Positions 1 through 64,000 of a DNA stretch of 64,000 bases are shown one piece after another. Position 1 is the first letter of the stretch, and every line of letters begins with the position of its first letter. The stretch is from Paenibacillus hexagrammi. GTDB lineage: Bacteria; Bacillota; Bacilli; Paenibacillales; NBRC-103111. Made by a program: the position numbers and the translations under genes. The notes under the pieces were generated by a model. That model did not search any database, was not told the DNA's origin, and saw only the letters and a list, made by a program, of their open reading frames with translations. The stretch is from the NCBI RefSeq assembly GCF_021513275.1, contig NZ_CP090978.1, positions 3,224,001 to 3,288,000 of the forward strand. The letters are read 5' to 3'.

Positions 1-78
1 GAACGTTTGGAAGAAACTACAGATGCCTGTGAAGATGTCGCCAACATTCTGGAAAGTGTCGTTCTTCGTTATTCTTGA
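1..78 (+). CDS. C-terminal tail of a DUF47 (PhoU-like) phosphate transport regulator, partial
   Basis: An open frame runs from the window edge to a TGA at 76-78 and gives 25 residues rich in Glu, Asp and Val, ending ESVVLRYS. The tail resembles the end of DUF47 proteins, small helical PhoU-like proteins typically encoded just upstream of Pit-type phosphate permeases. The next gene is exactly such a permease, 22 bp downstream on the same strand, so the two are probably co-transcribed. The 5' part lies outside the window, so the call rests mainly on context. Confidence 0.7.
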   Translation, partial: ERLEETTDACEDVANILESVVLRYS

Positions 79-100
79 GGATCGGCGCTAGGAGGATAAC

Positions 101-1099
101 ATGATAACCTATCTCATCATCATTGTGGCGCTCGCACTGCTATTTGATTTTATCAATGGCTTTCATGATACGGCAAACGCGATCGCTACATCTATCTCGA
201 CTCGGGCTCTCAGCCCCAGAGTCGCTGTCATCATGGCAGCCTCTCTGAACTTTCTAGGTGCGGTTGTCTCCTCGGAGGTTGCCAAGACGGTAGGGGGTAA
301 AATTGCCAACCCCGCCACGATTGATCATGGCATCGAGATTGTCATCGCCGCCCTGTTGGCTGCGATTATTTGGAACCTATTAACCTGGTACTTCGGCATT
401 CCATCTTCTTCGTCCCATACTTTAATTGGCGCACTAGCAGGTGCGGTCATCGCTGGTGCCGGCTATCATTCCGTGAATTGGAGCGGTTTCACCGAAATTA
501 TCATCATTTTGGTGCTGTCACCTATCGTAGCATTCGGCGTCGGCTTGCTAGTCATGTTTTTCTTGAAATATCTGGTTTTATGGACAGGCAATAAATCGAG
601 ATCAAAATACAACAGGACTTTTCGTACATTACAAGTTATCACGGCTGCACTTCTTTCTTACTCCCATGGTGGTAACGATGCGCAAAAAGCAATGGGTATT
701 ATCGTTTTCGCTCTCGTAGCTGGAAATTTCCAAAGCACATTGGATGTACCCCTGTGGGTAAAACTTGCTGCTGCAATCGCCATGGGTCTTGGAACTTCCA
801 TCGGTGGATGGCGAATCATTAAAACAATCAGTCGTAAAATCATTAAAATCGAGCCAATCAACGGCTTCGCTTCCGACCTGACTTCGTCGATTGTCATTCA
901 GGTATCCACGCACTTAGGTATGCCTTTGTCCACAACCCACGTCATTTCTTCCGCAATTATCGGAACAGGAAGTGTGATGAGGTTCCATGAAGTCCAGTGG
1001 GCAACTGTCGGTCGTATGGTAATTACTTGGGTTATTACGATTCCGATTAGTATCGCGTTATCGTACATCATCTACTTTTTACTCTTCAAATTGTTTTAA
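101..1099 (+). CDS. pit: Low-affinity inorganic phosphate transporter, PiT family
   Basis: The 332-residue polytopic membrane protein carries both duplicated signatures of the PiT family: GFHDTANA near residue 20 and GGNDAQKA near residue 192, plus the paired GIPSSSSHTLIGAL and GMPLSTTHVISSAI segments. It should import phosphate (as metal-phosphate) using the proton or sodium gradient. An AGGAGG sequence sits 8-10 bases before the ATG. It follows a DUF47-type gene, the usual partner, and ends at a hairpin terminator shared with the convergent rex gene. Length is normal for the short PiT proteins of Bacillales. Confidence 0.93.
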   Translation: MITYLIIIVALALLFDFINGFHDTANAIATSISTRALSPRVAVIMAASLNFLGAVVSSEVAKTVGGKIANPATIDHGIEIVIAALLAAIIWNLLTWYFGIPSSSSHTLIGALAGAVIAGAGYHSVNWSGFTEIIIILVLSPIVAFGVGLLVMFFLKYLVLWTGNKSRSKYNRTFRTLQVITAALLSYSHGGNDAQKAMGIIVFALVAGNFQSTLDVPLWVKLAAAIAMGLGTSIGGWRIIKTISRKIIKIEPINGFASDLTSSIVIQVSTHLGMPLSTTHVISSAIIGTGSVMRFHEVQWATVGRMVITWVITIPISIALSYIIYFLLFKLF

Positions 1100-1130
1100 C
1101 ATAAGGAATAACTTTCCTAACATCTGAAAA

Positions 1131-1172
1131 AAGACCTCCTTCGTCGCCTGAAAAGGCATCGATGGAGGTCTT
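1131..1172. terminator. Bidirectional Rho-independent terminator between pit and rex
   Basis: AAGACCTCC and GGAGGTCTT form the arms of a hairpin with a run of A on the left and T-rich sequence on the right. It lies between convergent genes and can serve both strands. Confidence 0.8.
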
Positions 1173-1209
1173 CATGTTTTATGAGCCTAAGATTCCGATT
1201 GCTCGGTAA

Positions 1210-1830
1210 TTAATCCAGGTAGTAGGCCAAGCTCTGCAGCTCTGTTGTAAAATCCGCATGGTGCACGCGAACCTCACCAGGAACTTTAATAATAACAGGG
1301 GCAAAATTTAAGATCGCTTCAATGCCAGCCTCTACGAATTGATTCGCTACATTTTGCGCTTCTGCAGCCGGTACCGTGATAATGCCAATTCTAACCCCTA
1401 ATCGGGCCAACGTTTCTTTCATTTCACTCATGGGCTGCACCGTAAGATTATTAATGGTTTCACCGGTCTTCTGCGGCATCGCGTCAAAAACAGCTACAAT
1501 CTTCATATCGTTTCTGAGATACGTATTATAATTGCAAAGGGCTCGACCTAAATTGCCAGCTCCGACAAGAGCAACCTGAAGCTGGCGATCCAACTTTAGA
1601 ATCTGGCGGATTTTTTCGATCAAATAAGCAACATCATAGCCGATGCCCTTTTTGCCGAATTCCCCGAAATACGCCAAATCCTTACGAATTTGAGCTGGAT
1701 TGAGATCCAATTTGTGTCCCAAATCCTGCGAGGAAACGGTCATAATATTTTTCATCGCGAGTTCATTAAGAAATCGTAAATAAATCGGCAGACGACGAAC
1801 GACAGCCTCGGAAATTTTTTGCGACTTCAT
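1210..1830 (-). CDS. rex: Redox-sensing transcriptional repressor Rex
   Basis: The 206-residue protein has an N-terminal winged helix (about residues 5-75, with SSQDLGHKLDLNPAQIRKDL) followed by a Rossmann domain with GAGNLGRAL. Rex proteins sense the NADH/NAD+ ratio and repress fermentation and anaerobic respiration genes. The start chosen is the ATG at 1830, preceded by GGGGGAGGAGC; a longer frame upstream has no better site. The start overlaps the dinG stop as ATGA, so translation is probably coupled. No complete Rex operator (TTGTGA inverted repeat) was recognised within the window. Confidence 0.95.
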   Translation of the reverse strand: MKSQKISEAVVRRLPIYLRFLNELAMKNIMTVSSQDLGHKLDLNPAQIRKDLAYFGEFGKKGIGYDVAYLIEKIRQILKLDRQLQVALVGAGNLGRALCNYNTYLRNDMKIVAVFDAMPQKTGETINNLTVQPMSEMKETLARLGVRIGIITVPAAEAQNVANQFVEAGIEAILNFAPVIIKVPGEVRVHHADFTTELQSLAYYLD

Positions 1831-4691
1831 CGCTGCTCCTCCCCCATCCATTCCTTAATTCTTGGAAGCATCTGTTCCGTTGTCATATGTTCGATCTTAG
1901 GCCCCGGCAGTGAATATAGGAAATACTTCCCATAATAAGTATCGATAACGCGGGTATCATAAATAATAACAATTCCCTTGTCCGTTGCACGTCTAACCAA
2001 CCTGCCAAAACCTTGCTTGAAGCGAATCACGGCTTGCGGGACGGATAATTTCATAAAAGGATTTTCATTCCGTTTTTTCAAATTCTCACTTTTCGCTTCA
2101 ACCAGCGGATGATTGGGCGGCTGAAACGGCAGACGAATGATTGCTAAGCAGCTTAACGCATCTCCCGGTATATCGACGCCTTCCCAGAATGAGCTAGTGC
2201 CCAGCAGCACGCAAGAAGGGTCTTCTTGAAACATTCGGGTCAGCTTACTGCGGTTGCCGCTGTCAACTCCTTGACCAAGTACGGTAATGCCATGCGGCTT
2301 CAAGCGTTCCTTCATGCCTGCGTGAATCTGTTTAAGCATCCTATTTGAAGTAAAAAGCACCAGCATACGGCCCTTGGTGACCAGGGCAACCTGGCACAGG
2401 GAATCAATCAACGCTTGCGTGAATACAGCGTCGCCTGATGGTCCCTTAATCGTCGGAAAGTCTCTGGGAATACAAACCAACGCTTGCTCTCTATAATTAA
2501 ACGGAGAAGGCAGCTGGACCGTTTTCAGTTTGCCCTCGTTCCCGCCCTCGGGGATCTGGAGACCTAGCTGGTCTGCGGCATATTGAAACGATTTATTTAC
2601 TGACAAGGTGGCAGATGTAAGAATGATACTGTCTTTATTCTCAAAGAAATGCTCCTGCAGCAAATGGCTAACATCGGTCGGGACACTAATCAGCTGCAGC
2701 GATTTGCTCTTGGCATATGTCCCCGCTTCCATCCAATACACGTAGCTCTCGTCCTCCATCTTCATGAAAAAACGCAGAGCGTCCCTATGCTCATAAAGTT
2801 CCTTCAAGGTACCGCCGAGATCCGTTACTAAACTCTGAACTTCAAGCACTTCCTGCATCTCTTTCATATCTGCAAGGGTTCGATCTAAAGTCCGAAGTAT
2901 ATCGTTCATACTCAGATGAATGTTGTCTTCAAGCATTTGAAGCTCGTTCCAGTGACTAGGAAGCGAGTCCGGCTTCATTCGCAGCACGTACTGCGAGTTC
3001 TCCGACTGAGAGGGATCACTCCTCCTGACCAAGTGCTCGTACAGTTGTTCACTCAGCCGATCCCAATCCTCCTTGATTTGCACAAGCTTGGGATACAAGG
3101 TATCAATCGTATCGCACCAAGCAGACGCCTTCTCATGCTCGTCGGAAGCTTTCTGCAGGCGGAATCGAAGCATCGGCAGCTGGCCGCTGCGATTATCTTT
3201 GTACAACCACTGCAGGGAATGATACAAAGCCGAAGAGTGCAGCTCGATGCCAAGATGCTTACTCGCCACTTCCTCAAAGTGATGGGCCTCATCAATAACG
3301 AGATGCTTATAGCTTGGAAGCAGACGATTCTCCGCTTTCATATCCGTGAATAGCATGGAATGATTCGTAATCACGACATCGGCTTGATTGGCTTCATGTC
3401 TGGCTCTATGATAAAAGCATTTCTTAAACCAAGGACACATTCGGTTCAGACAAGAATCCGTGTCACTGGCAACACTATACCAGAACTGTGCACCTTTATT
3501 GCCAAAATGAAGCTCTTCCTCGTCGCCATATTTAGTCTCACTCAACCATACGAGCATTTGCGCAGCTGTGATGGAATCGTCCTTGGCATATTCATAATCA
3601 CGAGCTATGAGCTTATTCTCAAATTTTCTCAAACAAAGATAATGACTACGCCCTTTCAACACGGCTGCTCGAAACGGAACAGGGACAATATCATTCAGAA
3701 GCGGCAGATCCCGTTCTCTGAGCTGTTCCTGCAAATTGATGGTGTGGGTGCTGACAATCACCTTTTTATCATGCTTCAGGCCATAGTAAAGGGCAGGGAT
3801 CAAATATCCGAGCGACTTCCCGGTCCCCGTCCCCGCTTCGATCATCAGATGCTGGTCCGCTTCAAAAGAATGCTCCACTTCCTCAATCATGATGTCCTGC
3901 GATTTACGATCCTCAAACCTTTCAAACTTTTGCCGCAAGGCGTTCTTGATTTGCAGTTGAAAGTCAGTAAACGTCGCACCCAGCTTTGCTACACTTCGAT
4001 CTTCCTCTTCGTCGTCGTCCTCTCCCCAGTCATTCACATTCATCGTGAACTGACGGAAATAGCGATGGGTGTTCATATCGACACTGGTCTCAGATTCTTT
4101 AAAAGCGCAGATTTCATCTAGGAACCAACCTGAATCGCTGGCTCCGCTCTCAAAAATTTGACTTAAACGCTGCACGGTAAGCAGCGGCAAACCTAGCAGC
4201 CTCTCTAGACAAATGATCCAAATAAGCGCAGTAACCTCAGCGTCGCTGTCCGCTTGATGCGGTCTCTCATGGTCCAACCCGAATAAACCGGCCACCATAC
4301 TGAGCTGTAGACTGGATATCGAGGGAAAAAGCATGCGAAGAAAATCCATCGTATCCAGGACACGCCCCGAAAAGGGAGGAAAACCGGTTGTTGTCAAACC
4401 TCTCTGCAAGAAGGATAAATCAAACTGCACATGATGACCGACTAGCACACAGTCAAACAGCAAAGGAAACATATCGGTCATGACCTGCTCAAGAGCCGGA
4501 GCATCCTTCACCATATCATCGGTGATTCCCGTTAACGTTGTAATCGAAGAAGGTATACCGATCCCTGGATTTACCAAGGAAGTATACCTGTCAACGATTT
4601 GAAATTGATCTATAATGACGAGCCCAACCTGAATAATCTCATCCGTCGATTGGCTACCAGTCGTTTCAAAATCCAATACTGCAAATTTCAT
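1827..4691 (-). CDS. dinG: DinG-family ATP-dependent helicase with N-terminal DEDD exonuclease domain
   Basis: The 954-residue protein begins with a DnaQ-like exonuclease domain (DFETTG near residue 6) and continues into a superfamily 2 XPD/DinG helicase: Walker A GTGTGKS, DEAHH box, TSATL, a GTSSFWEGVD segment and QGFGRLVRR near the end. The fusion is the Firmicute form. Four cysteines between motifs Ia and II, the last three as C-x4-C-x5-C, match the spacing of the iron-sulfur ligands of E. coli DinG. The start at 4691 is chosen because MKFAVLDFETTG aligns with family N-termini and GAAGG precedes it. It lies upstream of rex in one transcript. Confidence 0.93.
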   Translation of the reverse strand: MKFAVLDFETTGSQSTDEIIQVGLVIIDQFQIVDRYTSLVNPGIGIPSSITTLTGITDDMVKDAPALEQVMTDMFPLLFDCVLVGHHVQFDLSFLQRGLTTTGFPPFSGRVLDTMDFLRMLFPSISSLQLSMVAGLFGLDHERPHQADSDAEVTALIWIICLERLLGLPLLTVQRLSQIFESGASDSGWFLDEICAFKESETSVDMNTHRYFRQFTMNVNDWGEDDDEEEDRSVAKLGATFTDFQLQIKNALRQKFERFEDRKSQDIMIEEVEHSFEADQHLMIEAGTGTGKSLGYLIPALYYGLKHDKKVIVSTHTINLQEQLRERDLPLLNDIVPVPFRAAVLKGRSHYLCLRKFENKLIARDYEYAKDDSITAAQMLVWLSETKYGDEEELHFGNKGAQFWYSVASDTDSCLNRMCPWFKKCFYHRARHEANQADVVITNHSMLFTDMKAENRLLPSYKHLVIDEAHHFEEVASKHLGIELHSSALYHSLQWLYKDNRSGQLPMLRFRLQKASDEHEKASAWCDTIDTLYPKLVQIKEDWDRLSEQLYEHLVRRSDPSQSENSQYVLRMKPDSLPSHWNELQMLEDNIHLSMNDILRTLDRTLADMKEMQEVLEVQSLVTDLGGTLKELYEHRDALRFFMKMEDESYVYWMEAGTYAKSKSLQLISVPTDVSHLLQEHFFENKDSIILTSATLSVNKSFQYAADQLGLQIPEGGNEGKLKTVQLPSPFNYREQALVCIPRDFPTIKGPSGDAVFTQALIDSLCQVALVTKGRMLVLFTSNRMLKQIHAGMKERLKPHGITVLGQGVDSGNRSKLTRMFQEDPSCVLLGTSSFWEGVDIPGDALSCLAIIRLPFQPPNHPLVEAKSENLKKRNENPFMKLSVPQAVIRFKQGFGRLVRRATDKGIVIIYDTRVIDTYYGKYFLYSLPGPKIEHMTTEQMLPRIKEWMGEEQR

Positions 4692-4772
4692 GGCGTAACC
4701 TTCAATCCCTTCGTCCTGCACTCTCTCTAGCATACCAAATCTATTCAGGAAAAGGGAATACCCACTTGCTTC

Positions 4773-5381
4773 CTATCCATGAAATTCATCAGGATGATGG
4801 AGGGGCTCAATGAGAGAAGGGTCCGTGTGCAGCGCCTTTTCAAAATATTCGAAAGCCTTTTCCATATTTTGATTCTGCGCTTGAATGCAGCCCATTGCGT
4901 TATACGAAATCGCCTTCACCTTGGTATCGGATGTAAGCGGAAGAAGGAATTGAAAGTGCCGATGTGCTTCTTTGAAATCACCTTTGCGCAAGTATCCCAT
5001 AGCCAAATAAACTCGGGCGAGCAGAAAATCAGGCTTGCGAGCCATTAGAACCTCAAACTCCTGGATCGCCTGGTCATACATGGCCAGCTTATAATACCCT
5101 TGTCCCCGCAAAAATTCTTCTGTCTTCTTTCCCGATACATCGGAGGCCTCCAAGTCCATGAGTTCCTGGTGCAGGGTCTGCGTACTGATCGGCGCGCCTC
5201 CATAAAACTTTCCCAGCTTTTCCTCGAAAAGCAGCCATGACTCAATAAACTCATCGCTCATCGTCTTTAAAACCTGTAGCTGCTCGTCCAGCTCTGCTCT
5301 CTTACCTTCTGCAGCTTCCGGATATTCTTTTTCGATTTCTTCCAGTACCTCATTCATCGTGGAAAATAAATGCTTAAACAT
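4773..5381 (-). CDS. TPR-repeat protein of unknown role
   Basis: The 202-residue product has an acidic helical N-terminal half and at least three tetratricopeptide repeats in the C-terminal half (segments around GYYKLAMYDQAIQEFEVL, GYLRKGDFKEAHRHFQ and NQNMEKAFEYFEKAL). Such repeats normally bind partner proteins. The start at 5381 has AGGTGGG about 8 bases upstream. It lies between panD and dinG, a place taken by unrelated small genes in B. subtilis. No enzyme domain is visible. Confidence 0.75.
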   Translation of the reverse strand: MFKHLFSTMNEVLEEIEKEYPEAAEGKRAELDEQLQVLKTMSDEFIESWLLFEEKLGKFYGGAPISTQTLHQELMDLEASDVSGKKTEEFLRGQGYYKLAMYDQAIQEFEVLMARKPDFLLARVYLAMGYLRKGDFKEAHRHFQFLLPLTSDTKVKAISYNAMGCIQAQNQNMEKAFEYFEKALHTDPSLIEPLHHPDEFHG

Positions 5382-5473
5382 TTGCCATCCCACCTTTGCC
5401 TCAAAGCTTAACCTCATTCTTTGTCAGTAGCAGCGATTTCATGCATGAGGAAAAAGGGAAAAATCCTCTAGGC

Positions 5474-5857
5474 TTAGAGGATGGTAGCATGCTCTTCTTC
5501 TTTGAGCAGTTGAACGATTTTATTGTTCTCTCCCATAATGGCAATCTTAGGGTGGTGTTTCTTTGCTTCTTCATCTGTCATCATGGCATAGGAAACGATA
5601 ATAATCGTATCACCGGTTTGACACAGTCTAGCTGCCGCTCCATTCAAGCAAATCACACCTGAACCGCGCGGGCCTGGAATAATATAAGTCTCTAGACGGG
5701 CACCATTGTTATTGTTAACGATTTGTACTTTCTCATTGGGCAGCATGTCTACTTGATCAATCAAATCCTCATCAATCGTAATACTGCCTACGTAGTTCAA
5801 ATTCGCTTCCGTTACCGTTGCGCGATGGATCTTACCCTTCATCATAGTGCGAAACAT
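5474..5857 (-). CDS. panD: Aspartate 1-decarboxylase proenzyme
   Basis: The 127-residue protein matches PanD, which decarboxylates L-aspartate to beta-alanine for pantothenate synthesis. The self-cleavage Gly-Ser pair that generates the pyruvoyl group is seen in NYVGSITID, near residue 24-25, and the [11 protein letters not shown] segment is typical. The ATG at 5857 has AAGGAAG about 9 bases upstream; a GTG at 5866 overlaps the panC stop as GTGA but lacks proper spacing. It is the last gene of panBCD. Confidence 0.96.
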
Positions 5858-5862
5858 ATCAA

Positions 5863-6750
5863 TCACTTCCTTACAGAGAGTATAAGATTATCAATGAGTC
5901 TGGTTTTGCCGAATTTAACGGCGACTGCCGCAATTAGTGAATCGTTAACCATAGAGTGGGTGGACTCAAAAGGCTGAAGCGATGGGAATTGCAGAACTTC
6001 AACATAATCGATCACGGCAAGTGGGGCTGTCTGAATATGATTGCGGATTAACGCCGTTAACGCTTCAGAGGTAACGATGGAACGGTCCAATACGGCCTCC
6101 TTGGCTTTGTTTAATGCCTGTGACAAGACCAATGCCTGCCTGCGTTCTTCCTCCTGAAGATACACGTTCCTAGAGCTCATCGCAAGCCCGTCGCTTTCCC
6201 GAAGGGTCGGGCACGGTACGATCTCCACAGGAATATTTAAATCCTGCACCATCTGCGTGATGACCGCCACTTGCTGAGCATCCTTGAGCCCAAAGAAGGC
6301 CTTATCCGGCTGCACAATATGAAACAGTTTACTGACGACTGTCGCCACCCCGTCAAAGTGCCCGGGCCTTGAGGCTCCACACAGACGGTCCGTTAGCTTG
6401 GTCACAGAAACAGTCGTGCGAACTTCGCTCGGATACATCTCCTTGACGTCCGGCATAAAAACAAAATCCGCACCCGCGGCTTCAGCGAGCTCAAGGTCGC
6501 GCTTCTCATTGCGCGGATACCGGTCAAAATCCTCATTAGGTCCAAACTGCAGCGGATTGACAAAAATACTGAGTATGACTAAACTGCACTGCTCCTTAGC
6601 CGCTTTCAATAAGCTCATATGGCCCTCATGTAAAAATCCCATTGTCGGCACAAATCCGACCAAAGCATCGCTTCCGCGCCGAAAATTGCGAACCTGTGCA
6701 CGCAAGTCATGTATCGTACGAATAACCTGCATGGTTTGTGTAGCTTCCAT
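5863..6750 (-). CDS. panC: Pantothenate synthetase
   Basis: About 295 residues. PanC joins pantoate and beta-alanine using ATP. Family signatures are [15 protein letters not shown] (nucleotide-binding HxGH), FVNPLQF, DFDRYPR, GLKDAQQ and [10 protein letters not shown]. The preferred start is the ATG at 6750, with AAGGGG about 11 bases upstream; a GTG at 6762 overlapping the panB stop is possible but has no spaced ribosome binding site. It sits in the order panB-panC-panD with overlapping or nearly overlapping junctions. Confidence 0.95.
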
Positions 6751-6758
6751 AGTTCCGC

Positions 6759-7613
6759 TCACCCCTTGTCCCCGTACAAATATTGTACAACATCATTGTC
6801 CATATGAAAGGTGTGCTCTGGGGCCGGGAACGTTCTGGCCTTGACTTCTTTTACATACGCACTGATTCCATTACGCACCATTTCTCCGACATTGCCATAG
6901 GTTTTAACAAATTTTCTTGAGGGCGTAACAGGTCCATATTGAAGTAAATCATGAAAAACGAGCACCTGTCCGTCACAGTGAACACCGGAACCGATACCGA
7001 TTGTTGGAATCGACAGCTGTTTAGTCACCCATGCAGCAAGCTCGTCAGTTACTAATTCAATGACTAATGCAAAGGCCCCTGCCTGCTCCAACGCCTTCGC
7101 GTCGCTCAGCAGCTTTTCCGCTTGCTCTGAGCTGCGGCCTTGAACACGGAAACCGCCAATTTGGTGGACGGACTGAGGTGTTAGGCCCAAATGCCCTACA
7201 ACGGGAACACCTGCCTTTACAATAGCTTCCACCGTTCCAGCAATCTCAGCGCCGCCTTCCAGCTTCACCGCTTTGGCTCCGCCTTCCTGCATCAATCGGG
7301 CCACTCCCTTGAGCGCTTGATCCACACTTCCGTGATAGGTCATAAAGGGCATATCAGCAACCACGAACGTATTCGCCGCACCACGTACAGCTGCCCGCGT
7401 GTGATAGACCATGTCGTCGATGGTCACGGGAAGCGTAGAATCATAGCCCAGTACTACGTTCCCTAGTGAATCGCCGACCAAAATCACGTCAATTCCCGCT
7501 TCCTCGGCAAGCCTCGCAGACGGATAATCGTACGCCGTCACTATGGTGATCGGGACTCCGTCCTGCTTCATCTTTCTCATTTTCGCTGTCGTCAGCGGTT
7601 TACGCTGCTCCAT
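6759..7613 (-). CDS. panB: 3-methyl-2-oxobutanoate hydroxymethyltransferase
   Basis: The 284-residue protein is PanB, which makes ketopantoate from ketoisovalerate and 5,10-methylenetetrahydrofolate. Signatures include TAYDYPSA, LVGDSLGNVVLGYDST (metal-binding Asp), GHLGLTPQS and GIGSGVHCDGQVLV. It is the first gene of panBCD and follows a roughly 230-nt leader with a terminator just before its ribosome binding region, so its expression is probably controlled by transcription attenuation. Confidence 0.97.
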   Translation of the reverse strand: MEQRKPLTTAKMRKMKQDGVPITIVTAYDYPSARLAEEAGIDVILVGDSLGNVVLGYDSTLPVTIDDMVYHTRAAVRGAANTFVVADMPFMTYHGSVDQALKGVARLMQEGGAKAVKLEGGAEIAGTVEAIVKAGVPVVGHLGLTPQSVHQIGGFRVQGRSSEQAEKLLSDAKALEQAGAFALVIELVTDELAAWVTKQLSIPTIGIGSGVHCDGQVLVFHDLLQYGPVTPSRKFVKTYGNVGEMVRNGISAYVKEVKARTFPAPEHTFHMDNDVVQYLYGDKG

Positions 7614-7640
7614 GGCAATCCCAGCTTTCTTTTATAAAAT

Positions 7641-7847
7641 AAAAAAACCTTTTAGCCTCAGAGCTAAAAGGAGCGCATGCAAAAGAATCCGTTATGATTC
7701 TTCCGTCTCGGTCCTTTAAGGCTCAGAGCAGAATCCAATCTACTTATTTCCATACAGAATATATTGCTAACATACATGCAAGGTTTTCCCGCAAGGTGGA
7801 GTGCAGTTCTGTTAGGATACCGCCTCGCTTACAGGTCCTACAACCTT
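7641..7847 (-). promoter_or_regulatory. Structured leader RNA of panBCD with terminator and competing antiterminator (pan-motif-like)
   Basis: The transcript begins near 7847. Its 5' part can form an outer helix (AAGGTT at 7842-7847 with AACCTT at 7780-7785) enclosing GTAGGA (7836-7841) paired with TCCTAAC (7811-7817), leaving a bulged A. The 3' end is a strong terminator: a 9-bp stem (7648-7656 with 7663-7671) followed by seven U. The segment at 7713-7724 can pair with the 5' arm of this stem and act as antiterminator. Known: a candidate riboswitch called the pan motif, with bulged A residues, lies upstream of panBCD in Firmicutes. Inferred: this leader belongs to that class. Confidence 0.6.
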
Positions 7848-7853
7848 TCCTCT

Positions 7854-7862
7854 AGTATACCA
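7854..7862 (-). promoter_or_regulatory. Extended -10 promoter for the panBCD leader
   Basis: TGGTATACT gives a TGnTATACT extended -10 just after the birA stop, about 7 bases before the inferred leader start. There is no good -35 hexamer 17 bases upstream. Confidence 0.45.
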
Positions 7863-7885
7863 AACTCAGGCTCCTTTTGATACGG

Positions 7886-8854
7886 TCACCTGAGCTCGAT
7901 ATCACCGGAAAATACTTTGATTCGTGCTCCATCTGCTGTCCGAACGGTCAATGCTCCTGAATCGTCCAACGATTCAGCGATTCCTTCTATGATTCCAGCC
8001 GGTCCTTGCGTACGAATCGGCCTATGCAGTGTCACACTGAGTGCTTCCCACAGCAGGCGAATCGGAGCAAAGCCCTGCTCACTATATAGGAAGTACAGAT
8101 CTTCAAATTCTTTAAGAAATGCTTGGATTAACTGCTCTCTGCTAATTTCTTGTCCTGATTCGATCGCCAGTGAAGTTGCTATTGGCAGCAATTCCTCCGG
8201 GTAATCTTCCGTCTTCAGGTTGGCGCTGATCCCAATACCCGCAATCACATATTTAAGCCGTTCATCCTCGCCGCTGCTTTCCAGCAGAATGCCGCTCACC
8301 TTTTTACCGCGGATGAGGAGATCATTGGGCCATTTAATGCCAATATCTACGGAGCACATTTGTTGAATGGATCGACATAACGCTACAGCAGCAAGTAAGG
8401 TTAATTGAGGCATAAAATAGACAGGTATTCTCGGAGTCAGCACGAGACTCATCCAAATGCCTTTCCCTGCCGGGGAATGCCACTTACGCCCCATTCGGCC
8501 TCGGCCGGATGTCTGCGCTTCAGCCAACACCAAGGTCCCCTCAAAAGCACCGGCACCTACAAGCGAATGCGCAATTGTCTGTGTAGAGTCCACCTCGCCG
8601 TACATGTGCACCTGTTGGCCCATTACCTTACTACGAAGCCCTGCGAGCAGCTTGATTTTATCGTAGGTTTCCGGCTTTTTGACCAGCCTGTAGCCCTTAC
8701 GGGGCGCAGCCTCAAATTCATAACCCGCTTCTCGCAATTCCTCAATGTGCTTCCATATGGCCGTTCGACTGCACGCTAATCTTCGGCTCAGTTCCTCCCC
8801 TGACACGTAGCTGTCCGGAAACTCTTCGAACACCTGCAAGATCCGCTCATTCAT
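7886..8854 (-). CDS. birA: Bifunctional biotin-[acetyl-CoA-carboxylase] ligase and biotin operon repressor
   Basis: The 322-residue protein has an N-terminal winged helix (SGEELSRRLACSRTAIWKHIEEL, about residues 18-40) and a biotin ligase domain with the GRGRMGRKWHSP ATP/biotin loop, then KWPNDLLI and GILLESSGE, and a C-terminal SH3-like cap. It should attach biotin to carboxylases and repress biotin genes as biotinyl-AMP-bound dimer. The HTH makes it the repressor-type ligase. It lies between cca and panB, as in B. subtilis. Confidence 0.95.
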   Translation of the reverse strand: MNERILQVFEEFPDSYVSGEELSRRLACSRTAIWKHIEELREAGYEFEAAPRKGYRLVKKPETYDKIKLLAGLRSKVMGQQVHMYGEVDSTQTIAHSLVGAGAFEGTLVLAEAQTSGRGRMGRKWHSPAGKGIWMSLVLTPRIPVYFMPQLTLLAAVALCRSIQQMCSVDIGIKWPNDLLIRGKKVSGILLESSGEDERLKYVIAGIGISANLKTEDYPEELLPIATSLAIESGQEISREQLIQAFLKEFEDLYFLYSEQGFAPIRLLWEALSVTLHRPIRTQGPAGIIEGIAESLDDSGALTVRTADGARIKVFSGDIELR

Positions 8855-8902
8855 GTCATTCCGTTCAACTCACATTCTATATGATCCTCTGCCGCTGGCA
8901 GA

Positions 8903-9072
8903 AGTCAGTTGGATGGTTCGGGTACTGCAGCAGTATGCTGAGATTGATTGGATGGTTCGACGTGCTGCTTCATGCTGAGTTTAGTTGGTTTGGTTAACGT
9001 GCTATAGTTTGCTGAGCTCAGTTGGTTGGTTCGACGTGCTGCTGTTTGCTGAGCTCAGCTGGATGATTTCGC
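8903..9072. repeat. Imperfect tandem repeat, about 4.5 units of 37-39 bp
   Basis: A unit containing GGATGGTTCGACGTGCTGCT and then TTTGCTGAG recurs with GG(A/T)TGGTTCG-type starts at about 8911, 8950, 8988, 9024 and 9061. The copies differ by substitutions and small indels. The array lies between birA and cca, and its last partial unit overlaps the reconstructed end of cca. Confidence 0.7.
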
Positions 9073-10384
9073 GCGCTGCAACAAGGCTTCGCGCTCGTTG
9101 GGAAGCTCGCCCAGCGCTGCCTGCTCCAGCAGCTCCTGGAGCAGAGCTCCCAGCCATGCCCCGGCTTGCGGCCAGCGCGCGCCGTCAACTCGCCGCCAGA
9201 GACGGCGAGCTCCTTCAGGCTGAAGCAGGAACCTCGCTCAGCCACTCTTCGCCGCGCCGGACAAGCCTCGGCGCGGCGTTTTGAAGGAAGCGCGCGAGCT
9301 CCGACTCGCCGCGCTTCGGTGCATACGGCTGCAGGGCGCCCAGCACCTGCAGCAGACCACGGGCGGCCGCTTCGCCGCGGCGGACCGCCCCAAGCTTCCA
9401 GACCCGCGCCATGTGCGCCGGGTCTGGGGCAGCACCAGCGGCAGCATCCGCGCCGCCGCTGGGCAAGAGCTGCTCGGCCAGCCACTGCTTGAGGCCGAGC
9501 ATGCCGATGACCGCGTCCATATCGACGCGGGAGAAGGTCAGCTCCTGGAGCGCCTCGCGGCATATCGCCGCCGACGTCTCCAGGAGCATCAGCAGCAGCG
9601 CCCAGCGGGCATGCTGTTGGGGCAGCGCGCTGACTGCGTCCAGCGTGCCGTCATGCGCGAGCCAGCGGTCAAAAGGCAGCGGAAGCTGCTTTTTGACATG
9701 GGCCGTAAGGCCGCTCGCGAGAAGCAGCCGGACCGCGCGCGCCGGCGCAGGTCCTTCCATCATGCGCTGCAGCTCGCTGCGCACTCGCTCCATAGCGATG
9801 TGACGCAGCAGCGAAGCTTGCGTAAGCAGCGCCTGCCACGTACCTGCCTCGATCTCCAGTCCGTACGTCGAGGCAAAACGGATACAGCGAAGCATGCGGA
9901 GCGCATCTTCGCCAAATCGTTCCTCCGCTGTACCCACACAGCGGAGGATGCCTTCCTGTAGATCCTGCTGACCGCCGTACGGATCGAGGATGATTCCCGC
10001 CTTGTCCATCGCCATGGCGTTCATCGTAAAATCCCGCCGCTTTAAGTCTTCGGTCAAATCCGAAATGTATTCAACCGAAGCCGGGCGGCGAAACTCCTCA
10101 TATTCCGACTCCTTGCGGAAGGTCGTCACTTCATACGTACCTTGCTCCAGCACAACAGTAACCGTGCCATGCTGAAGCCCTGTCGGTACTGTCCGCTCGA
10201 AACAAGCGGTGACCTGCTCCGGCAGAGCCGAGGTCGCGATATCTATGTCTTTGATCGGTCTGCCAAGCACTCGGTCCCGGACACAGCCACCAACCATATA
10301 GGCTTGATAGCCTGCTTCTTCCAACACACCAAGCACCAGCTTAGCGCCTTCTTGCATCGCTTTTTCAATCTCTAGTTCTTGCAT
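9055..10384 (-). CDS. cca: CCA-adding tRNA nucleotidyltransferase, with two apparent frameshifts near the C-terminus
   Basis: The uninterrupted part (10384 down to the TGA at 9215) carries the nucleotidyltransferase signature GGCVRDRVLGRPIKDIDIAT and the RRDFTMNAMAMD and RFGEDALRMLRCIRFA motifs of bacterial CCA enzymes, which repair the tRNA 3' end. The family C-terminus continues in two other frames: SLKELAVSGGEL, then WLGALLQELLEQ through GELPNEREALL to a TGA at 9055-9057. Restoring one base near 9220 and one in the G4 run near 9136-9139 gives about 443 residues, a normal length. The second half is far richer in G+C than its neighbours. The breaks are probably sequence errors. Confidence 0.88.
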
Positions 10385-10406
10385 AGTGAGCCCCTTACCT
10401 GTTGAA

Positions 10407-11580
10407 TTACTGACACGAGGAAGCTGTCAGACGGTGAGATTCAGGCAACTCTCTACCTAGGACCCTATAATAGATTTCTTCGTATTGTACGGTAGTTAGA
10501 TCGTTACAGAACGTTTGACGGGCACGATACAAGCATTTTTGAACCATGAGTTCATACATTTCAGAGTTACTTAGCATCTGCACCACATACTCCGCCATTT
10601 TTTCTGTATCGCCTATATCCGCCAGATAGCCGGTTTCCCCGTGCGTAATCAGCTCCGGAATGCCACCTGCGTTGGAACCTACAGTCGGAACTCCGCATGC
10701 CATAGCCTCGAGAGCCACCAATCCGAAGCTTTCTTTCTCTGACGGCAGCAGCATGACATCCGCCATCGAAATAATCTGCGCCACATCGTCCTGCTTTCCA
10801 CAGAATGTGACTCTATCGCTTAACCCCAGCTCTTTGACCTTCGAAATAATCTTAGACAGATCAGGCCCTTCGCCAACAAAGAGAAGCCGTGACGGGATTT
10901 GCTTGCTCACCCTGTTGAAGATATCCACTACGTCGCAAACCCTTTTAACCGGACGGAAATTAGAAATATGAATGAGAATTTTCTCATCCGGGTTAGCGAA
11001 CTCTTGTCTCAACTTACTAATATCTCTCGGGTAATACACCCGCTTATCGACGAAATTATAAGCTAGATCAATCGGACGTTTGATATCCAGCAGTGATCTG
11101 GTTTCATTGATTAAATCCTGGGATACTGCCGTTACGGCGTCGCTTTCGTTAATGGCGTAACGAATCAGGTCGCTTATGGATTGATCCTGTCCCAGTACTG
11201 TGATGTCCGTCCCGTGCAGCGTCGTCACAACCTTCAGATTACTGCCCATCATCTGCTTGGCGAGCAATGCGCATACGGCATGAGGAATCGCATAGTGCAC
11301 ATGCAATATATCCAGATTCTCCATGTTCGCCACTTGTGCCAGTTTGCTGGCTAGAGACAAGTCGTAAGGAGGATAACGGAACACATAATAGTCGCTAACC
11401 TCAACCTCATGATAAAAGATATTTTTATGGAATTTCCCTAAACGAAAAGGCATGCTGTGCGTAATAAAATGCACTTCATGACCTTTTTCCGCCAGGAGCT
11501 TTCCCAGCTCAGTCGCTACGACACCGGAGCCACCCCAAAGTCGGATAGCAGGTAATACCAATTTTCAGTGTTTCGCTCAT
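10407..11580 (-). CDS. bshA: N-acetyl-alpha-D-glucosaminyl L-malate synthase (bacillithiol), one apparent frameshift at the N-terminus
   Basis: The product is a GT4 glycosyltransferase with GGSGVVATELGK, HVHYAIPHA, TLHGTDITVLG and the EKESFGLVALEAMACG donor-binding motif. BshA transfers GlcNAc from UDP-GlcNAc to L-malate, the first step of bacillithiol synthesis. The true start is the ATG at 11580 (MSETLKIGITCYPT), preceded by AGAGGGAACA. The frame breaks at a G4 run (plus-strand C4 at 11533-11536); removing one base joins CYPT to LGGSGVV and gives 390 residues. Its partner bshB1 is directly upstream. Confidence 0.93.
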
Positions 11581-11596
11581 TGTTCCCTCTTTCTCT

Positions 11597-12289
11597 TTAT
11601 TCGAAACGATCCACCAATATCGGCAGTTTCGAGATAAAGCCTTCAGCGTAGGTAATCATTCGTTTTTGCCCCATGAGTCTGTCACGAGCCACAACCCTTT
11701 CGATGTAGCCTTGATTCAGCGGCGTCGCCACCGTATCTGTACCCGTTTCGAATTGTGAGCGGTAAGCGCTCAGCGAAGCAATTTTTTGATCATATACTTC
11801 TGAGACGTCTACCATAACATCCGCTTCATACACATCATTGATGAAATAAAAATACAGTTGCTGCACATTGACAGCTTCCGAGTCCGGCAAAAATTTGCGC
11901 AGCTTCGCATTAAATACGGCTTCCTGAACCAGCTGCGAACAGGCAATATGATCTGGATGCCGGTCCTGCCAATATGGGGCGAAGACGACACGCGGACGAT
12001 GCTTCCTGATCTCGAGTGTAATCCTCTCTATGAATTCAGGACTGGGTAAGAGCCCGCGATCCGGCAGCTCCAAATTGGATCGCATCGCCAGTCCGAGTAC
12101 ATGACTTGCCTCAGCGGCTTCCCGTTTTCTGGTCTCAACATCACCGTTGGATGACATTTCCGCCAGTGTCAGGTCGCATATGCCGATTCGCAACCCGGCA
12201 GCTGAATGCTTCGCAATCGTTGCCCCCATCCCGATCTCCGCATCATCGGCATGCGCCCCGAAAATAAGAAAGTCCAGCTGCTCACTCAT
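11597..12289 (-). CDS. bshB1: Bacillithiol biosynthesis deacetylase (GlcNAc-malate deacetylase)
   Basis: The 230-residue protein is a LmbE/PIG-L zinc deacetylase: [11 protein letters not shown] near the N-terminus supplies the HxDD metal site, and YWQDRHPDH supplies the second histidine motif. BshB removes the acetyl group from GlcNAc-malate made by BshA. The ATG at 12289 overlaps the end of mgsA by 8 bases, and the longer frame upstream lies inside mgsA, so coupled translation is likely. Confidence 0.93.
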
Positions 12290-12710
12290 TGGCGTCGATA
12301 CCAGGCTTGTACTTGTGGACAAGCTCTCTCCATGCAAAATCACCGCGGTCCAGTGCTCGAACTAACAGCTCCGCTGTTGCGATATTTGTTGCACATGGTA
12401 TGCCTTGAACGTCGCACAGACGAAGCAGTGCAATGATATCCGGCTCATGCGGCTGAGCCATCAACGGATCACGCAAAAAGATAATAAAATCCATTTCATT
12501 CTCGGCTACCAGGGCGCCAATCTGTTGGTCTCCACCGAGCGGTCCTGACATAAACCGGTGCACATTCAGATTAGTATTATCCATAATCCGTTGGCCGGTC
12601 GTACCTGTTGCATATAATTTGTGCCCATCAAACACATGCTCATAGGCTGTAACGAAATTGACCATTTCGTCCTTCTTTCGATCGTGTGCGATAAGTGCTA
12701 TTTTTAACAT
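12282..12710 (-). CDS. mgsA: Methylglyoxal synthase
   Basis: The 142-residue protein matches MgsA throughout: [14 protein letters not shown] at the start, TGTTGQ phosphate-binding segment, [14 protein letters not shown] with the catalytic Asp, and [12 protein letters not shown]. It converts dihydroxyacetone phosphate to methylglyoxal, a bypass that relieves phosphorylated sugar stress. Placement between dapB and bshB1 follows the B. subtilis order. Confidence 0.97.
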
Positions 12711-12724
12711 CCAACTTCCACTCC

Positions 12725-13528
12725 TTAGTCAATAAAATGCTCAAATCCATATACCATGCCCGTATAGGTCATAACTTTACGTACAGCCAGTGCAACCCCT
12801 GGCATATAAGCTGCTCGATCATAGGAATCGTGGCGAATTTTCAGCGCTTGGCCCGGTTCCGCCATAATGACTTCCTGCTGAGCAAAAATTCCAGGCAATC
12901 TGACGCTATGTATCCTGAACCCATTGTAATAGCCGCCGCGCGAACCTTCAATCGTTTCTTCCTCTTTTGGATTTCCTTGACGCCGCTCCTCCCGTACCTC
13001 CGAGATCATTTCAGCAGTTTTAATGGAAGTTCCAGATGGAGCGTCCAGTTTTTGGTCGCCGTGATATTCGATAATTTCCAGATTCGGAAAATATTTAGAG
13101 GCTTGAGCAGCAAATTTCATCATCAAAATAGCGCCGATTGAAAAGTTCGGAGCAATAATGCCTCCAATTTGTTTCTCTTGACATTGCTTGTCCAGTTCTT
13201 CGATGTCTTGCGATGTGAAGCCTGTTGTTCCCATAACGGGACGAATCCCGTGACGGATTGCAAGCGAAGTATGGGAGAAGGCGGAGTGAGGACCTGTAAA
13301 ATCGACAACCACATCCGGCTTCGACTCTACAAAAGCTAGCTCAACATCACTTGTCATAGTCACTCCGCATGGCGCAAGACCGACTAATGTACCTAAATCT
13401 ACGGGACCTGTAGAACGGGCTACACCTGCAACCAACTCCATATCAGGTTCGCTTAGAACCGTCTTCACCACCTCAAGGCCCATTCTCCCGCTTGCTCCCA
13501 CTACCGCAACTCTAATCTTACGATCCAT
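12725..13528 (-). CDS. dapB: 4-hydroxy-tetrahydrodipicolinate reductase
   Basis: The 267-residue enzyme has the nucleotide-binding [12 protein letters not shown], the catalytic [15 protein letters not shown] (His and Lys pair) and a C-terminal [16 protein letters not shown]. It reduces hydroxytetrahydrodipicolinate in the lysine, diaminopimelate and dipicolinate pathway, so it also feeds spore core formation. The start ATG at 13528 is close to family N-termini. It heads the run dapB-mgsA-bshB1-bshA. Confidence 0.96.
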
Positions 13529-13557
13529 ATATGCTAGGTCCCCTTTATCGTGTAATG

Positions 13558-14058
13558 TTATTTCATTTGACGTTCATACAGATCCAATTGCTGCTTGGCG
13601 AGTTCGTGATCCGGCTCCAAACGCAGCGCCTCCAACACCGTTTGACGGGCGCGGTGGTAATCATGTCTCTTTGCGAACACTTCACCAAGGATCAGATAGG
13701 CCTCAATCGCTAAAGGATCCAGCGCTATCGCTTCCTTTAACAGGAATATGGCCTTCTCTGGATGCTCTTCTTTTTCATTTACATGATACTGCGCTTCTTC
13801 AACTAGAGCTCTTGCATGTAGTATTTGTAAATGGTATTTGTATGCCTGACTGCTTTCTTCCAGATGAGCGGCTTTGGTCGCATGGTCAATCGCTTTATGG
13901 AGCTTATTGCTTCTCGCATAAGTAATTGATAACTTATAATGATAGGCAGCGTTGTCAGGCTCGACTGCGATCGCTTTTTCAAACCACTCTATGGCTTTCT
14001 GAAAATCATGTCCAAGTATGGATTCGTATGCTTTTTGTATTTCATGCTCTCCATCCAT
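13558..14058 (-). CDS. TPR-repeat protein of unknown role
   Basis: The 166-residue soluble protein is made almost wholly of tetratricopeptide-like helices: HDFQKAIEWFEKAIAVEP, NKLHKAIDHATKAAHLE, HPEKAIFLLKEAIALDP and HDYHRARQTVLEALRLEP. It probably acts as a protein-binding scaffold. The ATG at 14058 has GGAAGGAGG about 9 bases upstream; an ATG three codons earlier is too close to that site. It lies between the MazG-like gene and dapB. Confidence 0.75.
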   Translation of the reverse strand: MDGEHEIQKAYESILGHDFQKAIEWFEKAIAVEPDNAAYHYKLSITYARSNKLHKAIDHATKAAHLEESSQAYKYHLQILHARALVEEAQYHVNEKEEHPEKAIFLLKEAIALDPLAIEAYLILGEVFAKRHDYHRARQTVLEALRLEPDHELAKQQLDLYERQMK

Positions 14059-14160
14059 TCTGCCCATCCTCCTTCCATAGCTTTGCCCTGGCTAGATTAG
14101 CTTCTGCAAACGCAGCTCTTCCGGGTCCCTTGCATAGTGGGATGGTACAGTTTATGAAGG

Positions 14161-14499
14161 TTATGTGTTTTCGGTGTTAATTTTCGTCCATCTGTTGGCG
14201 TCTCGTGTATTGAATTTATGCATGATTTTATCATGAGCTTCCGTTAAATCAATGCCAAGAGAGTTGGCAAAACATATCGTAATGAACAGAATGTCTCCCA
14301 GCTCAAGCTCAATTGAATTGGCAGCTTCAGTGGCCTTCTTAGGCTTTTCACCAAATTGATGATTAACTTCGCGAGCCAGTTCGCCCACTTCTTCCGACAT
14401 TCTCGCAAGCATAGCGAGCGGACTGAAATAGCCTTCTTTAAACTGGGAAATATAAGTATCAACCTCCTGTTGGAGGTCTTTAAGTGTTCTTTCTGACAT
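14161..14499 (-). CDS. ypjD: MazG-like nucleotide pyrophosphohydrolase (YpjD type)
   Basis: The 112-residue protein has the all-alpha NTP pyrophosphohydrolase pattern: SEEVGELAREVN (EExxE) and ELGDILFITICFAN (ExxD). Such enzymes hydrolyse nucleoside triphosphates to monophosphates and pyrophosphate. GAAGGGTGAGC precedes the ATG at 14499. The B. subtilis homologue ypjD also lies just upstream of dapB, so the symbol rests on synteny and motif. Confidence 0.85.
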   Translation of the reverse strand: MSERTLKDLQQEVDTYISQFKEGYFSPLAMLARMSEEVGELAREVNHQFGEKPKKATEAANSIELELGDILFITICFANSLGIDLTEAHDKIMHKFNTRDANRWTKINTENT

Positions 14500-14619
14500 G
14501 CTCACCCTTCTTTCCTTGAATACAAACGAGGATATCATTACCATGTTAAACTAAAGACGAAAAGTTGACAAATTTTTTTCGTTTTTTTGCTCATACCCTG
14601 CTTATTGGAGGATACTTTC

Positions 14620-15489
14620 ATGCTAACGAATTATTTGCCCCATCGCCTCACGCAATTCGTTGCCATCATGCTTGGCACTGCAATCTATGCATTTGGTCTG
14701 CATTATTTTGTAATTTCCAACGAATTAATGGAGGGCGGAGTGACAGGAATCTCATTGCTTCTGAATTACGTGCTTCATATCCCTCCTTCTGTATCTACTC
14801 TAATCATCAATATACCTTTGTTTTACTTGGGATGGAAAATATTTGGGAGAAGCTCGATGATCTATACGATTTTCGGAGTTATCTCTCTTTCAGTGTTTCT
14901 ATGGGTTATGGAATCGCTAATCCGTAATGGTTGGATCGTCCCTTTTACTACGGTTCAGGATTATTTTCTGGCCACCTTATATGCAGGACTTACACTTGGA
15001 ACAGGATTAGGTCTAGTATTTCGATACGGAGGTACGACTGGCGGCTCCGATATTGTCGCTCGAATCGGTCATAAAAAGCGGGGATGGAGTGTCGGGCAAG
15101 TGATCTTAATCATCGATGTAATCGTAATCGGATCCTCCTTGTTGTACTTGCCCAAGGAAAAGGTGCTGTATTCACTGGTTGCTGTCTTCGTCACCTCAAA
15201 GATGATTGATTATATCTCTGAGGGTGCTTATGCCGCCAAAGCGTTCACGATTATAAGCGAACACACAGAATTCCTTGCTTCGACAATTACCAAAGAACTG
15301 GACAGAGGGGTTACCCTTTTTCCGGCCCGCGGTGCTTACTCTGGCAAAAATAAGGAAGTCATTTACTGTGTTGTCTACCGTCATGAAACCCGCAAGCTTA
15401 GAGACATTATTAAAGCCATTGATCCTAGTGCATTTATTATCATTGGCGATGTACATGATGTTCTTGGCGAAGGCTTTAAAACACCCTAG
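14620..15489 (+). CDS. YitT-family membrane protein with DUF2179 domain (YpjC-like)
   Basis: The 289-residue protein has about five hydrophobic segments in its first 200 residues, typical motifs ELMEGGVTGISLLLNY and FRYGGTTGGSDIVAR of the YitT/DUF161 family, and a soluble C-terminal DUF2179 domain (ERD-like GVTLFPARGAYSGKNKEVIYCVV and IGDVHDVLGEGF). The biochemical role of this family is not known to me. GGAGG lies 7-8 bases before the ATG at 14620. It is one of only two plus-strand complete genes and sits where B. subtilis has ypjC. Confidence 0.85.
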   Translation: MLTNYLPHRLTQFVAIMLGTAIYAFGLHYFVISNELMEGGVTGISLLLNYVLHIPPSVSTLIINIPLFYLGWKIFGRSSMIYTIFGVISLSVFLWVMESLIRNGWIVPFTTVQDYFLATLYAGLTLGTGLGLVFRYGGTTGGSDIVARIGHKKRGWSVGQVILIIDVIVIGSSLLYLPKEKVLYSLVAVFVTSKMIDYISEGAYAAKAFTIISEHTEFLASTITKELDRGVTLFPARGAYSGKNKEVIYCVVYRHETRKLRDIIKAIDPSAFIIIGDVHDVLGEGFKTP

Positions 15490-15570
15490 TAACCCCCACT
15501 TACATAACTGAATACTTGGCTTCAAGATATTTCTTGTATGTTACGAGAAGCCTCAAAAGAATAAATGATG

Positions 15571-15657
15571 CAAGGATAAACGACTTCACTGATCCCATTA
15601 GGACAGTCGCGTTTATAAAGGTTGATGCGAAGCAAAGTATACAACTTATACTGTCTA
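15571..15657. repeat. Interspersed intergenic repeat, copy A
   Basis: About 87 bp beginning CAAGGATAAACG, with GATAAACG and CGCGTTTAT forming inverted ends of an inner hairpin, then GGTTGATGCGAAGCAAA and a GTATACAACTTATAC palindrome-like segment. Closely related copies lie near 25.8-26.0 kb. Confidence 0.75.
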
Positions 15658-15658
15658 A

Positions 15659-15706
15659 GCAAATAAAAAAATCCCAATACCCGCACAAAGGCGGTAATGG
15701 GATTTC
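15659..15706 (-). terminator. Terminator downstream of ypjB
   Basis: On the minus strand AAATCCCAT...ATTGGGATTT forms a stem with ACCGC and GCGGG inside, followed by a T7 run. Confidence 0.85.
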
Positions 15707-15741
15707 AATGACCTGGTGTCTCTACACTTACTTGTTTTCTC

Positions 15742-16623
15742 TTACATGGGTTCTCTTTCCTTGCTATGCTTCACCGAAACGACATGGCGGCCCGATTGGA
15801 ACATCCGCCATCCGGAGTATGACAATACACTTACAATAATGAGACCTATTCCAAGCGACCACAGGATCGGCTGATTCGGATCCGTAATCGGTACATAAGC
15901 GGCTGTCTCTGCTTTCTTCATGAAAAGCTCATCAATCGTTCTGTTCAATTGTTCAATGCCAGCTTCCACCCTCTTCGCATCCATGGGGGAGCTGTTCAAA
16001 TTATTATGGACAAACGTCATCAACGAATCCAGCTTCTCTACATCCGAGGGTTCCCTGCTGATCAGCATGGAAGGACGGACAACAGAGATGTGTTGAGACA
16101 ACTTATTGAAGCTGGCAATTGCTTCATTGCTTTGATTCGCTTTCACCTGTTGCTCTAGATTGGTCACATCATTTTTTAAAACTTTATAATACTGGAGCCA
16201 CATCGGTTGATTCTTATGCGTAAGCGCATCCGTGGCTAGTCTTAGTTTGGCTACGGCAACTTGTCCTTCATTCTGGGAGTAACTAACCGCATTATATACA
16301 CGTTTGGCCTGTGTGATGGTCTCCGTCAGTGCATTCAGCCCTTCTACAGATGTTACTCCCTCAAAACGCATCTTAGGGATTTGATCCGAAATCTGCATAA
16401 GCCTGGTGCGCGCCTCCACCACTTGGCCTTCCATGGTTTTTTTGTACATATCTTCCGCTGCTTCATTTAATAAATCCATTTTCTTCGCCTGCTCAGGATC
16501 CGTTTGTACAGATGCATGTCCTTTGTCTTGGCCGATCACGCTGCTGCAAGCCGATATCCCGCATGCCATGATGATAATTAGCAGAAAAGCGGTTACCCGT
16601 TTTATTCCTGAATCAACAAACAT
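15742..16623 (-). CDS. ypjB: YpjB-like sporulation protein, membrane-anchored
   Basis: The 293-residue product starts with a hydrophobic signal ending GISACSS, consistent with a lipoprotein or cleaved secreted protein, continues with a long helical extracytoplasmic region, and ends with one transmembrane segment (ILWSLGIGLIIVSVLSYSGW) and a short basic tail. This layout and the location next to ypjA and the qcr genes match B. subtilis YpjB, a protein of unknown mechanism linked to sporulation. AGGAGGG precedes the ATG. Confidence 0.8.
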   Translation of the reverse strand: MFVDSGIKRVTAFLLIIIMACGISACSSVIGQDKGHASVQTDPEQAKKMDLLNEAAEDMYKKTMEGQVVEARTRLMQISDQIPKMRFEGVTSVEGLNALTETITQAKRVYNAVSYSQNEGQVAVAKLRLATDALTHKNQPMWLQYYKVLKNDVTNLEQQVKANQSNEAIASFNKLSQHISVVRPSMLISREPSDVEKLDSLMTFVHNNLNSSPMDAKRVEAGIEQLNRTIDELFMKKAETAAYVPITDPNQPILWSLGIGLIIVSVLSYSGWRMFQSGRHVVSVKHSKEREPM

Positions 16624-16691
16624 GGGACATTCCCTCCTTCACCATCATCTTATGGAGGATTGTCCCAAATTAGACCAAGTACCGTAAGGTC

Positions 16692-17345
16692 CTATCTATT
16701 TTTTCTACGCACTAAAAAGACTGCTGCAATTACGATTCCAATTATGCTAAGGCAAATTGTAAAGAGCTGAATTTGGCCCAAATTATCCCAAAGCTCTCTA
16801 GGTAATCTTGGAAACACTCCACGCTCATAATCCATAAAATCATTAGAAAATGTCCAAATGGCAACCAGTATAATTGCTGCCAGCCGATGGGTGTACCATC
16901 TCGCAAATAATAACGCTTCCACTGCCATAGCTAAGTGCGATGCGGTCAGCATCCATCCTTCTCCACCAACCGGAACTCCCTGCCAAGCCCCCATCCAGAT
17001 CATTGTTACCGCCCATATCCCATATTTGAATGAGGTAATAAGAGCAAAAGCGTCAATAAACCCTCGAATGGCCTGAGAGAGTTTGGATGGCTTCCACTCT
17101 GGATTATGCTCAGCTAACAAGTAAATGAGCGATAAAGTGAAAAATAAGCTAGCCGTTGGACTATCAGGGACAAACAAAACGTACCAAATTGGACTTTCGG
17201 CAATCGTATCCACCATCTGATTCCAATACCAAATGTATCCGTAAATCGTACCTAATAAATTACAGATTAACAGCAGCCATAGAAAACCTCTGGAACGTAA
17301 AAAAGATTGACTCCAAAAATAAGATATAGAGAATCCTTCCTGCAA
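16692..17345 (-). CDS. ypjA: DUF1405 membrane protein (YpjA-like)
   Basis: The 217-residue protein is mostly hydrophobic, with about six membrane segments (for example LWLLLICNLLGTIYGYIWYW and IQLFTICLSIIGIVIAAVFL) and DSPTASLFFTLSLIY typical of DUF1405. No function is established. It lies between ypjB and qcrC exactly as ypjA in B. subtilis and ends in RRKNR, a positive-inside tail. Confidence 0.85.
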   Translation of the reverse strand: MQEGFSISYFWSQSFLRSRGFLWLLLICNLLGTIYGYIWYWNQMVDTIAESPIWYVLFVPDSPTASLFFTLSLIYLLAEHNPEWKPSKLSQAIRGFIDAFALITSFKYGIWAVTMIWMGAWQGVPVGGEGWMLTASHLAMAVEALLFARWYTHRLAAIILVAIWTFSNDFMDYERGVFPRLPRELWDNLGQIQLFTICLSIIGIVIAAVFLVRRKNR

Positions 17346-17395
17346 ACGAGCTCCTCCTTTTATGTGATGAAACGATGAACCGCATCCTTATTTGG

Positions 17396-17430
17396 TAAAA
17401 AAACCTGACCGCAATTGTCGGTCAGGTTCT
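17396..17430 (-). terminator. Terminator downstream of qcrC
   Basis: On the minus strand AACCTGACCG and CGGTCAGGTT form a 10-bp stem around ACAATTG... loop bases, followed by a T7 run. Confidence 0.9.
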
Positions 17431-17434
17431 GTTC

Positions 17435-18326
17435 TTACTCAGCTTTCTTTTGGCGGGACAACCAGTCTGCAAGCTTATCGATATCGGCATCAGTAAGACC
17501 TTTATCAATATTTGCTTGATATTGTGTGCCCATGTTGCCTTTACCATTCTTAATAATACCTAAAATTTCATCCTTGGAGTGCTTGTCTCCAACTCCAAGC
17601 AGTGCAGGAACACCGGATGCCGGCATACCTTTAAGACCAGCTTGGTGACAAGAAATACATGTAGCTTTTTTGTAGATTTCAGCCGCAGGATCATCAGCCG
17701 CAACAAGCGCCGCTGCTTTCGCAGGGGTCTTAGCTGCTCCGCCTCCAGATGCACCTTTATTAGCTTGTAGCTCTTCTTCGCGCTTGATGTGCTCAGGAAT
17801 GATGTTTTTTCTCCTTCAACTCTTCTTGGTAATGTGCCCAAGATGTGTAAGTCAGATAAGAACATGCAACCAAAGATAAGATCATCAAGGAAGAAGCAAT
17901 CGGTCTTTTGTAGAAACGACGTTCTTTGCCTGTATCCAGGAATGGAGCAAGAAGCAATCCTCCAAACAGAAGACCAGGAACAACCACTGCTCCGAGTACG
18001 ACGAATTGATTTGAAGTATACGGATATTTCAATAATTGGTACATGAACAAGAAGTACCAGTCAGGCATAGGAATAAATTGTGTATTCTTCGGATCAGCCG
18101 GATAACCAAGAGGTGCCGGATCCGACATAACGAGCACTAGCATCCCAACCAGAACTACTACCCCTACCATCCATTCTTTCAGCAAAAAGTTAGGAATAAA
18201 AGCTTCTGATTTCCCCGGATACGCTGAATAATCCCTAGGAATCAAACGCTGCTCCGGTGATTTTTTAACTACGCGGGAATCCCCAACGTAAACAACTTTT
18301 TCGTCAGACTTATGACCATGCGCCAC
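17435..18326 (-). CDS. qcrC: Menaquinol:cytochrome c reductase cytochrome b/c subunit, one apparent frameshift
   Basis: The first part resembles subunit IV of cytochrome bc/b6f complexes (three membrane segments, DPAPLGYPADPKNTQF, PDWYFLFMYQLLKYP). The last part is a c-type cytochrome with the haem motif CISCH, GMPASGVPALLG and a distal Met. The parts are in different frames, joined at an A6 run (plus T6 at 17805-17810); removing one base gives 296 residues. The start chosen is GTG at 18326, 9 bases after AAAGGAGGG. QcrC passes electrons from the b subunit to cytochrome c or caa3 oxidase at the membrane outer face. Confidence 0.93.
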
Positions 18327-18347
18327 GCTAGTAGGCCCTCCTTTCAA

Positions 18348-19018
18348 TTATAGCGGTCCGGAAATACCTTGTTTGCGAATCATAAAGAAGTGTCCGGCAA
18401 GCAAAGCGAGCAGAACGCCAGGCAGGAAGAACACGTGAATTGCAAAGAAACGAGTCAAAGTTTCAGCTCCAACGATCTGTCCACCTTGAAGCAATGTCTG
18501 TATGTATTGACCGATGAACGGTACAGACGCGGCAATCTTGATACCTACTTGAGTTGCAAAGTAAGCTTTGTTATCCCAAGGAAGCAGGTATCCTGTAAAA
18601 CCAAGTCCTAACATTACGAAGAAAATAAGCATCCCAACAACCCAATTCATTTCACGAGGAGCTTTATAAGAACCTGTGAAGAACACGCGCAAGGTATGTA
18701 AGAACATCATGACGATTACAAGACTGGCACCCCAGTGATGCATCCCCTTACAATTACACCAAATGCAACCTTATGCTGCAAATAGTCTACCGACGCATAT
18801 GCGTTGATAATATCAGGCGTGTAATACATCGTTAGAAACATACCTGACAAAATTTGAATCACTGTAATGAAAAACGTCAAACCGCCGAAGCAGTATACGA
18901 ATGCGGAAAAGTGATGAGCAGGGTTAACGTGTTCAGGAACCTCGTGGTCTGCAACATCCCTCCACATCGGCGTAATATCAAGACGTTCGTCAATCCAGTT
19001 GTATACATTTTTAAACAT
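18348..19018 (-). CDS. qcrB: Menaquinol:cytochrome c reductase cytochrome b subunit, one apparent frameshift
   Basis: The two halves together form a cytochrome b6-like protein of 223 residues: NPAHHFSAFVYCFGGLTF and the paired haem histidine segment MHHWGASLVIVMMFLHTLRVF, then GSYKAPREMNWVVG and GYLLPWDNKAYFATQVG. The frame breaks in a G4 run (plus C4 at 18744-18747); adding one G restores VIVRGMHHW. It contains the quinol oxidation site and two b haems. It is the middle gene of qcrABC. Confidence 0.94.
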
Positions 19019-19035
19019 CTGATCGTGACGCCTCC

Positions 19036-19582
19036 TTATACTCTTGTGTTGGCATGCAGTTGTCCCACGTAAACGAATCCGTTCTCTACTTTTACCGAGT
19101 ACTCGTCTAATGGCTTAGGCGCTACCGCAAGGTTTTTGCCGTCTTGCGTATAGTGAGCGCCGTGGCAAGGACAGAAATACTGATTCTTGTAAGCAGGATT
19201 GTCGTTCCAGTTAACTGTACATCCAAGGTGTTTACAAGTTGGGTTCAAAGCAAACAGCTTGCCGCTGCTGTCTTTAGAAATCCAAGCTACTAGCTCTGCA
19301 TCACTCTCATACCAGCCATCAATTTGATGGATTTGGAATGTGAACGATTGCGGTTCATTCGTAACCTTGCTTTCTTCGACAACTTTAATCCAGTCTGATG
19401 CTTTCTTTGGTTGAAGCACAGGATCAACAGCAAACCTCAGCATTGGTACGAAAATACCGGCTGCCATGAATCCTCCAGCACCACCTAGGGTGTAAGAAAG
19501 AAATTGTCGACGGGACATTTCGCGCTTTGTTTCCCGGTTTCTTTCCATGCTGTTCTTCATTGTGATTGTTGTGGTCACTCAT
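19036..19582 (-). CDS. qcrA: Menaquinol:cytochrome c reductase Rieske iron-sulfur subunit, probable N-terminal frameshift
   Basis: A Rieske protein with a twin-Arg-like SRRQFLSYTLGG before its single membrane anchor and the [2Fe-2S] motifs CKHLGC and CPCHGAHY (Ala where Ser is common). A GTG at 19578 opens this frame, but an ATG at 19582 in another frame, after GGAGGG, reads MSDHNNHNEEQHGKKPGN, which looks like a genuine hydrophilic start. Removing one base in the A or G runs between 19526 and 19540 joins them to give 181 residues. The subunit oxidises menaquinol and reduces cytochrome c. Confidence 0.93.
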
Positions 19583-19610
19583 TCTCAGGTCTACCCTCCT
19601 ACATTGGCCG

Positions 19611-19630
19611 GCGTCCGCGGGTGCGGACGC
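19611..19630. other. G+C-rich perfect hairpin in the qcrA 5' leader
   Basis: GCGTCCGC and GCGGACGC form an 8-bp stem with a 4-base loop, about 30-50 bases upstream of the qcrA start. It has no T-run on the minus strand, so it is more likely an mRNA-stabilising hairpin than a terminator. Confidence 0.5.
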
Positions 19631-19687
19631 ACAGAAACCTCTATCACGTGTCGTTCGACATTACACTACATAACTAGGACATTACTA

Positions 19688-19716
19688 ATAATAGCCTACG
19701 ACCCTTAGGGCGTCAA
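19688..19716 (-). promoter_or_regulatory. Sigma-A-type promoter for qcrABC
   Basis: On the minus strand TTGACG (19711-19716) and TATTAT (19688-19693) are separated by exactly 17 bases. The predicted start is about 100 bases before qcrA. Confidence 0.65.
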
Positions 19717-19863
19717 GAATGCCCGGCTTGTTTTCAATGACGTAATTCTCGGGCTTTGGACAAATTTTAACGAAATTGTCACAACTTCTGTCCACCTCAA
19801 AAACCGTTTACTCTCCTTATCCTTTGCAATTTTATTTCCATTGATACGCGGATACGGATAAAT

Positions 19864-20295
19864 TTAGTTGGCCCCATACCATAAGTGCTGGACTTGTTTT
19901 GAAATATCAGATTTGCATGCGGCAGCATGGCTTGTCCATTCATTCATATTTACTGTAATGAATAAATCAGGCTCTTGGGGCACTTCACTAAATGCCTCGT
20001 GTTGAGCCGTTAGGACAATTACAAACCGAAAACCCGCTTCCTTCAATTGAAGAGTCAGAGCGTTTATTTGTCCGGTCGCATCTACACCTGTTACATAATG
20101 AAGCGCCGGGTAAGTCACTACTCTCCCTTTGAATGGAAGCTCTATCGTTTCAAGCGCATCTCTCAAGTCCTCCAGCGCCTTGGTTGCCTCCCACGGTTTT
20201 TCCGTTCCGTTTAGACCTGTAAGCGGCAATAAGCAAGTATCCAAATAAGGCTCCAATTCGGACCATTGCTCTTGCTCTACCTCACTGAATTTCAT
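19864..20295 (-). CDS. ypiF: DUF2487 family protein (YpiF)
   Basis: The 143-residue soluble protein starts MKFSEVEQEQWSELEPYLDTCLLP and contains LTGLNGTEKPWEATKALEDL, typical of DUF2487. The function is unknown. In B. subtilis ypiF lies immediately upstream of qcrA, and here it does too; the qcr promoter lies in between, so the two units can be transcribed separately. Confidence 0.85.
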   Translation of the reverse strand: MKFSEVEQEQWSELEPYLDTCLLPLTGLNGTEKPWEATKALEDLRDALETIELPFKGRVVTYPALHYVTGVDATGQINALTLQLKEAGFRFVIVLTAQHEAFSEVPQEPDLFITVNMNEWTSHAAACKSDISKQVQHLWYGAN

Positions 20296-20366
20296 GGAAT
20301 CCCCTCCATATATATTCTGCAGAAGAAGAGCTTGCTATGTATGCCATCCAAGCTCTATTTGCTACT

Positions 20367-21401
20367 TTAATCTGTCCTTATGAAACTGTCAATTGCTACC
20401 GTATTGTGACCTTTAAGCTCATTCAGGGCTTGATTCAGGTCTGTAGGCGGGATAACCAGATAGGGACTGTGCCATTCTCCATCCAAATGAATAAAATGAA
20501 TCGTTTCAGGCTTTACCTCTTGATAAGAGGCTGCCAGCGCCTTCAGCTCATCGACTGGCATGTCGGTTTTCACATTTTTCCCAATGATCTCAAGCAGCTT
20601 ACTCCAAGCCGTTACTCCTCTGAAGGAGGTTAGTTTATCGAGAATTTGATCAAGCACAGCCTGCTCTCGCTCATTACGAGCTACGTCCGAGGATTCTTTG
20701 GTACCCTGATTAGATTTTCGGTAACGGATGAAATCAAGCGTTTGACTACCGCTCAGCAGCTGCTCACCCTTCCTTAAATCAATATGAGTTCCATCACTCG
20801 TGTCGGTATATTTCATATCCATGTCTACATTGACCTGTAAGCCCCCCAGCTCATCGACAAGCTGCTTGAAGCCCTCAAAATTTATAATTGCCATATAGTC
20901 GATCGGAACCTGATAGATGCGGCTGTACATAAGCTTGGTCTGCTGCAAAGCGGTCTTCTTGTTTTTATTATAATTGTAAGCATAAAAATAATTCGCTTTG
21001 TGAGATTCAGCTAGACCTGACTGCTCAGGTGTCACTTCCAAATCTCTTGGAATCGAGACAATTGTTGCTTTCTTCGTAGTCTTATTCAGGCTAAAGAGCA
21101 TCATCACGTCCGTATTGAGCGAGCCTTCGCTCCCTGCTCTCTCATCAACTGCGGTCAGAAGGAACGTTAGCGGCTTATCGACCGATTCAATCTGCTGATC
21201 CTGATTATACGTCGTCATAGTCACGGTTTGATTGCGCTCGGAAGGCTCTGAAGGAACAGAGATTTGTTCTAAAGTCGTATTGACTTTCGCGTACATATAT
21301 GCCGCATAAGTTCCGCCTGAAGCGATCAGGATGCCAATTAGTAATACGGGAACTATCAACAGCTTGCTTGTTCGTTTTCTTTTCCTTACTTTCATTCTCA
21401 T
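20367..21401 (-). CDS. LCP-family (LytR-CpsA-Psr) cell wall polymer transferase
   Basis: The 344-residue protein has a short basic N-terminus (KVRKRKRTSK), one membrane segment, then an extracytoplasmic LCP domain with DERAGSEGSLNTDVMMLFSL, SIPRDLEV (conserved Arg/Asp) and a RKSNQGTKESSDVARNEREQ segment with catalytic Arg residues. LCP enzymes attach teichoic acids or other undecaprenyl-linked polymers to peptidoglycan. GAGGAG precedes the ATG at 21401; an upstream extension in frame has no support. Confidence 0.88.
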   Translation of the reverse strand: MRMKVRKRKRTSKLLIVPVLLIGILIASGGTYAAYMYAKVNTTLEQISVPSEPSERNQTVTMTTYNQDQQIESVDKPLTFLLTAVDERAGSEGSLNTDVMMLFSLNKTTKKATIVSIPRDLEVTPEQSGLAESHKANYFYAYNYNKNKKTALQQTKLMYSRIYQVPIDYMAIINFEGFKQLVDELGGLQVNVDMDMKYTDTSDGTHIDLRKGEQLLSGSQTLDFIRYRKSNQGTKESSDVARNEREQAVLDQILDKLTSFRGVTAWSKLLEIIGKNVKTDMPVDELKALAASYQEVKPETIHFIHLDGEWHSPYLVIPPTDLNQALNELKGHNTVAIDSFIRTD

Positions 21402-21511
21402 GTCTACTCCTCGCAGTAAAATCAACATAGGTATTGACGAATGAAAGCCTGATTTGGTTCTGAAATTCGATGAAAATTCCACATTTTTTTCGGAAATCGC
21501 TTTCGAATAGC

Positions 21512-21547
21512 AAAAAAAGACACATGATTTTTTCATCACATGTCTTT
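21512..21547 (-). terminator. Terminator downstream of the IDEAL-domain gene
   Basis: On the minus strand AAAGACATGTGAT and ATCATGTGTCTTT pair (two G-U pairs) and are followed by T7. Confidence 0.8.
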
Positions 21548-21592
21548 GAGGTACCGAAATTTGACGATAATGCGTCAATAACCAAACACGTT

Positions 21593-21772
21593 CTAACCCA
21601 GCGATTGTAGTGTTTTCAGCTCAGAAGTTAGGGCCAGGAACGTTTCTTGATCGCCTTTGGCTAAAGCACAGTCTATCTCCTTATAGAGATTTTCTTCTTT
21701 ATATTTGCGAATGGCGTCGTCCCAAACCATTTCAGCGAAAAGTGCCAAAAGCGCGTCATTAGATACATTCAT
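21593..21772 (-). CDS. 59-residue IDEAL-domain protein
   Basis: A small gene with product MNVSNDALLALFAEMVWDD followed by a C-terminal IDCALAKGDQETFLALTSEL segment, which fits the IDEAL domain pattern (IDxAL..GD...F..L). IDEAL domains occur at the C-terminus of YpiB and in other small Bacillales proteins, with unknown function. The ATG at 21772 lies 15 bases after GGAGG; an ATG at about 21780 has better spacing but is out of frame across an A6 run, so a one-base error could hide the true start. A terminator follows. Confidence 0.75.
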   Translation of the reverse strand: MNVSNDALLALFAEMVWDDAIRKYKEENLYKEIDCALAKGDQETFLALTSELKTLQSLG

Positions 21773-21981
21773 TTTTTCCCATAGGACCTACCTCCACTTT
21801 GTGTCCGCGGTTTGTCAGGAACATTCATGGCAAGAGCGTCTCCTGTTGATTTCTCACATTCTATGGATTCAAATGTGAATGCCCCTACTAAAGCATATTC
21901 AGTTAGCCCTGCTGCGTTTCCTGCAAACGCCCTCTTCGCACATGAATGTGTCTTTACCTACCGCATCATCACCTTACTTTT

Positions 21982-23135
21982 TTATAACGAAGCACGGATG
22001 GATCCGTTTGGATCCAGAATTAACTCAACTTTATCATGCTCGGCAACAAACGTTCCTTGAATCAAGCTGCTACCCAATTTGGTCACTTGAACAACCGTCC
22101 CCAGATTCTCATCATCTCCGACCCGAACTACTCCCAAATGCATCAGCATCTGAAGAATTCTTTGTTCAAAGACGGATTCGGAGTTATCATAATAAAAAGG
22201 TTTGATCAGGTTTGTTAAAACTTTACCCAGTGAATCCGAAGTCACCCATTGGCTGGCAAGTCGGTCGATCAATTCGCAATGACATGTACATTCGGGATCG
22301 GATTTTTATACAGACGAAGCCAAAAACGATAGACATGAGATATATTTTCCTTCCTGTTCTCCTCTACCCGTGCTCTACCTTCTTGAGTTAGTACAAGCCC
22401 TTGATGATTCTCAGCGATCAGATGGTGATAATAGCAATAGTCGTATATAAGTGAGAATCGGTTTGGGTATTCTTTGAACATTCTCCCGTAACCAAAGCGC
22501 CAGACCCCTTTTTGTACCATGTCCTCCTGAACGGACAGTCTTTCATAAATTTGCTGCTGCTGACGTTTATACATGGTACCGTCCGCTGTAAGAGGAATTT
22601 CCTGCTGCAGGGAGATATACTTGAGAAAATGAAATATATCGTCAACAATCAGCATCTGCTCGTCCCGGTAGACATTCGGTTCCCCGCTGTACGCCATATC
22701 TTGCTTAAATTGATTCATCAGCACATCACGAAATTTTTTCTTCAGATCATGTGGTACATGATACAAATATTTCGTTTGCTGGGAATATCCATTGAAAAGC
22801 CATCCACGCTGTTTGAATTTGATAATCATATCACGCGGATTCCAACCCTCATCTGCTTCTTTCGAAAAGCGGGATTGCTGAACTCTGGCCGTTAATTCTT
22901 CTAAACTGAACGCATTCCTGGAATCAAATAATAACGAATTCAGAAACCGTACATCCTCGATCCTGAGGCTTTCCACATGCTTTTCAAAAATCTCTTTTCG
23001 GAGCGCTGTGCTTAGGATCGATTGAATCAGTTCATTCTTCGAATGTCCGTTACACTCGCATTCATAAGTAGTCGCTATTCTGCTTAGATCATGGATGTCG
23101 GCATAGCTGAGCATATCTGCTAGGTTCATTTCCAT
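21982..23135 (-). CDS. Conserved-looking protein of unknown function, one apparent frameshift
   Basis: Two abutting frames (23135-22269 and 22272-21982) read as one protein: VHVIAN runs into LIDRLASQWVTSDSLGKVL if one base is added near 22270. This gives 384 residues, soluble, with helical segments and a C-terminal winged-helix-like part (ILQMLMHLGVVRVGDDENLG). The N-terminal half has ADMLSYADIHDLSRIATTY and several aromatic-rich stretches. I do not recognise the family. It may be co-transcribed with the small IDEAL gene downstream. An untranslated-looking 200 bp separates the two. Confidence 0.6.
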
Positions 23136-23222
23136 GTTATCCCCCAGTGCTAGATACCTTGTCCTTCAAGGTTTCTAGTAACCATTATGGGATTATTTTC
23201 CGAAAATATTCGGATTGACCAC

Positions 23223-23254
23223 AAAAAAACGCCGCTCATGGTTAGAGCGACGCC
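23223..23254 (-). terminator. Terminator downstream of the histidine phosphatase gene
   Basis: On the minus strand GGCGTCGCTC...GAGCGGCG forms a hairpin followed by T7. Confidence 0.8.
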
Positions 23255-23318
23255 AGTTTCCTAATAAAGTATTATTCGTCCTAAATCTAATAGAGTTACA
23301 GGTAAGGAAAGAAGTTTC

Positions 23319-23893
23319 TCATAATGCAGCTAAATGTGCTTGGCAGTTATAGAGCTCAAGCTCCCATTTGTCATTCGAACGCTTGAGTACTGTCAACGAC
23401 GTATTATTTAAAAACTCCTCTCGCTCCATCTGAAGTCCGCGAAGTACTTGTACAATAAATCCACCGTGAGAAATAATGAGAAGTCTGCCCTGTGGGTGCT
23501 GTTGAGTCAATTCACTGATTAATTGCTCCCATCTAGCCCATACTTGCTCATCGCTTTCTCCACCTAAATCCGCTGCTTCCAGTTCTCTCCCCAACGAGCA
23601 TGTCGCTCGGCCAGCGTAGTACCTTCAGCTAGCCCAAAGCTCCTCTCGCGAAGCCTTACATCTGTATGAAGAAACGGAATACCCGAGATCTCAGAGACTA
23701 TACTTGCTGTTTCACTCGCACGTTTCAAGTCGCTGCTGATCATACCTGACCAATTCTCATCAGCAAGCCTTCTACCCAGCATTCGAGCCTGCAATCTGCC
23801 TTCCTCTGTTAATTCCGTATCCAATTGACCCTGAAGCTTCCCTAATCGATTCCACTCGGTACTCCCATGTCGGATTAGTCCAATTGTCGTCAT
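23319..23893 (-). CDS. Histidine phosphatase superfamily protein (phosphoglycerate mutase-like), one apparent frameshift
   Basis: The protein begins MTTIGLIRHGSTEWN, the RHG catalytic motif, has SSDLKRASETA and RERSFGLAEG, and ends with the second catalytic segment LLIISHGGFIVQVLRGL. The frame breaks at a G4 run (plus C4 at 23589-23592); adding one G restores ARWGRELEAADLGGESDEQ and 191 residues. Such enzymes dephosphorylate small molecules such as alpha-ribazole phosphate or phosphoglycerate; the substrate cannot be told from sequence. GGGAGGATG precedes the ATG. Confidence 0.88.
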
Positions 23894-23910
23894 GATACAT
23901 CCTCCCTGCA

Positions 23911-23937
23911 AATAGAAACTGCTCCTTACGGAGCAGT
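23911..23937 (-). terminator. Hairpin terminator downstream of the anti-sigma gene (weak)
   Basis: ACTGCTCC and GGAGCAGT form an 8-bp stem with a 4-base loop, followed on the minus strand by TTTCTATTT. It lies just upstream of the phosphatase ribosome binding site. The rest of 23938-24157 shows no gene or clear signal. Confidence 0.5.
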
Positions 23938-24157
23938 CAGTTTGTTGATAAAATAGGTGTCATTACGAGCTTCAGTAGCTTTTCTCAGATCGCTGTTAAC
24001 AATTCGTTATCTCTTTGAACTAAAGGCCTTATAAGGTGATAACAAACTGTCAAAGGCGACCGCTACGCTTCACCGAAACCTACTGAGCTCTTCATACTAG
24101 CTTATCTTTAATCGATGTTGACTGGTCCACCGGGGAGCACTTTGTTCTTCACAATAC

Positions 24158-24787
24158 TTACGCTTTCGTACGTGAAAGCCAATTCATGATTAACATGGTA
24201 CTGATCAGCCCTAAGATTGACACTACTAATAAATAATGCGGGTACGAATGGATCGGTCCTACATGAAAGCTTAGCGGCTCCATGAAGCTGTTGTTTAAGC
24301 TGGCAACGGCAGTCACCATCTGACGCCCGTTCATCGACTCGGAGGAGTCGCTTTTCAAGGCTTGAGGTGCTTGCAAATCGTATAGAGAATTGTCGGCTTT
24401 GGCCATAGAGGACTCAGGCGATTCTCCATAAACAACCGCAAATAAAAAGCTAAACATGAATAAAGCTAAACAAAACGCAATGACCGCAGTGAGGTTTCTT
24501 CTGAGCTTATACGAGATCGCATACATACGATCGGGTACTGGAATCCGCCATGATTCATCCTGATAGATCCGGTTCATCACATGATTCGAAACCGTGGCTT
24601 CGTACTCGGGAAGCTCTTTATCCAACGAAGCGCTCCGTATGAGAATCGTGCTCTCTTCCCAGATTTGATATTCCTCCGCGCAATCCGGACAACCAGCAAT
24701 ATGCTGATCTACCGCTGCGCGTCTCAGGTCATCATTCGGCAAATCCCAATAGACACCAAATAACTCCTGAATGTCACTACACTTCAT
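24158..24787 (-). CDS. Anti-sigma factor with zinc-finger domain and transmembrane segment
   Basis: The 209-residue protein starts with a ZAS-type zinc-binding domain (HIAGCPDCAEEY, the HxxxCxxC motif), followed by a cytoplasmic linker, one membrane helix near residue 105 (LTAVIAFCLALFMFSFLF), an extracytoplasmic stretch with a possible second C-terminal helix (YLLVVSILGLISTMLIM). It probably holds the adjacent ECF sigma factor at the membrane. Its ATG overlaps the sigma stop as ATGA, the usual coupled arrangement. Confidence 0.85.
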   Translation of the reverse strand: MKCSDIQELFGVYWDLPNDDLRRAAVDQHIAGCPDCAEEYQIWEESTILIRSASLDKELPEYEATVSNHVMNRIYQDESWRIPVPDRMYAISYKLRRNLTAVIAFCLALFMFSFLFAVVYGESPESSMAKADNSLYDLQAPQALKSDSSESMNGRQMVTAVASLNNSFMEPLSFHVGPIHSYPHYLLVVSILGLISTMLIMNWLSRTKA

Positions 24788-25378
24788 CGTTGCTTCATCC
24801 CTTCGTACTCTTCAAATATTGATTCGCTGAAATAGGGCTCCAGCTGAAGCTTGACAGAAGCTCTAGCCCGAAACAATAACGATTTCACTGAGCTTACCGT
24901 CTGGCCAAGTATATTTGCAATTTCTTGATAATCAAGCTGATCATATTCTCGTAAGATTAAAGCCGATCTTTGCTTCTCCGGTAAACTGTTAATTGCTTCT
25001 CTAACCATAATAACCTTCTCATTACGCAGCATGGTCTGTTCCGGCAATGAATCAAAGGATGCAATAGGCGTATGCCCGCTTTGCTCCAAAGACACCTGAA
25101 TACTCTTATTCTTACGCAGCTCACTCAGTACGGTATTGCGAGCAATTGTGTACAGCCACGTAGAAAAAAGAGGCTTCTACCTCTCGAAATGAATGTAAGC
25201 TCCGATATGCTTTGTAAAATGTCTCATTACACAAATCTTCAGCGATTGCCTCCATTTGTGTGCTTTTGAGCATATGGTAGATGAATGCAAGGATTTTACG
25301 CTCATAACGACGCATTAACTCATTATAGAGCTGAACGTTGCCATCCTTGATTTCTCGTATCAACTGGGAATCGGTCAT
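24784..25378 (-). CDS. ECF-type RNA polymerase sigma factor, one apparent frameshift
   Basis: Sigma region 2 lies in the first half (LYNELMRRYERKILAFIYHML, EDLCNETFYKAYRSL) and region 4 in the second (INSLPEKQRSALILREYDQLDYQEIANILGQ with VSSVKSLLFRAR). They are joined at a T6 run (plus A6 at 25164-25169); removing one base gives ASFSTWLYTIARNTVLSELR and 197 residues, a normal ECF length. With the overlapping anti-sigma gene it forms a signal-responsive pair. The target signal is unknown. The start is set at ATG 25378 after GAGGAGG; upstream in-frame sequence looks non-coding. Confidence 0.9.
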
Positions 25379-25649
25379 TACGCGGCGATCCTCCTCGCGA
25401 TTCCTGATAAATTCCCAGCCGGCTATACAATGTTGTACTTCGGCGGGAATGAAAAGTTGCGTGAATCGCAACAATTTATAAGCATCAAATAAGGCGGTTT
25501 ATTATCATTCTTGATCGAACGCAAAATTCCTGCTTATTTCGACAATAATATGTAAAATGTTCGTGAACAGATCTTTCTATTGTATGCTTTGCATGACAGC
25601 CCGTCTTTTCATTGTATCAAGCAATTTATTAAAATATGGCTATTTAGAC

Positions 25650-25724
25650 AAAAAAAAACCGCCAAATTGGCGGCTGCACTTATGGTGCGATTATCGGATA
25701 AGGAGTGGAGAGAAACCATACTGT
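25650..25724 (-). ncRNA. Putative small RNA of about 75 nt ending in a strong terminator
   Basis: A consensus promoter fires leftward about 7 bases before 25724, and a Rho-independent terminator (CCGCCAATTTGGCGG at 25659-25673, then T9) follows about 50 bases later. The short transcript has no ribosome binding site; an ATG near its 5' end would lack one. No Rfam family is recognised from sequence. It could also be a 5' attenuated leader of the sigma operon about 270 bases downstream. Confidence 0.5.
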
Positions 25725-25730
25725 ACTTTT

Positions 25731-25759
25731 ATTATATGTATCCGTTTTCATTATGTCAA
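25731..25759 (-). promoter_or_regulatory. Perfect-consensus sigma-A promoter
   Basis: On the minus strand TTGACA (25754-25759) and TATAAT (25731-25736) are separated by exactly 17 bases. This is the best promoter seen in the window. Confidence 0.8.
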
Positions 25760-25779
25760 TACTTTTTTTGAAAACGGAT
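25740..25779. promoter_or_regulatory. Long inverted repeat overlapping the promoter, candidate operator
   Basis: ATCCGTTTTCA and TGAAAACGGAT are perfect 11-bp inverted arms separated by 18 bases. The arms flank the -35 hexamer, one lying between -35 and -10, a position where a bound protein would block RNA polymerase. It could alternatively form a DNA or RNA hairpin. Confidence 0.55.
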
Positions 25780-25800
25780 TCAACAATTATTTGATGTGAG

Positions 25801-25886
25801 ATAAACGGCTTACTCCGTCCTTTAATGACGAGTACGTTTATAAAACATATAAGCCGAATTATGGAGTGAAACTTATAAATTCTTAT
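25801..25886. repeat. Interspersed intergenic repeat, copy B (diverged)
   Basis: ATAAACGGCTTACTCCGTCC, TTTAATGACGAGTACGTTTAT, then AACTTATAAATTCTTATA share the layout of copies A and C: an outer ATAAACG/CGTTTAT pair, an inner GTCC/GAC pair and an A+T-rich right part. Confidence 0.6.
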
Positions 25887-25890
25887 ATGT

Positions 25891-25980
25891 CAAGGATAAA
25901 CGAACTTCGTCGTCCTTAAAGGACGAGCGCGTTTATCAAGGTTGATGCGAAGCAAAAGTATAAAACTTATACTTTCTTAT
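25891..25980. repeat. Interspersed intergenic repeat, copy C
   Basis: CAAGGATAAACG, CGTCCTTAAAGGACG (perfect inner hairpin), GCGCGTTTAT, then GGTTGATGCGAAGCAAAAG and TATAAAACTTATACTT. It is nearly identical to copy A at 15.6 kb over its right half and lies in tandem with copy B. Confidence 0.75.
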
Positions 25981-25984
25981 CTAC

Positions 25985-26040
25985 TAAAAAAGACCGGGTC
26001 CCCTTCTCCTATTTATCATAGAAAAGGTCACCCAGTCTTT
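25985..26040 (-). terminator. Terminator at the end of the aro/trp/his/tyr gene run
   Basis: On the minus strand AAAGACTGGGTGACC pairs with GGGACCCGGTCTTT, followed by T6. It lies directly after tyrA. Confidence 0.8.
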
Positions 26041-26047
26041 ACTTCTG

Positions 26048-27136
26048 TTAAATTCGAACTGTATAGTTGATTTTCAACAATTCTGCGGCCCTATCCGCAT
26101 CCTCTTGATTACGGAAAGATAATCTTAGCACTCCAGGAACATCTTCTCTGCTTTCAATGATCTGGATGTTGCTTAAATTAATCCTCTGATTACCAAGCAA
26201 GGTCGTAATTTGACCTATGATGCCAGGGTGGTCAGGAATATCTACATAAATATCATATAAGGACGTTATCATACCTTTTCGACGCTCGGGCAGTTGCCCC
26301 CGAAACTCTCCGGCTATGCGGAACTGATCGGCGATCCCATCTCCATCATTGTTATTCAGCAAGTCAACAAAACGATCAATTTCTACATTCCAATCTCGGA
26401 GCAACCGCAAGAGTACATCCCGATTGTTCAATAAAATGTCCCGCCAGATTGTCGGCTCACTAGAAGCAATACGTGTAATATCGCGGAATCCGCCGGCAGC
26501 TAGATTCTGATAAAGAGGGTTCGATTCGTTATATCCTCGAACTTGATTCACTAAAGCTACTGCAATGATATGCGGCAGATGGCTGATCGCGCCCACAATA
26601 TCGTCATGCTCTTTGGCCTCAACCTGAACGATTTGCGCCTTCGTAATCTTCAGCAGGTCTGTTAACCTATCTACGACTTCTTGAGGTGTCCCAAGCGCCG
26701 GTGTAAGCACATAAAATGCATTCTCAAACAAGTGAGATGAAGCGGCTTCTACCCCATGCCTCTCAGAGCCTGCCATAGGATGGCCCCCAATGAAATAAAC
26801 GCCTTCTAAGGCAAGTTTTGACGCGCATTCAGTCACTGATGCCTTCGTGCTGCCAACATCCGTAATCACACAGCCTGGTTTAAGAGGAAGCTTGGATAGC
26901 TGCAGCAAGTAGTCTTCGAGCATTCCCACTGGCACACAGAGGAATATATAATCTGCGCCCTCAACAGCTTCTTGCATGGAAGTTGTCGCCATATCCACAA
27001 CATTCCGTTTGAGCAGCTTCTCTACTGACTTGGGATTGGGCGAATGACCGACTACGGTGTAGCCCGGTTTTCCTTTGTAGCACAAGGCAATCGAACCGCC
27101 GATCAGCCCTACGCCGAATATCGCAATTTTTATCAT
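26048..27136 (-). CDS. tyrA: Prephenate dehydrogenase with C-terminal ACT domain
   Basis: The 362-residue enzyme has the NAD-binding GVGLIGGS motif at the start, GSTKASV and GGHPMAGSERHGVEAA of the TyrA catalytic domain, and an ACT domain in the last 70 residues (VDIPDHPGIIGQITTLLGN). It oxidatively decarboxylates prephenate to 4-hydroxyphenylpyruvate for tyrosine; the ACT domain suggests feedback control by tyrosine. The ATG at 27136 follows AAAGGTTG. It is the last gene of the run; B. subtilis has aroE after tyrA, absent here. Confidence 0.95.
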   Translation of the reverse strand: MIKIAIFGVGLIGGSIALCYKGKPGYTVVGHSPNPKSVEKLLKRNVVDMATTSMQEAVEGADYIFLCVPVGMLEDYLLQLSKLPLKPGCVITDVGSTKASVTECASKLALEGVYFIGGHPMAGSERHGVEAASSHLFENAFYVLTPALGTPQEVVDRLTDLLKITKAQIVQVEAKEHDDIVGAISHLPHIIAVALVNQVRGYNESNPLYQNLAAGGFRDITRIASSEPTIWRDILLNNRDVLLRLLRDWNVEIDRFVDLLNNNDGDGIADQFRIAGEFRGQLPERRKGMITSLYDIYVDIPDHPGIIGQITTLLGNQRINLSNIQIIESREDVPGVLRLSFRNQEDADRAAELLKINYTVRI

Positions 27137-27159
27137 CAAATCAACCTTTAACGTGTTTA

Positions 27160-28260
27160 TTATGCTTGTACTGCTGTCTCAGCTAGAACTTGAGTTAATG
27201 CAGCAATGAATTTTTCATTTTGCTCGCTGCTGCCGATTGTCACACGAATTGATGTCGGGAAGTCCAATTGATGTCCACCGCGCACAATAATCCCCTTGCG
27301 CAGTAAACCTTCAAATACTGCTGCTGCAGGGCGGCCAACATCCACCATCACAAAGTTGCCATGTGCTGGGAACGCCGTTAAACCAAGCTTGGCAAACTGC
27401 TCCGTCAAGTAGGCCAATCCGGCAGAATTGGCAGTTCGGCATTTTTCAATAAATTTATTGTCTTGAATCGCCGCGATGGCAGCTGCTTGAGCCATGCGAG
27501 TCGTATTAAAAGGTTCGCGAACTTGATTAATCGTGCGAATGACCGAAGGATGACCGACGCCGTATCCAATCCGTAAAGATGCCAATCCGTAAATCTTGGA
27601 GAAAGTGCGAAGAGAAATCACATTCTCATACTGCTTGATCAATTCAATACTGTCAGGATACTCACCTGTTGTGTTGTATTCACAGTAGGCCTCGTCAAGC
27701 ACAACAAGCACGTTTGAAGGTACTTTGGATAAGAAAGCTTTAATTTCCTCATCCGTATTCATAGTTCCTGTAGGATTGTTTGGATTACAAATCCATACGA
27801 TCTTCGTACGGTCAGTAATCGCCGCTAACATAGCATCAAGATCATGTGTACCATGATTCAAAGGCACCTCAATGCAGTTGGCCCCTTCAATCTCACAGTT
27901 ATGCTTGTATTGCGGAAACGTATGCTTCGCCATCACCGTGTCGTCCCCTGGGACTAGATACGCTCTGGCGAGCATCAAAATAACTTCATCCGAACCTGCT
28001 CCGAAAATAAGTTGGTTCGTCTCTACACCAAGATACTTGGCAACGGCGGATGTTAAATCAACAGCTCCGCCATCAGGATATAGGCTGATATTAGCCAGCT
28101 CGGCTTCGATTGCCGCTTTCACCTTTGGCGAGCTGCCGAAAGGATTTTCATTAGACGCGAGCTTAATAATTTCAGAAAGACCCAGCTCTCTTTTTACTTC
28201 CTCAATAGGCTTGCCAGGCTGGTAGACTGGTAAATGAACGATCGATTGTTTAGGTTGCAT
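27160..28260 (-). CDS. hisC: Histidinol-phosphate aminotransferase
   Basis: The 366-residue PLP enzyme carries ASNENPFGSSPKV, GAGSDEVI, NPNNPTGT, DEAYCEY and the PLP lysine in TFSKIYGLASLRIGYG. In B. subtilis the trp-linked hisC also transaminates tyrosine and phenylalanine precursors, which explains its place between trpA and tyrA. Spacing to both neighbours is about 20 bases, consistent with one transcript. Confidence 0.95.
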   Translation of the reverse strand: MQPKQSIVHLPVYQPGKPIEEVKRELGLSEIIKLASNENPFGSSPKVKAAIEAELANISLYPDGGAVDLTSAVAKYLGVETNQLIFGAGSDEVILMLARAYLVPGDDTVMAKHTFPQYKHNCEIEGANCIEVPLNHGTHDLDAMLAAITDRTKIVWICNPNNPTGTMNTDEEIKAFLSKVPSNVLVVLDEAYCEYNTTGEYPDSIELIKQYENVISLRTFSKIYGLASLRIGYGVGHPSVIRTINQVREPFNTTRMAQAAAIAAIQDNKFIEKCRTANSAGLAYLTEQFAKLGLTAFPAHGNFVMVDVGRPAAAVFEGLLRKGIIVRGGHQLDFPTSIRVTIGSSEQNEKFIAALTQVLAETAVQA

Positions 28261-28276
28261 AGGTTCAGGTCACCTC

Positions 28277-29095
28277 TTATTGAATTGTCGTACCTTTTAA
28301 TTGTCCCACAAACTTGCGTATTTGCAAGAGTCCTTCAGGATGTGCGCTATCTGCCTGTAAATGGTGCAGCACTTCCTCAATCGTTCTTACGATGGCACTG
28401 CCCACTACGACTCCGTCACACTGTTTTTCAAAGCGCTCCACTTGCTCACGGTTGGAAATACCAAATCCCACGACAATAGGCACCTGAGCCGCTTCACGAA
28501 CGGTCGATAAGAATTCATCGATCCCTCCGAAAAATTCTGAACGAACGCCAGTGACACCGAGTGACGAAACGCAATATACGAAGCCCTTAGCACCTGCTGC
28601 TATTCGCTTGACACGTTCATTTGATGTCGGTGCAACAAGCGGAATGAGATGGATTCCGTAACGCTCTGCAACCTCTCTTGTCTCACTGTCTTCTTCCAGC
28701 GGCAGGTCCGGAATAATGGCTCCGCTAATTTCATTCTCCTGCATGAGCTTAAAGATTTTATCAAGTCCAATTTGGAGGACGGGATTGTAATAAGTAAACA
28801 AAATAAACGGAAGCTTGGAGCCACGTTTACGCGCTTTATTGGCAACTTCAATCACATCATAAACAGAAATGCGGCGCTGCAGGGCGCGCTCGGAAGAACG
28901 TTGAATGACGGGGCCGTCCGCAAGCGGATCCGAATAAGGCACACCTAGCTCGATTAGATCCGCACCGGCTTGCTCCATCTCAAGAATCAATTCGACTGAA
29001 GCATCCAGCGATGGGTCTCCAATGGTCAAAAAGGGAATTAAAGCTGTTTCGCCGCGCTCCTTCAACTCAGCAAATCGTTGATCAATACGGTTCAT
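28277..29095 (-). CDS. trpA: Tryptophan synthase alpha subunit
   Basis: The 272-residue TIM barrel has PFLTIGDPSLD, ELGVPYSDPLADGPVIQ with the catalytic Glu and Asp, and GFGISNREQVERF. It cleaves indole-3-glycerol phosphate and passes indole to the beta subunit. The gene follows trpB by two bases, so the two subunits are translated in step. Confidence 0.97.
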   Translation of the reverse strand: MNRIDQRFAELKERGETALIPFLTIGDPSLDASVELILEMEQAGADLIELGVPYSDPLADGPVIQRSSERALQRRISVYDVIEVANKARKRGSKLPFILFTYYNPVLQIGLDKIFKLMQENEISGAIIPDLPLEEDSETREVAERYGIHLIPLVAPTSNERVKRIAAGAKGFVYCVSSLGVTGVRSEFFGGIDEFLSTVREAAQVPIVVGFGISNREQVERFEKQCDGVVVGSAIVRTIEEVLHHLQADSAHPEGLLQIRKFVGQLKGTTIQ

Positions 29096-29097
29096 GC

Positions 29098-30294
29098 TTA
29101 TTCTCTCCCCTCACCCAAATAACCCATAATGGCTTCTACGTCTTTATCTCCGCGACCGGACAGGCTGACGACGATAATTTGATCTTTATCCATGGTTGGC
29201 GCAACCTTCACAACCTGCGCGATGGCATGTGCGCTCTCGAGAGCTGGTATGATCCCTTCCGTACGGCTAAGGAGCTGCAATCCGTCAAGTGCTTCCTGAT
29301 CGGTAATAGGGAAATACTGAGCGCGCTCGATATCCTTCAGATATGCGTGCTCGGGACCAATCCCCGGATAGTCCAGACCTGCAGAAATAGAATGTGCAGG
29401 CTGTACTTGACCGAATTCATCTTGCAGCAGGTAGCTCATCGACCCTTGAAACACTCCAGGAGTTCCCATCGTCATCGTAGCTGCATGCTCATCCGTATCG
29501 ACACCGCGACCGGCTGCCTCAACACCTATAAGCTTTACATCCGTATCGTTAACAAACGGATAGAATATCCCCATCGCGTTGCTGCCGCCTCCTACACATG
29601 CGATTACAGCATCCGGCAGACGTCCTTCCGTTTCCAAAATTTGCTCGCGGGATTCGTCGCCGATGACACGTTGAAAATCACGAACCATCATAGGATAAGG
29701 ATGCGGTCCGGTTACCGAACCAAGAATATAGTAGGTATCTTGAACATGACTAACCCAATATCGAAGGGTTTCGTTACATGCATCCTTCAGTGTTCTTGTA
29801 CCGGATGTTACCGGAATGACCTCAGACCCGAGCAGCTTCATCCGGAATACATTGAGCTGTTGGCGCTTGGTATCCTCTTCACCCATGAATACCTTGCACT
29901 CCAAACCGAGCAGAGCAGCCACAGTTGCCGAAGCCACGCCATGCTGTCCGGCGCCCGTCTCTGCAATGACTTTCTTTTTGCCCATTCGTTTGGCAAGCAC
30001 AGCTTGTCCAATCGTATTATTGATTTTATGAGCTCCGGTATGATTCAGATCCTCCCGCTTGAGATAAATCTTTGCTCCGCCGAGCTTCTCTGTCAGCCGT
30101 TCTGCATAATACAAAGGGGTCGGGCGCCCCGAGTATTGCTTTTGCAGATAACGAACTTCTTCTATAAATTCAGGATCATCCTTATATCGTTGGTAAGCTT
30201 CTTCCAGCTCGATGAGCGCATTCATCAGCGTCTCCGGCACGTAACGGCCCCCGAACTTTCCAAACCTGCCTTGAGCGTCAGGTATTTGCGTCAC
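29098..30294 (-). CDS. trpB: Tryptophan synthase beta subunit
   Basis: The 398-residue PLP enzyme shows [11 protein letters not shown], the PLP lysine in [27 protein letters not shown] and SGRGDKD. It condenses indole with serine. The GTG start overlaps the trpF stop as GTGA. All expected residues are present and the length is normal. Confidence 0.98.
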
Positions 30295-30989
30295 TTACGG
30301 GTCACCCTTTCTACAAATGCAGTAATTTTAGCTATATCTTTGACACCGCTGGTCTCTACACCACTGGAAACGTCTACTCCATCAGGTGAATAGACCGATG
30401 TTAACTGATCGACATTATCCGGTTGAAGGCCTCCCGCTACTAAAAGACGTACGCCGCTCCTGCGCGCCCATTCTTGATAAACAGGAATACAATCCCATGC
30501 GAAAGTCTTTCCGGAGCCGCCGCCGTACACAGGATCAAACGTATCCAACAGAATGGCATCAACCGCCTCTTTAAAAGGGTCCAGCTGTGCTGCAACCATC
30601 TCCGGGGTTGGCACTGATTCAGATGTTTTCGAAATGGATACGGATTTAAACACTTGTACCTGAAAATGCTCGCGAACCCACCTGCAAAAATCAGGCGTTT
30701 CTTTGCTGTGCAGTTGAATCACATCAAGCTTCGCCACAGCCATGATTCGCTCCAGCTCATCATTCGTCGGATTTACAAAAACGCCCACCGTTAGGGGCGT
30801 CTTAAGTCCGGCAGCAGCTTCTGACTGCAAATAAGCAATCAGCTCGCCCGCCTTCTCCGGCGTGATCTGGCGCTTGCTGGGAGCAAAAACAAAACCGATA
30901 TGATCTATCGGCAAATGTACGATTGATTTTATCACTTCAACGCTTTGTAGTCCACAAATTTTTATGGTGGGGACTGCCTGCAATGCCAT
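30291..30989 (-). CDS. trpF: Phosphoribosylanthranilate isomerase
   Basis: The 232-residue protein has KICGLQ (catalytic Cys), [37 protein letters not shown] and GGLQPDNV, the ordered motifs of TrpF. It isomerises phosphoribosylanthranilate. Stop and next start overlap by four bases with trpB, and about 20 bases separate it from trpC. Confidence 0.95.
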
Positions 30990-31008
30990 GATTGTCCGCC
31001 TCTTTTCC

Positions 31009-31809
31009 TTACTTTTTGCCGCTGAATTTCTCGCCCATCAAGTCGTATACCGCTTGCTCTACAACAGGCTGACGCATGAAATGCTCACCGATAAGTACGG
31101 CATGGGAACCGATTTGTTCCAGATAAGTCATATCAGCCTTCGAAGAGATACCACTCTCACTTACCACCGTTTTCCCCTTGGGAATCATACTGATTAGTTC
31201 CTCTGTTGTATGTAAATCCGTCACAAACGTTTTTAGGTTACGGTTGTTAATACCTATAAGCTGTGTATCCAGCTCCAACGCTCTTTCTAATTCTTCCCGA
31301 TTATGAACCTCGACCAGCGCGTCTAGTCCCAAATCGGAAGCAAGCGCCAAGAATTCTTTCATCTTCGAAGTAGTTAAGATGGCCGCAATCAAGAGGATCG
31401 CATCCGCTCCGATCATCCGAGCTTCATATATTTGCTTAACATCAATTGTAAAATCTTTACGCAGCAGCGGCACGTTAACAGCCTTACGCACCGCGCTTAA
31501 ATAGTCGTTGCTGCCTTGGAAATAATCTACATCAGTAAGTACCGAGATGCAGTCCGCGCCGGCGCGCTCATAGGCTTGTGCTAATGCGACTGGCTCAAAG
31601 TCCGATCGAATGAGCCCTTTTGAAGGGGAAGCTTTCTTCACTTCTGCGATTAGACCCATCGAGCGGTTTCTTCGCTCAGTCAGTGCCTTTTCAAACCCCA
31701 AGCAGGGGGGAAGCGAAGCGATCTCCTTCTCTGCATGAGAAATCGAGAAGGTCATCTTCATTGCTTCTACTTCCGCTTGTTTAGTCGCGACAATTTTATC
31801 TAGAAACAT
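31009..31809 (-). CDS. trpC: Indole-3-glycerol phosphate synthase
   Basis: The 266-residue TIM barrel has EVKKASPSKGLI (catalytic Lys), DYFQGS, LLRKDF, EVHNREELERAL, GINNRNL and SESGISSK. It closes the indole ring in tryptophan synthesis. The start overlaps the trpD stop by 14 bases. Confidence 0.97.
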   Translation of the reverse strand: MFLDKIVATKQAEVEAMKMTFSISHAEKEIASLPPCLGFEKALTERRNRSMGLIAEVKKASPSKGLIRSDFEPVALAQAYERAGADCISVLTDVDYFQGSNDYLSAVRKAVNVPLLRKDFTIDVKQIYEARMIGADAILLIAAILTTSKMKEFLALASDLGLDALVEVHNREELERALELDTQLIGINNRNLKTFVTDLHTTEELISMIPKGKTVVSESGISSKADMTYLEQIGSHAVLIGEHFMRQPVVEQAVYDLMGEKFSGKK

Positions 31810-32839
31810 GGCTAAATTCTCCCGTAAATTGAATGTATTCGTTCAGCTTCTGTGCCGCTCTGCCCGAATCGATCGAGTCGGCCGCAAGCTTAACACCTTG
31901 CTGCAGAGTGCCGCAATGTCCAGTCACATAGAAGCAAGCAGCAGCGTTAGCCAGCACAATGTCTCGGTGAGCGCCTCTTTCTCCGGCATAAATGTTACGG
32001 ATAATCTCGGCGTTTAGATGTGCATCGCCGCCCGCTACATCCTTGATGCTGTGAGCACGCAGTCCCAAGTCATCTGGTGTAATGAGATAGGTTGTGATGG
32101 TATCGTCTTTCAGCTCGGTCACTTTAGTAGGAGCCGATATGCTGAATTCGTCCAAGCCATCCTCGCTGGCAACGACGAGAGCACGTTTCAAGCCCAGGTT
32201 CTTCAGCGCCTCTGCAATCAGCTCTGTTTTCGTACTGTCAAATACGCCAAGCACTTGGCGATCGGCACCAGCCGGATTCGTTAAAGGACCAAGCAGATTG
32301 AATACGGTACGGAAACCAAGCTCTCTACGAGGAGCTGCAACATGCTTCATCGACTGATGATAAGCCTGAGCAAACATGAAGCAAATTCCGATTCGATCCA
32401 AGACTTCAGCCGCTTGTTCACCGCTAATAGAAATATTAACGCCCAGTGCTTCCAAAACGTCCGCGCTTCCACTCTTGCTTGACATCGCTCTGTTTCCATG
32501 TTTAGCAACACGTATTCCGCCTGCTGCCGCAACAAAAGCGGCCGCTGTCGAGATATTAAACGTATCCGCGCCATCTCCACCGGTACCGCATGTATCGAGC
32601 AAATTGGATTGAGATACTCGCACCGAAACGGCCTTGCTCCTCATACATTCGGCGAAGCCCGTAATCTCCTCTAGTGTTTCCCCTTTGATCCGCAGCGCCG
32701 TAAGGAGGCTGCCAATTTGAGCTGGCGAAGCTTCTCCTTCCATAATGCACGACATGATACTCCGCGCTTCTTCACGGTTCAAATGGCCGCCGCCGATGAC
32801 CTTTGCTATCGCGCCTTGAATCGTCATTTGCTCGCTCAT
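31796..32839 (-). CDS. trpD: Anthranilate phosphoribosyltransferase
   Basis: About 347 residues with DTCGTGGDGADTFNIST, VAKHGNRAMSSKSGSAD, VFNLLGPLTNPA and GLDEFSI, the PRPP and anthranilate-binding motifs. The ATG at 32839 (MSEQMTIQGAIAKV) is preferred over an in-frame start at 32881 since family members begin there. It follows trpE by 28 bases. As in B. subtilis, no trpG is present in the operon; a glutamine amidotransferase shared with folate synthesis is presumably elsewhere. Confidence 0.96.
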   Translation of the reverse strand: MSEQMTIQGAIAKVIGGGHLNREEARSIMSCIMEGEASPAQIGSLLTALRIKGETLEEITGFAECMRSKAVSVRVSQSNLLDTCGTGGDGADTFNISTAAAFVAAAGGIRVAKHGNRAMSSKSGSADVLEALGVNISISGEQAAEVLDRIGICFMFAQAYHQSMKHVAAPRRELGFRTVFNLLGPLTNPAGADRQVLGVFDSTKTELIAEALKNLGLKRALVVASEDGLDEFSISAPTKVTELKDDTITTYLITPDDLGLRAHSIKDVAGGDAHLNAEIIRNIYAGERGAHRDIVLANAAACFYVTGHCGTLQQGVKLAADSIDSGRAAQKLNEYIQFTGEFSHVSR

Positions 32840-32867
32840 ACATCCGTTCCCCTTTCTCCCCAACCTT

Positions 32868-34418
32868 CTACGAATTGACAAAGTAATCTTTATTAATATC
32901 GCTTACCGGCTTCGGCACCGGACTAAACATCGCTTCCGCCATGCGTATCGCTTTGAGCAGCGCTTTGGCTTTATTCACCGTTTCATCGAATTCATTCTCC
33001 GGTACGGAATCCCATACGATTCCTGCACCCGCCTGGACGTAAGCTTTGCCATTCTTGAAGATAATCGTACGAATCGTAATGCACGTATCCAGATTACCGG
33101 AGAAGCCCAGGTAGCCGATGGCACCCGCGTAAGCTCCTCTCGATTCAGGCTCCAGCTCTGCAATGATTTCCATGGCTCTCAGCTTCGGAGCACCTGAAAC
33201 CGTGCCAGCAGGCATACATGAAAGGAAGGCATCGTAGAAGTCTTTATTGGCTGCTATTTTACCAGACACATTGGATACGATGTGCATGACATGAGAGTAA
33301 CGCTCAATATCCATAAAAGTGTCGCATTTTACTGTACCAAACTCCGACACACGTCCGAGGTCATTTCGTCCGAGATCAACCAGCATAAGATGCTCTGCAC
33401 GTTCTTTCTCGTCTGCCAGCAGTTCTTTTTCCAAAGCCAGATCCTCTTCCGGAGTCCTGCCTCTTGGCCGTGTACCCGCAATCGGTCTAGTTTCTACTTT
33501 ATCTTCCTCAACACGCACCAGCAGCTCAGGTGATGTTCCAACGATGACTTCATCATCCATTTTGAGAACGTACATATAGGGGGATGGGTTCATCGTACGA
33601 AGGACTCGGTACACTTGAAGCGGCGATACCGCTGTTTCTATTTCAAAACGTTGAGAAAGCACGACTTGGAAAATGTCGCCAGCCCGGATGTATTCCTTGG
33701 CTTTCTCGACATTGGCAATATACTTATCTTTCGTAATATTTGAACGGATTTCACCAAGTTCCGGCTCTTCCTTGATCGGATTATGCGTCATGGTATCAAA
33801 GCTAAGCGGTCGCTTGATCTTTTCAATCGTAGCATCTATCTTCGCGCAGGTTGCATGATAAGCTTCAACAATGTCGGCATCTGTTGCGAAGTTAGGTACA
33901 TGCACGTTGGCGATAACCTTAATCTGCTGTTTAAAATGATCGAATACGATCACTTGATCACAAAACATAAACTGGATATCGTTCATTTGCAGATCATCAA
34001 TTTGATGAGCCGGAAGCTTTTCATAGTATTGAAGCAGATCATATCCGAAAAACCCAACAGCTCCACCTGTGAAACGAGGAAGATCCGGAATCTGAGGACT
34101 GGAATAGGAACGAAGGTAGGCTTTCAATATTTCAACCGGTCTTTCTTCGGAAACTATCGTTTCCCTTGCCGTCTCCACTTCCGTTTTACCGTGCTTGGCG
34201 CGAATCATCAGGAAAGGATCACTCCCGATAAAGGAATATCTCGCCCATTTCACACCGCCTTCTACGCTCTCCAGTAGGAATGCGCGACGTTCTGCATACA
34301 GATGTTGAAACACACGAATCGGCGTTTCCGTGTCGGCCAGCAGGTTGCGAACGACAGGGATCAAATTATAATCTTTGGCAAGTCGAATCACTTCTTGGAT
34401 TTCCGGTGTGTACATCAT
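32868..34418 (-). CDS. trpE: Anthranilate synthase component I
   Basis: The 516-residue chorismate-binding enzyme shows the N-terminal LLES segment (feedback tryptophan site), [62 protein letters not shown] and [14 protein letters not shown]. It forms anthranilate from chorismate with an amidotransferase partner. GGAAGGGGAG lies four bases before the ATG pair at 34418/34415. It is the first trp gene after the TRAP attenuator. Confidence 0.97.
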
Positions 34419-34537
34419 CGAACTCCCCTTCCAACAGGCTCCTCACTAAGGAGACTCATTCGTTTTTAAGTCAAGCTTTACGATGGAGGAACCATCATAT
34501 CCCATTTAGTTTGGGTCCGTTTTGAATGGAATATAAT

Positions 34538-34568
34538 AAAAAAACCTCTACCGAAGTAGAGGTGTTAG
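34538..34568 (-). terminator. trp attenuator terminator
   Basis: CCTCTAC and GTAGAGG (34545-34562 with a TTCG-type loop) form a compact stem followed by T7 (34538-34544). The 5' arm plus adjacent CTAAC can pair instead with AGTAGAG and GTTAG inside the upstream TRAP site, forming an antiterminator. Confidence 0.85.
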
Positions 34569-34667
34569 GTTTAAGTTGAAGGGTAGTATGAAATGAATAA
34601 AGAAGATGTGTCTGCATATGTAAAATGGCAACCTAAATAGGCATGCTCCACCATATGCTCGTAAACA

Positions 34668-34741
34668 CTCTGCTTTCTCAACTCAACTGTTCTCTGCTCA
34701 ACTATACTAACTCTAGGCTCTACTCACTACTTACTCATCTA
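34668..34741 (-). promoter_or_regulatory. TRAP RNA-binding site in the trp leader
   Basis: On the minus strand a dense series of GAG and TAG triplets (with one CAG) runs through 74 bases; from 34736 to 34679 they recur mostly every 5-6 bases, matching the spacing TRAP needs. At least 11 triplets can be placed in register. TRAP, encoded by mtrB at 45 kb, should wrap this RNA when tryptophan is bound and prevent the antiterminator. The site begins almost at the transcription start. Confidence 0.85.
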
Positions 34742-34746
34742 TAAAC

Positions 34747-34776
34747 ACTATACTACCGCTATTGCGGATTTGTCAA
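34747..34776 (-). promoter_or_regulatory. Internal sigma-A promoter for trpE onward
   Basis: TTGACA (34771-34776) and TATAGT (34747-34752) are separated by 18 bases. The -35 hexamer is formed by the last codons of aroH. Confidence 0.75.
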
Positions 34777-35139
34777 ATTCACTATGTCAGGTCGCAGCGC
34801 TTGGGCTGCTTTTAAATAGATGTGGTTTATCTCGGATTGGCTCTTTGTTGTGTTCACTTGAACCATTAAACGGATGCATTTCGGCAAACTATTCTCTACA
34901 GGCACTTCCAGCGCGCACATCAGTGGCACAAGCTCCCAACCGCTCATCGTACGAATTGCACGAGCCGGGAATGTTGCCGTTAGGTCTTGGGTTACTGTGA
35001 TAAACACATAACTAATATCTTCGGGTCTGCAATCATTAGCAGCTATGATGGCATGAAGCAGTTCGGATGTTGCAGATAGTATCTCTTGTTCTTCATTATG
35101 CTCTACTGTTGTGGCACCGCGAATTCCCCTTGCGAACAT
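34759..35139 (-). CDS. aroH: Monofunctional chorismate mutase, AroH class
   Basis: The 126-residue protein matches the B. subtilis AroH fold: MFARGIRGATTVEHNEEQEI, SATSELLHAII, SYVFITVTQDLTATFPARA with the catalytic Arg, and a C-terminal YLKAAQALRPDI. It rearranges chorismate to prephenate for phenylalanine and tyrosine. It lies between aroB and trpE, as in B. subtilis, and its 3' end contains the trp promoter -35. Confidence 0.95.
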   Translation of the reverse strand: MFARGIRGATTVEHNEEQEILSATSELLHAIIAANDCRPEDISYVFITVTQDLTATFPARAIRTMSGWELVPLMCALEVPVENSLPKCIRLMVQVNTTKSQSEINHIYLKAAQALRPDIVNLTNPQ

Positions 35140-35142
35140 AGA

Positions 35143-36238
35143 TTAGCTCTCCCCTTTGAGTTGGTTCACAATATCCCTAACCTGACTGACTTGTACGTCC
35201 TTGCGGATTTCAACTTTACCAATCTCCGTAGGCACGATATAAACCATAGTCCCTTCCTGGAACTTCTTATCATGCATCATAGCGCTCATAATACTGTCCG
35301 TATCCAAGTGAGCAGGAATGGCAACCGGCAAACCAAATTTCACAAATAAATTCCGAGTGACCGTATGGATATCCTCACTGTAGCCGAATTGCTGCGCCAG
35401 CTTAGCTGCACCGACCATTCCGATTGAGATGGCTTCCCCATGCAGCAGCTCGCCATAGCCAGCGACTGCTTCCAAAGCATGGCCAATGGTATGGCCCAGA
35501 TTTAGAATAGCACGGAGATCATTTTCTCTCTCATCCTGCGAAACGACGATCGATTTCACTTTGCACCCTTGATAAAGCGCATACTCCAACGCATCCGTAT
35601 CCAGGCTGAGCAGCTTCTCGGCGTTATCGTCGCACCACTGCGTAAATTCAGCGTCCCAGATCAAGCCGTGCTTGATTACTTCGGACAAGCCCGCTTTCAC
35701 TTGGCGAAGCGGAAGGGTCAGCAGCGTATCGATGTCGAAGAGGACCAGCTCAGGCTGATGAAACGCCCCGATGATGTTCTTTGCCATCGGGTGATTGACC
35801 GCTACCTTGCCTCCGACACTGCTGTCGTGGGCAAGGATCGTCGTCGGGATCTGCACGAAGCGGATCCCGCGCATGAAGCTCGCCGCCGCAAAGCCGGCGA
35901 GGTCGCCTACTACGCCTCCTCCAGGGGCGACGATCGCAGATTTGCGATCGAGGCCCGCCTGGAGGGCGGCAGAGGACGATTCCCTCGAGCTGCGCGAGGG
36001 ATTTGGAGGTTTCGCCTGCGGGCACGACGCAGGCTGTAGCGGCGAAGCCGCCTTCGCCGAGCAGCGTCATCATGCGCTCCAGATGGCGCGAAGCCACTTC
36101 ATCGTCGGTAACGACGAGAAGTGGCGACTTGCGGCTGATGGCGTGCTTGTCGAAGAGGGCGGCAATGTCGTTCAGTACGCCTTGACCGATGTAAATCGGA
36201 TAAGAACGCTCTCCCAAATCAACTGTGAGTTCTCTCAT
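35143..36238 (-). CDS. aroB: 3-dehydroquinate synthase, one apparent frameshift
   Basis: The N-terminal half (MRELTVDLGERSYPIYIGQG) and the C-terminal half (MRGIRFVQIPTTILAHDSSVGGKVAVN, LNLGHTIGHALEA, HGEAISIGMVGAA) belong to one AroB enzyme. The central nucleotide-binding part AIVAPGGGVVGDLAGF is in a third reading after the break; removing one base near 35975-35985 (probably from a G3 run) restores SSAALQAGLDRKS and 364 residues. AroB converts DAHP to dehydroquinate. The middle of the gene is unusually G+C-rich. Confidence 0.94.
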
Positions 36239-36240
36239 AA

Positions 36241-37404
36241 TTAGTAGCTCTCCACTTGAGCCAGGAAGTTGGTAAGGTTCGCACGAATTTCTTCAATGGA
36301 ATCTCCGCCGAACTTATCCAGGAAGGCATTCGCTACTTCCCATGCCACCACATTTTCCATAATAACGCCTGCAGCAGGAACTGCACACGTATCGGAACGT
36401 TCAACTTGCGCTGTGAAAACTTCCTTAGTATCAATATCTACGCTTTGCAGCGGTTTGTATAACGTTGAGATCGGCTTCATAACACCGCGAACGATAATCT
36501 GTTCCCCTGTTGTCATTCCGCCTTCAAATCCGCCAGCACGGTTGGTTGCACGTCGGAAACCGCCTTCTTGGGTGTACAAGATTTCATCGTGCACATTCGA
36601 GCCTCTGCGCTCGGCTGCTTCAAAGCCAATTCCAAATTCCACGCCCTTAAATGCTTGAATGGACAGAACGGCTTGAGCAATCTTTCCATCTAATTTACGA
36701 TCCCATTGAACGTGGCTGCCAAGACCGACAGGAACACCTTCAATAATGACTTCCACGATACCTCCAAGAGTATCTCCATCTTCCTTCGCAGCATCGATAG
36801 CTGCGATCATCTTCGCTTCTGCATCTTTGTCAACCACACGAACCGGCGACTCTTCGGTTACCCGAATCAGTTCGTCGATCGGCAGTTCTTGACGCTGAGC
36901 TTCAACATCTCCAATGCGGATAACTTGTCCAGCAACTTTAATACCGAATTCGGCAAGCAGTTGTCTGGCTACTGCACCGGTAGCAACTCGCATCGTTGTC
37001 TCACGGGCGCTGGAGCGCTCCAAAATGTTGCGAAGATCTTTCTGATTGTATTTCAGACCGCCGTTGAGATCAGCATGTCCAGGACGCGGGCGATTCACGC
37101 GGCGCTTCACTTCGTTATCACCTTCAACCGGTTCAATGCCCATCACAGTCGTCCAGTGCTTCCAATCATTATTTTCGACGACAAGCGCGATTGGCGCTCC
37201 TGTTGTCTTACCATGGCGAACGCCGCCGACGATATTAGCCGTGTCTTTCTCAATTTGCATCCGTCGACCGCGGCCGTAGCCTTTTTGACGTCTATGTAAT
37301 TGAAAATTCAACTCATCAAAATTTAGTGTCACATTGCTTGGAAATCCTTCAATAATAGCGGTAAGCTGCGGGCCATGCGTTTCTCCTGCAGTTAAGTATC
37401 TCAT
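36241..37404 (-). CDS. aroC: Chorismate synthase
   Basis: The 387-residue FMN-dependent enzyme has [63 protein letters not shown], and [15 protein letters not shown]. It eliminates phosphate from EPSP to give chorismate (the gene is called aroF in B. subtilis). GGGGGGAACGG precedes the ATG at 37404; the longer frame reaching 37461 is leader. It is the first gene of aroC-aroB-aroH. Confidence 0.96.
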
Positions 37405-37475
37405 ATCCGTTCCCCCCTGAGCGATTTTCATCGAATCTCTTGCCTCGCAAGCATTCGCCAATTTCTGCCTCTACC

Positions 37476-37514
37476 TTACGCGAAAGCAGAGCGCTTTAGC
37501 GCTTTGACGCGTAA
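37476..37514 (-). promoter_or_regulatory. Stable hairpin in the aroC 5' leader
   Basis: TTACGCG and CGCGTAA form the base of a stem continued by AAAGC and GCTTT, enclosing AGCGCT repeats. It lies near the predicted transcript start and about 75-110 bases before aroC. No T-run follows, so it is not a terminator. Confidence 0.5.
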
Positions 37515-37526
37515 TTATCTTTTGTC

Positions 37527-37555
37527 ATTATAGTATAGGTCTACCAGTTTGGCAA
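37527..37555 (-). promoter_or_regulatory. Sigma-A promoter for aroC-aroB-aroH
   Basis: TTGCCA (37550-37555) and TATAAT (37527-37532) are separated by exactly 17 bases on the minus strand. Confidence 0.75.
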
Positions 37556-37578
37556 CCGAATATACCTGTGCCTGCTAA

Positions 37579-37628
37579 ATAAAAAACACGCCCTGTCAAG
37601 AGTTCAAGCTCTCCTGATAGAACGTGCT
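37579..37628 (-). terminator. Terminator downstream of the small HTH-like gene
   Basis: GCACG...CGTG with an inner CTATCAGGAGAG/CTCTTGACAG stem is followed by T6 on the minus strand. Confidence 0.8.
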
Positions 37629-37651
37629 TTTCATATGCATAGAACCATTTC

Positions 37652-37816
37652 TTAGCCGTGCATCGGTTGATTGTGAATAACGCGAGGCGCTTCCGCCATC
37701 TGCGGGTCATTCATTAAGCCCATAATCTGCATGGAATCAATTCCGAGGATTTGTGCACATTCCTGAATCGAAATCATGCCTCTGCGATACGCGGTGATTA
37801 CTTTCCTCTTGTCCAT
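37652..37816 (-). CDS. Small HTH-like protein, 54 residues
   Basis: The product MDKRKVITAYRRGMISIQEC continues with a segment AQILGIDSMQIMGLMNDP that resembles a short helix-turn-helix. AGGAGGG lies 5-6 bases before the ATG at 37816, and a terminator follows, so it is a real expressed unit. The family has no function known to me. It lies between cheR and aroC, where B. subtilis has no gene. Confidence 0.65.
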   Translation of the reverse strand: MDKRKVITAYRRGMISIQECAQILGIDSMQIMGLMNDPQMAEAPRVIHNQPMHG

Positions 37817-37902
37817 CAATACCCTCCTAAGAACAATCAGCTGCATCTATTATTCTTAGTATAGGAATTATTGGCAAATCTTATACAACTTCAAGAAGAC
37901 TA

Positions 37903-38682
37903 TTATCCTTTTTTCCGGTAAAAAAACGTGTCAGCAGGCTCAAAATCGTACTGTCCTGGCGAAAATATTTGTTCGGTAGAGCCTACAAACAACAGTCCAC
38001 CCGGCTTAAGCGCTTTAGAAAACTTTTGGTACAAGATATGCTTTGCTTCTTCCGTGAAGTAGATGATAACATTTCGGCAAACAATAAGATCAAATCCGGT
38101 ATCAAACGTATCAACAAGCAGGTTTTGCTTCTGAAACTTGACCGCGCGTTTCAATTCATCGGACACATGGTACAACACCTGGTCCTGACGAAAATACTTT
38201 TTGACGTATTTGTCCGGAACATCCCTTAGAGAACGGTCCAGGTAGACGCCTTTACGCGCCTTCTCCAATGCGCCATCATCAATATCGGTTGCTTGCAGAT
38301 GCGTATCAGCTAATGCTCCTTGCTCTGCTAAGATCATAGCTAGTGTATACGGCTCTTCGCCTGTTGAACAAGCTGCGCTCCATACTTTAAGCCGCCGGTT
38401 GTTGCGGAGCATTTCCGGAATAAACCTCTGTTCCACAAGCTCCCAACGGTTCGGGTTCCGCCAAAACTCAGATACATTGATCGTCATTCTATCTAAAAAT
38501 TCATAAAACATTTCTTTGTCCTTCATCATGGCATCAAAGAAAGAAACAAAGGTGTGATAACCTCGCTTCATACGCAAAGTCGTTAATCGCCGCTTCATCT
38601 GCGCTTCTTTGTATTGTGCTAAATCAATGGCTGTGAAGTCCTTTACTTTCTTTATAAATAACGCGAAATCTTGATCTTCCAT
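37903..38682 (-). CDS. cheR: Chemotaxis protein methyltransferase CheR
   Basis: The 259-residue protein has the N-terminal CheR domain (ALFIKKVKDFTAIDLAQYKEAQMKRR in two parts) and a SAM-dependent domain with WSAACSTGEEPYTLAM, ATDIDDGALEKA, FDLIVCRNVIIYF and FVGSTEQI. It methylates glutamates of chemoreceptors using S-adenosylmethionine. AGGTG precedes the ATG at 38682. The ndk-cheR-aroC order is that of B. subtilis. Confidence 0.96.
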   Translation of the reverse strand: MEDQDFALFIKKVKDFTAIDLAQYKEAQMKRRLTTLRMKRGYHTFVSFFDAMMKDKEMFYEFLDRMTINVSEFWRNPNRWELVEQRFIPEMLRNNRRLKVWSAACSTGEEPYTLAMILAEQGALADTHLQATDIDDGALEKARKGVYLDRSLRDVPDKYVKKYFRQDQVLYHVSDELKRAVKFQKQNLLVDTFDTGFDLIVCRNVIIYFTEEAKHILYQKFSKALKPGGLLFVGSTEQIFSPGQYDFEPADTFFYRKKG

Positions 38683-38787
38683 GATGTACACCTGCCTTGG
38701 CATTTTGCTATGTGCTTATTTCTTGAATGTGTAGCGAAATTCCTGCATGAGACGACAGAACATTACAAAAATCATCGTACCTGCACG

Positions 38788-38818
38788 CAAAATCAGCCCC
38801 CTGCCAGGGCAGAGGGCT
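38788..38818 (-). terminator. Terminator downstream of ndk
   Basis: AGCCCTCTGCC and GGCAGGGGGCT form a stem followed by GATTTTG on the minus strand. Confidence 0.7.
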
Positions 38819-38849
38819 GTAATATCACTACTATGAGCGAAACAGTCAG

Positions 38850-39293
38850 CTAGATCCATTTCTCGATCACTTTGCTGTATCGACAAAGCTCCGCTTCCGT
38901 AAAAAAGTTTTTTATTTCACGCTCGGCGCTAGCAGGTGAATCCGAGCCGTGTATCAAGTTTAAATTCGTATGTACAGCAAAATCCCCGCGAATGGTGCCC
39001 GGCATTGCCTCCAGAGAATTTGTCTTCCCGATCATAGTCCGAGACAGTGCAATGACCTGCTCGCCTTCCCATACCATGGCAAATACAGGACCTGAAGTAA
39101 TAAACGTTACCAATCTTTCAAAAAAGTCTTTACCCTTATGCTCTGCATAATGATATTCGGCTTGCTCTCTCGTCATCACAAGCAGCTTGCATCCAATCAG
39201 TTGAAAACCTTTTTGCTCAAAGCGTTTTACGATCTCACCAATCAGACCGCGCTGAACACCATCAGGTTTTACCATTAAGAATGTTTGTTCCAT
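38850..39293 (-). CDS. ndk: Nucleoside diphosphate kinase
   Basis: The 147-residue protein shows [21 protein letters not shown] in family register, ARxMIGKTN (here [21 protein letters not shown]), and the active-site histidine in [16 protein letters not shown]. It transfers phosphate among nucleoside di- and triphosphates. It lies between hepT and cheR as in B. subtilis. Confidence 0.97.
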
Positions 39294-39391
39294 GTTTCTT
39301 TCGCCTCCGAGACCGTAGTGTACTGTTCTTTAATGTATTATCAGTGTACACTTCTTGGAAGCTTTTCTCAAATTTATTGCGGGATAGAAGA

Positions 39392-40369
39392 TTAATAAGT
39401 TCTGTCGCCGATAAATCGCGCGACCTCGATCAGGTCTTTCTTCGCTTGTCTATCAGGCAGATCATCTAAAGCGGTCAGCGCCTTATTTAAATACTTTTGC
39501 GAAAGCTCCTCTGCCTGCACAATACCTTCACTGCCCCGAATAAGATCAATAAACCTACTGACATCCGTTTGACCGTCCAGCTGTTGAATGCGCTCCAGTT
39601 CGCCTAACAACTGCGGCCTCAAAACTGGATTTTTCAACGCATAGATGACCGGAATGGTAATATTACCTTGCTTAATATCGCTTCCAGGCGGTTTACCGAT
39701 TTGTTTTTCTGTTCCCGTTAAGTCGAGCACATCATCACGGATCTGAAACACCATACCGATATTGTAGCCAAATGCATACAGCCTGTTGCAGATCCAATCC
39801 GGCGCATCTGCCGCCATAGCGCCTAATTGACAGCTAATCGCAATCAGTAAAGCGGTCTTCCTGCGAATCCGCAGCAAATAATCCCGAATCGTTTGCTCAT
39901 GGTCATAGAAGAACCGGATCTGCTCCATTTCTCCAATGGACATTTCGACGATAGCCTTTGACATGACTTGATGAACAGCCTGCTTAGGAATCTGTGTGAT
40001 AACACTAAGTGCCTTTGCAAAAATGTAGTCACCTGTGTACATCGCTATACGGTTATCCCATTTGGAGCGCACCGTCAGCTGACCTCGTCTTGTATTCGCA
40101 TCATCAATTACGTCGTCATGAACCAAGGATGCCATATGTATAAGTTCCAACGGAACTGCAATATGCTTCATCGTTTGCAGCTTGTATTCTCCGAATTCGC
40201 CCGCCAACAGCACAAAAACGGGCCGAATTCTTTTGCCGCCTGCTTTAAGCAAGTGCAAAGAAGCTTCTTTCAGCATAGAGTGATCCGTGTAGATGCTTTC
40301 TTCCAGCTCGCGTTCGATCGCTGCTATATCCTTTTTCTTTCTTGCATAAATATCCAAAAGGTTCTTCAT
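39392..40369 (-). CDS. hepT: Heptaprenyl diphosphate synthase component II (trans-polyprenyl synthase)
   Basis: The 325-residue all-alpha enzyme has both aspartate-rich motifs: LVHDDVIDDANTRRG (first) and IRDDVLDLTGTEKQIGKPPGSDI (second), with GGKRIRP near the start. It builds the C35 side chain of menaquinone together with the small HepS subunit encoded at 44 kb. The ATG at 40369 overlaps the mqnA stop (ATGA) and follows AGGTGACAGA; the longer frame to 40402 lies inside mqnA. Confidence 0.94.
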   Translation of the reverse strand: MKNLLDIYARKKKDIAAIERELEESIYTDHSMLKEASLHLLKAGGKRIRPVFVLLAGEFGEYKLQTMKHIAVPLELIHMASLVHDDVIDDANTRRGQLTVRSKWDNRIAMYTGDYIFAKALSVITQIPKQAVHQVMSKAIVEMSIGEMEQIRFFYDHEQTIRDYLLRIRRKTALLIAISCQLGAMAADAPDWICNRLYAFGYNIGMVFQIRDDVLDLTGTEKQIGKPPGSDIKQGNITIPVIYALKNPVLRPQLLGELERIQQLDGQTDVSRFIDLIRGSEGIVQAEELSQKYLNKALTALDDLPDRQAKKDLIEVARFIGDRTY

Positions 40370-41232
40370 TCTGTCACCTGATCTTTTACTTTCTCTGACC
40401 AAATCTCAATTTGGGATCTGCACGGCAGTAGACCTAGCTCAAAGCAATATTGGTAATACAATTGCAAGCCCTGCCATTGTTCAGGACCAAAATCATAGCA
40501 TAACGCATGAAAATAATGATGCCAATAAGCTTCCGTGCCTCCTACAACGCTTTGCGCTTCCCTAATCATTTCGTCAGGCTGTCGATGCGCCTTGCATTTG
40601 CTTTTGACAAAAGCCTCAAATACTCGTGTAACCAAATCCGGATAACGTTCCGCCGTATCCTTGCGAATCGCCCAAACGGCAAAGGTCATCCATTGACCGG
40701 TCCATTTCGCCCATTCTTGCCCAAGATCAGTAATCATATACTTGCTGCTGCGCCAGCTCTCACGAATCGCGTCATCTCCGATAAGCAAGGCTCCGTCTGC
40801 ATCAGCCATCATCAGATCGAGTTCGGGAGATGCGTATTCATATTCAGGATTACCTTCATAAAACTTCTCCAGGATAATCTTCAGCAGATTCACCGAGGTT
40901 GCTGAAGTTGTCGGCAGCTTAATCCGTCCGTGCGCGATATCACTTAGAGGCTTGTCGTGAAACAGCAGGATGGAATTCACATTGCCATAAGCACTTACAG
41001 ACAGGTCCGGATAAAGTAAATATTCACCAAAATTCTGACCGTAGGCAAATGACGATATTGGCCCCATGTCAATCTCACCGGCAGCCATCGCTTTATTCAG
41101 CGAGGATGGGACCTGCTCGATGATATCTAAATCTCTATCGGCCATCATCTCTGGAAAATAATAAAATATCGGCCATACATTGGTGTAATTAATACGGCCA
41201 ATGCGGATTTTTTTACCATCACGATCCCTCAT
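40366..41232 (-). CDS. mqnA: Chorismate dehydratase MqnA (futalosine-pathway menaquinone synthesis)
   Basis: The 288-residue periplasmic-binding-protein-like enzyme has RIGRINYTNVWPIFYYF, VPSSLNKAMAAGEIDMGPISSFAYG, SILLFHD, LPTTSATSVNLLKIIL and ALLIGDDAI, the MqnA/MqnD pattern with the MqnA-type N-terminus. It dehydrates chorismate to 3-enolpyruvylbenzoate, the first step of the futalosine route. GGGGAG precedes the ATG at 41232. It is inserted between the UbiX-like gene and hepT, which are neighbours of menG in other Bacillales. Confidence 0.9.
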   Translation of the reverse strand: MRDRDGKKIRIGRINYTNVWPIFYYFPEMMADRDLDIIEQVPSSLNKAMAAGEIDMGPISSFAYGQNFGEYLLYPDLSVSAYGNVNSILLFHDKPLSDIAHGRIKLPTTSATSVNLLKIILEKFYEGNPEYEYASPELDLMMADADGALLIGDDAIRESWRSSKYMITDLGQEWAKWTGQWMTFAVWAIRKDTAERYPDLVTRVFEAFVKSKCKAHRQPDEMIREAQSVVGGTEAYWHHYFHALCYDFGPEQWQGLQLYYQYCFELGLLPCRSQIEIWSEKVKDQVTE

Positions 41233-41824
41233 GGTTTTCTCCCCATCTTTGAAATAAGGAATGCTCAACCTCCATGCTGTCCAACACTTTACCCACCAAG
41301 AAGTCAACCATTTCATCAATCGAACGCGGCAATGTATAAAATGCAGGCATAGCTGGGAGCATACGCACACCCATTCTGGACAATGTCAGCATATTCTCAA
41401 GATGAATCGAGTGCAAAGGAGTTTCCCTAGGTACCAAAATGAGCTTTCTTCCCTCTTTCAGCATCACATCGGCAGCACGTTCCAGCAAATTATCCGATGA
41501 GCCGTGAGCAAGCCCCGATAAGGTTCCCATGGAACAAGGAACGACAACCATTCCTTGAGTGCGGAATGAGCCGCTAGCGACCGAAGCTCCTATATCCGAA
41601 ATCGGATGATACTCAAAGGTTCCCGGATACTTTCCGAATCTCTCCTGAAGGGTCTCTTTACGCTTGCTGCTATTCCACTGCAGTTCATCATGCAAGACTC
41701 TCCACCCTGCTTCAGTTATGATCAGATGGACACTCAAGCCCTGCTCCAACAGCACTTCGCACAGCCTCACCCCATAGACTGCGCCGCTAGCTCCGGTAAT
41801 CCCTACAATCCAATTACCGCTCAT
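41219..41824 (-). CDS. UbiX-family flavin prenyltransferase
   Basis: The 201-residue flavoprotein has VGITGASGAVYGVRLCEVL, VVVPCSMGTLSGLAHGSSDNLLERAADVMLKEGRKL, VPRETPLHSIHLENM and PAMPAFYTLP. UbiX proteins make prenylated FMN, the cofactor of UbiD-type decarboxylases. In the futalosine pathway such a decarboxylase acts on the naphthoate intermediate, so this gene likely serves that step (often called mqnM). It overlaps mqnA and the UbiA-like gene by a few bases. Confidence 0.92.
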   Translation of the reverse strand: MSGNWIVGITGASGAVYGVRLCEVLLEQGLSVHLIITEAGWRVLHDELQWNSSKRKETLQERFGKYPGTFEYHPISDIGASVASGSFRTQGMVVVPCSMGTLSGLAHGSSDNLLERAADVMLKEGRKLILVPRETPLHSIHLENMLTLSRMGVRMLPAMPAFYTLPRSIDEMVDFLVGKVLDSMEVEHSLFQRWGENHEGS

Positions 41825-42696
41825 GTACGGTGTATAAAGAAAATATCCAGCAATGTAAAAGCAAACACCACGATGCTAAGGACACCGTTCATCGTGAAAA
41901 ATGCCGTATTCAGCTTGGACAAGTCAGTCGGGGAAACTAGCCTGTGTTCTTTGTAAAGCAAGACATAAGCGATCACAAGACCCACAAGATATAACCAACT
42001 TAAATGAGTCATAAAGAACAGAGTAACGAGTCCGACGGCCGTTAGCACATGCAGAACTCGCGCTGTCATTAATGCAGCTTTAATGCCAAATCGGCTAGGT
42101 AATGAATGAAGACCCTCTTGCTTATCAAATTCTGCATCCTGACAGGCATAAATCAAATCGAAACCTGCGCTCCAGCACACGACTGTTAAATAAAAAATGA
42201 TGGATGACCAAGTAAACTGACCGGTTACGGCTACCCAACCGCCAAGAGGCGCAAGCCCTAGCGTAATACCCAGGAAAAAATGGCATGTCCAAGTGAAGCG
42301 CTTGGTATACGAGTAAAACACAAGAAAAAACACTGCGATTGGCAGTAGTTTCATGGCTAGCGAGCTTAGATTGTAAGTTGCCCAAAACAAGAGAAGAAAC
42401 GAAAGTATGATATAAATAATGACCTGACGAATCGAAATCAATCCGGCTGGAATGGCACGATTAGATGTCCGAGGATTCTTCTTATCAATGACATGATCAA
42501 TGACCCGGTTGAGTGCCATTGCAGCTGTTCTGGCCCCAACCATCGCTAAAGTGATCCATAAAATCTGCATCCAGCTTGGTAAATGGCCTGTAAGAACAAC
42601 CGAACCCAAGATAGCCCCCATAAAGGCAAAGGGCAGAGCAAAGATGGAATGCTCAAATTTAATCATTTCCAAAAATATTTTTAATTTAGTAAACAT
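41821..42696 (-). CDS. UbiA-family prenyltransferase, probably MqnP
   Basis: The 291-residue polytopic protein has the aspartate-rich NRVIDHVIDKKNPRTSNRAIPAG and the second motif DLIYACQDAEFDKQEGLHSLPSRFG. It should attach the heptaprenyl chain to the dihydroxynaphthoate precursor of menaquinone at the membrane. Neighbours (mqnA, UbiX-like, menG, hepS, hepT) support the MqnP role over a ubiquinone or haem O role. Start overlaps the upstream unit closely, with the stop overlapping the UbiX-like start by four bases. Confidence 0.88.
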   Translation of the reverse strand: MFTKLKIFLEMIKFEHSIFALPFAFMGAILGSVVLTGHLPSWMQILWITLAMVGARTAAMALNRVIDHVIDKKNPRTSNRAIPAGLISIRQVIIYIILSFLLLFWATYNLSSLAMKLLPIAVFFLVFYSYTKRFTWTCHFFLGITLGLAPLGGWVAVTGQFTWSSIIFYLTVVCWSAGFDLIYACQDAEFDKQEGLHSLPSRFGIKAALMTARVLHVLTAVGLVTLFFMTHLSWLYLVGLVIAYVLLYKEHRLVSPTDLSKLNTAFFTMNGVLSIVVFAFTLLDIFFIHRT

Positions 42697-42701
42697 CGCT
42701 A

Positions 42702-43427
42702 TTACACTCCCGATTTAGTTTTCCCCTTGGTGCCTATGTGCAGTGCCGCAATACCGCCAGTCAACGGATAAGCTTCTACATTTTGCAAGCCCTGTTTGGC
42801 GAAAATAGCGGCCAGCTGTTTGTGATCGGGAAAATGAATCAATGATTCCGGCAGCCACTTGTACTGCTCGTAGCTCTTCGCGATCAGCTTGCCCATGAAA
42901 GGAAGCACCCGCTGAAAGTAAAAATAATAAATGGATTTGAAAGGCTCCCAAGTAGGCTTTGACAATTCCAGAGACACAACAAGTCCTCCAGGCTTCACCA
43001 CTCGCTGCATTTCGCGGATAACCTGCTCCAAATCAGGTACATTGCGCAGCGCAAACCCGATTGTCGCATAATCAAAGGTGTTATCTTCAAACGGCAGGCT
43101 CATGGCATTTCCTCGTATGAGACGAATCTGCTTGTCCAAATCAAGCTGTTTGATTTTTTCCGCGCCAAAGTCCAGCATATGCTGACTAAAATCAAGCCCT
43201 ACCATCTCACCGCTACCGCTGGCTTGCGCGAGACTGATCGTCCAATCGCATGTTCCGCAGCAAATATCGATGGCTGTAGAGCCCGGCTTAACCTTCATCT
43301 TGTTCATGGTAAATTTGCGCCATGCCTTATGGCGGCGAAAGCTAAGAATATTATTCATCATATCGTATTTTGGCGCGATCCGTTCAAATACGGAATGAAC
43401 AAATTCCTCTTTTGATTTTGTAGCCAT
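42702..43427 (-). CDS. menG: Demethylmenaquinone methyltransferase
   Basis: The 241-residue SAM-dependent methyltransferase has VHSVFERIAPKYDMMNNILSF (family start), IDICCGTCDWTISLA, GLDFSQHMLDFG and FALRNVPDLEQVIREMQRVVKPGG. It performs the last step of menaquinone synthesis. In B. subtilis menG lies between hepS and hepT; here three futalosine-type genes are added between menG and hepT. Confidence 0.95.
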   Translation of the reverse strand: MATKSKEEFVHSVFERIAPKYDMMNNILSFRRHKAWRKFTMNKMKVKPGSTAIDICCGTCDWTISLAQASGSGEMVGLDFSQHMLDFGAEKIKQLDLDKQIRLIRGNAMSLPFEDNTFDYATIGFALRNVPDLEQVIREMQRVVKPGGLVVSLELSKPTWEPFKSIYYFYFQRVLPFMGKLIAKSYEQYKWLPESLIHFPDHKQLAAIFAKQGLQNVEAYPLTGGIAALHIGTKGKTKSGV

Positions 43428-43440
43428 CTGTCATTTCACC

Positions 43441-44304
43441 TCATATGTCTTCAAGCACTTTGGGTTTAGACAAAAATCGAAGAAACGGTTCAGCAATGTG
43501 AAACAGTTCACTTACGAGTTTATCGGAATCCAACTGCCCGATCTTGTTATGTAACTGCTTGATATGCGTCTCGAGCATTTGATAAAGCAGTGACGAAATG
43601 TGGTACTTATGCATGAGTGTCCGAATTTTGGCATGATCAGGCTCGTCTGCATGTAATTGCTTGCGTTCTTCCTTCGTACCATGCTGAAGAATGTGCCAGA
43701 AGCCCCAGCTTCCATGAAGGTTAGACGCGGATTCAATTCGAAATATTTCTTCAAACAGCACTTCACATTTGGAGTAGGCTTGCAAAATTTCCGGCCATGT
43801 TTGATCATACACCTCAGCCATAACTTCTGAAAAAGCCAAAAACAGCTGAGATTTGATTTCCACGGTTTGATGGAGATAATCCTCTGCCGTTACTTTGAGC
43901 TGCTTCATTTTCGTATATAAACTCATTTTCATCCGGTTTACATCACAAATAGCTCCAGCCAGCTGCTTAATCATATCGATCTGTCCTGCTTGCGATAGCA
44001 GGTGATAGAAGCGTGAACTAAAATAATCACCGGCTAATACTTGAAGCTGTCTCGACCGCGCCGCTTTCTTCTCTTTCTGTTCATTGCTGGGAGTTACCTG
44101 ATCATGCGTGTCCAAGCCTAACTGAACAAGCGACGCTGCTAAGCTGTATAATTCGCTTGATGTATGATATTTGGTGCTGCCGCTTAGGAATGCAAACAAC
44201 AAACGTGTGCGGAGCTCAGGAAATTCAGGTAAGTCCGTATGATTCTGAATCATGTCATACTCCGTATATTGTTTGGCCATTTCTGGGATTCGAAAAGAGT
44301 TCAT
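43441..44304 (-). CDS. hepS: Heptaprenyl diphosphate synthase component I
   Basis: The 287-residue helical protein resembles HepS: ELRTRLLFAFLSGSTKYHTSSELYSLAASLVQLGLDTHDQV in several parts, and LAGDYFSSRFYHLLSQAGQIDMIKQLAGAICDVN. It is the non-catalytic partner of HepT and sets chain length. It lies directly upstream of menG. Assignment rests on the GDYFSSRFY region and on order hepS-menG-hepT. Confidence 0.88.
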   Translation of the reverse strand: MNSFRIPEMAKQYTEYDMIQNHTDLPEFPELRTRLLFAFLSGSTKYHTSSELYSLAASLVQLGLDTHDQVTPSNEQKEKKAARSRQLQVLAGDYFSSRFYHLLSQAGQIDMIKQLAGAICDVNRMKMSLYTKMKQLKVTAEDYLHQTVEIKSQLFLAFSEVMAEVYDQTWPEILQAYSKCEVLFEEIFRIESASNLHGSWGFWHILQHGTKEERKQLHADEPDHAKIRTLMHKYHISSLLYQMLETHIKQLHNKIGQLDSDKLVSELFHIAEPFLRFLSKPKVLEDI

Positions 44305-44406
44305 GCAAAAGCCTCCGATACCGTATGCAGTTGTGTCTTTATGTTTTCATCCAAGTAATTATATCATAACCCGCTTTGAGAAGCACAATGAAATTATATA
44401 CGATTC

Positions 44407-44940
44407 TTAGAGCGGATATCTCTGCTGCCATCTTGTTGTATAGGTAAGCCGAAAGCGATCGATCAGCTGCCTCTCCAATTGTACCTGAGTCAGCTCGCTC
44501 GCCTTCTCCTTTAAGTCTTTCCCGTGTTCACGATCCGCAACCATCGCAAGCACCAGTTGGGCCGAAGAGCTGTCTGCTGAGCCGGCATAGTCCATGACCC
44601 TTACCATTACCTGATTCACATTCTTGGTTTTTGCATTCATCGTTTGTGCAATTGTATATAAATCACGGTAAACGGTTGCAGCATCAGCATTCTTTGGAAG
44701 ACTAAGATCTATAAATAAGATCGAATCGCTTAATTCAACCTTCCGAATTCGAAGCTGTAAAGGAACTTGTACGAGTAAATCGACCAAGTTATCACTCGTT
44801 AATTGAGCCGATCTTCCTGTCGACCAAGCTTGACTAGAAGGGGCTCCTGCATATTGATCCAACTTTGGCAGCAAGGACAAACCGCCCGCCACAGCAGCGG
44901 ACACGAACGCTGTAATTACTATACGAGCCGTCCAATTCAC
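44407..44940 (-). CDS. Secreted or membrane-anchored protein of unknown function
   Basis: The 177-residue product has one N-terminal hydrophobic segment (IVITAFVSAAVAGGLSLL) that could be a signal or anchor, followed by a soluble domain with LRIRKVELSDSILFIDLSL and TVYRDLYTIAQTMNAKT. The beta-strand then helix arrangement is faintly reminiscent of GerMN-type domains, but no family is assigned. It sits between mtrB and hepS, where B. subtilis has no gene, and its right-hand neighbour is separated by a terminator. Confidence 0.65.
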   Translation of the reverse strand: MNWTARIVITAFVSAAVAGGLSLLPKLDQYAGAPSSQAWSTGRSAQLTSDNLVDLLVQVPLQLRIRKVELSDSILFIDLSLPKNADAATVYRDLYTIAQTMNAKTKNVNQVMVRVMDYAGSADSSSAQLVLAMVADREHGKDLKEKASELTQVQLERQLIDRFRLTYTTRWQQRYPL

Positions 44941-45025
44941 TGTACAAAAACACCTCCCACGAGTTTCGCTGATTCGAAACTGTAAACTGCATGCTAAGCA
45001 AAAGGCTTATACACCATTGTACAAT

Positions 45026-45051
45026 GAGAAAAGGCAGGCTATGCCTGCCTC
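45026..45051 (-). terminator. Terminator downstream of mtrB
   Basis: AGGCAGGC and GCCTGCCT with a three-base loop (45032-45050), followed by TTTTCTC on the minus strand. Confidence 0.8.
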
Positions 45052-45057
45052 GTTAAA

Positions 45058-45285
45058 TTATTCTTCTGTATCCACCGTACCAAATTTCGTCATGATGATC
45101 GCTTTGCCTCTAACCTTCACAGCTGAGGTATGCTCAGTAAACTGAGCAATCATCACCTCTCCCTTGTCTAGCTTTTCCGTATGGTGAAACCGAGTATCCT
45201 GACCTCTGGTCAAGCCGATCACATGAACGCCGTTGTCCTTCGCTTTAATGATAAAGAAATCATTGTTATTTCCATTACCTTCCAT
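45058..45285 (-). CDS. mtrB: Tryptophan RNA-binding attenuation protein TRAP
   Basis: The 75-residue protein matches TRAP closely: [40 protein letters not shown] and [13 protein letters not shown]. The residues that bind tryptophan and stack on G-A-G triplets (KLDKGE loop, the two Lys and Arg of VKVRGKA) are present. TRAP forms an 11-subunit ring that binds (G/U)AG repeats when charged with tryptophan. Its target is the leader upstream of trpE at 34.7 kb. GGAGGG precedes the ATG. Confidence 0.96.
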
Positions 45286-45371
45286 AATAAGAAACCCTCC
45301 GTTCTCATGCTTAAAGCATAACTAGGTTCTATGATGCAGAAAATAAAAGCGGAAGTCAACTGCATCTAATC

Positions 45372-46286
45372 TTACAAAGCTGTTTCCTGTGCTATATTTC
45401 GTTTCCGGTAAAATAACTTAATGGATCCCGGCAGCACTTTATTCGTCACAATACGAATCAGGAAATCTGCGAGCTTTACCGTACCAAATGCAAACAGCAT
45501 TCCTGCACAAACATCGATGAGCCAATGAATCTGTAAATAGAGTGTAGAGAAAATGATAGCGCTGCAATACGTAACCATCATCGTTTTAAAAATCCGGTCC
45601 TTCTCACGTAAAGCTAACAGCAGCATGGCAAATGATATGGATGTATGCATGCTGGGGAAGCAATTCATTACAGCAACGAGAAGCGAATTATTGTCCGCAA
45701 ACGTCCGATGCAGTAAATCAGGCTGCTTATTCACATACCAAACCTCATGAAGCAAGATTAGATTATAAAAGGGCAAAATAAGCGGAAATTGCAGCATATG
45801 GCCGGATAAGGCATAGGAAACCATCTTCTTGATACTGCGAGTCCAAAAGCTGCGCACAATACAAATCCAAAGAGAAAGTACAAATCCGTAGTTGTAGATC
45901 CAAACCATCGACTTATCAAGATAAGGATTGGCGATTAAGCGGGCCCATCCGCCTGTATTCAGCGGTATCGCATTCATATAATCGTCCCAGTGCCAAGGAT
46001 GACGATTGTTCTCAAACATCCAATTGGCAATCTTCCACCATAGGCTGTTGCCCGATCCATAAAAATAATAAAAGACACCTAGCAGCGGAATACCAAAGAC
46101 AAAAAAACGCTTCCAGTCCACATCAACTTGATCTGTACGCACGCCAAGCAAGCAAATTAGCAGCAAGCCCCAGCAGGATGGACTCCATCCACCAACGGTT
46201 CCAATTCGCCAAACCAAATAGATCGAAAAGATGATACCATACATCGTCCAATCCAGAGACCTAATCTTTTCGTTTAATTTAAGCAT
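45372..46286 (-). CDS. PAP2-superfamily membrane phosphatase or phosphotransferase
   Basis: The 304-residue protein has at least six hydrophobic segments. The PAP2 (Aur1-like) catalytic motifs are NCFPSMHTSISFAM (SxxxH with the conserved His) and LQIHWLIDVCAGM (the final His/Asp). Such enzymes act on membrane phospho-lipids, for example undecaprenyl pyrophosphate or inositol-phosphate lipids; the substrate is not readable here. It lies between mtrB and tRNA-Pro, where B. subtilis has folE (mtrA). Confidence 0.82.
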   Translation of the reverse strand: MLKLNEKIRSLDWTMYGIIFSIYLVWRIGTVGGWSPSCWGLLLICLLGVRTDQVDVDWKRFFVFGIPLLGVFYYFYGSGNSLWWKIANWMFENNRHPWHWDDYMNAIPLNTGGWARLIANPYLDKSMVWIYNYGFVLSLWICIVRSFWTRSIKKMVSYALSGHMLQFPLILPFYNLILLHEVWYVNKQPDLLHRTFADNNSLLVAVMNCFPSMHTSISFAMLLLALREKDRIFKTMMVTYCSAIIFSTLYLQIHWLIDVCAGMLFAFGTVKLADFLIRIVTNKVLPGSIKLFYRKRNIAQETAL

Positions 46287-46331
46287 GTCCTATGCTGTCC
46301 CCCAGTCTAGTAAGAAGCATTCCTACAAAAG

Positions 46332-46358
46332 AAAAAGACATCGGCTTGACGATGTCTT
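46332..46358 (-). terminator. Terminator downstream of tRNA-Pro
   Basis: AAGACATCG and CGATGTCTT form a stem followed by TTTCTTTT on the minus strand. Confidence 0.85.
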
Positions 46359-46363
46359 CCTCA

Positions 46364-46440
46364 TGGTCGGAGTAACACGATTCGAACGTGCGACCTCACC
46401 CACCCCAAGGGTGCGCGCTACCAGGCTGCGCCATACCCCG
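46364..46440 (-). tRNA. tRNA-Pro (anticodon GGG), CCA encoded
   Basis: A 77-nt cloverleaf: acceptor CGGGGTA/TACTCCG, D-arm GCGC/GCGC, anticodon stem CACCC/GGGTG with loop TTGGGGT (anticodon GGG), T-arm GCACG TTCGAAT CGTGT, and a genomic ACCA 3' end. Confidence 0.93.
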
Positions 46441-46530
46441 AAGCGAATACGTAGCGTACTCACTTAATTACGATTGTAATTATAGTGGGAGCACATAAAA
46501 ATGTAAAGGCAAATTTCTTTCACGTTTGGA

Positions 46531-46574
46531 AAAAAATAAATAAAGCCGTCAGCACCTTGACGTGCGAACGGCTT
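46531..46574 (-). terminator. Terminator downstream of hup
   Basis: AAGCCGT and ACGGCTT close a stem with inner CAC/GTG; T-rich sequence (TTTATTTATTTTTTTCC) follows on the minus strand. Confidence 0.75.
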
Positions 46575-46611
46575 CTTTATTTATAGAAAAAATCGTATGT
46601 AAGACAAGCAA

Positions 46612-46893
46612 TTATTGAATTCCGTCTCTAAGCGCTTTACCCGGTTTGAATGCTGGAATTTTGCTTGCCGGGATTTCGATTTCATCACCCGTTTGTGGAT
46701 TGCGTCCCTTACGAGCGGAACGTTCACGAACTTCAAAATTACCGAATCCAACAAGCTGTACTTTATCTCCGCTTTGCAGAGCTTCGGAAATTGCATCAAA
46801 AACAGCATCAACTGCTTTCGTAGCGTCTTTCTTGGAAAGTTCGGAAGTTTCAGCAACCTTATTGATCAATTCAGATTTATTCATGCCATTCAC
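46612..46893 (-). CDS. hup: DNA-binding protein HU
   Basis: The 93-residue protein has the full HU pattern: [20 protein letters not shown] near the start, [28 protein letters not shown] for the DNA-binding arms, and [14 protein letters not shown]. It bends and compacts DNA as a dimer. The spoIVA-hup-mtrB order mirrors B. subtilis (hbs). The start at 46893 has two extra residues before MNKSEL and GGGGAGG upstream. Confidence 0.96.
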
Positions 46894-47096
46894 CTCCCCC
46901 CCAAGAATTCTGTCTACCGTTACTTCCTGTTTTTACCGTTTTGTCAGAAAATATACATAAGCACACTAAAATCGTTAGAATCATTAGATATATAATGAAT
47001 CCGCTTGATAGACGAATAAATTCATAGTAATACACAGAGTCAGCAATTTCAAGTATAGATTTCCTTTTTATGTATAGATTTTTGCTATAAATCGAC

Positions 47097-47126
47097 AAAA
47101 AACACTCTGTCGAGTGTTTTTTTGCC
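47097..47126 (-). terminator. Terminator downstream of spoIVA
   Basis: AACACTC and GAGTGTT with a TGTC-like loop, flanked by A and T runs on both sides. Confidence 0.85.
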
Positions 47127-47140
47127 CATATTTATGGCTC

Positions 47141-48619
47141 TTACAAAATAATTGCGATCAAACCGCCAGAGCCTTCGTTGATAATTCTACCAAGTGTTTC
47201 CTGCAGCTTATATCTGGCATTATCCGGCATCATGGCAAGCTTACCTTGAATACCTTCACGCACGATGGAGTGCAGAGATCTGCCAAAAATATCGGACTCC
47301 CAAATTTTGAGCGGGTTATCTTCGAAATCCTGCATCAGATAGCGGACAAGCTCCTCACTCTGCTTTTCTGTCCCGATGATCGGCGAGAATTCAGATTCAA
47401 CATCCACACGAATCATATGTATGGAAGGAGCAGTCGCTTTCAAGCGTACACCAAAGCGAGATCCTTGGCGGATAAGCTCTGGCTCGTCAAGCGCCATCTC
47501 AGCCAGCGTAGGAGGCGCGATCCCGTACCCGGTCGTCTTCACCATCTCCAATGCCTCGGCAAATTGATCATATTCCCGCTTCGCATGAGTAAATTCCTGC
47601 ATCAACTGAAGGAGGTGATCCTTACCGCGAATCTCGACACCAACTACTTCCTGAAGAATGCGGTCGTACAGCTCGTCTGGAGCGTGCAAATCAATCTCGG
47701 CAACGCCTTGCCCCATATTCATATCGGCTAGCGCCGCTTTATCAATAAAGTCATACTCAGCAAATTGACTAACCACGCGTTCTACATCACGGAGACGACG
47801 GATATCCTGAACGGTGTCGCGTACCGAGTTTTCAAATCGGCCGCGCAGCCAGTGATTTTCTTCGAGCACCATGACCCAGCTTGGCAAATTCACATTCACT
47901 TCATGAACAGGGAATTCGTAGAGCACCTCACGGAGTACGGAAACCATTTCCTCTTCTCCGGCATTGGCTACACTCATCGTGACGACAGGCACATCATATC
48001 GACTTTGTAATTCGCTGCGCAGCTCCAGCGCCGGCTCTGCATTCGGCTTTTGAGAGTTGATAATGACAATGAACGGTTTGCCAACCTCTTTGAGTTCATT
48101 AATCACTCTTTCCTCTGCAAGCACGTATGAGGATCTCGGAATGTCAGAGATCGTTCCATCTGTCGTAACGACAACGCCGAGCGTGGAATGTTCTTGAATG
48201 ACCTTTCTCGTTCCGATTTCAGCTGCTTCCTGAAAAGGAATCGGCTCATCGAACCAAGGCGTATTGATCATGCGAGGTCCGTTCTCGTCCTCATAGCCCT
48301 TGGCGCCATCGACTGCATAGCCTACACAATCTACCAAGCGAACGTTTACGTTAAGGCCCTCAGCTACAGAAATTTGAACAGCGGAATTGGGTACGAATTT
48401 CGGCTCGGTCGTCATAATTGTGCGGCCAGCAGCGCTCTGCGGGAGTTCATCGGTAGCCCGGATCCTATCCGCTTCACTTTGAATGTTTGGAAGCACTACA
48501 GATTCCACAAAACGCTTGATAAAGGTCGATTTTCCTGTGCGGACAGCGCCCACTACCCCCAGGTAAATGTCCCCTCCCGTCCGTTCTGCAATGTCCTTAA
48601 AGATATCCACTTTCTCCAA
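47141..48619 (-). CDS. spoIVA: Stage IV sporulation protein A, coat-basement ATPase
   Basis: The 492-residue protein has the P-loop GAVRTGKSTFIKRFVE, VRLVDCVGYAVDGAKGYED, and a conserved C-terminus ending GGLIAIIL. SpoIVA polymerises with ATP hydrolysis around the forespore and anchors the spore coat via SpoVM. Length equals the B. subtilis protein. A sigma-E-like promoter lies about 90 bases upstream. Its presence shows the organism has the standard spore coat programme. Confidence 0.98.
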   Translation of the reverse strand: MEKVDIFKDIAERTGGDIYLGVVGAVRTGKSTFIKRFVESVVLPNIQSEADRIRATDELPQSAAGRTIMTTEPKFVPNSAVQISVAEGLNVNVRLVDCVGYAVDGAKGYEDENGPRMINTPWFDEPIPFQEAAEIGTRKVIQEHSTLGVVVTTDGTISDIPRSSYVLAEERVINELKEVGKPFIVIINSQKPNAEPALELRSELQSRYDVPVVTMSVANAGEEEMVSVLREVLYEFPVHEVNVNLPSWVMVLEENHWLRGRFENSVRDTVQDIRRLRDVERVVSQFAEYDFIDKAALADMNMGQGVAEIDLHAPDELYDRILQEVVGVEIRGKDHLLQLMQEFTHAKREYDQFAEALEMVKTTGYGIAPPTLAEMALDEPELIRQGSRFGVRLKATAPSIHMIRVDVESEFSPIIGTEKQSEELVRYLMQDFEDNPLKIWESDIFGRSLHSIVREGIQGKLAMMPDNARYKLQETLGRIINEGSGGLIAIIL

Positions 48620-48703
48620 GAGAATCCCTCCTACAGTTTGGTCGTCAACTGACTATTCGTCGATAACAATTGACTACTCGTACATTCATTTGGACTAGTA
48701 AGA

Positions 48704-48731
48704 AATATATGTACTTTCAATAGAAATATGA
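48704..48731 (-). promoter_or_regulatory. Sigma-E-like promoter for spoIVA
   Basis: On the minus strand TCATATTT (48724-48731) and CATATATT (48704-48711) are 12 bases apart, near the sigma-E pattern. The remaining 270-base gap to the lipoprotein gene holds an imperfect 22-bp direct repeat (CAACTGACTATTCGT / CAATTGACTACTCGT) and no other gene. Confidence 0.4.
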
Positions 48732-48847
48732 TTCTTTGTTTGTATATTTATTTATGGTGTGCCTCATATTTCGTGAAAGCACATACGGCTTTCCTTATAG
48801 AACCTCTGAATGAATATATGAGAGGAATCTCTTACATATTCTAAAAA

Positions 48848-48886
48848 TTAAATAAACCCCATTCGCAGCTGATGCGCATGGGGCTT
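48848..48886 (-). terminator. Terminator downstream of the lipoprotein gene
   Basis: AGCCCCAT and ATGGGGTT with inner GCGCA/GCG pairs, then TTATTT on the minus strand. Confidence 0.75.
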
Positions 48887-48897
48887 ACCGTGACTAT

Positions 48898-49650
48898 TTA
48901 TTCTTCAACCGGAATCGGCTGTTCATCTTTCCAACGATACGGATAGCTTTTGATAGGTACAAAATAAGACTGAGCGGCCAGAAGCTTCCGCAAGTCCTGA
49001 TCCGGCTTCAAGTAGTCGGTTAGAGTACCGCTTTTTCCTTGAATCAATTTCATGATGTCAGGTGCGTAATCAATGGCTACTGTGCCGGTTTGTTTATGTA
49101 TGATGTAGGTGATCGTGGATTGTCTGTCGAAAGACGACTTCACCTCAGGAGATTTCATGCCCATTTTATCAAAGTCTACATAACCGAACTGGTCGTTGAT
49201 GGAGATACTTACAGGAGCTTCTCCGTTATGCTTCATCTTATATTCGTCAACCTTCGTTTGAACATCAGGTACGCTTTGATATGCGGATAAATCCATCAGC
49301 TTGACCTGAGGCTTTGTTTCCACGTCAATTAAGACATAGATAAATATGCCGCCGCTTTCAAACGCATTCGCAGGCACACTGCTTAAGAAATGACCTTTTT
49401 GAAGCTTTCCGAAATCTATCACATACTTCTCATATAAGGGTGTATCCATCTCACTGTTCTTAATGGGAAGTACACCTGTTTTCTCATGAAATTGATCAAC
49501 AGCTTGCTGTACAACGGTAATAAATTCAGCAGGGTTTATCTTATTCTCCATGCGCAGCTCGCTCGGATAAGCACATCCGCTAAGAGCAACGAGCAAACAA
49601 ATGAAAAGGACGGATATCCCCAGCTGCTTCGATAATAATTGACGCTTCAA
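48898..49650 (-). CDS. yphF: Lipoprotein of the YphF type
   Basis: About 250 residues starting at a TTG (LKRQLLSKQLGISVL) after GGGATGG. A signal peptide ends in the lipobox LSGCAYP, so the mature protein is a lipid-anchored exported protein. The extracytoplasmic part has INPAEFITVVQQAVDQFHE, YVIDFGKLQKGHFLSSVPAN and ITYIIHKQTGTVAIDY. This matches the position and size of B. subtilis yphF, upstream of spoIVA. Function is unknown. A longer upstream frame lies inside the ferredoxin gene. Confidence 0.75.
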   Translation of the reverse strand: MKRQLLSKQLGISVLFICLLVALSGCAYPSELRMENKINPAEFITVVQQAVDQFHEKTGVLPIKNSEMDTPLYEKYVIDFGKLQKGHFLSSVPANAFESGGIFIYVLIDVETKPQVKLMDLSAYQSVPDVQTKVDEYKMKHNGEAPVSISINDQFGYVDFDKMGMKSPEVKSSFDRQSTITYIIHKQTGTVAIDYAPDIMKLIQGKSGTLTDYLKPDQDLRKLLAAQSYFVPIKSYPYRWKDEQPIPVEE

Positions 49651-49666
49651 TTCGAACCATCCCTTT

Positions 49667-50011
49667 TTACAAAAAATTGTCTTCCTGCTGCCTGGCCAGC
49701 TGAGCACGTATGGCGGCTTTGAGCGGGTCCTCGGGAACCGTGAGCTGAACCGGGCCAACGACCTTAGCCTGACAGGCAAGTCGATACCCTTCATCTGCCT
49801 GTGTCCCCAGCTTCAAGCGTTCATTCGTGTTCATGGGCGCAAGGCCCGACTGGTCGACCACATGAACCTTACACATCAAACATGCTGCTTTCGCTCCGCA
49901 GCGGGTTCGGATGTTTACCTTCGCACGTCTTCCCGCATCCAGAAGGGTAGTCCCGGGTCGAACCGTAATCTTCTTGTTGTCTGGTAGAAAATGAACTTCC
50001 ACGAAGGACAT
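49667..50011 (-). CDS. [2Fe-2S] ferredoxin
   Basis: The 114-residue protein has a plant-type cluster pattern: RTRCGAKAACLMCKVHV (C-x5-C-x2-C) and a fourth Cys in GYRLACQAKV. It should carry single electrons. The ATG at 50011 follows AAGGGC. It lies next to a nucleotidyltransferase-like gene and a second ferredoxin, and may be co-transcribed with yphF. Confidence 0.85.
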   Translation of the reverse strand: MSFVEVHFLPDNKKITVRPGTTLLDAGRRAKVNIRTRCGAKAACLMCKVHVVDQSGLAPMNTNERLKLGTQADEGYRLACQAKVVGPVQLTVPEDPLKAAIRAQLARQQEDNFL

Positions 50012-50049
50012 AAATGCCAAGCCCTTTCTATCAAAAGATATCTATACCA

Positions 50050-50661
50050 TTACCGCAACTGAAGTAATTCTTCGATGTGCTTCAAAACAGGAGCACTCCA
50101 GTTATTTCTTGCAAGGAGCGCTTTTAATGCAGGGTAATGTGTTTCCGGTGCTTGGCGCATCACCTCAGCTATGCGTTCATATCGATCCGCGCGGCATCTT
50201 AACAAATTAAAAAGCAGTTCATGCGCTAGCGGCATGACTCTTAGCTTACGGTTGCCTACCTCTGTATGAAAGCTATATTGATCCCATAGGTATCCCGCCT
50301 CCACCTGATAGCTGGATTCCAGTGCATGAACTCGAAAAGCTCCAACAGCTTCTATCGTGCAATCCATAAGCTGGTAGTGACTTAGAATGGAGGCATAAAT
50401 AGGCGTTTCACTATACTCGGGATGATCGGTCGCATACGTCCGCATGGCTTCATAAACGGTTCCTACTGCGTTTTCATCGACGTAAATGTCGATGTCCCTG
50501 GGACTGCGATCCAGCTTAACGTCATGCAATAGCAAGCCGCAGCTACCTCCTAGCACCCATTTCGTGCGGTGCGGTTCCAGCAGCTCTTGCATTTTCTGAA
50601 TCCCGCTGAGCAATGGCTCGTTTAGCAGCAAGGAGTCCACTCCTCTCGGTTCATCACCCAT
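50050..50661 (-). CDS. Nucleotidyltransferase-fold protein of unknown substrate
   Basis: The 203-residue protein has a minimal nucleotidyltransferase pattern: VLGGSCGLLLHD (GGS) and RSPRDIDIYVDE (D-x-D metal ligands), followed by a helical C-terminal part. This resembles stand-alone NTases related to AbiEii or aminoglycoside-type enzymes, but no cognate partner (such as AbiEi) is adjacent. It lies between two ferredoxin genes. The substrate is unknown. Confidence 0.7.
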   Translation of the reverse strand: MGDEPRGVDSLLLNEPLLSGIQKMQELLEPHRTKWVLGGSCGLLLHDVKLDRSPRDIDIYVDENAVGTVYEAMRTYATDHPEYSETPIYASILSHYQLMDCTIEAVGAFRVHALESSYQVEAGYLWDQYSFHTEVGNRKLRVMPLAHELLFNLLRCRADRYERIAEVMRQAPETHYPALKALLARNNWSAPVLKHIEELLQLR

Positions 50662-50666
50662 GATGT

Positions 50667-50960
50667 TTAGAAATATGGCTTATGTACAACAGTAATTGCG
50701 CCGTTTTGTTTCACGATAGATTGACAGGCTAGTCGATACCCTTGCTCTAGCTCCTCAGGCTCTAATCTTGCCTCCTCTGCTTCTGTAGGCGGGGCAAGTA
50801 ATTCGCGGCCTTCCGATACGTAGCATCTGCATCTAGCGCAAGTTCCTCTCGTACAAGAGAAGCCCCAATCAACATCGTGCTTAAGTGCCAGGTCTAGAAT
50901 AGTCAATCCCGCATCAATATCTACCTTCGTTTGAACTTTGCGTGTCTTTAGCTCTAACAT
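50667..50960 (-). CDS. [2Fe-2S] ferredoxin, second copy
   Basis: The 97-residue protein has SCTRGTCARCRCYV (C-x4-C-x2-C) and RLACQSIV, a canonical plant-type cluster site. GGAGGG precedes the ATG at 50960; a longer frame reaching 51026 lies in the next gene. It is not the same gene as the other ferredoxin; the two share only the fold. Confidence 0.88.
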   Translation of the reverse strand: MLELKTRKVQTKVDIDAGLTILDLALKHDVDWGFSCTRGTCARCRCYVSEGRELLAPPTEAEEARLEPEELEQGYRLACQSIVKQNGAITVVHKPYF

Positions 50961-50977
50961 TATGAAACCCTCCGTGT

Positions 50978-51157
50978 TTATAGCAAGGATAGCAGCATAT
51001 ACAATAGAATCGGTATAAACAAACAAAAGGCGATTATAGACAAAATAACACGAACCGCACCTTTCGTTCGCGTTCTAGCATAGGAAATCAGCAATGAAGC
51101 CACAACCATTAATCCAATCGCTACGAAAGAGGCCCACATCTTATCTAAACTTGACAT
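50978..51157 (-). CDS. yphE: DUF2768 membrane protein (YphE-like)
   Basis: The 59-residue protein has two membrane segments (MWASFVAIGLMVVASLLISY and VILSIIAFCLFIPILLYMLL). This size and layout match DUF2768/YphE, which lies between gpsA and yphF in B. subtilis. AGGAGTAA precedes the ATG at 51157. Function unknown. Confidence 0.8.
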   Translation of the reverse strand: MSSLDKMWASFVAIGLMVVASLLISYARTRTKGAVRVILSIIAFCLFIPILLYMLLSLL

Positions 51158-51215
51158 ACGTATTACTCCTAATGTGATTTTTGCAACAGCAGCCCCTATT
51201 ATAGCATAAGACGAC

Positions 51216-51247
51216 AAAAAAAGCATAAAGGGGAGCCCCCTCTATGC
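51216..51247 (-). terminator. Terminator downstream of the SpoVIF-like gene
   Basis: GCATAGAGGGG and CCCCTTTATGC with a GCT loop, followed by T7 on the minus strand. Confidence 0.9.
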
Positions 51248-51249
51248 CA

Positions 51250-51531
51250 TCATTTTTTGCCGAGCATCATGTTCATCAATTGCTGCATATTGTTCGTGTC
51301 CAGCTTGCTGCTTTTCACCGCTTGAATAATTTCATTCATCATTTCATCCGACACTTTCACATTCACTAGACCAGATACTTGCTTGATCAACTGCCGGAGC
51401 TGGGCTTCACTCTGCATTGTGGAAGGCTTAACACCGCTAGCGATTTTTTGAATATCTTTAGAGGTAACGGATTTACCAGTCTTTTTCTTTACCACATTCA
51501 AGATATCTTTAGATAAATCTTTATTTGCCAC
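51250..51531 (-). CDS. Stage VI sporulation protein F-like protein
   Basis: The 93-residue helical protein (VANKDLSKDILNVVKKKTGK, SKDIQKIASGVKP, QLRQLIKQVSGLVNVKVSDE) resembles SpoVIF, a small protein linked to spore coat maturation and germination. The start chosen is a GTG at 51531 after GGAGG; an ATG five codons earlier is possible. It lies between gpsA and DUF2768, a place not used in B. subtilis. Confidence 0.7.
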   Translation of the reverse strand: MANKDLSKDILNVVKKKTGKSVTSKDIQKIASGVKPSTMQSEAQLRQLIKQVSGLVNVKVSDEMMNEIIQAVKSSKLDTNNMQQLMNMMLGKK

Positions 51532-51604
51532 ACATGCCGCCTCCATTCCTCGGATAACTTAATTCCTAAGGTATAGTATGAAGGTGCGTGCGAGATGGTG
51601 TAGG

Positions 51605-52648
51605 CTATCCCTGCCACTTAGGCGAAGAGATACTAGCTACCTCTTCGATTTCGTGTGTTCGGACTCGGCCCATTAGATCCTGAGCGGCTAGCTTGGGAGA
51701 CTTTCCTTCAAACAGAACTTGATAAAGCTCGTCAGTAATCGGCATGGTAACTTCATACCTGCGTGACAGCTCATACGCGGCCTTGGTCGTCTTAACTCCC
51801 TCTACAACCATGCCCATATCCTTCAGCACATCATCGAGTGCCGCCCCCTGACCCAGTTTGAAGCCTGCGCGCCAGTTACGACTATGCTTGCTGGTGCAGG
51901 TTGCAACCAAATCGCCAATACCTGCAAGACCTGCAAAGGTTAATGGGTTAGCACCCATCGCCGTTCCGAGCCGAGCTATTTCCGCAAGCCCTCTGGTGAG
52001 AAGGGCCGCTTTGGCGTTATCACCAAAACCAAGCCCGTCCGTCAACCCCGCGCCTAGAGCAATAATATTTTTCAAAGCGCCTCCAACCTCAAGCCCGTTT
52101 ACATCCGGATTGGTATAAACGCGGAAATAGGAGTTGATCAGGAGATCCTGCGCAGCCTCTGCAGCTTCCAGCTCCCCGGCGGCCACCACCACCGTAGTAG
52201 GGCATTTGAGGATGACCTCCTCCGCATGACTGGGACCGGATAAGACGACGATCCGTTTAGGATTTATTTGCGGAAGCTCATCCGAGATAACTTCCGACAT
52301 CGAATTCAGCGTACCGGTTTCAAATCCTTTGGTCGCATGGATAAGAAGCGTGTCTTTCTTAACAAAGGGCTTTATGCGCGAAGCGACCTCCCTCATGCCG
52401 GAAGAAGGCACCACCATTAAGATGGCGTCTGCATCTTCCACTGCTTGCTGAAGAGAGCTTGTAGCTGTAATCAGGGGAGAGAGCTCGACGTCATTCAGAA
52501 AACGCCGATTCCGGTGCTCTTCATTGATTTCTTTCACTTGTTCCTCATTCCGTGACCACAGCAGCACTTCTCTTCCATTATCAGCCAGCACTGATGCAAG
52601 TGCCGTGCCCCAGCTTCCTGCTACAAGAACCGCGACTTTATTCAACAT
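51605..52648 (-). CDS. gpsA: Glycerol-3-phosphate dehydrogenase [NAD(P)+]
   Basis: The 347-residue enzyme has LSGPSHAEEV, NVD-type GLEVGGALKNIIALGAG (catalytic Lys), GLGFGDNAKAAL and TKHSRNWRAGFKLGQG. It makes sn-glycerol-3-phosphate for phospholipids. One oddity is the nucleotide-binding loop, which reads VLVAGSWGTALA, with Val where the first Gly of GxGxxG is nearly invariant. It lies between plsY and the SpoVIF-like gene; der-plsY-gpsA is a common Bacillales arrangement. Confidence 0.95.
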   Translation of the reverse strand: MLNKVAVLVAGSWGTALASVLADNGREVLLWSRNEEQVKEINEEHRNRRFLNDVELSPLITATSSLQQAVEDADAILMVVPSSGMREVASRIKPFVKKDTLLIHATKGFETGTLNSMSEVISDELPQINPKRIVVLSGPSHAEEVILKCPTTVVVAAGELEAAEAAQDLLINSYFRVYTNPDVNGLEVGGALKNIIALGAGLTDGLGFGDNAKAALLTRGLAEIARLGTAMGANPLTFAGLAGIGDLVATCTSKHSRNWRAGFKLGQGAALDDVLKDMGMVVEGVKTTKAAYELSRRYEVTMPITDELYQVLFEGKSPKLAAQDLMGRVRTHEIEEVASISSPKWQG

Positions 52649-52677
52649 TGTGGAATCCTCCTAACCAGCTTTCGGCA

Positions 52678-53278
52678 TTACGATGCGCGCTTGGAGCCTA
52701 ATTTGTTTTCCTTGCCTTGAATTAGCTTAACAATGTTGGTTCGATGTCGGACAAAAGCAAACAAACAAAGCAAAATACTGATTAACAATACGGGAAGAGG
52801 TCGGTCCATTCCCCAGATTAAGAAAGGTAAAAGTGCAGTAAGAATGAGGGAACCGAGTGATACAAAACGAGTAACGGCAATAATGACAATGGCCGTCAGT
52901 CCGGCTATCAAGGTAGGAATAAAGCATAGACTTGCCATTACGCCGATCGTAGTTGCAATTCCTTTGCCGCCGCGAAAGCCAAAATATACAGGCCAGTTAT
53001 GACCCACGATAGCAGCTAGTCCGCACAACACGCGAATCCATATTTCATCAGGAGCCGCCCATACTCCAATAAATACGGCGGCTACCCCTTTTAACCCATC
53101 TAATAAAAGAACAGATATGGCAGGTCCTTTACCAAGCACGCGAAGCGTATTCGTTTGCACCCGCGTTTCCGCTACCGTGCTTTCGGATGTCAATACCTTT
53201 TAACCACTTGCCGAATAAGTAACTGAAGCTGATTGAGCCTAACAAATAGGCTACTATGATCCCAATGATTGAAATCAA
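52678..53278 (-). CDS. plsY: Acyl-phosphate:glycerol-3-phosphate acyltransferase, one apparent frameshift
   Basis: The C-terminal frame carries [33 protein letters not shown] and [19 protein letters not shown]. The N-terminus is in another frame: [36 protein letters not shown]. They join at an A3 run (plus T3 at 53154-53156) if one base is removed, giving 199 residues. A TTG at 53278 after GGGGGATG is the likely start. PlsY makes lysophosphatidate from acyl-phosphate at the membrane. Confidence 0.93.
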
Positions 53279-53290
53279 GCTGCATCCCCC

Positions 53291-54614
53291 TTATTCATCC
53301 GAAGCTTTTCTTCGGCTCAAGATTCGAATTGGCGTTCCTTCAAAACCAAATGCTGCCCTAATCTTGTTATCCAGGTATCGCTCGTACGAAAAGTGCATCA
53401 ATTCCGGCTCATTGACGAACACGACAAACACTGGAGGCTTCACTGCGACTTGTGTGGCATAGTTGATGCGAAGACGCTTGCCTTTATCCGTTGGCGGCGG
53501 ATTGTAGGCCACTGCATCAGAGACTACATCGTTGAGCACATGAGTTTGAACACGATGGGCATGATTCTCCGCAACCTGGACCACAACGGGCAGAAGCTTA
53601 TGTAATCTTTGTGTCGTTTTCGCCGATACGAATACGACAGGCGCATACGTCATAAACAAGAAATGGTCGCGGATTTTTTTGTGTAAATTGATGCATGGTT
53701 TTATCGTCTTTCTCAACGATATCCCACTTGTTGACGACGAAAATCGCCGCTTTTCCCGCTTCATGCGCATAACCTGCAATATGTTTATCCTGCTCGATGA
53801 TGCCTTCTTCTCCATCGATCACGATGAGAATCACATCTGCGCGTTCGATCGCTTTCATCGCCCGCATGACGCTGTACTTTTCCGTATTCTCGTAAACCTT
53901 GCCTCGTTTGCGCATACCAGCGGTATCAATGATTACGAACTTTTGCCCGTCCCGTTCGAACGGTGTGTCGATTGCATCTCGAGTCGTTCCCGCGATGTTA
54001 CTGACAATTACTCTTTCCTCGCCAAGAATGGCGTTCGTCAGTGATGACTTGCCTACGTTCGGTCGGCCGATCAACGCGAATTTAATAACCTCTTCGCCGT
54101 ATTCATCTTCTTTTATATCAGGAAACAGCGCACAAGCTGCTTCGAGCAAATCACCGATACCGATGCCGTGGGAACCGGAGATGCCGATGGGATCGCCAAA
54201 GCCCAAGCTGTAGAATTCGTAGATGTCATCCTGGCGCTGCAGATTGTCCACTTTGTTGACAGCCAAAATAATCGGCTTCTTCGAACGGAATAGCAGCTGC
54301 GCAACCTCTTCATCCGACGGCGTGACACCTGCCTTGGCATCCACCATAAAGATGATCACGTCCGCTTCTTCAATGGCAAGCTCCGCTTGAACACGAACAG
54401 ATTTCATAATCGTATCTTCGCCTTCGATCTCAATACCGCCCGTGTCAATGACACTGAAGGATTGATTGAGCCATTCTCCAACCCCATATAACCGATCTCG
54501 TGTAACACCTGGTTTATCTTCGACAATTGCAAGACGGTCACCAATGATCCGATTAAAAATCGTCGATTTGCCGACATTCGGACGTCCAACAATTGCAATT
54601 ACAGGTCTAGCCAA
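53291..54614 (-). CDS. der: GTPase Der (EngA), one apparent frameshift
   Basis: Two tandem GTPase domains: [14 protein letters not shown] with DTGGIE and NKVDN, then [14 protein letters not shown] with DTAGMR and NKWD. The C-terminal KH-like domain ([31 protein letters not shown]) is in another frame, joined at an A7 run (plus T7 at 53674-53680); removing one base gives [12 protein letters not shown] and 440 residues. Der acts in 50S ribosome assembly and is essential in many bacteria, so a real null mutation is unlikely. Confidence 0.97.
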
Positions 54615-54709
54615 TGTTGTTCACTCCCTAGCGTTTTGCCCATGCAAAACATTCTTCATAAATTATGCTGAGTTTTTGAAAAAATTCACAACTTACATCA
54701 TAACAAAAA

Positions 54710-54765
54710 AGACACGGCTTGGCTAATCCCAAATGAGAAATTTCTCATTTGGGCAAGCTAGTCCT
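54710..54765 (-). terminator. Long palindrome and terminator downstream of the YIEGIA module
   Basis: A perfect 26-bp palindrome (CCCAAATGAGAAA and TTTCTCATTTGGG) lies inside an outer GCTTG/CAAGC stem; TTTTTTG follows on the minus strand after CGTGTC. Confidence 0.65.
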
Positions 54766-54778
54766 CCCTCCCAGACGA

Positions 54779-54958
54779 TTAGGAGTGCTTCACCAAGATC
54801 ATCGTGCCGTTTTTCAAATCATGAGCCGTTGCATCAAGAATCTTCTCCAGCGAAAACGAAACCTTCTGCTGCTGCTCCTGATTCTCTACAATAAAAATTG
54901 GAGCACCTCCACCAATCCGCTCGCGGTCCATTGTAACAATTGCAAGAATTTGAGCCAT
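54779..54958 (-). CDS. 59-residue capping-type partner of the YIEGIA protein
   Basis: A small gene with product MAQILAIVTMDRERIGGGAP, IFIVENQEQQQKVSFSLEKI and LDATAHDLKNGTMILVKHS. It matches the short protein annotated in Bacillales as a capping subunit for YIEGIA and found next to it. Its ATG overlaps the YIEGIA stop by one base (TAATG), showing coupled translation. Role unknown beyond this association. Confidence 0.75.
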   Translation of the reverse strand: MAQILAIVTMDRERIGGGAPIFIVENQEQQQKVSFSLEKILDATAHDLKNGTMILVKHS

Positions 54959-55872
54959 TAGCTTCGCGCCTCCTTACGTTGGTTCACACCGGCTTCGGAA
55001 GGCATCCGGACAGCGCTCTCCAATACCGGTACACGATGCAGCGCCTTAAGTGCTCTTTCCTCGTCTTTATCCTGTGGTAGAAGCAGTAGCGCCAGCGTAC
55101 CATCGTTCATATCAAGCTTTGCCATAGGGAGCAGCGAAGGCTCGCCTTCATCGCGGTAAACGCCGAATAGCGTTGATATATCATGCAAAATTGCTTGTCT
55201 TTGCCCTAGGTTAGCTAAAGTTACCCGACAGTTCTTGTTCTTGGGTTTCAAAAGGAATCCTAATGCATGCTCTTGAATGAGCCTCCGGCTGTCCTCAAGG
55301 CCAATATTCATGATGTAGATGGGTCCTACAAATAAATCTGGACCATCCAATCGGATCGGCGCCGGTTCAATCGTGGCAATCGTGGACAAGCTGTTCCCGG
55401 ATTTGAAATAGTTTGCTACGCCAATGGATAAAATCCCTGCGACGATCCCCCAATACCAAGGAAATAGAATGCTGAAGAATGATGCGACAAATGCTGCAAA
55501 AATGACCAGATAGTTTCTTCCTTCAAAGACCATGGCTATTCCCTCGATATAAGAAGCCCCTCGGGGGACTAATTCCAACTCATCAATCTTGGTTAAACTT
55601 TGACGCTCCATGTTGCGGACATCACGAAACTGTTGTGCAGCCAGAGACAAGAACGTGACAGCGGTGTAATTCTTTTCCAAAAGCGCCGGCACAGCCACAG
55701 CCCCTAGTCCTGCAGCTATGATACCAAGTGAGATGTGAATAATTTTCCCATGAGGGTAGGTGGGATATTGACGATAATCGGTGCGCAGCATGTTCAGTCT
55801 AGCCAATATGCCAAAAATGACTCCAATTATGATCCCAACTGTGTATCGGTTCGCATAAAACCAATCTATCAC
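54958..55872 (-). CDS. YIEGIA-family membrane protein
   Basis: The 304-residue protein carries the eponymous YIEGIA motif in RGASYIEGIAMVFEGRN and about four membrane segments in its first half (for example VGIIIGVIFGILARLNML), followed by a cytoplasmic domain. The family is largely confined to spore formers. Its start overlaps the end of the YphA-like gene by four bases. It occupies the yphB position of B. subtilis, upstream of der. Confidence 0.85.
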   Translation of the reverse strand: MIDWFYANRYTVGIIIGVIFGILARLNMLRTDYRQYPTYPHGKIIHISLGIIAAGLGAVAVPALLEKNYTAVTFLSLAAQQFRDVRNMERQSLTKIDELELVPRGASYIEGIAMVFEGRNYLVIFAAFVASFFSILFPWYWGIVAGILSIGVANYFKSGNSLSTIATIEPAPIRLDGPDLFVGPIYIMNIGLEDSRRLIQEHALGFLLKPKNKNCRVTLANLGQRQAILHDISTLFGVYRDEGEPSLLPMAKLDMNDGTLALLLLPQDKDEERALKALHRVPVLESAVRMPSEAGVNQRKEARS

Positions 55873-56495
55873 TTTTTCCAGCCTCCTCTTCGATCCATCC
55901 AGCTTTGTACGACTGCCTTACATCCGCCATAAGCGGTCTGCATAATGATAGTCAACGTGCGAGCAGCAAACACCGACAGCCACCACTGATCTCGAAAGTC
56001 ACTGCCGCCAAGTGAGTGCAGATTGGTCCATGAGTGCATACCGCTTTGGTATAAATCTCCCAATAGGCAGGCTATTGATAAACCTGCGATCTGCTCCAGT
56101 TCTTTGCGCTGAATAACCGTGGCAACCACTGCCAGTATCAATGCAGTATCCCACTTGGGATTACCGACGATGAGGATTGGATCCATGGCCATCAGCTGCT
56201 GCAGCAAGAAGTGGAATGAGCCCAGTAATAGACCAATGGACAGCAAGTGCAGCTTCTGAACAAATCCCTGCAGTGAGAACAGGATATAAGCACTGATTAG
56301 AGCGATCCATACAAACACGGCATAAATGTGCATCTGTTTAACTTCAAATGAAAACCAGCTGCCGCCGAGCCAAACCATAAAAAAAAGAAGTACTCCTTTA
56401 TGCGATATACTTCTTACATACAGTTCCTTCCACCCACTGGCAAACAAAATCAATGTGATGCAAAGGAGAATAAGAGAAAGATAGCCGGAGTTCAT
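55869..56495 (-). CDS. yphA: YphA-like membrane protein
   Basis: The 208-residue protein has about six membrane segments (for example YLSLILLCITLILFASGW and IYAVFVWIALISAYILF). It fits the YphA family by size, topology and order fni-yphA-(YIEGIA)-der. Function unknown. It overlaps the YIEGIA gene by four bases, so the two and the 59-residue gene form one operon. Confidence 0.78.
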   Translation of the reverse strand: MNSGYLSLILLCITLILFASGWKELYVRSISHKGVLLFFMVWLGGSWFSFEVKQMHIYAVFVWIALISAYILFSLQGFVQKLHLLSIGLLLGSFHFLLQQLMAMDPILIVGNPKWDTALILAVVATVIQRKELEQIAGLSIACLLGDLYQSGMHSWTNLHSLGGSDFRDQWWLSVFAARTLTIIMQTAYGGCKAVVQSWMDRRGGWKK

Positions 56496-56586
56496 CTTCG
56501 TTTACCACCCTGAGAATCTTTGCGCACCCAAACGTGGATTGTTCAGATGCGTCGTCTGATTCTTAGTATGGCAAAAAAAAGATTAT

Positions 56587-57648
56587 TTACTCCGGCTTCC
56601 TCTTCGGGCATATTCTGTTATTGATATATCCCGGCTTGAGCACCACTGTGCCGTATCCCCGGTAATGACGATAGGACGGTTCCACAGCTCCTTGACCGAC
56701 CTCGCCCCCCAAAGCGGTCATAGTCAGGACAAGACCCTGCTCCAGCTCGTCCACAAAACGATGCAGCGCCGCTGCCCCTTCGTTACGCAGCACCTTCAGG
56801 AAAGCACCTGCCATGCCGACAGCCGATGCTCCGATACAAAGTGCTTTAATGGCTTCCAGAGCGTTCGTGATACCGCCTGAGGCAACGATAGCGCCTCTCG
56901 GATATACAGTAAGAGCCTCAAGTAATGCGATGCCAGTAGGGCTTCCCCATTCATTCAGCCAATTCATCGATGCTCCACGCCTAGCATTCTCAATAGCAGC
57001 GAAATTCGTTCCACCCGACCCGCCGATATCGAGATACTTAACCCCGATATCATAAAGCTCTTGCGCATTCTCGCGTAGAATTCCGAAGCCAACTTCTTTT
57101 ACAATGACCGGCACGCCAATATTGTCCACAATCGCTGCTATCCGTTCCTTCATTCCGACGAAACTGCGGTCTCCCTCCGGCATAATCAACTCCTGCATGA
57201 CGTTCAAATGAATTTGAATGGCATTGGCTTCAATCATGTGAACCGCCCGCTTAGCTTGCTCCACAGTTGCTTCGCTGCCTAAGTTCGCGATGATGATTCC
57301 ATTGGGATTCTCCTGTCTCACCACTTGGTACGAAGAAGCTACCTCTGGATCCTTGAGGGCCGACATTTGAGAGCCCACCGCCATCGCAAGACCCTTTTCC
57401 CTAGCTACAATGGCAAGCTCCCGATTAATGACTTCTGTCTCCTGAGCACCGCCCGTCATCGCATTAATTAAAATCGGCGAACTCAATTTGAGATCGCCGA
57501 TTTCGGTCGTTAACACGATATGATTCATTGAGGTTTCAGGAAGACAGTTGTGCACAAGCTTGAAGTCGGATAAGCCTTGCTGGCCCGACTGTCCAAGCTC
57601 CAGCGCATAATGGACATGCTCCATCTTGCGTGATATGCGCATATACAT
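56587..57648 (-). CDS. fni: Isopentenyl-diphosphate delta-isomerase, type 2 (FMN-dependent)
   Basis: The 353-residue TIM-barrel enzyme has ALELGQSGQQGLSDF, INAMTGGAQETEVINRELA, NLGSEATVEQAKRAV, IQIHLNVMQELIMPEGDR, IVKEVGFGI and VASGGITNALEAIKAL. It interconverts IPP and DMAPP for prenyl chains such as those of menaquinone. In B. subtilis it lies between ypfD and yphA, as here. AGGAGG precedes the start. Confidence 0.95.
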   Translation of the reverse strand: MYMRISRKMEHVHYALELGQSGQQGLSDFKLVHNCLPETSMNHIVLTTEIGDLKLSSPILINAMTGGAQETEVINRELAIVAREKGLAMAVGSQMSALKDPEVASSYQVVRQENPNGIIIANLGSEATVEQAKRAVHMIEANAIQIHLNVMQELIMPEGDRSFVGMKERIAAIVDNIGVPVIVKEVGFGILRENAQELYDIGVKYLDIGGSGGTNFAAIENARRGASMNWLNEWGSPTGIALLEALTVYPRGAIVASGGITNALEAIKALCIGASAVGMAGAFLKVLRNEGAAALHRFVDELEQGLVLTMTALGGEVGQGAVEPSYRHYRGYGTVVLKPGYINNRICPKRKPE

Positions 57649-57704
57649 TTCCTCCTATTGCTTTTCAAAGAAAAGCCCAGTCCACTACAAATGATCTCGC
57701 GCTC

Positions 57705-58998
57705 TTATTTAAATTTTGCCAGCTTATCGCCAAAACGCTCGCCAAGTGTGAGAGACATACCTTGATTGCTCAGCGATACGTTCTCATTATTAGCAATTTC
57801 CTTCTGATGACTTGCACTATTCCCACGGTCACGGTCAGCTCTTGGCTGTCTTTCTCTTTCCGGTTTTGCAGCCGCTGCAGGTGCTTCTGGCGCTTCTTCT
57901 GTTTCTTTAATGCTTAGGCTAACGCGTTGTTCACCGGCATTGATTTCAAGAATTTTCACTTGAACCTCTTGACCTTCTTTCAGCACTTCATGAGGAGTGC
58001 CGATATGACGGTGAGCGATTTGGGAAATATGCACAAGACCTTCAATACCAGGAGCGATTTCCACGAATGCACCAAAGGTTGCAAGGCGTTTAACTGTACC
58101 TGTTACGATATCGCCTGCACTGAATTCACGCTCTACTTTGGACCATGGTCCTTCTTGAGTCGCCTTAATGCTCAGACTGATTTTTTCGTTCGCAGGGTCA
58201 AGCTTCAGAATTTGAACCTTCACCTTGTCGCCTTCTTTAACAACATCCGATGCCTGTTCAACGTGGTGCCAAGCCATTTCGGAAATATGTACAAGTCCAT
58301 CGATGCCGCCAATATCAATGAACGCACCGAATTGAGTCAAACGCTGAACTGTACCGTCGAGCACCTGTCCGACTTGTAGCCCCTCGATAATTTTCTTTTT
58401 GTTCGCTTCGAACTCTTCATCCAAAATATCTTTCTGAGAAAGAATCACTTTGTTTTTTCTCGCGGTCGATTTCTTTCACACGAAGGCGCAATGTACGTCC
58501 TTTGTAGTCGCTGAAATCTTCAACATAGTGACGCTCAACCATGGAAGCAGGCACGAACCCGCGTACGCCTACATTGACTACAAGGCCGCCTTTTACTACC
58601 TCTGCAACTGTAGCTTCAATAATTTCTTTGCTTTCCTGTTGACCCTGCAGGGTCTCCCATGCTTTCTCGCTGTCCACAACACGCTTGGAAAGAACCAAAG
58701 TTTCTTTCGCGTCGTTAATGGAAACGACCTTCAATTCAACTTCTTGACCTACTTGTACTGCTTGACTAGCATCGTCAACTGCTACGGATGAAAGCTCGCG
58801 AACAGGAATAACGCCGTCATATTTATAGCCGATATCTACGAATGCTTGGTCGGCATCCACTTTCACGATTTTACCTTTAACAGTGGCTCCCTTTTTGAGG
58901 ACTGCTACGTTGCTCATAGCTTCCTCGGCTTCAGCCTGCGATACCGCAGTTTCCTGCACCTCTTGGGATTGATCTTGAACTTTTACTTCTTCAGACAT
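57705..58998 (-). CDS. ypfD: S1-domain protein YpfD (ribosomal protein S1 homologue), one apparent frameshift
   Basis: Four S1 RNA-binding domains are seen: VLKKGATVKGKIVKVDADQA, ATVAEVVKGGLVVNVGVRGF, DGTVQRLTQFGAFIDIGGIDG and TGTVKRLATFGAFVEIAPGIEG. The frame breaks between domains two and three at an A6 run (plus T6 at 58453-58458); removing one base restores REKNKVILSQKDIL and 430 residues. The C-terminal tail is low-complexity (Ala, Glu, Arg). It may bind mRNA in translation. GAGGAGG precedes the ATG. Confidence 0.95.
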
Positions 58999-59173
58999 GG
59001 TTTGGCCTCCTCATTCAACACTTACATTATAGTTTATACATATCGTTTAAAAAGTCCAATCTTGTAGAAGGCACTCTACTTGAGACTTCATAAACAAGTA
59101 CTAAGCTGTCACAAAAACTTCCATTCTCTTTAGAGATAGTATAATTCCAAGGGTACGATTCCATACATGAATA

Positions 59174-59755
59174 TTAAGCTTTGCTATGCGCAGCATGAAT
59201 CGCACGAATTTCCGTCATAATCAGATCCGTCGCTTGCTCCAAATCATCAGAGCTAGCTCCCTCAAACTGACGAATATCCATCGGTCTGCCATAAATAATG
59301 GTCATTCTGCGGAATAAAGAGTAGTTGCCAACAATGGCGACAGGAACAACAGCAGCTCCTGATTTGATCGCAAGACTGGCAGCGCCTTTCTTCCCCATAC
59401 CTCCGGCATTGCTTCGTGATCCTTCGGGAAATATCCCCATTGCATTGCCGTCTTTCAGCAATTGGATTGCAAGGCGTATGGATTCCTTGCTTACTCCACC
59501 ACGCTTCACGGGAAAAGCCCCTACCTTGCTGATCAAAGTCCCAAGTATCGGAACATTGAATAACTCCGCCTTCGCCATAAAGTACACCTTGCGTTTGAGT
59601 GGAGAACCCAATAGCGGCGGATCCAGCAGGCTAGTATGGTTACAGCATAGTACAACCGGCCCTTGAGCGGGTACATTGCTTGTACCAATGGCCTTATAGC
59701 GAAAGAATACAGAAAAAATAACTCGGAATAAAAACTTCCCGATGCTGTACAGCAT
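59174..59755 (-). CDS. plsC: 1-acyl-sn-glycerol-3-phosphate acyltransferase
   Basis: The 193-residue protein has NHTSLLDPPLLG (HX4D catalytic motif, here NHTSLLD) and FPEGSRSNAGGM, the two signatures of PlsC. It adds the second acyl chain to make phosphatidate. It is the first of two phospholipid genes in the window with plsY. It follows cmk directly with no gap. Confidence 0.93.
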   Translation of the reverse strand: MLYSIGKFLFRVIFSVFFRYKAIGTSNVPAQGPVVLCCNHTSLLDPPLLGSPLKRKVYFMAKAELFNVPILGTLISKVGAFPVKRGGVSKESIRLAIQLLKDGNAMGIFPEGSRSNAGGMGKKGAASLAIKSGAAVVPVAIVGNYSLFRRMTIIYGRPMDIRQFEGASSDDLEQATDLIMTEIRAIHAAHSKA

Positions 59756-60439
59756 CTATTTGCCACCTCCGACCTTGTCCTTACAAAGCCCGAGAATTTG
59801 ATCGACAACCTCATCGATTGTCATGGATGTGCTGTCCATCAGGATGGCGTCTTGAGCTTTGCGCAGTGGTGAGATTTCTCTCTCCTGGTCCAACTGATCC
59901 CGTCGCGCAATATCCTGCTCCAGCTGTGAAAGCGTCATTTCGCTGTTCCCGCTGTCTTGCATTTCTTTGAATCTGCGCTCCGCCCTTTCCTTCACACTGG
60001 CAGTCAGAAAAATCTTGATTTCTGCGTCAGGCAAAACATGCGTGCCAATGTCTCTGCCGTCCATGACAATGCCCTTGGATGCTGCCATTTGTTTCTGCAT
60101 AGCAACAAGCAGCTGTCTGATATCGCCTATGCTGGCAATTTGAGAGACATGGTCTGTAATGGCTGTCGTGCGAATGTCCTTCGTCACATCAATACCATCC
60201 ACAAGAACCTGTTGTCCCTCCGGACGAGGTATCAATTCAATGCGCATGCGCCTAGCTAGAGCGATAACCTCTGACTCTTGGTGAGGAGACAGACCTTCCT
60301 GCTGTACCTTCCATGTTACTGCCCGATACATAGCTCCCGTGTCCACATAAACAAAGCCCAGTGCGCCTGCAACCAACCGCGCTATGGTACTTTTGCCTGC
60401 TCCGGCGGGACCATCTATGGCAATATTGAACTTTTCCAA
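59756..60439 (-). CDS. cmk: Cytidylate kinase
   Basis: The 227-residue enzyme has IDGPAGAGKSTIARLVA, VDTGAMYRAVTW, VMDGRDIGTHVLPDAEIKIFLTAS, and the RRDQLDQEREISPLR lid region. It phosphorylates CMP and dCMP. The order ypfB-cmk-plsC-ypfD follows the B. subtilis map. Confidence 0.97.
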   Translation of the reverse strand: MEKFNIAIDGPAGAGKSTIARLVAGALGFVYVDTGAMYRAVTWKVQQEGLSPHQESEVIALARRMRIELIPRPEGQQVLVDGIDVTKDIRTTAITDHVSQIASIGDIRQLLVAMQKQMAASKGIVMDGRDIGTHVLPDAEIKIFLTASVKERAERRFKEMQDSGNSEMTLSQLEQDIARRDQLDQEREISPLRKAQDAILMDSTSMTIDEVVDQILGLCKDKVGGGK

Positions 60440-60470
60440 GCTCCTGTTCCTCCTAACACTACCTTACGAA

Positions 60471-60493
60471 CAAAAAAGCAGGCATTGCCTGCT
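60471..60493 (-). terminator. Terminator downstream of ypfB
   Basis: AGCAGGC and GCCTGCT with a three-base loop, followed by T6 on the minus strand. Confidence 0.85.
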
Positions 60494-60540
60494 AATGTAG
60501 AAAATTATACCACACCCTATACCCATATGCAAAACCTGAA

Positions 60541-60768
60541 TCACCTCGGGTCTATCTGTTGAGATGTGGTATACGGTTTCCCTTCTAAAGGCTCCACTCT
60601 CGTTATATGCTTCCTGATCCATGGAATCTGAAGCAAAGCTTGCACACTCACCAGAAGAATGAAAAAAACGAGCATGAGCCGTATTAGCACCTTCTCTACC
60701 TTTGTAGAAAAGAGGATAAACAGCCGCTCGTAGAAATCCATCTGATCTTGTTCGTCACCAGAACGCAT
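60541..60768 (-). CDS. ypfB: YpfB-like small membrane protein (DUF5359)
   Basis: The 75-residue protein has one membrane segment (VLIRLMLVFFILLVSVQALL) after an acidic N-terminus and a basic C-terminal tail. Size and order between the PilZ gene and cmk match ypfB of B. subtilis. AGGTGA lies six bases before the ATG at 60768. Function unknown. Confidence 0.75.
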   Translation of the reverse strand: MRSGDEQDQMDFYERLFILFSTKVEKVLIRLMLVFFILLVSVQALLQIPWIRKHITRVEPLEGKPYTTSQQIDPR

Positions 60769-60836
60769 CCTTGGTCACCTGCCACCATTCTCATCATGAT
60801 CACAGTATTACCTGAGCGGACTTGGTTTATGCCAAC

Positions 60837-61490
60837 TTATCTTTTACGAAATTCCATTTGTCTTTCAAAACAAAACCGTATCAGCTTCTGACGGTCTCGA
60901 TCTGTAATCTCTATAAATCTAACCATTGCCAGCTGTTTACCTGTATCTAGCTGTTTAATACGAACAATCTCCCCTTTAAGCGGAATATGTTCTATAACAC
61001 CGTTTTTAAAAGGCACTAAAATCCAGCAGGAAATGGGGGTGTTTAACCCAATTGGAACCTGTGGCTCGCAGATAAAGGAAATACCGCCTCCGCTCACATC
61101 ATCGGTTACTGCAATAAAATGGATCTGATCTGAGACCTTGACAGCCATCTCCAGCTCGGCAAGCACCCTGAGGAAATTGCGACGCTGGACTTGAGTTACC
61201 GCTTCGGGCTCAGGCTTTCTCAATTCGATAAGACGAATCACATCTTCTTGAAAGCCAGTCACTGTCGTGCTGAAATAATTCTTCACACCGCCATCGGAGA
61301 TAAAAAATGTGCTCAACTCATCCCCTGCATACAGCTTCTTGAGTCGCCCTGTCTTTTCATTCAAAGGAACTTCAATCACGATGGCTGTATCAGTAATATC
61401 GGCGATTCTGGATTTGTATTCAATCTTGGATTCTTCCTCGTCGATTGAATTGATTTGCATATGTAAGATCTGATTTACCTTAGGAAGCAA
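60837..61490 (-). CDS. PilZ-domain c-di-GMP-binding flagellar brake protein (YcgR/MotI type)
   Basis: The 217-residue protein has a YcgR-like N-terminal domain (residues 1-100, VNQILHMQINSIDEE) and a C-terminal PilZ domain with VQRRNFLRVLAELEMAV (RxxxR) and DDVSGGGISFIC (D-x-S-x-x-G). Both c-di-GMP-binding motifs are complete. It probably slows the flagellar motor on c-di-GMP binding, as MotI (YpfA) does in B. subtilis, where it is also next to ypeB. Confidence 0.9.
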   Translation of the reverse strand: MLPKVNQILHMQINSIDEEESKIEYKSRIADITDTAIVIEVPLNEKTGRLKKLYAGDELSTFFISDGGVKNYFSTTVTGFQEDVIRLIELRKPEPEAVTQVQRRNFLRVLAELEMAVKVSDQIHFIAVTDDVSGGGISFICEPQVPIGLNTPISCWILVPFKNGVIEHIPLKGEIVRIKQLDTGKQLAMVRFIEITDRDRQKLIRFCFERQMEFRKR

Positions 61491-61581
61491 TCGTCTGCAC
61501 CTCCAACGCGTAATCTGTCAAAAATCTGCTTCTTAAGTACTAGTTCAACCTGATTATATCATGTCGATGAAATTTAGAAAG

Positions 61582-61612
61582 CAAAAAAGAAAGCGAGAAA
61601 CATCCCGCTTCC
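61582..61612 (-). terminator. Terminator downstream of ypeB
   Basis: AAGCGGGA and TCTCGCTT form a stem followed by TCTTTTTTG on the minus strand. Confidence 0.75.
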
Positions 61613-61621
61613 TTGCACCAG

Positions 61622-62983
61622 TCAAGCAGAAGCTGCTTGCTTCGCCTGTTCGGGCCTAATGCTTTCTATTTTTTCTTCGTACCCTGTATCTGCGTTGATA
61701 TAGACACGATAAATATTCCCGTTCATGCGGCCGATTATTTCGTGGCACAGTACTTCCTGATCCAGCTCATTTTTAATAATTGCGAGGGATTGGCTTGAAA
61801 TTTTCAGATTCGGGCTTGTCGATTTCCGCGCTTCCTCCGCACTGATCTTAGGCTGTCCGATCGTTCGCTCTTTATGTCCGAAGATATAGTCCGTAGCCTG
61901 GATGCCCGTTACCTCCAAATTATCCAAGGCAACCTTCACACTGACCTGCTCAGGATAAATGGTCACGTCATTTTGGCGCTTGGCGAAGATGATATTGGCA
62001 ACATTCTGGTACTGGTCATAGCTGACGGCACTCATGTCCTTATAATCATGCTGGTCCAAATATTCGTTCGCAACATCCCTAGCCTGACGCAGATCGTACT
62101 TCGTTTCCTGCACATTCCTAGGGTTCATGTAATAAACCAGGTACCCGCCTTTTTTGGTAAAGTCCATATGAATATCGCTGCCGCCCGCCTCAGGCAGAAT
62201 AGCCGTGAAGGATTGATACTCCGGTGAACCTCCGCCGTTCTCCACAACAGTAATATGGGATGCATCCTGCCCGCCTAGGAACTGAGCAGCTTTCTGCTTA
62301 ATATCATCCGCCGTCATCTCTTTGCCTGGGAGCGTCTGCACGTCATTTTTTTGAAACACGCTGAGACTGCCCGGTCCCCAATTCAATTCTGAGTAAGCTC
62401 CGACCTTTTTATCCACGATTGCAAATCCGTCAATAATGGCATTGTCATGAACCTCTTTTTGCGATGCCAGTGCAACCTCCACATCCATCCAGCGCAAGTT
62501 ATTAGCTATAACTTTATCCTGTACACCGCGAAGCTCATTGGTAATTTCACTTGCGTGATCATACATCGTGTTGAGTGTTTTGATTTCTTCCGAACTAAGC
62601 GGCTGCTTGGTCATATCTCGAACAGACATCTGATACGAGAAATTGGCCATATTCGCCAAAAATTCTTCTGTCTTGTTGAAAGGGAGAAGCGTAAGCGGTA
62701 ATTGATTAATGTCGCTTTGCGCTTGGCTCGTTAGCCTCCACACATTGACCAATCCTTTTCTGTAAGACGGCTCCGATGTTGAATTAACAGCCAGAGTCTT
62801 ACCCAATTCGCTATGTAGCTTATCCACATGGAAAGATAGATCGTGGAATGCACGCTGATATTGATTCTCCGCTTTAATCAGGATTGTGTTTTTTTCTTGA
62901 TGCTCTAGGTAACCCCAAACCGCTGCCCCAATCAAAGCCAGAACAAGAAAGGGGAACATGACGATGCTTAGTCTTTTGTACAT
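61622..62983 (-). CDS. ypeB: Germination protein YpeB
   Basis: The 453-residue protein starts with a signal-anchor (MYKRLSIVMFPFLVLALIG), followed by a long helical region and PepSY-like repeats (ADDIKQKAAQFLGGQDAS, ISAEEARKSTSPNLKI). YpeB is needed for the localisation and control of the cortex-lytic enzyme SleB in the spore. Length matches the B. subtilis protein. The start ATG at 62983 follows GGAAG. No sleB gene is seen next to it in this window. Confidence 0.95.
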   Translation of the reverse strand: MYKRLSIVMFPFLVLALIGAAVWGYLEHQEKNTILIKAENQYQRAFHDLSFHVDKLHSELGKTLAVNSTSEPSYRKGLVNVWRLTSQAQSDINQLPLTLLPFNKTEEFLANMANFSYQMSVRDMTKQPLSSEEIKTLNTMYDHASEITNELRGVQDKVIANNLRWMDVEVALASQKEVHDNAIIDGFAIVDKKVGAYSELNWGPGSLSVFQKNDVQTLPGKEMTADDIKQKAAQFLGGQDASHITVVENGGGSPEYQSFTAILPEAGGSDIHMDFTKKGGYLVYYMNPRNVQETKYDLRQARDVANEYLDQHDYKDMSAVSYDQYQNVANIIFAKRQNDVTIYPEQVSVKVALDNLEVTGIQATDYIFGHKERTIGQPKISAEEARKSTSPNLKISSQSLAIIKNELDQEVLCHEIIGRMNGNIYRVYINADTGYEEKIESIRPEQAKQAASA

Positions 62984-63104
62984 GTCGACTTCCAATCTCC
63001 TTTCATACCGTCAAACTTGCCGTTAGTTTCTGCCTGGAGATTCAGCTTTATACATAGCGAGCGCGCATTTCAAGCGTATACAACACATACGGAGCTAAGG
63101 AATA

Positions 63105-63137
63105 AAAAAGAGGCCTATTCATGGAGAATGGCCTCAT
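63105..63137 (-). terminator. Terminator downstream of the zinc-ribbon gene
   Basis: GAGGCC...GGCCTC with inner TTC/GAA pairs, followed by T6ATT on the minus strand. Confidence 0.85.
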
Positions 63138-63138
63138 C

Positions 63139-63294
63139 CTAGTCATCAGTCTCAATATCAAAATCATGCTCGTTGCTGCAAATGCATTGACGGAATCCCG
63201 TCTCTATTTTTCCTTTTTCTTTTTTACCTTTCAAGACAAATCGCTCCCCGCATTGCTTACAGCGAATGATTACCTTCACTCTCGTCACGGACAT
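63139..63294 (-). CDS. 51-residue zinc-ribbon-like protein
   Basis: A small gene read from the sequence: MSVTRVKVIIRCKQCGERFV, LKGKKEKGKIETGFRQCICS, NEHDFDIETDD. Two CxxC pairs (CKQC, CIC preceded by Q) suggest a zinc ribbon, though the second pair is CxC. GGGAGGG lies 5-6 bases before the ATG at 63294 and a terminator follows the TAG. It lies between prsW and ypeB, the place of sleB in B. subtilis. Confidence 0.65.
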   Translation of the reverse strand: MSVTRVKVIIRCKQCGERFVLKGKKEKGKIETGFRQCICSNEHDFDIETDD

Positions 63295-63357
63295 ACGCAC
63301 CCTCCCGGTTGTTTCCAAGCCATAATTCGGCTGTTGTACTGTCCATTATGACCAATT

Positions 63358-64000
63358 TTAACCCACTTTAATCTTTTCATCGCTTGGAGAGATTCGAAGC
63401 GGAGAGTGCTCGTTGGCTCGATCAACACGCCATATCGTCCGAATCCATAGGAACGTCATAATGGGAATCATGATCCATACCCAATAATTTTTGGCTATTA
63501 AGAGAATATAATCAAACACTCCATGCCAAAGAATTGGAAGGAAAATGGAAAACCACAAATACTTTTTCTTCTGGCTTGGAGTGAATTTCGCTTTTCCCAT
63601 GTAATATCCCATCATGACGCCGAACAAAGCGTGAGCGGATACCGGGAGCAGCGCCCGTACTAGCAATTCACTAAACGAGGAAGCATTCAGGAAGGCGTAA
63701 ATGATATTCTCAAGCGTTGCGTACCCGAGACTAACGGCTACCGCATACACAATCCCGTCATAGGGCTCATCGAAGGATGCATGTCTGTAAATCAGATGAT
63801 AAATTACGAACCATTTTAGAAACTCTTCAATACCCCCTGACAAAAAGAAGGCAGAAGTAAAAGTTCCCTCGCCGAACTCTTGGATCAAAGAATGCTGCAA
63901 TACCATTGTGGGATACACGAGCAGCACACCGAAAATAAACATTCGGATGACCAAATGTATCGGTTCGGTTTCGTATCGGTCCTTTAAGTAAAAGTAAGTA
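63358..64000 (-). CDS. prsW: Site-1 protease PrsW, 5' end beyond the window
   Basis: The membrane protein has GGIEEFLKWFVIYHLIYRH (EExxxK), SAHALFGVMMGYYMG and LWHGVFDYILL, the glutamate and histidine motifs of PrsW proteases. In B. subtilis PrsW cuts the anti-sigma factor RsiW. The frame continues upstream of the nominal TTG at 63954 as YFYLKDRYETEPIHLVIRMF and stays open to the window edge, so the N-terminus is missing. Confidence 0.93.
   Translation of the reverse strand, partial: TYFYLKDRYETEPIHLVIRMFIFGVLLVYPTMVLQHSLIQEFGEGTFTSAFFLSGGIEEFLKWFVIYHLIYRHASFDEPYDGIVYAVAVSLGYATLENIIYAFLNASSFSELLVRALLPVSAHALFGVMMGYYMGKAKFTPSQKKKYLWFSIFLPILWHGVFDYILLIAKNYWVWIMIPIMTFLWIRTIWRVDRANEHSPLRISPSDEKIKVG

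Follow-up and report, generated by a model that had tools for sequence, protein, structure and literature searches.

Where a predicted TRAP binding site lies at the very 5′ end of a trp leader transcript and the terminator lies far downstream of it, how could the one govern the other? The aroH-trpE intergenic region of Paenibacillus hexagrammi raises this question. It was read on the minus strand within a 64,000-nt stretch of NZ_CP090978.1 (3,224,001-3,288,000), hereafter the window, whose positions serve as coordinates throughout (Table 1). Located 3′ of trpE are trpD, trpC and trpA, assigned by NCBIfam, and trpF and trpB, assigned by ORF position only. Very probably, this leader is a TRAP-controlled transcription attenuator with a long-range variant of the antiterminator, a reading drawn from the sequence and its comparison with relatives. 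TRAP attenuators are a known family; the new element, as far as the sequence indicates, is the long-range layout in a Paenibacillus trp leader. No study of a Paenibacillus trp leader was found among the literature matches listed, which covered papers outside subscription, and trp or tryptophan occurs 0 times in the available part of the main text of an RNA-seq paper on P. riograndensis (PMC5670726).

Table 1 Features of the trp leader and of the TRAP gene in the window
Feature	Position	Strand	Basis or remark
aroH	ORF 34759-35139	-	TIGR01796
Sigma-A-type promoter, TTGACA-18-TATAGT	34747..34776	-	11/12 consensus matches; predicted +1 A34740
Predicted TRAP binding site, 13 non-overlapping GAG/TAG (KAG) triplets	34668..34741	-	counts, Markov controls, relatives
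Antiterminator H1 5′ strand, AGTAGAG, inside predicted TRAP site	34718..34724	-	complementarity, relatives
Antiterminator H2 5′ strand, GTTAG	34707..34711	-	146/150 cells paired, 25 sequences
Antiterminator H3 5′ strand, GTTGAG	34697..34702	-	141/150 cells paired
Antiterminator H3 3′ strand, CTTCAAC	34575..34581	-	same alignment as H3 5′ strand
Antiterminator H2 3′ strand, CTAAC	34564..34568	-	same alignment as H2 5′ strand
Antiterminator H1 3′ strand, CTCTACT, also part of terminator 5′ arm and loop	34555..34561	-	complementarity, relatives
Intrinsic terminator	34537..34563	-	8-bp perfect stem, TTCG loop, T7
trpE	32868..34418	-	first gene of putatively regulated operon
mtrB, TRAP subunit, 75 aa	45058..45285	-	PF02081 2e-40; NF009724 equivalog above cut-off

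Promoter, triplet track and terminator of the trp leader

An aroH search yielded 80 related loci, mainly from Paenibacillus plus Cohnella, Chengkuizengella and a few others, with trpE as the next gene in 79 (L057 was dropped because trpE was not found). Two sets are used below: 73 leaders, comprising the window and 72 relatives (L038, L067, L068, L071, L072, L073 and L080 were dropped without a promoter call), and an alignment of near leaders, A1, which holds 25 of the 28 prepared (the window and 27 relatives; L014, L015 and L018 left out).

The first-pass annotation placed a sigma-A promoter with its -35 element in the end of the aroH coding sequence, and this assignment stands: TTGACA (34776-34771) overlaps the aroH 3′ end and is followed, after 18 nt, by TATAGT (34752-34747). 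It is the sole promoter-like site in 34400-34900, where shuffled sequence yields 0.9 on average, and a similar promoter was called in 72/79 related leaders. The start at A34740 is predicted from promoter spacing only. The step from the -10 element to a conserved AG(A/T)TG is fixed in all 25 A1 leaders, which supports the earlier proposal that the TRAP site lies at the predicted 5′ end. In 36/73 leaders the first triplet of the chain lies no more than 10 nt from the predicted +1; the 5′-end position is a lineage trait, commoner in leaders near the window.

Triplets of the predicted site start at 34741, 34736, 34729, 34725, 34720, 34715, 34709, 34704, 34699, 34694, 34684, 34679 and 34670, the first straddling the predicted +1, and two further isolated GAG occur 3′ of the track (34660 and 34648). 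About 11 or more triplets at 5-6-base spacing had been claimed. The count is upheld, but the strict 5/6-nt run is only 7 triplets long; steps are mostly 5-6 nt, and those of 7, 4, 10 and 9 nt make the claimed spacing slightly generous. Spacers are 2-3 nt within a run of at most 7 triplets and 1, 4, 6 or 7 nt elsewhere, and to call the triplets 'in register' is our own reading of this spacing. Even so defined, the track stands out from 60 Markov sequences of 64 kb, searched on both strands: the longest strict run is 7 in the window versus 5 at best in the controls, and with steps of 4-7 and 10 nt allowed the chain reaches 12 versus at most 8. A scan of the genome for four evenly spaced KAG gave 9 matches versus 16 in a reversed control and is uninformative alone; both the trp leader and the region upstream of pabA are among the 9. 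A five-triplet pattern gave 0 matches in the genome.

The terminator, ACCTCTAC-TTCG-GTAGAGGT at 34563-34544 followed by T7, sits between the triplet site and trpE, as a TRAP attenuator requires, and its stem alone folds at -10.5 kcal/mol. The whole leader is 322 nt long. By its sequence it fits the TRAP attenuator family in every feature tested and departs from two features of the B. subtilis layout. The terminator is not close behind the last triplet (34670), from which it is separated by 104 nt, and a 5′ stem-loop ahead of the triplets is absent if transcription starts at 34740, since that predicted start leaves no room for one.

A proposed long-range antiterminator overlapping site and terminator

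An antiterminator of 7 + 5 bp had been proposed from AGTAGAG/CTCTACT (H1) and GTTAG/CTAAC (H2). These strands are complementary, and homologues back the inner helix, H2. They also support a third helix beyond that proposal, H3. By complementarity and comparison, the antiterminator overlaps both the site and the terminator, although shuffles of the window spacer alone were negative and the terminator is favoured at equilibrium.

Folding of successive transcript ends is consistent with a switch. For transcript ends from 34556 to 34548, H1, formed here by GTAGAG in the site and CTCTAC in the terminator arm, has a pairing probability of 0.99-1.00; this falls to 0.06 at end 34544, where the terminator 3′ arm is complete. 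The terminator then forms alongside the remainder of a long hairpin. For the complete RNA without TRAP, the terminator fold has -52.3 kcal/mol versus -49.7 kcal/mol with H1 forced, a cost of 2.6 kcal/mol; for read-through, the antiterminator must therefore form first and hold kinetically, and we infer that it does. When the track was held single-stranded, the masking of triplets suggested in the first-pass annotation, only the terminator and a small spacer hairpin remained, in line with the proposal.

At minimum energy the leader folds into one long hairpin, with the triplet track as its 5′ strand. The arms of H2 are about 138 nt apart, close to the bridge of roughly 140 bases described before; the intervening RNA is, however, predicted to be mostly folded into this long hairpin, with pairing no better than that of shuffled spacer. 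Specifically, the triplet-spacer pairing energy in the window was not better than with dinucleotide-shuffled spacer (z -0.7), and 190/300 shuffles were as good in a duplex test. Over 73 leaders the median z was 0.6, with 6 leaders above 2, and in eight relatives 9 to 112 of 300 shuffles were as good in the duplex test. The extension of the hairpin was accordingly rejected as structural proof for the window alone. In the minimum-energy folds of 67/73 leaders, 4 nt or more of the terminator 5′ arm are paired to sequence lying no further 3′ than the last triplet.

Conservation of the leader in related genomes

Dense triplets and the terminator are conserved at related loci. At least 9 KAG in 75 nt were found in 79/79 aroH-trpE loci versus 13/800 background segments of the same loci, and at least 12 in 69/79 versus 0/800. 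A terminator signature of CCTCTAC..GTAGAGG or a close form is present in 62/79 loci. Eleven of the other 17 leaders (L045, L052-L054, L060, L064, L069, L075 and L077-L079) carry stems of the CTCCTGC..GCAGGAG type, without a clear partner in the triplet track.

Mean column identity in A1 is 91% for the site, 70% for the other spacer and 96% for the 3′ partner columns of H2 and H3. The paired cells of H2 and H3 (Table 1) drop to at most 96/149 and 85/150, respectively, when the strands are slid by 1-3 columns. H1, which is shared with the terminator, pairs in 179/199 cells and varies hardly at all, most of its pairs never. RNAalifold recovers H2, H3, H4 and the terminator; for 5/32 pairs, including one in the terminator, both partners are changed in one or more sequences, and the covariation term is small (-0.08). 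The alignment of Paenibacillus leaders that had been recommended for covariation thus bears out the proposal in part: H2 and H3 contribute one compensatory change each, both in the window row (T-A to G-C in H2, after one gap was moved by hand, and A-T to T-A in H3), but H1 is near-invariant. The parts of the leader, their conservation and the predicted core helices are apparent from this comparison.

Complementarity between site and terminator arm was assessed in 71 leaders (L028 and L059 were dropped because of miscalled terminators), thinned by similarity to 47. Over these dissimilar leaders it beats that of spacer-shuffled sites, 3/500 of which reach it; in the window alone, 43% of spacer-shuffled sites match the terminator arm equally well. 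A leader's own arm gave no significant gain over foreign arms (491/5000), because most arms are alike. In some relatives the match extends into the loop, up to 11 bp (L047 and L063). Taken with the mtrB product and a predicted site upstream of pabA, described below, the conserved track and terminator and the pairing in homologues favour the reading as a TRAP attenuator that the first-pass annotation had put forward.

Distribution in the order and class

Leaders were also sampled from the order (the best 30 of 60 genomes by trpE match score) and from the class (the best 30 of 81 by trpE score, 6 of which are in the order, 5 of those already sampled). At the best-scoring trpE loci, the terminator signature is present in 30/31 sampled order leaders, own genome included, and in 0/24 sampled leaders of other Bacilli, 18/24 of which have at least 9 KAG in 75 nt. 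The one sampled order leader without the signature, L160 upstream of trpE, has a sparser track with 8 KAG per 75 nt. The gap between triplets and terminator is 62-331 nt in 24 order leaders versus -2 to 62 nt in 14 leaders of other Bacilli (median about 25 nt), calls having been dropped for weak chains in 7/31 and 8/24 leaders, respectively, and for a missing terminator call in two more of the latter. The long gap is therefore a lineage feature.

Nine leaders, L149, L152, L153, L155, L156, L158, L161, L164 and L168 (all on the reverse strand apart from L156 and L168), are about 400 nt long. Ahead of the terminator they have a conserved block (TATAGGGACTTGTTATTTATGAAGCA...), for which pairing to the TRAP site over a distance of about 300 nt is predicted. 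In these 9 leaders, from another genus of the order (L159 and L169 were dropped from 11), the gap is about 320 nt and 37 site-block pairs are kept in 333/333 cells, with 0 compensatory changes among them. Identity is 0.88 in the pre-terminator block versus 0.72 in the middle, and in duplex energy the block outdoes most shuffles, of which 8 to 51 in 300 do as well; in 6/9 leaders some middle window pairs with the site equally well or better. Beyond the window's own group, a long-range antiterminator is probable but not proven. Chances seem evenly balanced for a scheme that would cover the order, in which the TRAP site is the 5′ half of a 170-400-nt antiterminator with a canonical terminator 60-330 nt off, TRAP has no direct role at the polymerase, and binding time for TRAP comes from the long transit in place of pausing.

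Proposed mechanism and comparison with known leaders

Without tryptophan-loaded TRAP, the triplet track would supply the 5′ strand of a long-range antiterminator, and the terminator 5′ arm would be part of the 3′ strand. Formed before the terminator 3′ arm is transcribed, this structure would permit read-through into trpEDCFBA. With tryptophan, a TRAP ring would wrap the 5′-terminal triplets of the nascent RNA and block the antiterminator, and the canonical hairpin (34563-34537) would end transcription. TRAP may gain time for binding through the long transit.

The general scheme is that of the B. subtilis trp leader, which shares the promoter, the (G/U)AG track, the mutually exclusive antiterminator and terminator before trpEDCFBA, and TRAP as the sensor. 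The layout differs, as the first-pass annotation had noted. According to the available excerpts, the B. subtilis antiterminator runs from +60 to +111 and the attenuator from +108 to +133 (PMC4027176), compared with an antiterminator at about +17 to +186 here; the spans are 52 nt and about 170 nt, and the overlaps of antiterminator and terminator 4 nt and 7 nt, respectively. The B. subtilis leader is 203 nt long, more than 100 nt shorter than this one, and the U-stretch of its attenuator is interrupted (excerpts of PMC3913778), unlike the perfect stem and unbroken T7 found here 104 nt past the site. A 5′ stem-loop precedes the triplets in B. subtilis, whereas here the site starts at the predicted +1. 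Some leaders of the order have RNA ahead of the triplets and others have none, which makes the requirement for the 5′ stem-loop testable. The B. halodurans trp leader, served by a 12-subunit TRAP (PMC3184956), likewise has more than 11 triplets, but the hairpin of its attenuator is, according to excerpts of PMC3913778, weak and mismatched, unlike the perfect one here; excerpts of PMC3184956 note Lys15 and Thr72 in Paenibacillus TRAP and consider a 12-mer possible.

B. subtilis work left open how much of termination by TRAP is due to hairpin release and how much to action on polymerase. An entire order whose terminators lie 60-330 nt past the ring sets the two routes apart in natural sequences. 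Given the 104 nt between the last triplet and the terminator, the sole action of TRAP here is most likely the release of RNA structure, without contact with polymerase at the termination point: with that gap, a perfect stem and an unbroken T7, a bound ring is unlikely to stand against the polymerase there. Release of the terminator through a blocked antiterminator is favoured as the main or only route, and we lean somewhat towards its being the only one.

It is unlikely, though worth weighing, that TRAP terminates also or mainly by direct action on RNA polymerase, as has been suggested in B. subtilis, and that the hairpin contributes little. The spacer here does contain U-rich stretches. The residue that we take to align with B. 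subtilis Glu60 is Lys in the window and in 20/20 order genomes read, which would speak against direct action, but the solved TRAP chains 3zzl and 1c9s, probably from other genera, also have Lys there, so the argument is weak and does not decide. In B. subtilis, the E60K substitution in TRAP gave 3-fold less termination, and the attenuator is weak: with it deleted, TRAP still terminates in vivo and needs only an A+U-rich stretch after the site (excerpts of PMC3913778). The stem energy calculated above is no stronger than the -12.6 quoted for B. subtilis in the same excerpts. Against such action stand the distance to the terminator, which exceeds the whole range in the 14 leaders of other Bacilli, and the perfect stem with uninterrupted T7, unlike the interrupted U-stretch given in the B. 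subtilis excerpts.

The remaining explanations are less probable than direct action. That TRAP mainly blocks translation by sequestering the trpE Shine-Dalgarno sequence, with attenuation secondary, seems improbable. Holding the site single-stranded lowers Shine-Dalgarno accessibility by more than 0.2 in 26/73 leaders and raises it by more than 0.2 in 0, in a test that had no control and in which a drop is expected on removing a purine-rich competitor; in the window, the unpaired probability merely moves from 0.28 to 0.22. A structure that sequesters the Shine-Dalgarno sequence does exist in B. subtilis (excerpts of PMC3913778). We consider it slightly less probable still that the triplets bind TRAP while the terminator is constitutive and the antiterminator an accident of composition; the shuffle results for the window and the equilibrium preference for the terminator without TRAP would fit an accident, but the conserved 3′ partner columns, the compensatory changes and the spacer-shuffle test over 47 leaders argue for a selected pairing. 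Least probable is that a T-box or leader peptide runs the operon and the triplets are incidental. The spacer has a 27-codon ATG ORF that could suggest a leader peptide; it has no Trp codon, and 9/25 aligned leaders have no ATG ORF of at least 10 codons, so this candidate was rejected. A T-box or other Rfam element was rejected as well, with no match in the window leader or in the 20 searched of 80 related loci.

TRAP, its predicted targets and neighbouring genes

The first-pass annotation had also reported mtrB in the same window; it is there and is the sole match in the genome. Its product matches solved TRAP structures, and PF02081 is present in 95/99 genomes, own included. Anti-TRAP (PF15777) was not found in this genome and gave matches in 2/99 genomes, one above cut-off (G083:C1 3412218-3412382, L084; 5.7e-14) and one weak. 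TrpP (PF17099) was not found in this genome either.

pabA is a known TRAP target in B. subtilis. Upstream of pabA in this genome, 7 KAG lie in 80 nt (G000:C1 5819205-5819764, minus strand; L083 1690-1790), and 24/24 same-genus loci have 7-11 (mean 8.9) compared with a gene background of 1.5; six loci of other families in the order have a mean of 2.5 (0 to 7). This GAG/TAG cluster is likely a second TRAP target, and the sequences are consistent with trp and pabA forming a TRAP regulon in this genus. The B. subtilis pabA (trpG) site is likewise a KAG cluster ending at the pabA start codon; it belongs to another operon, is presumed to be translational and is separate from the trp attenuator. In this assembly, the family match of pabA is split over two frames by a frame break; same-genus relatives are without an internal stop.

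The two ORFs examined upstream of mtrB (45058-46893, minus strand) encode a PAP2-family protein and an HU protein; the gene follows folE in B. subtilis. Elsewhere in the window, a pan motif (RF01749; 7699-7826, minus strand) is the only Rfam match at the gathering threshold.
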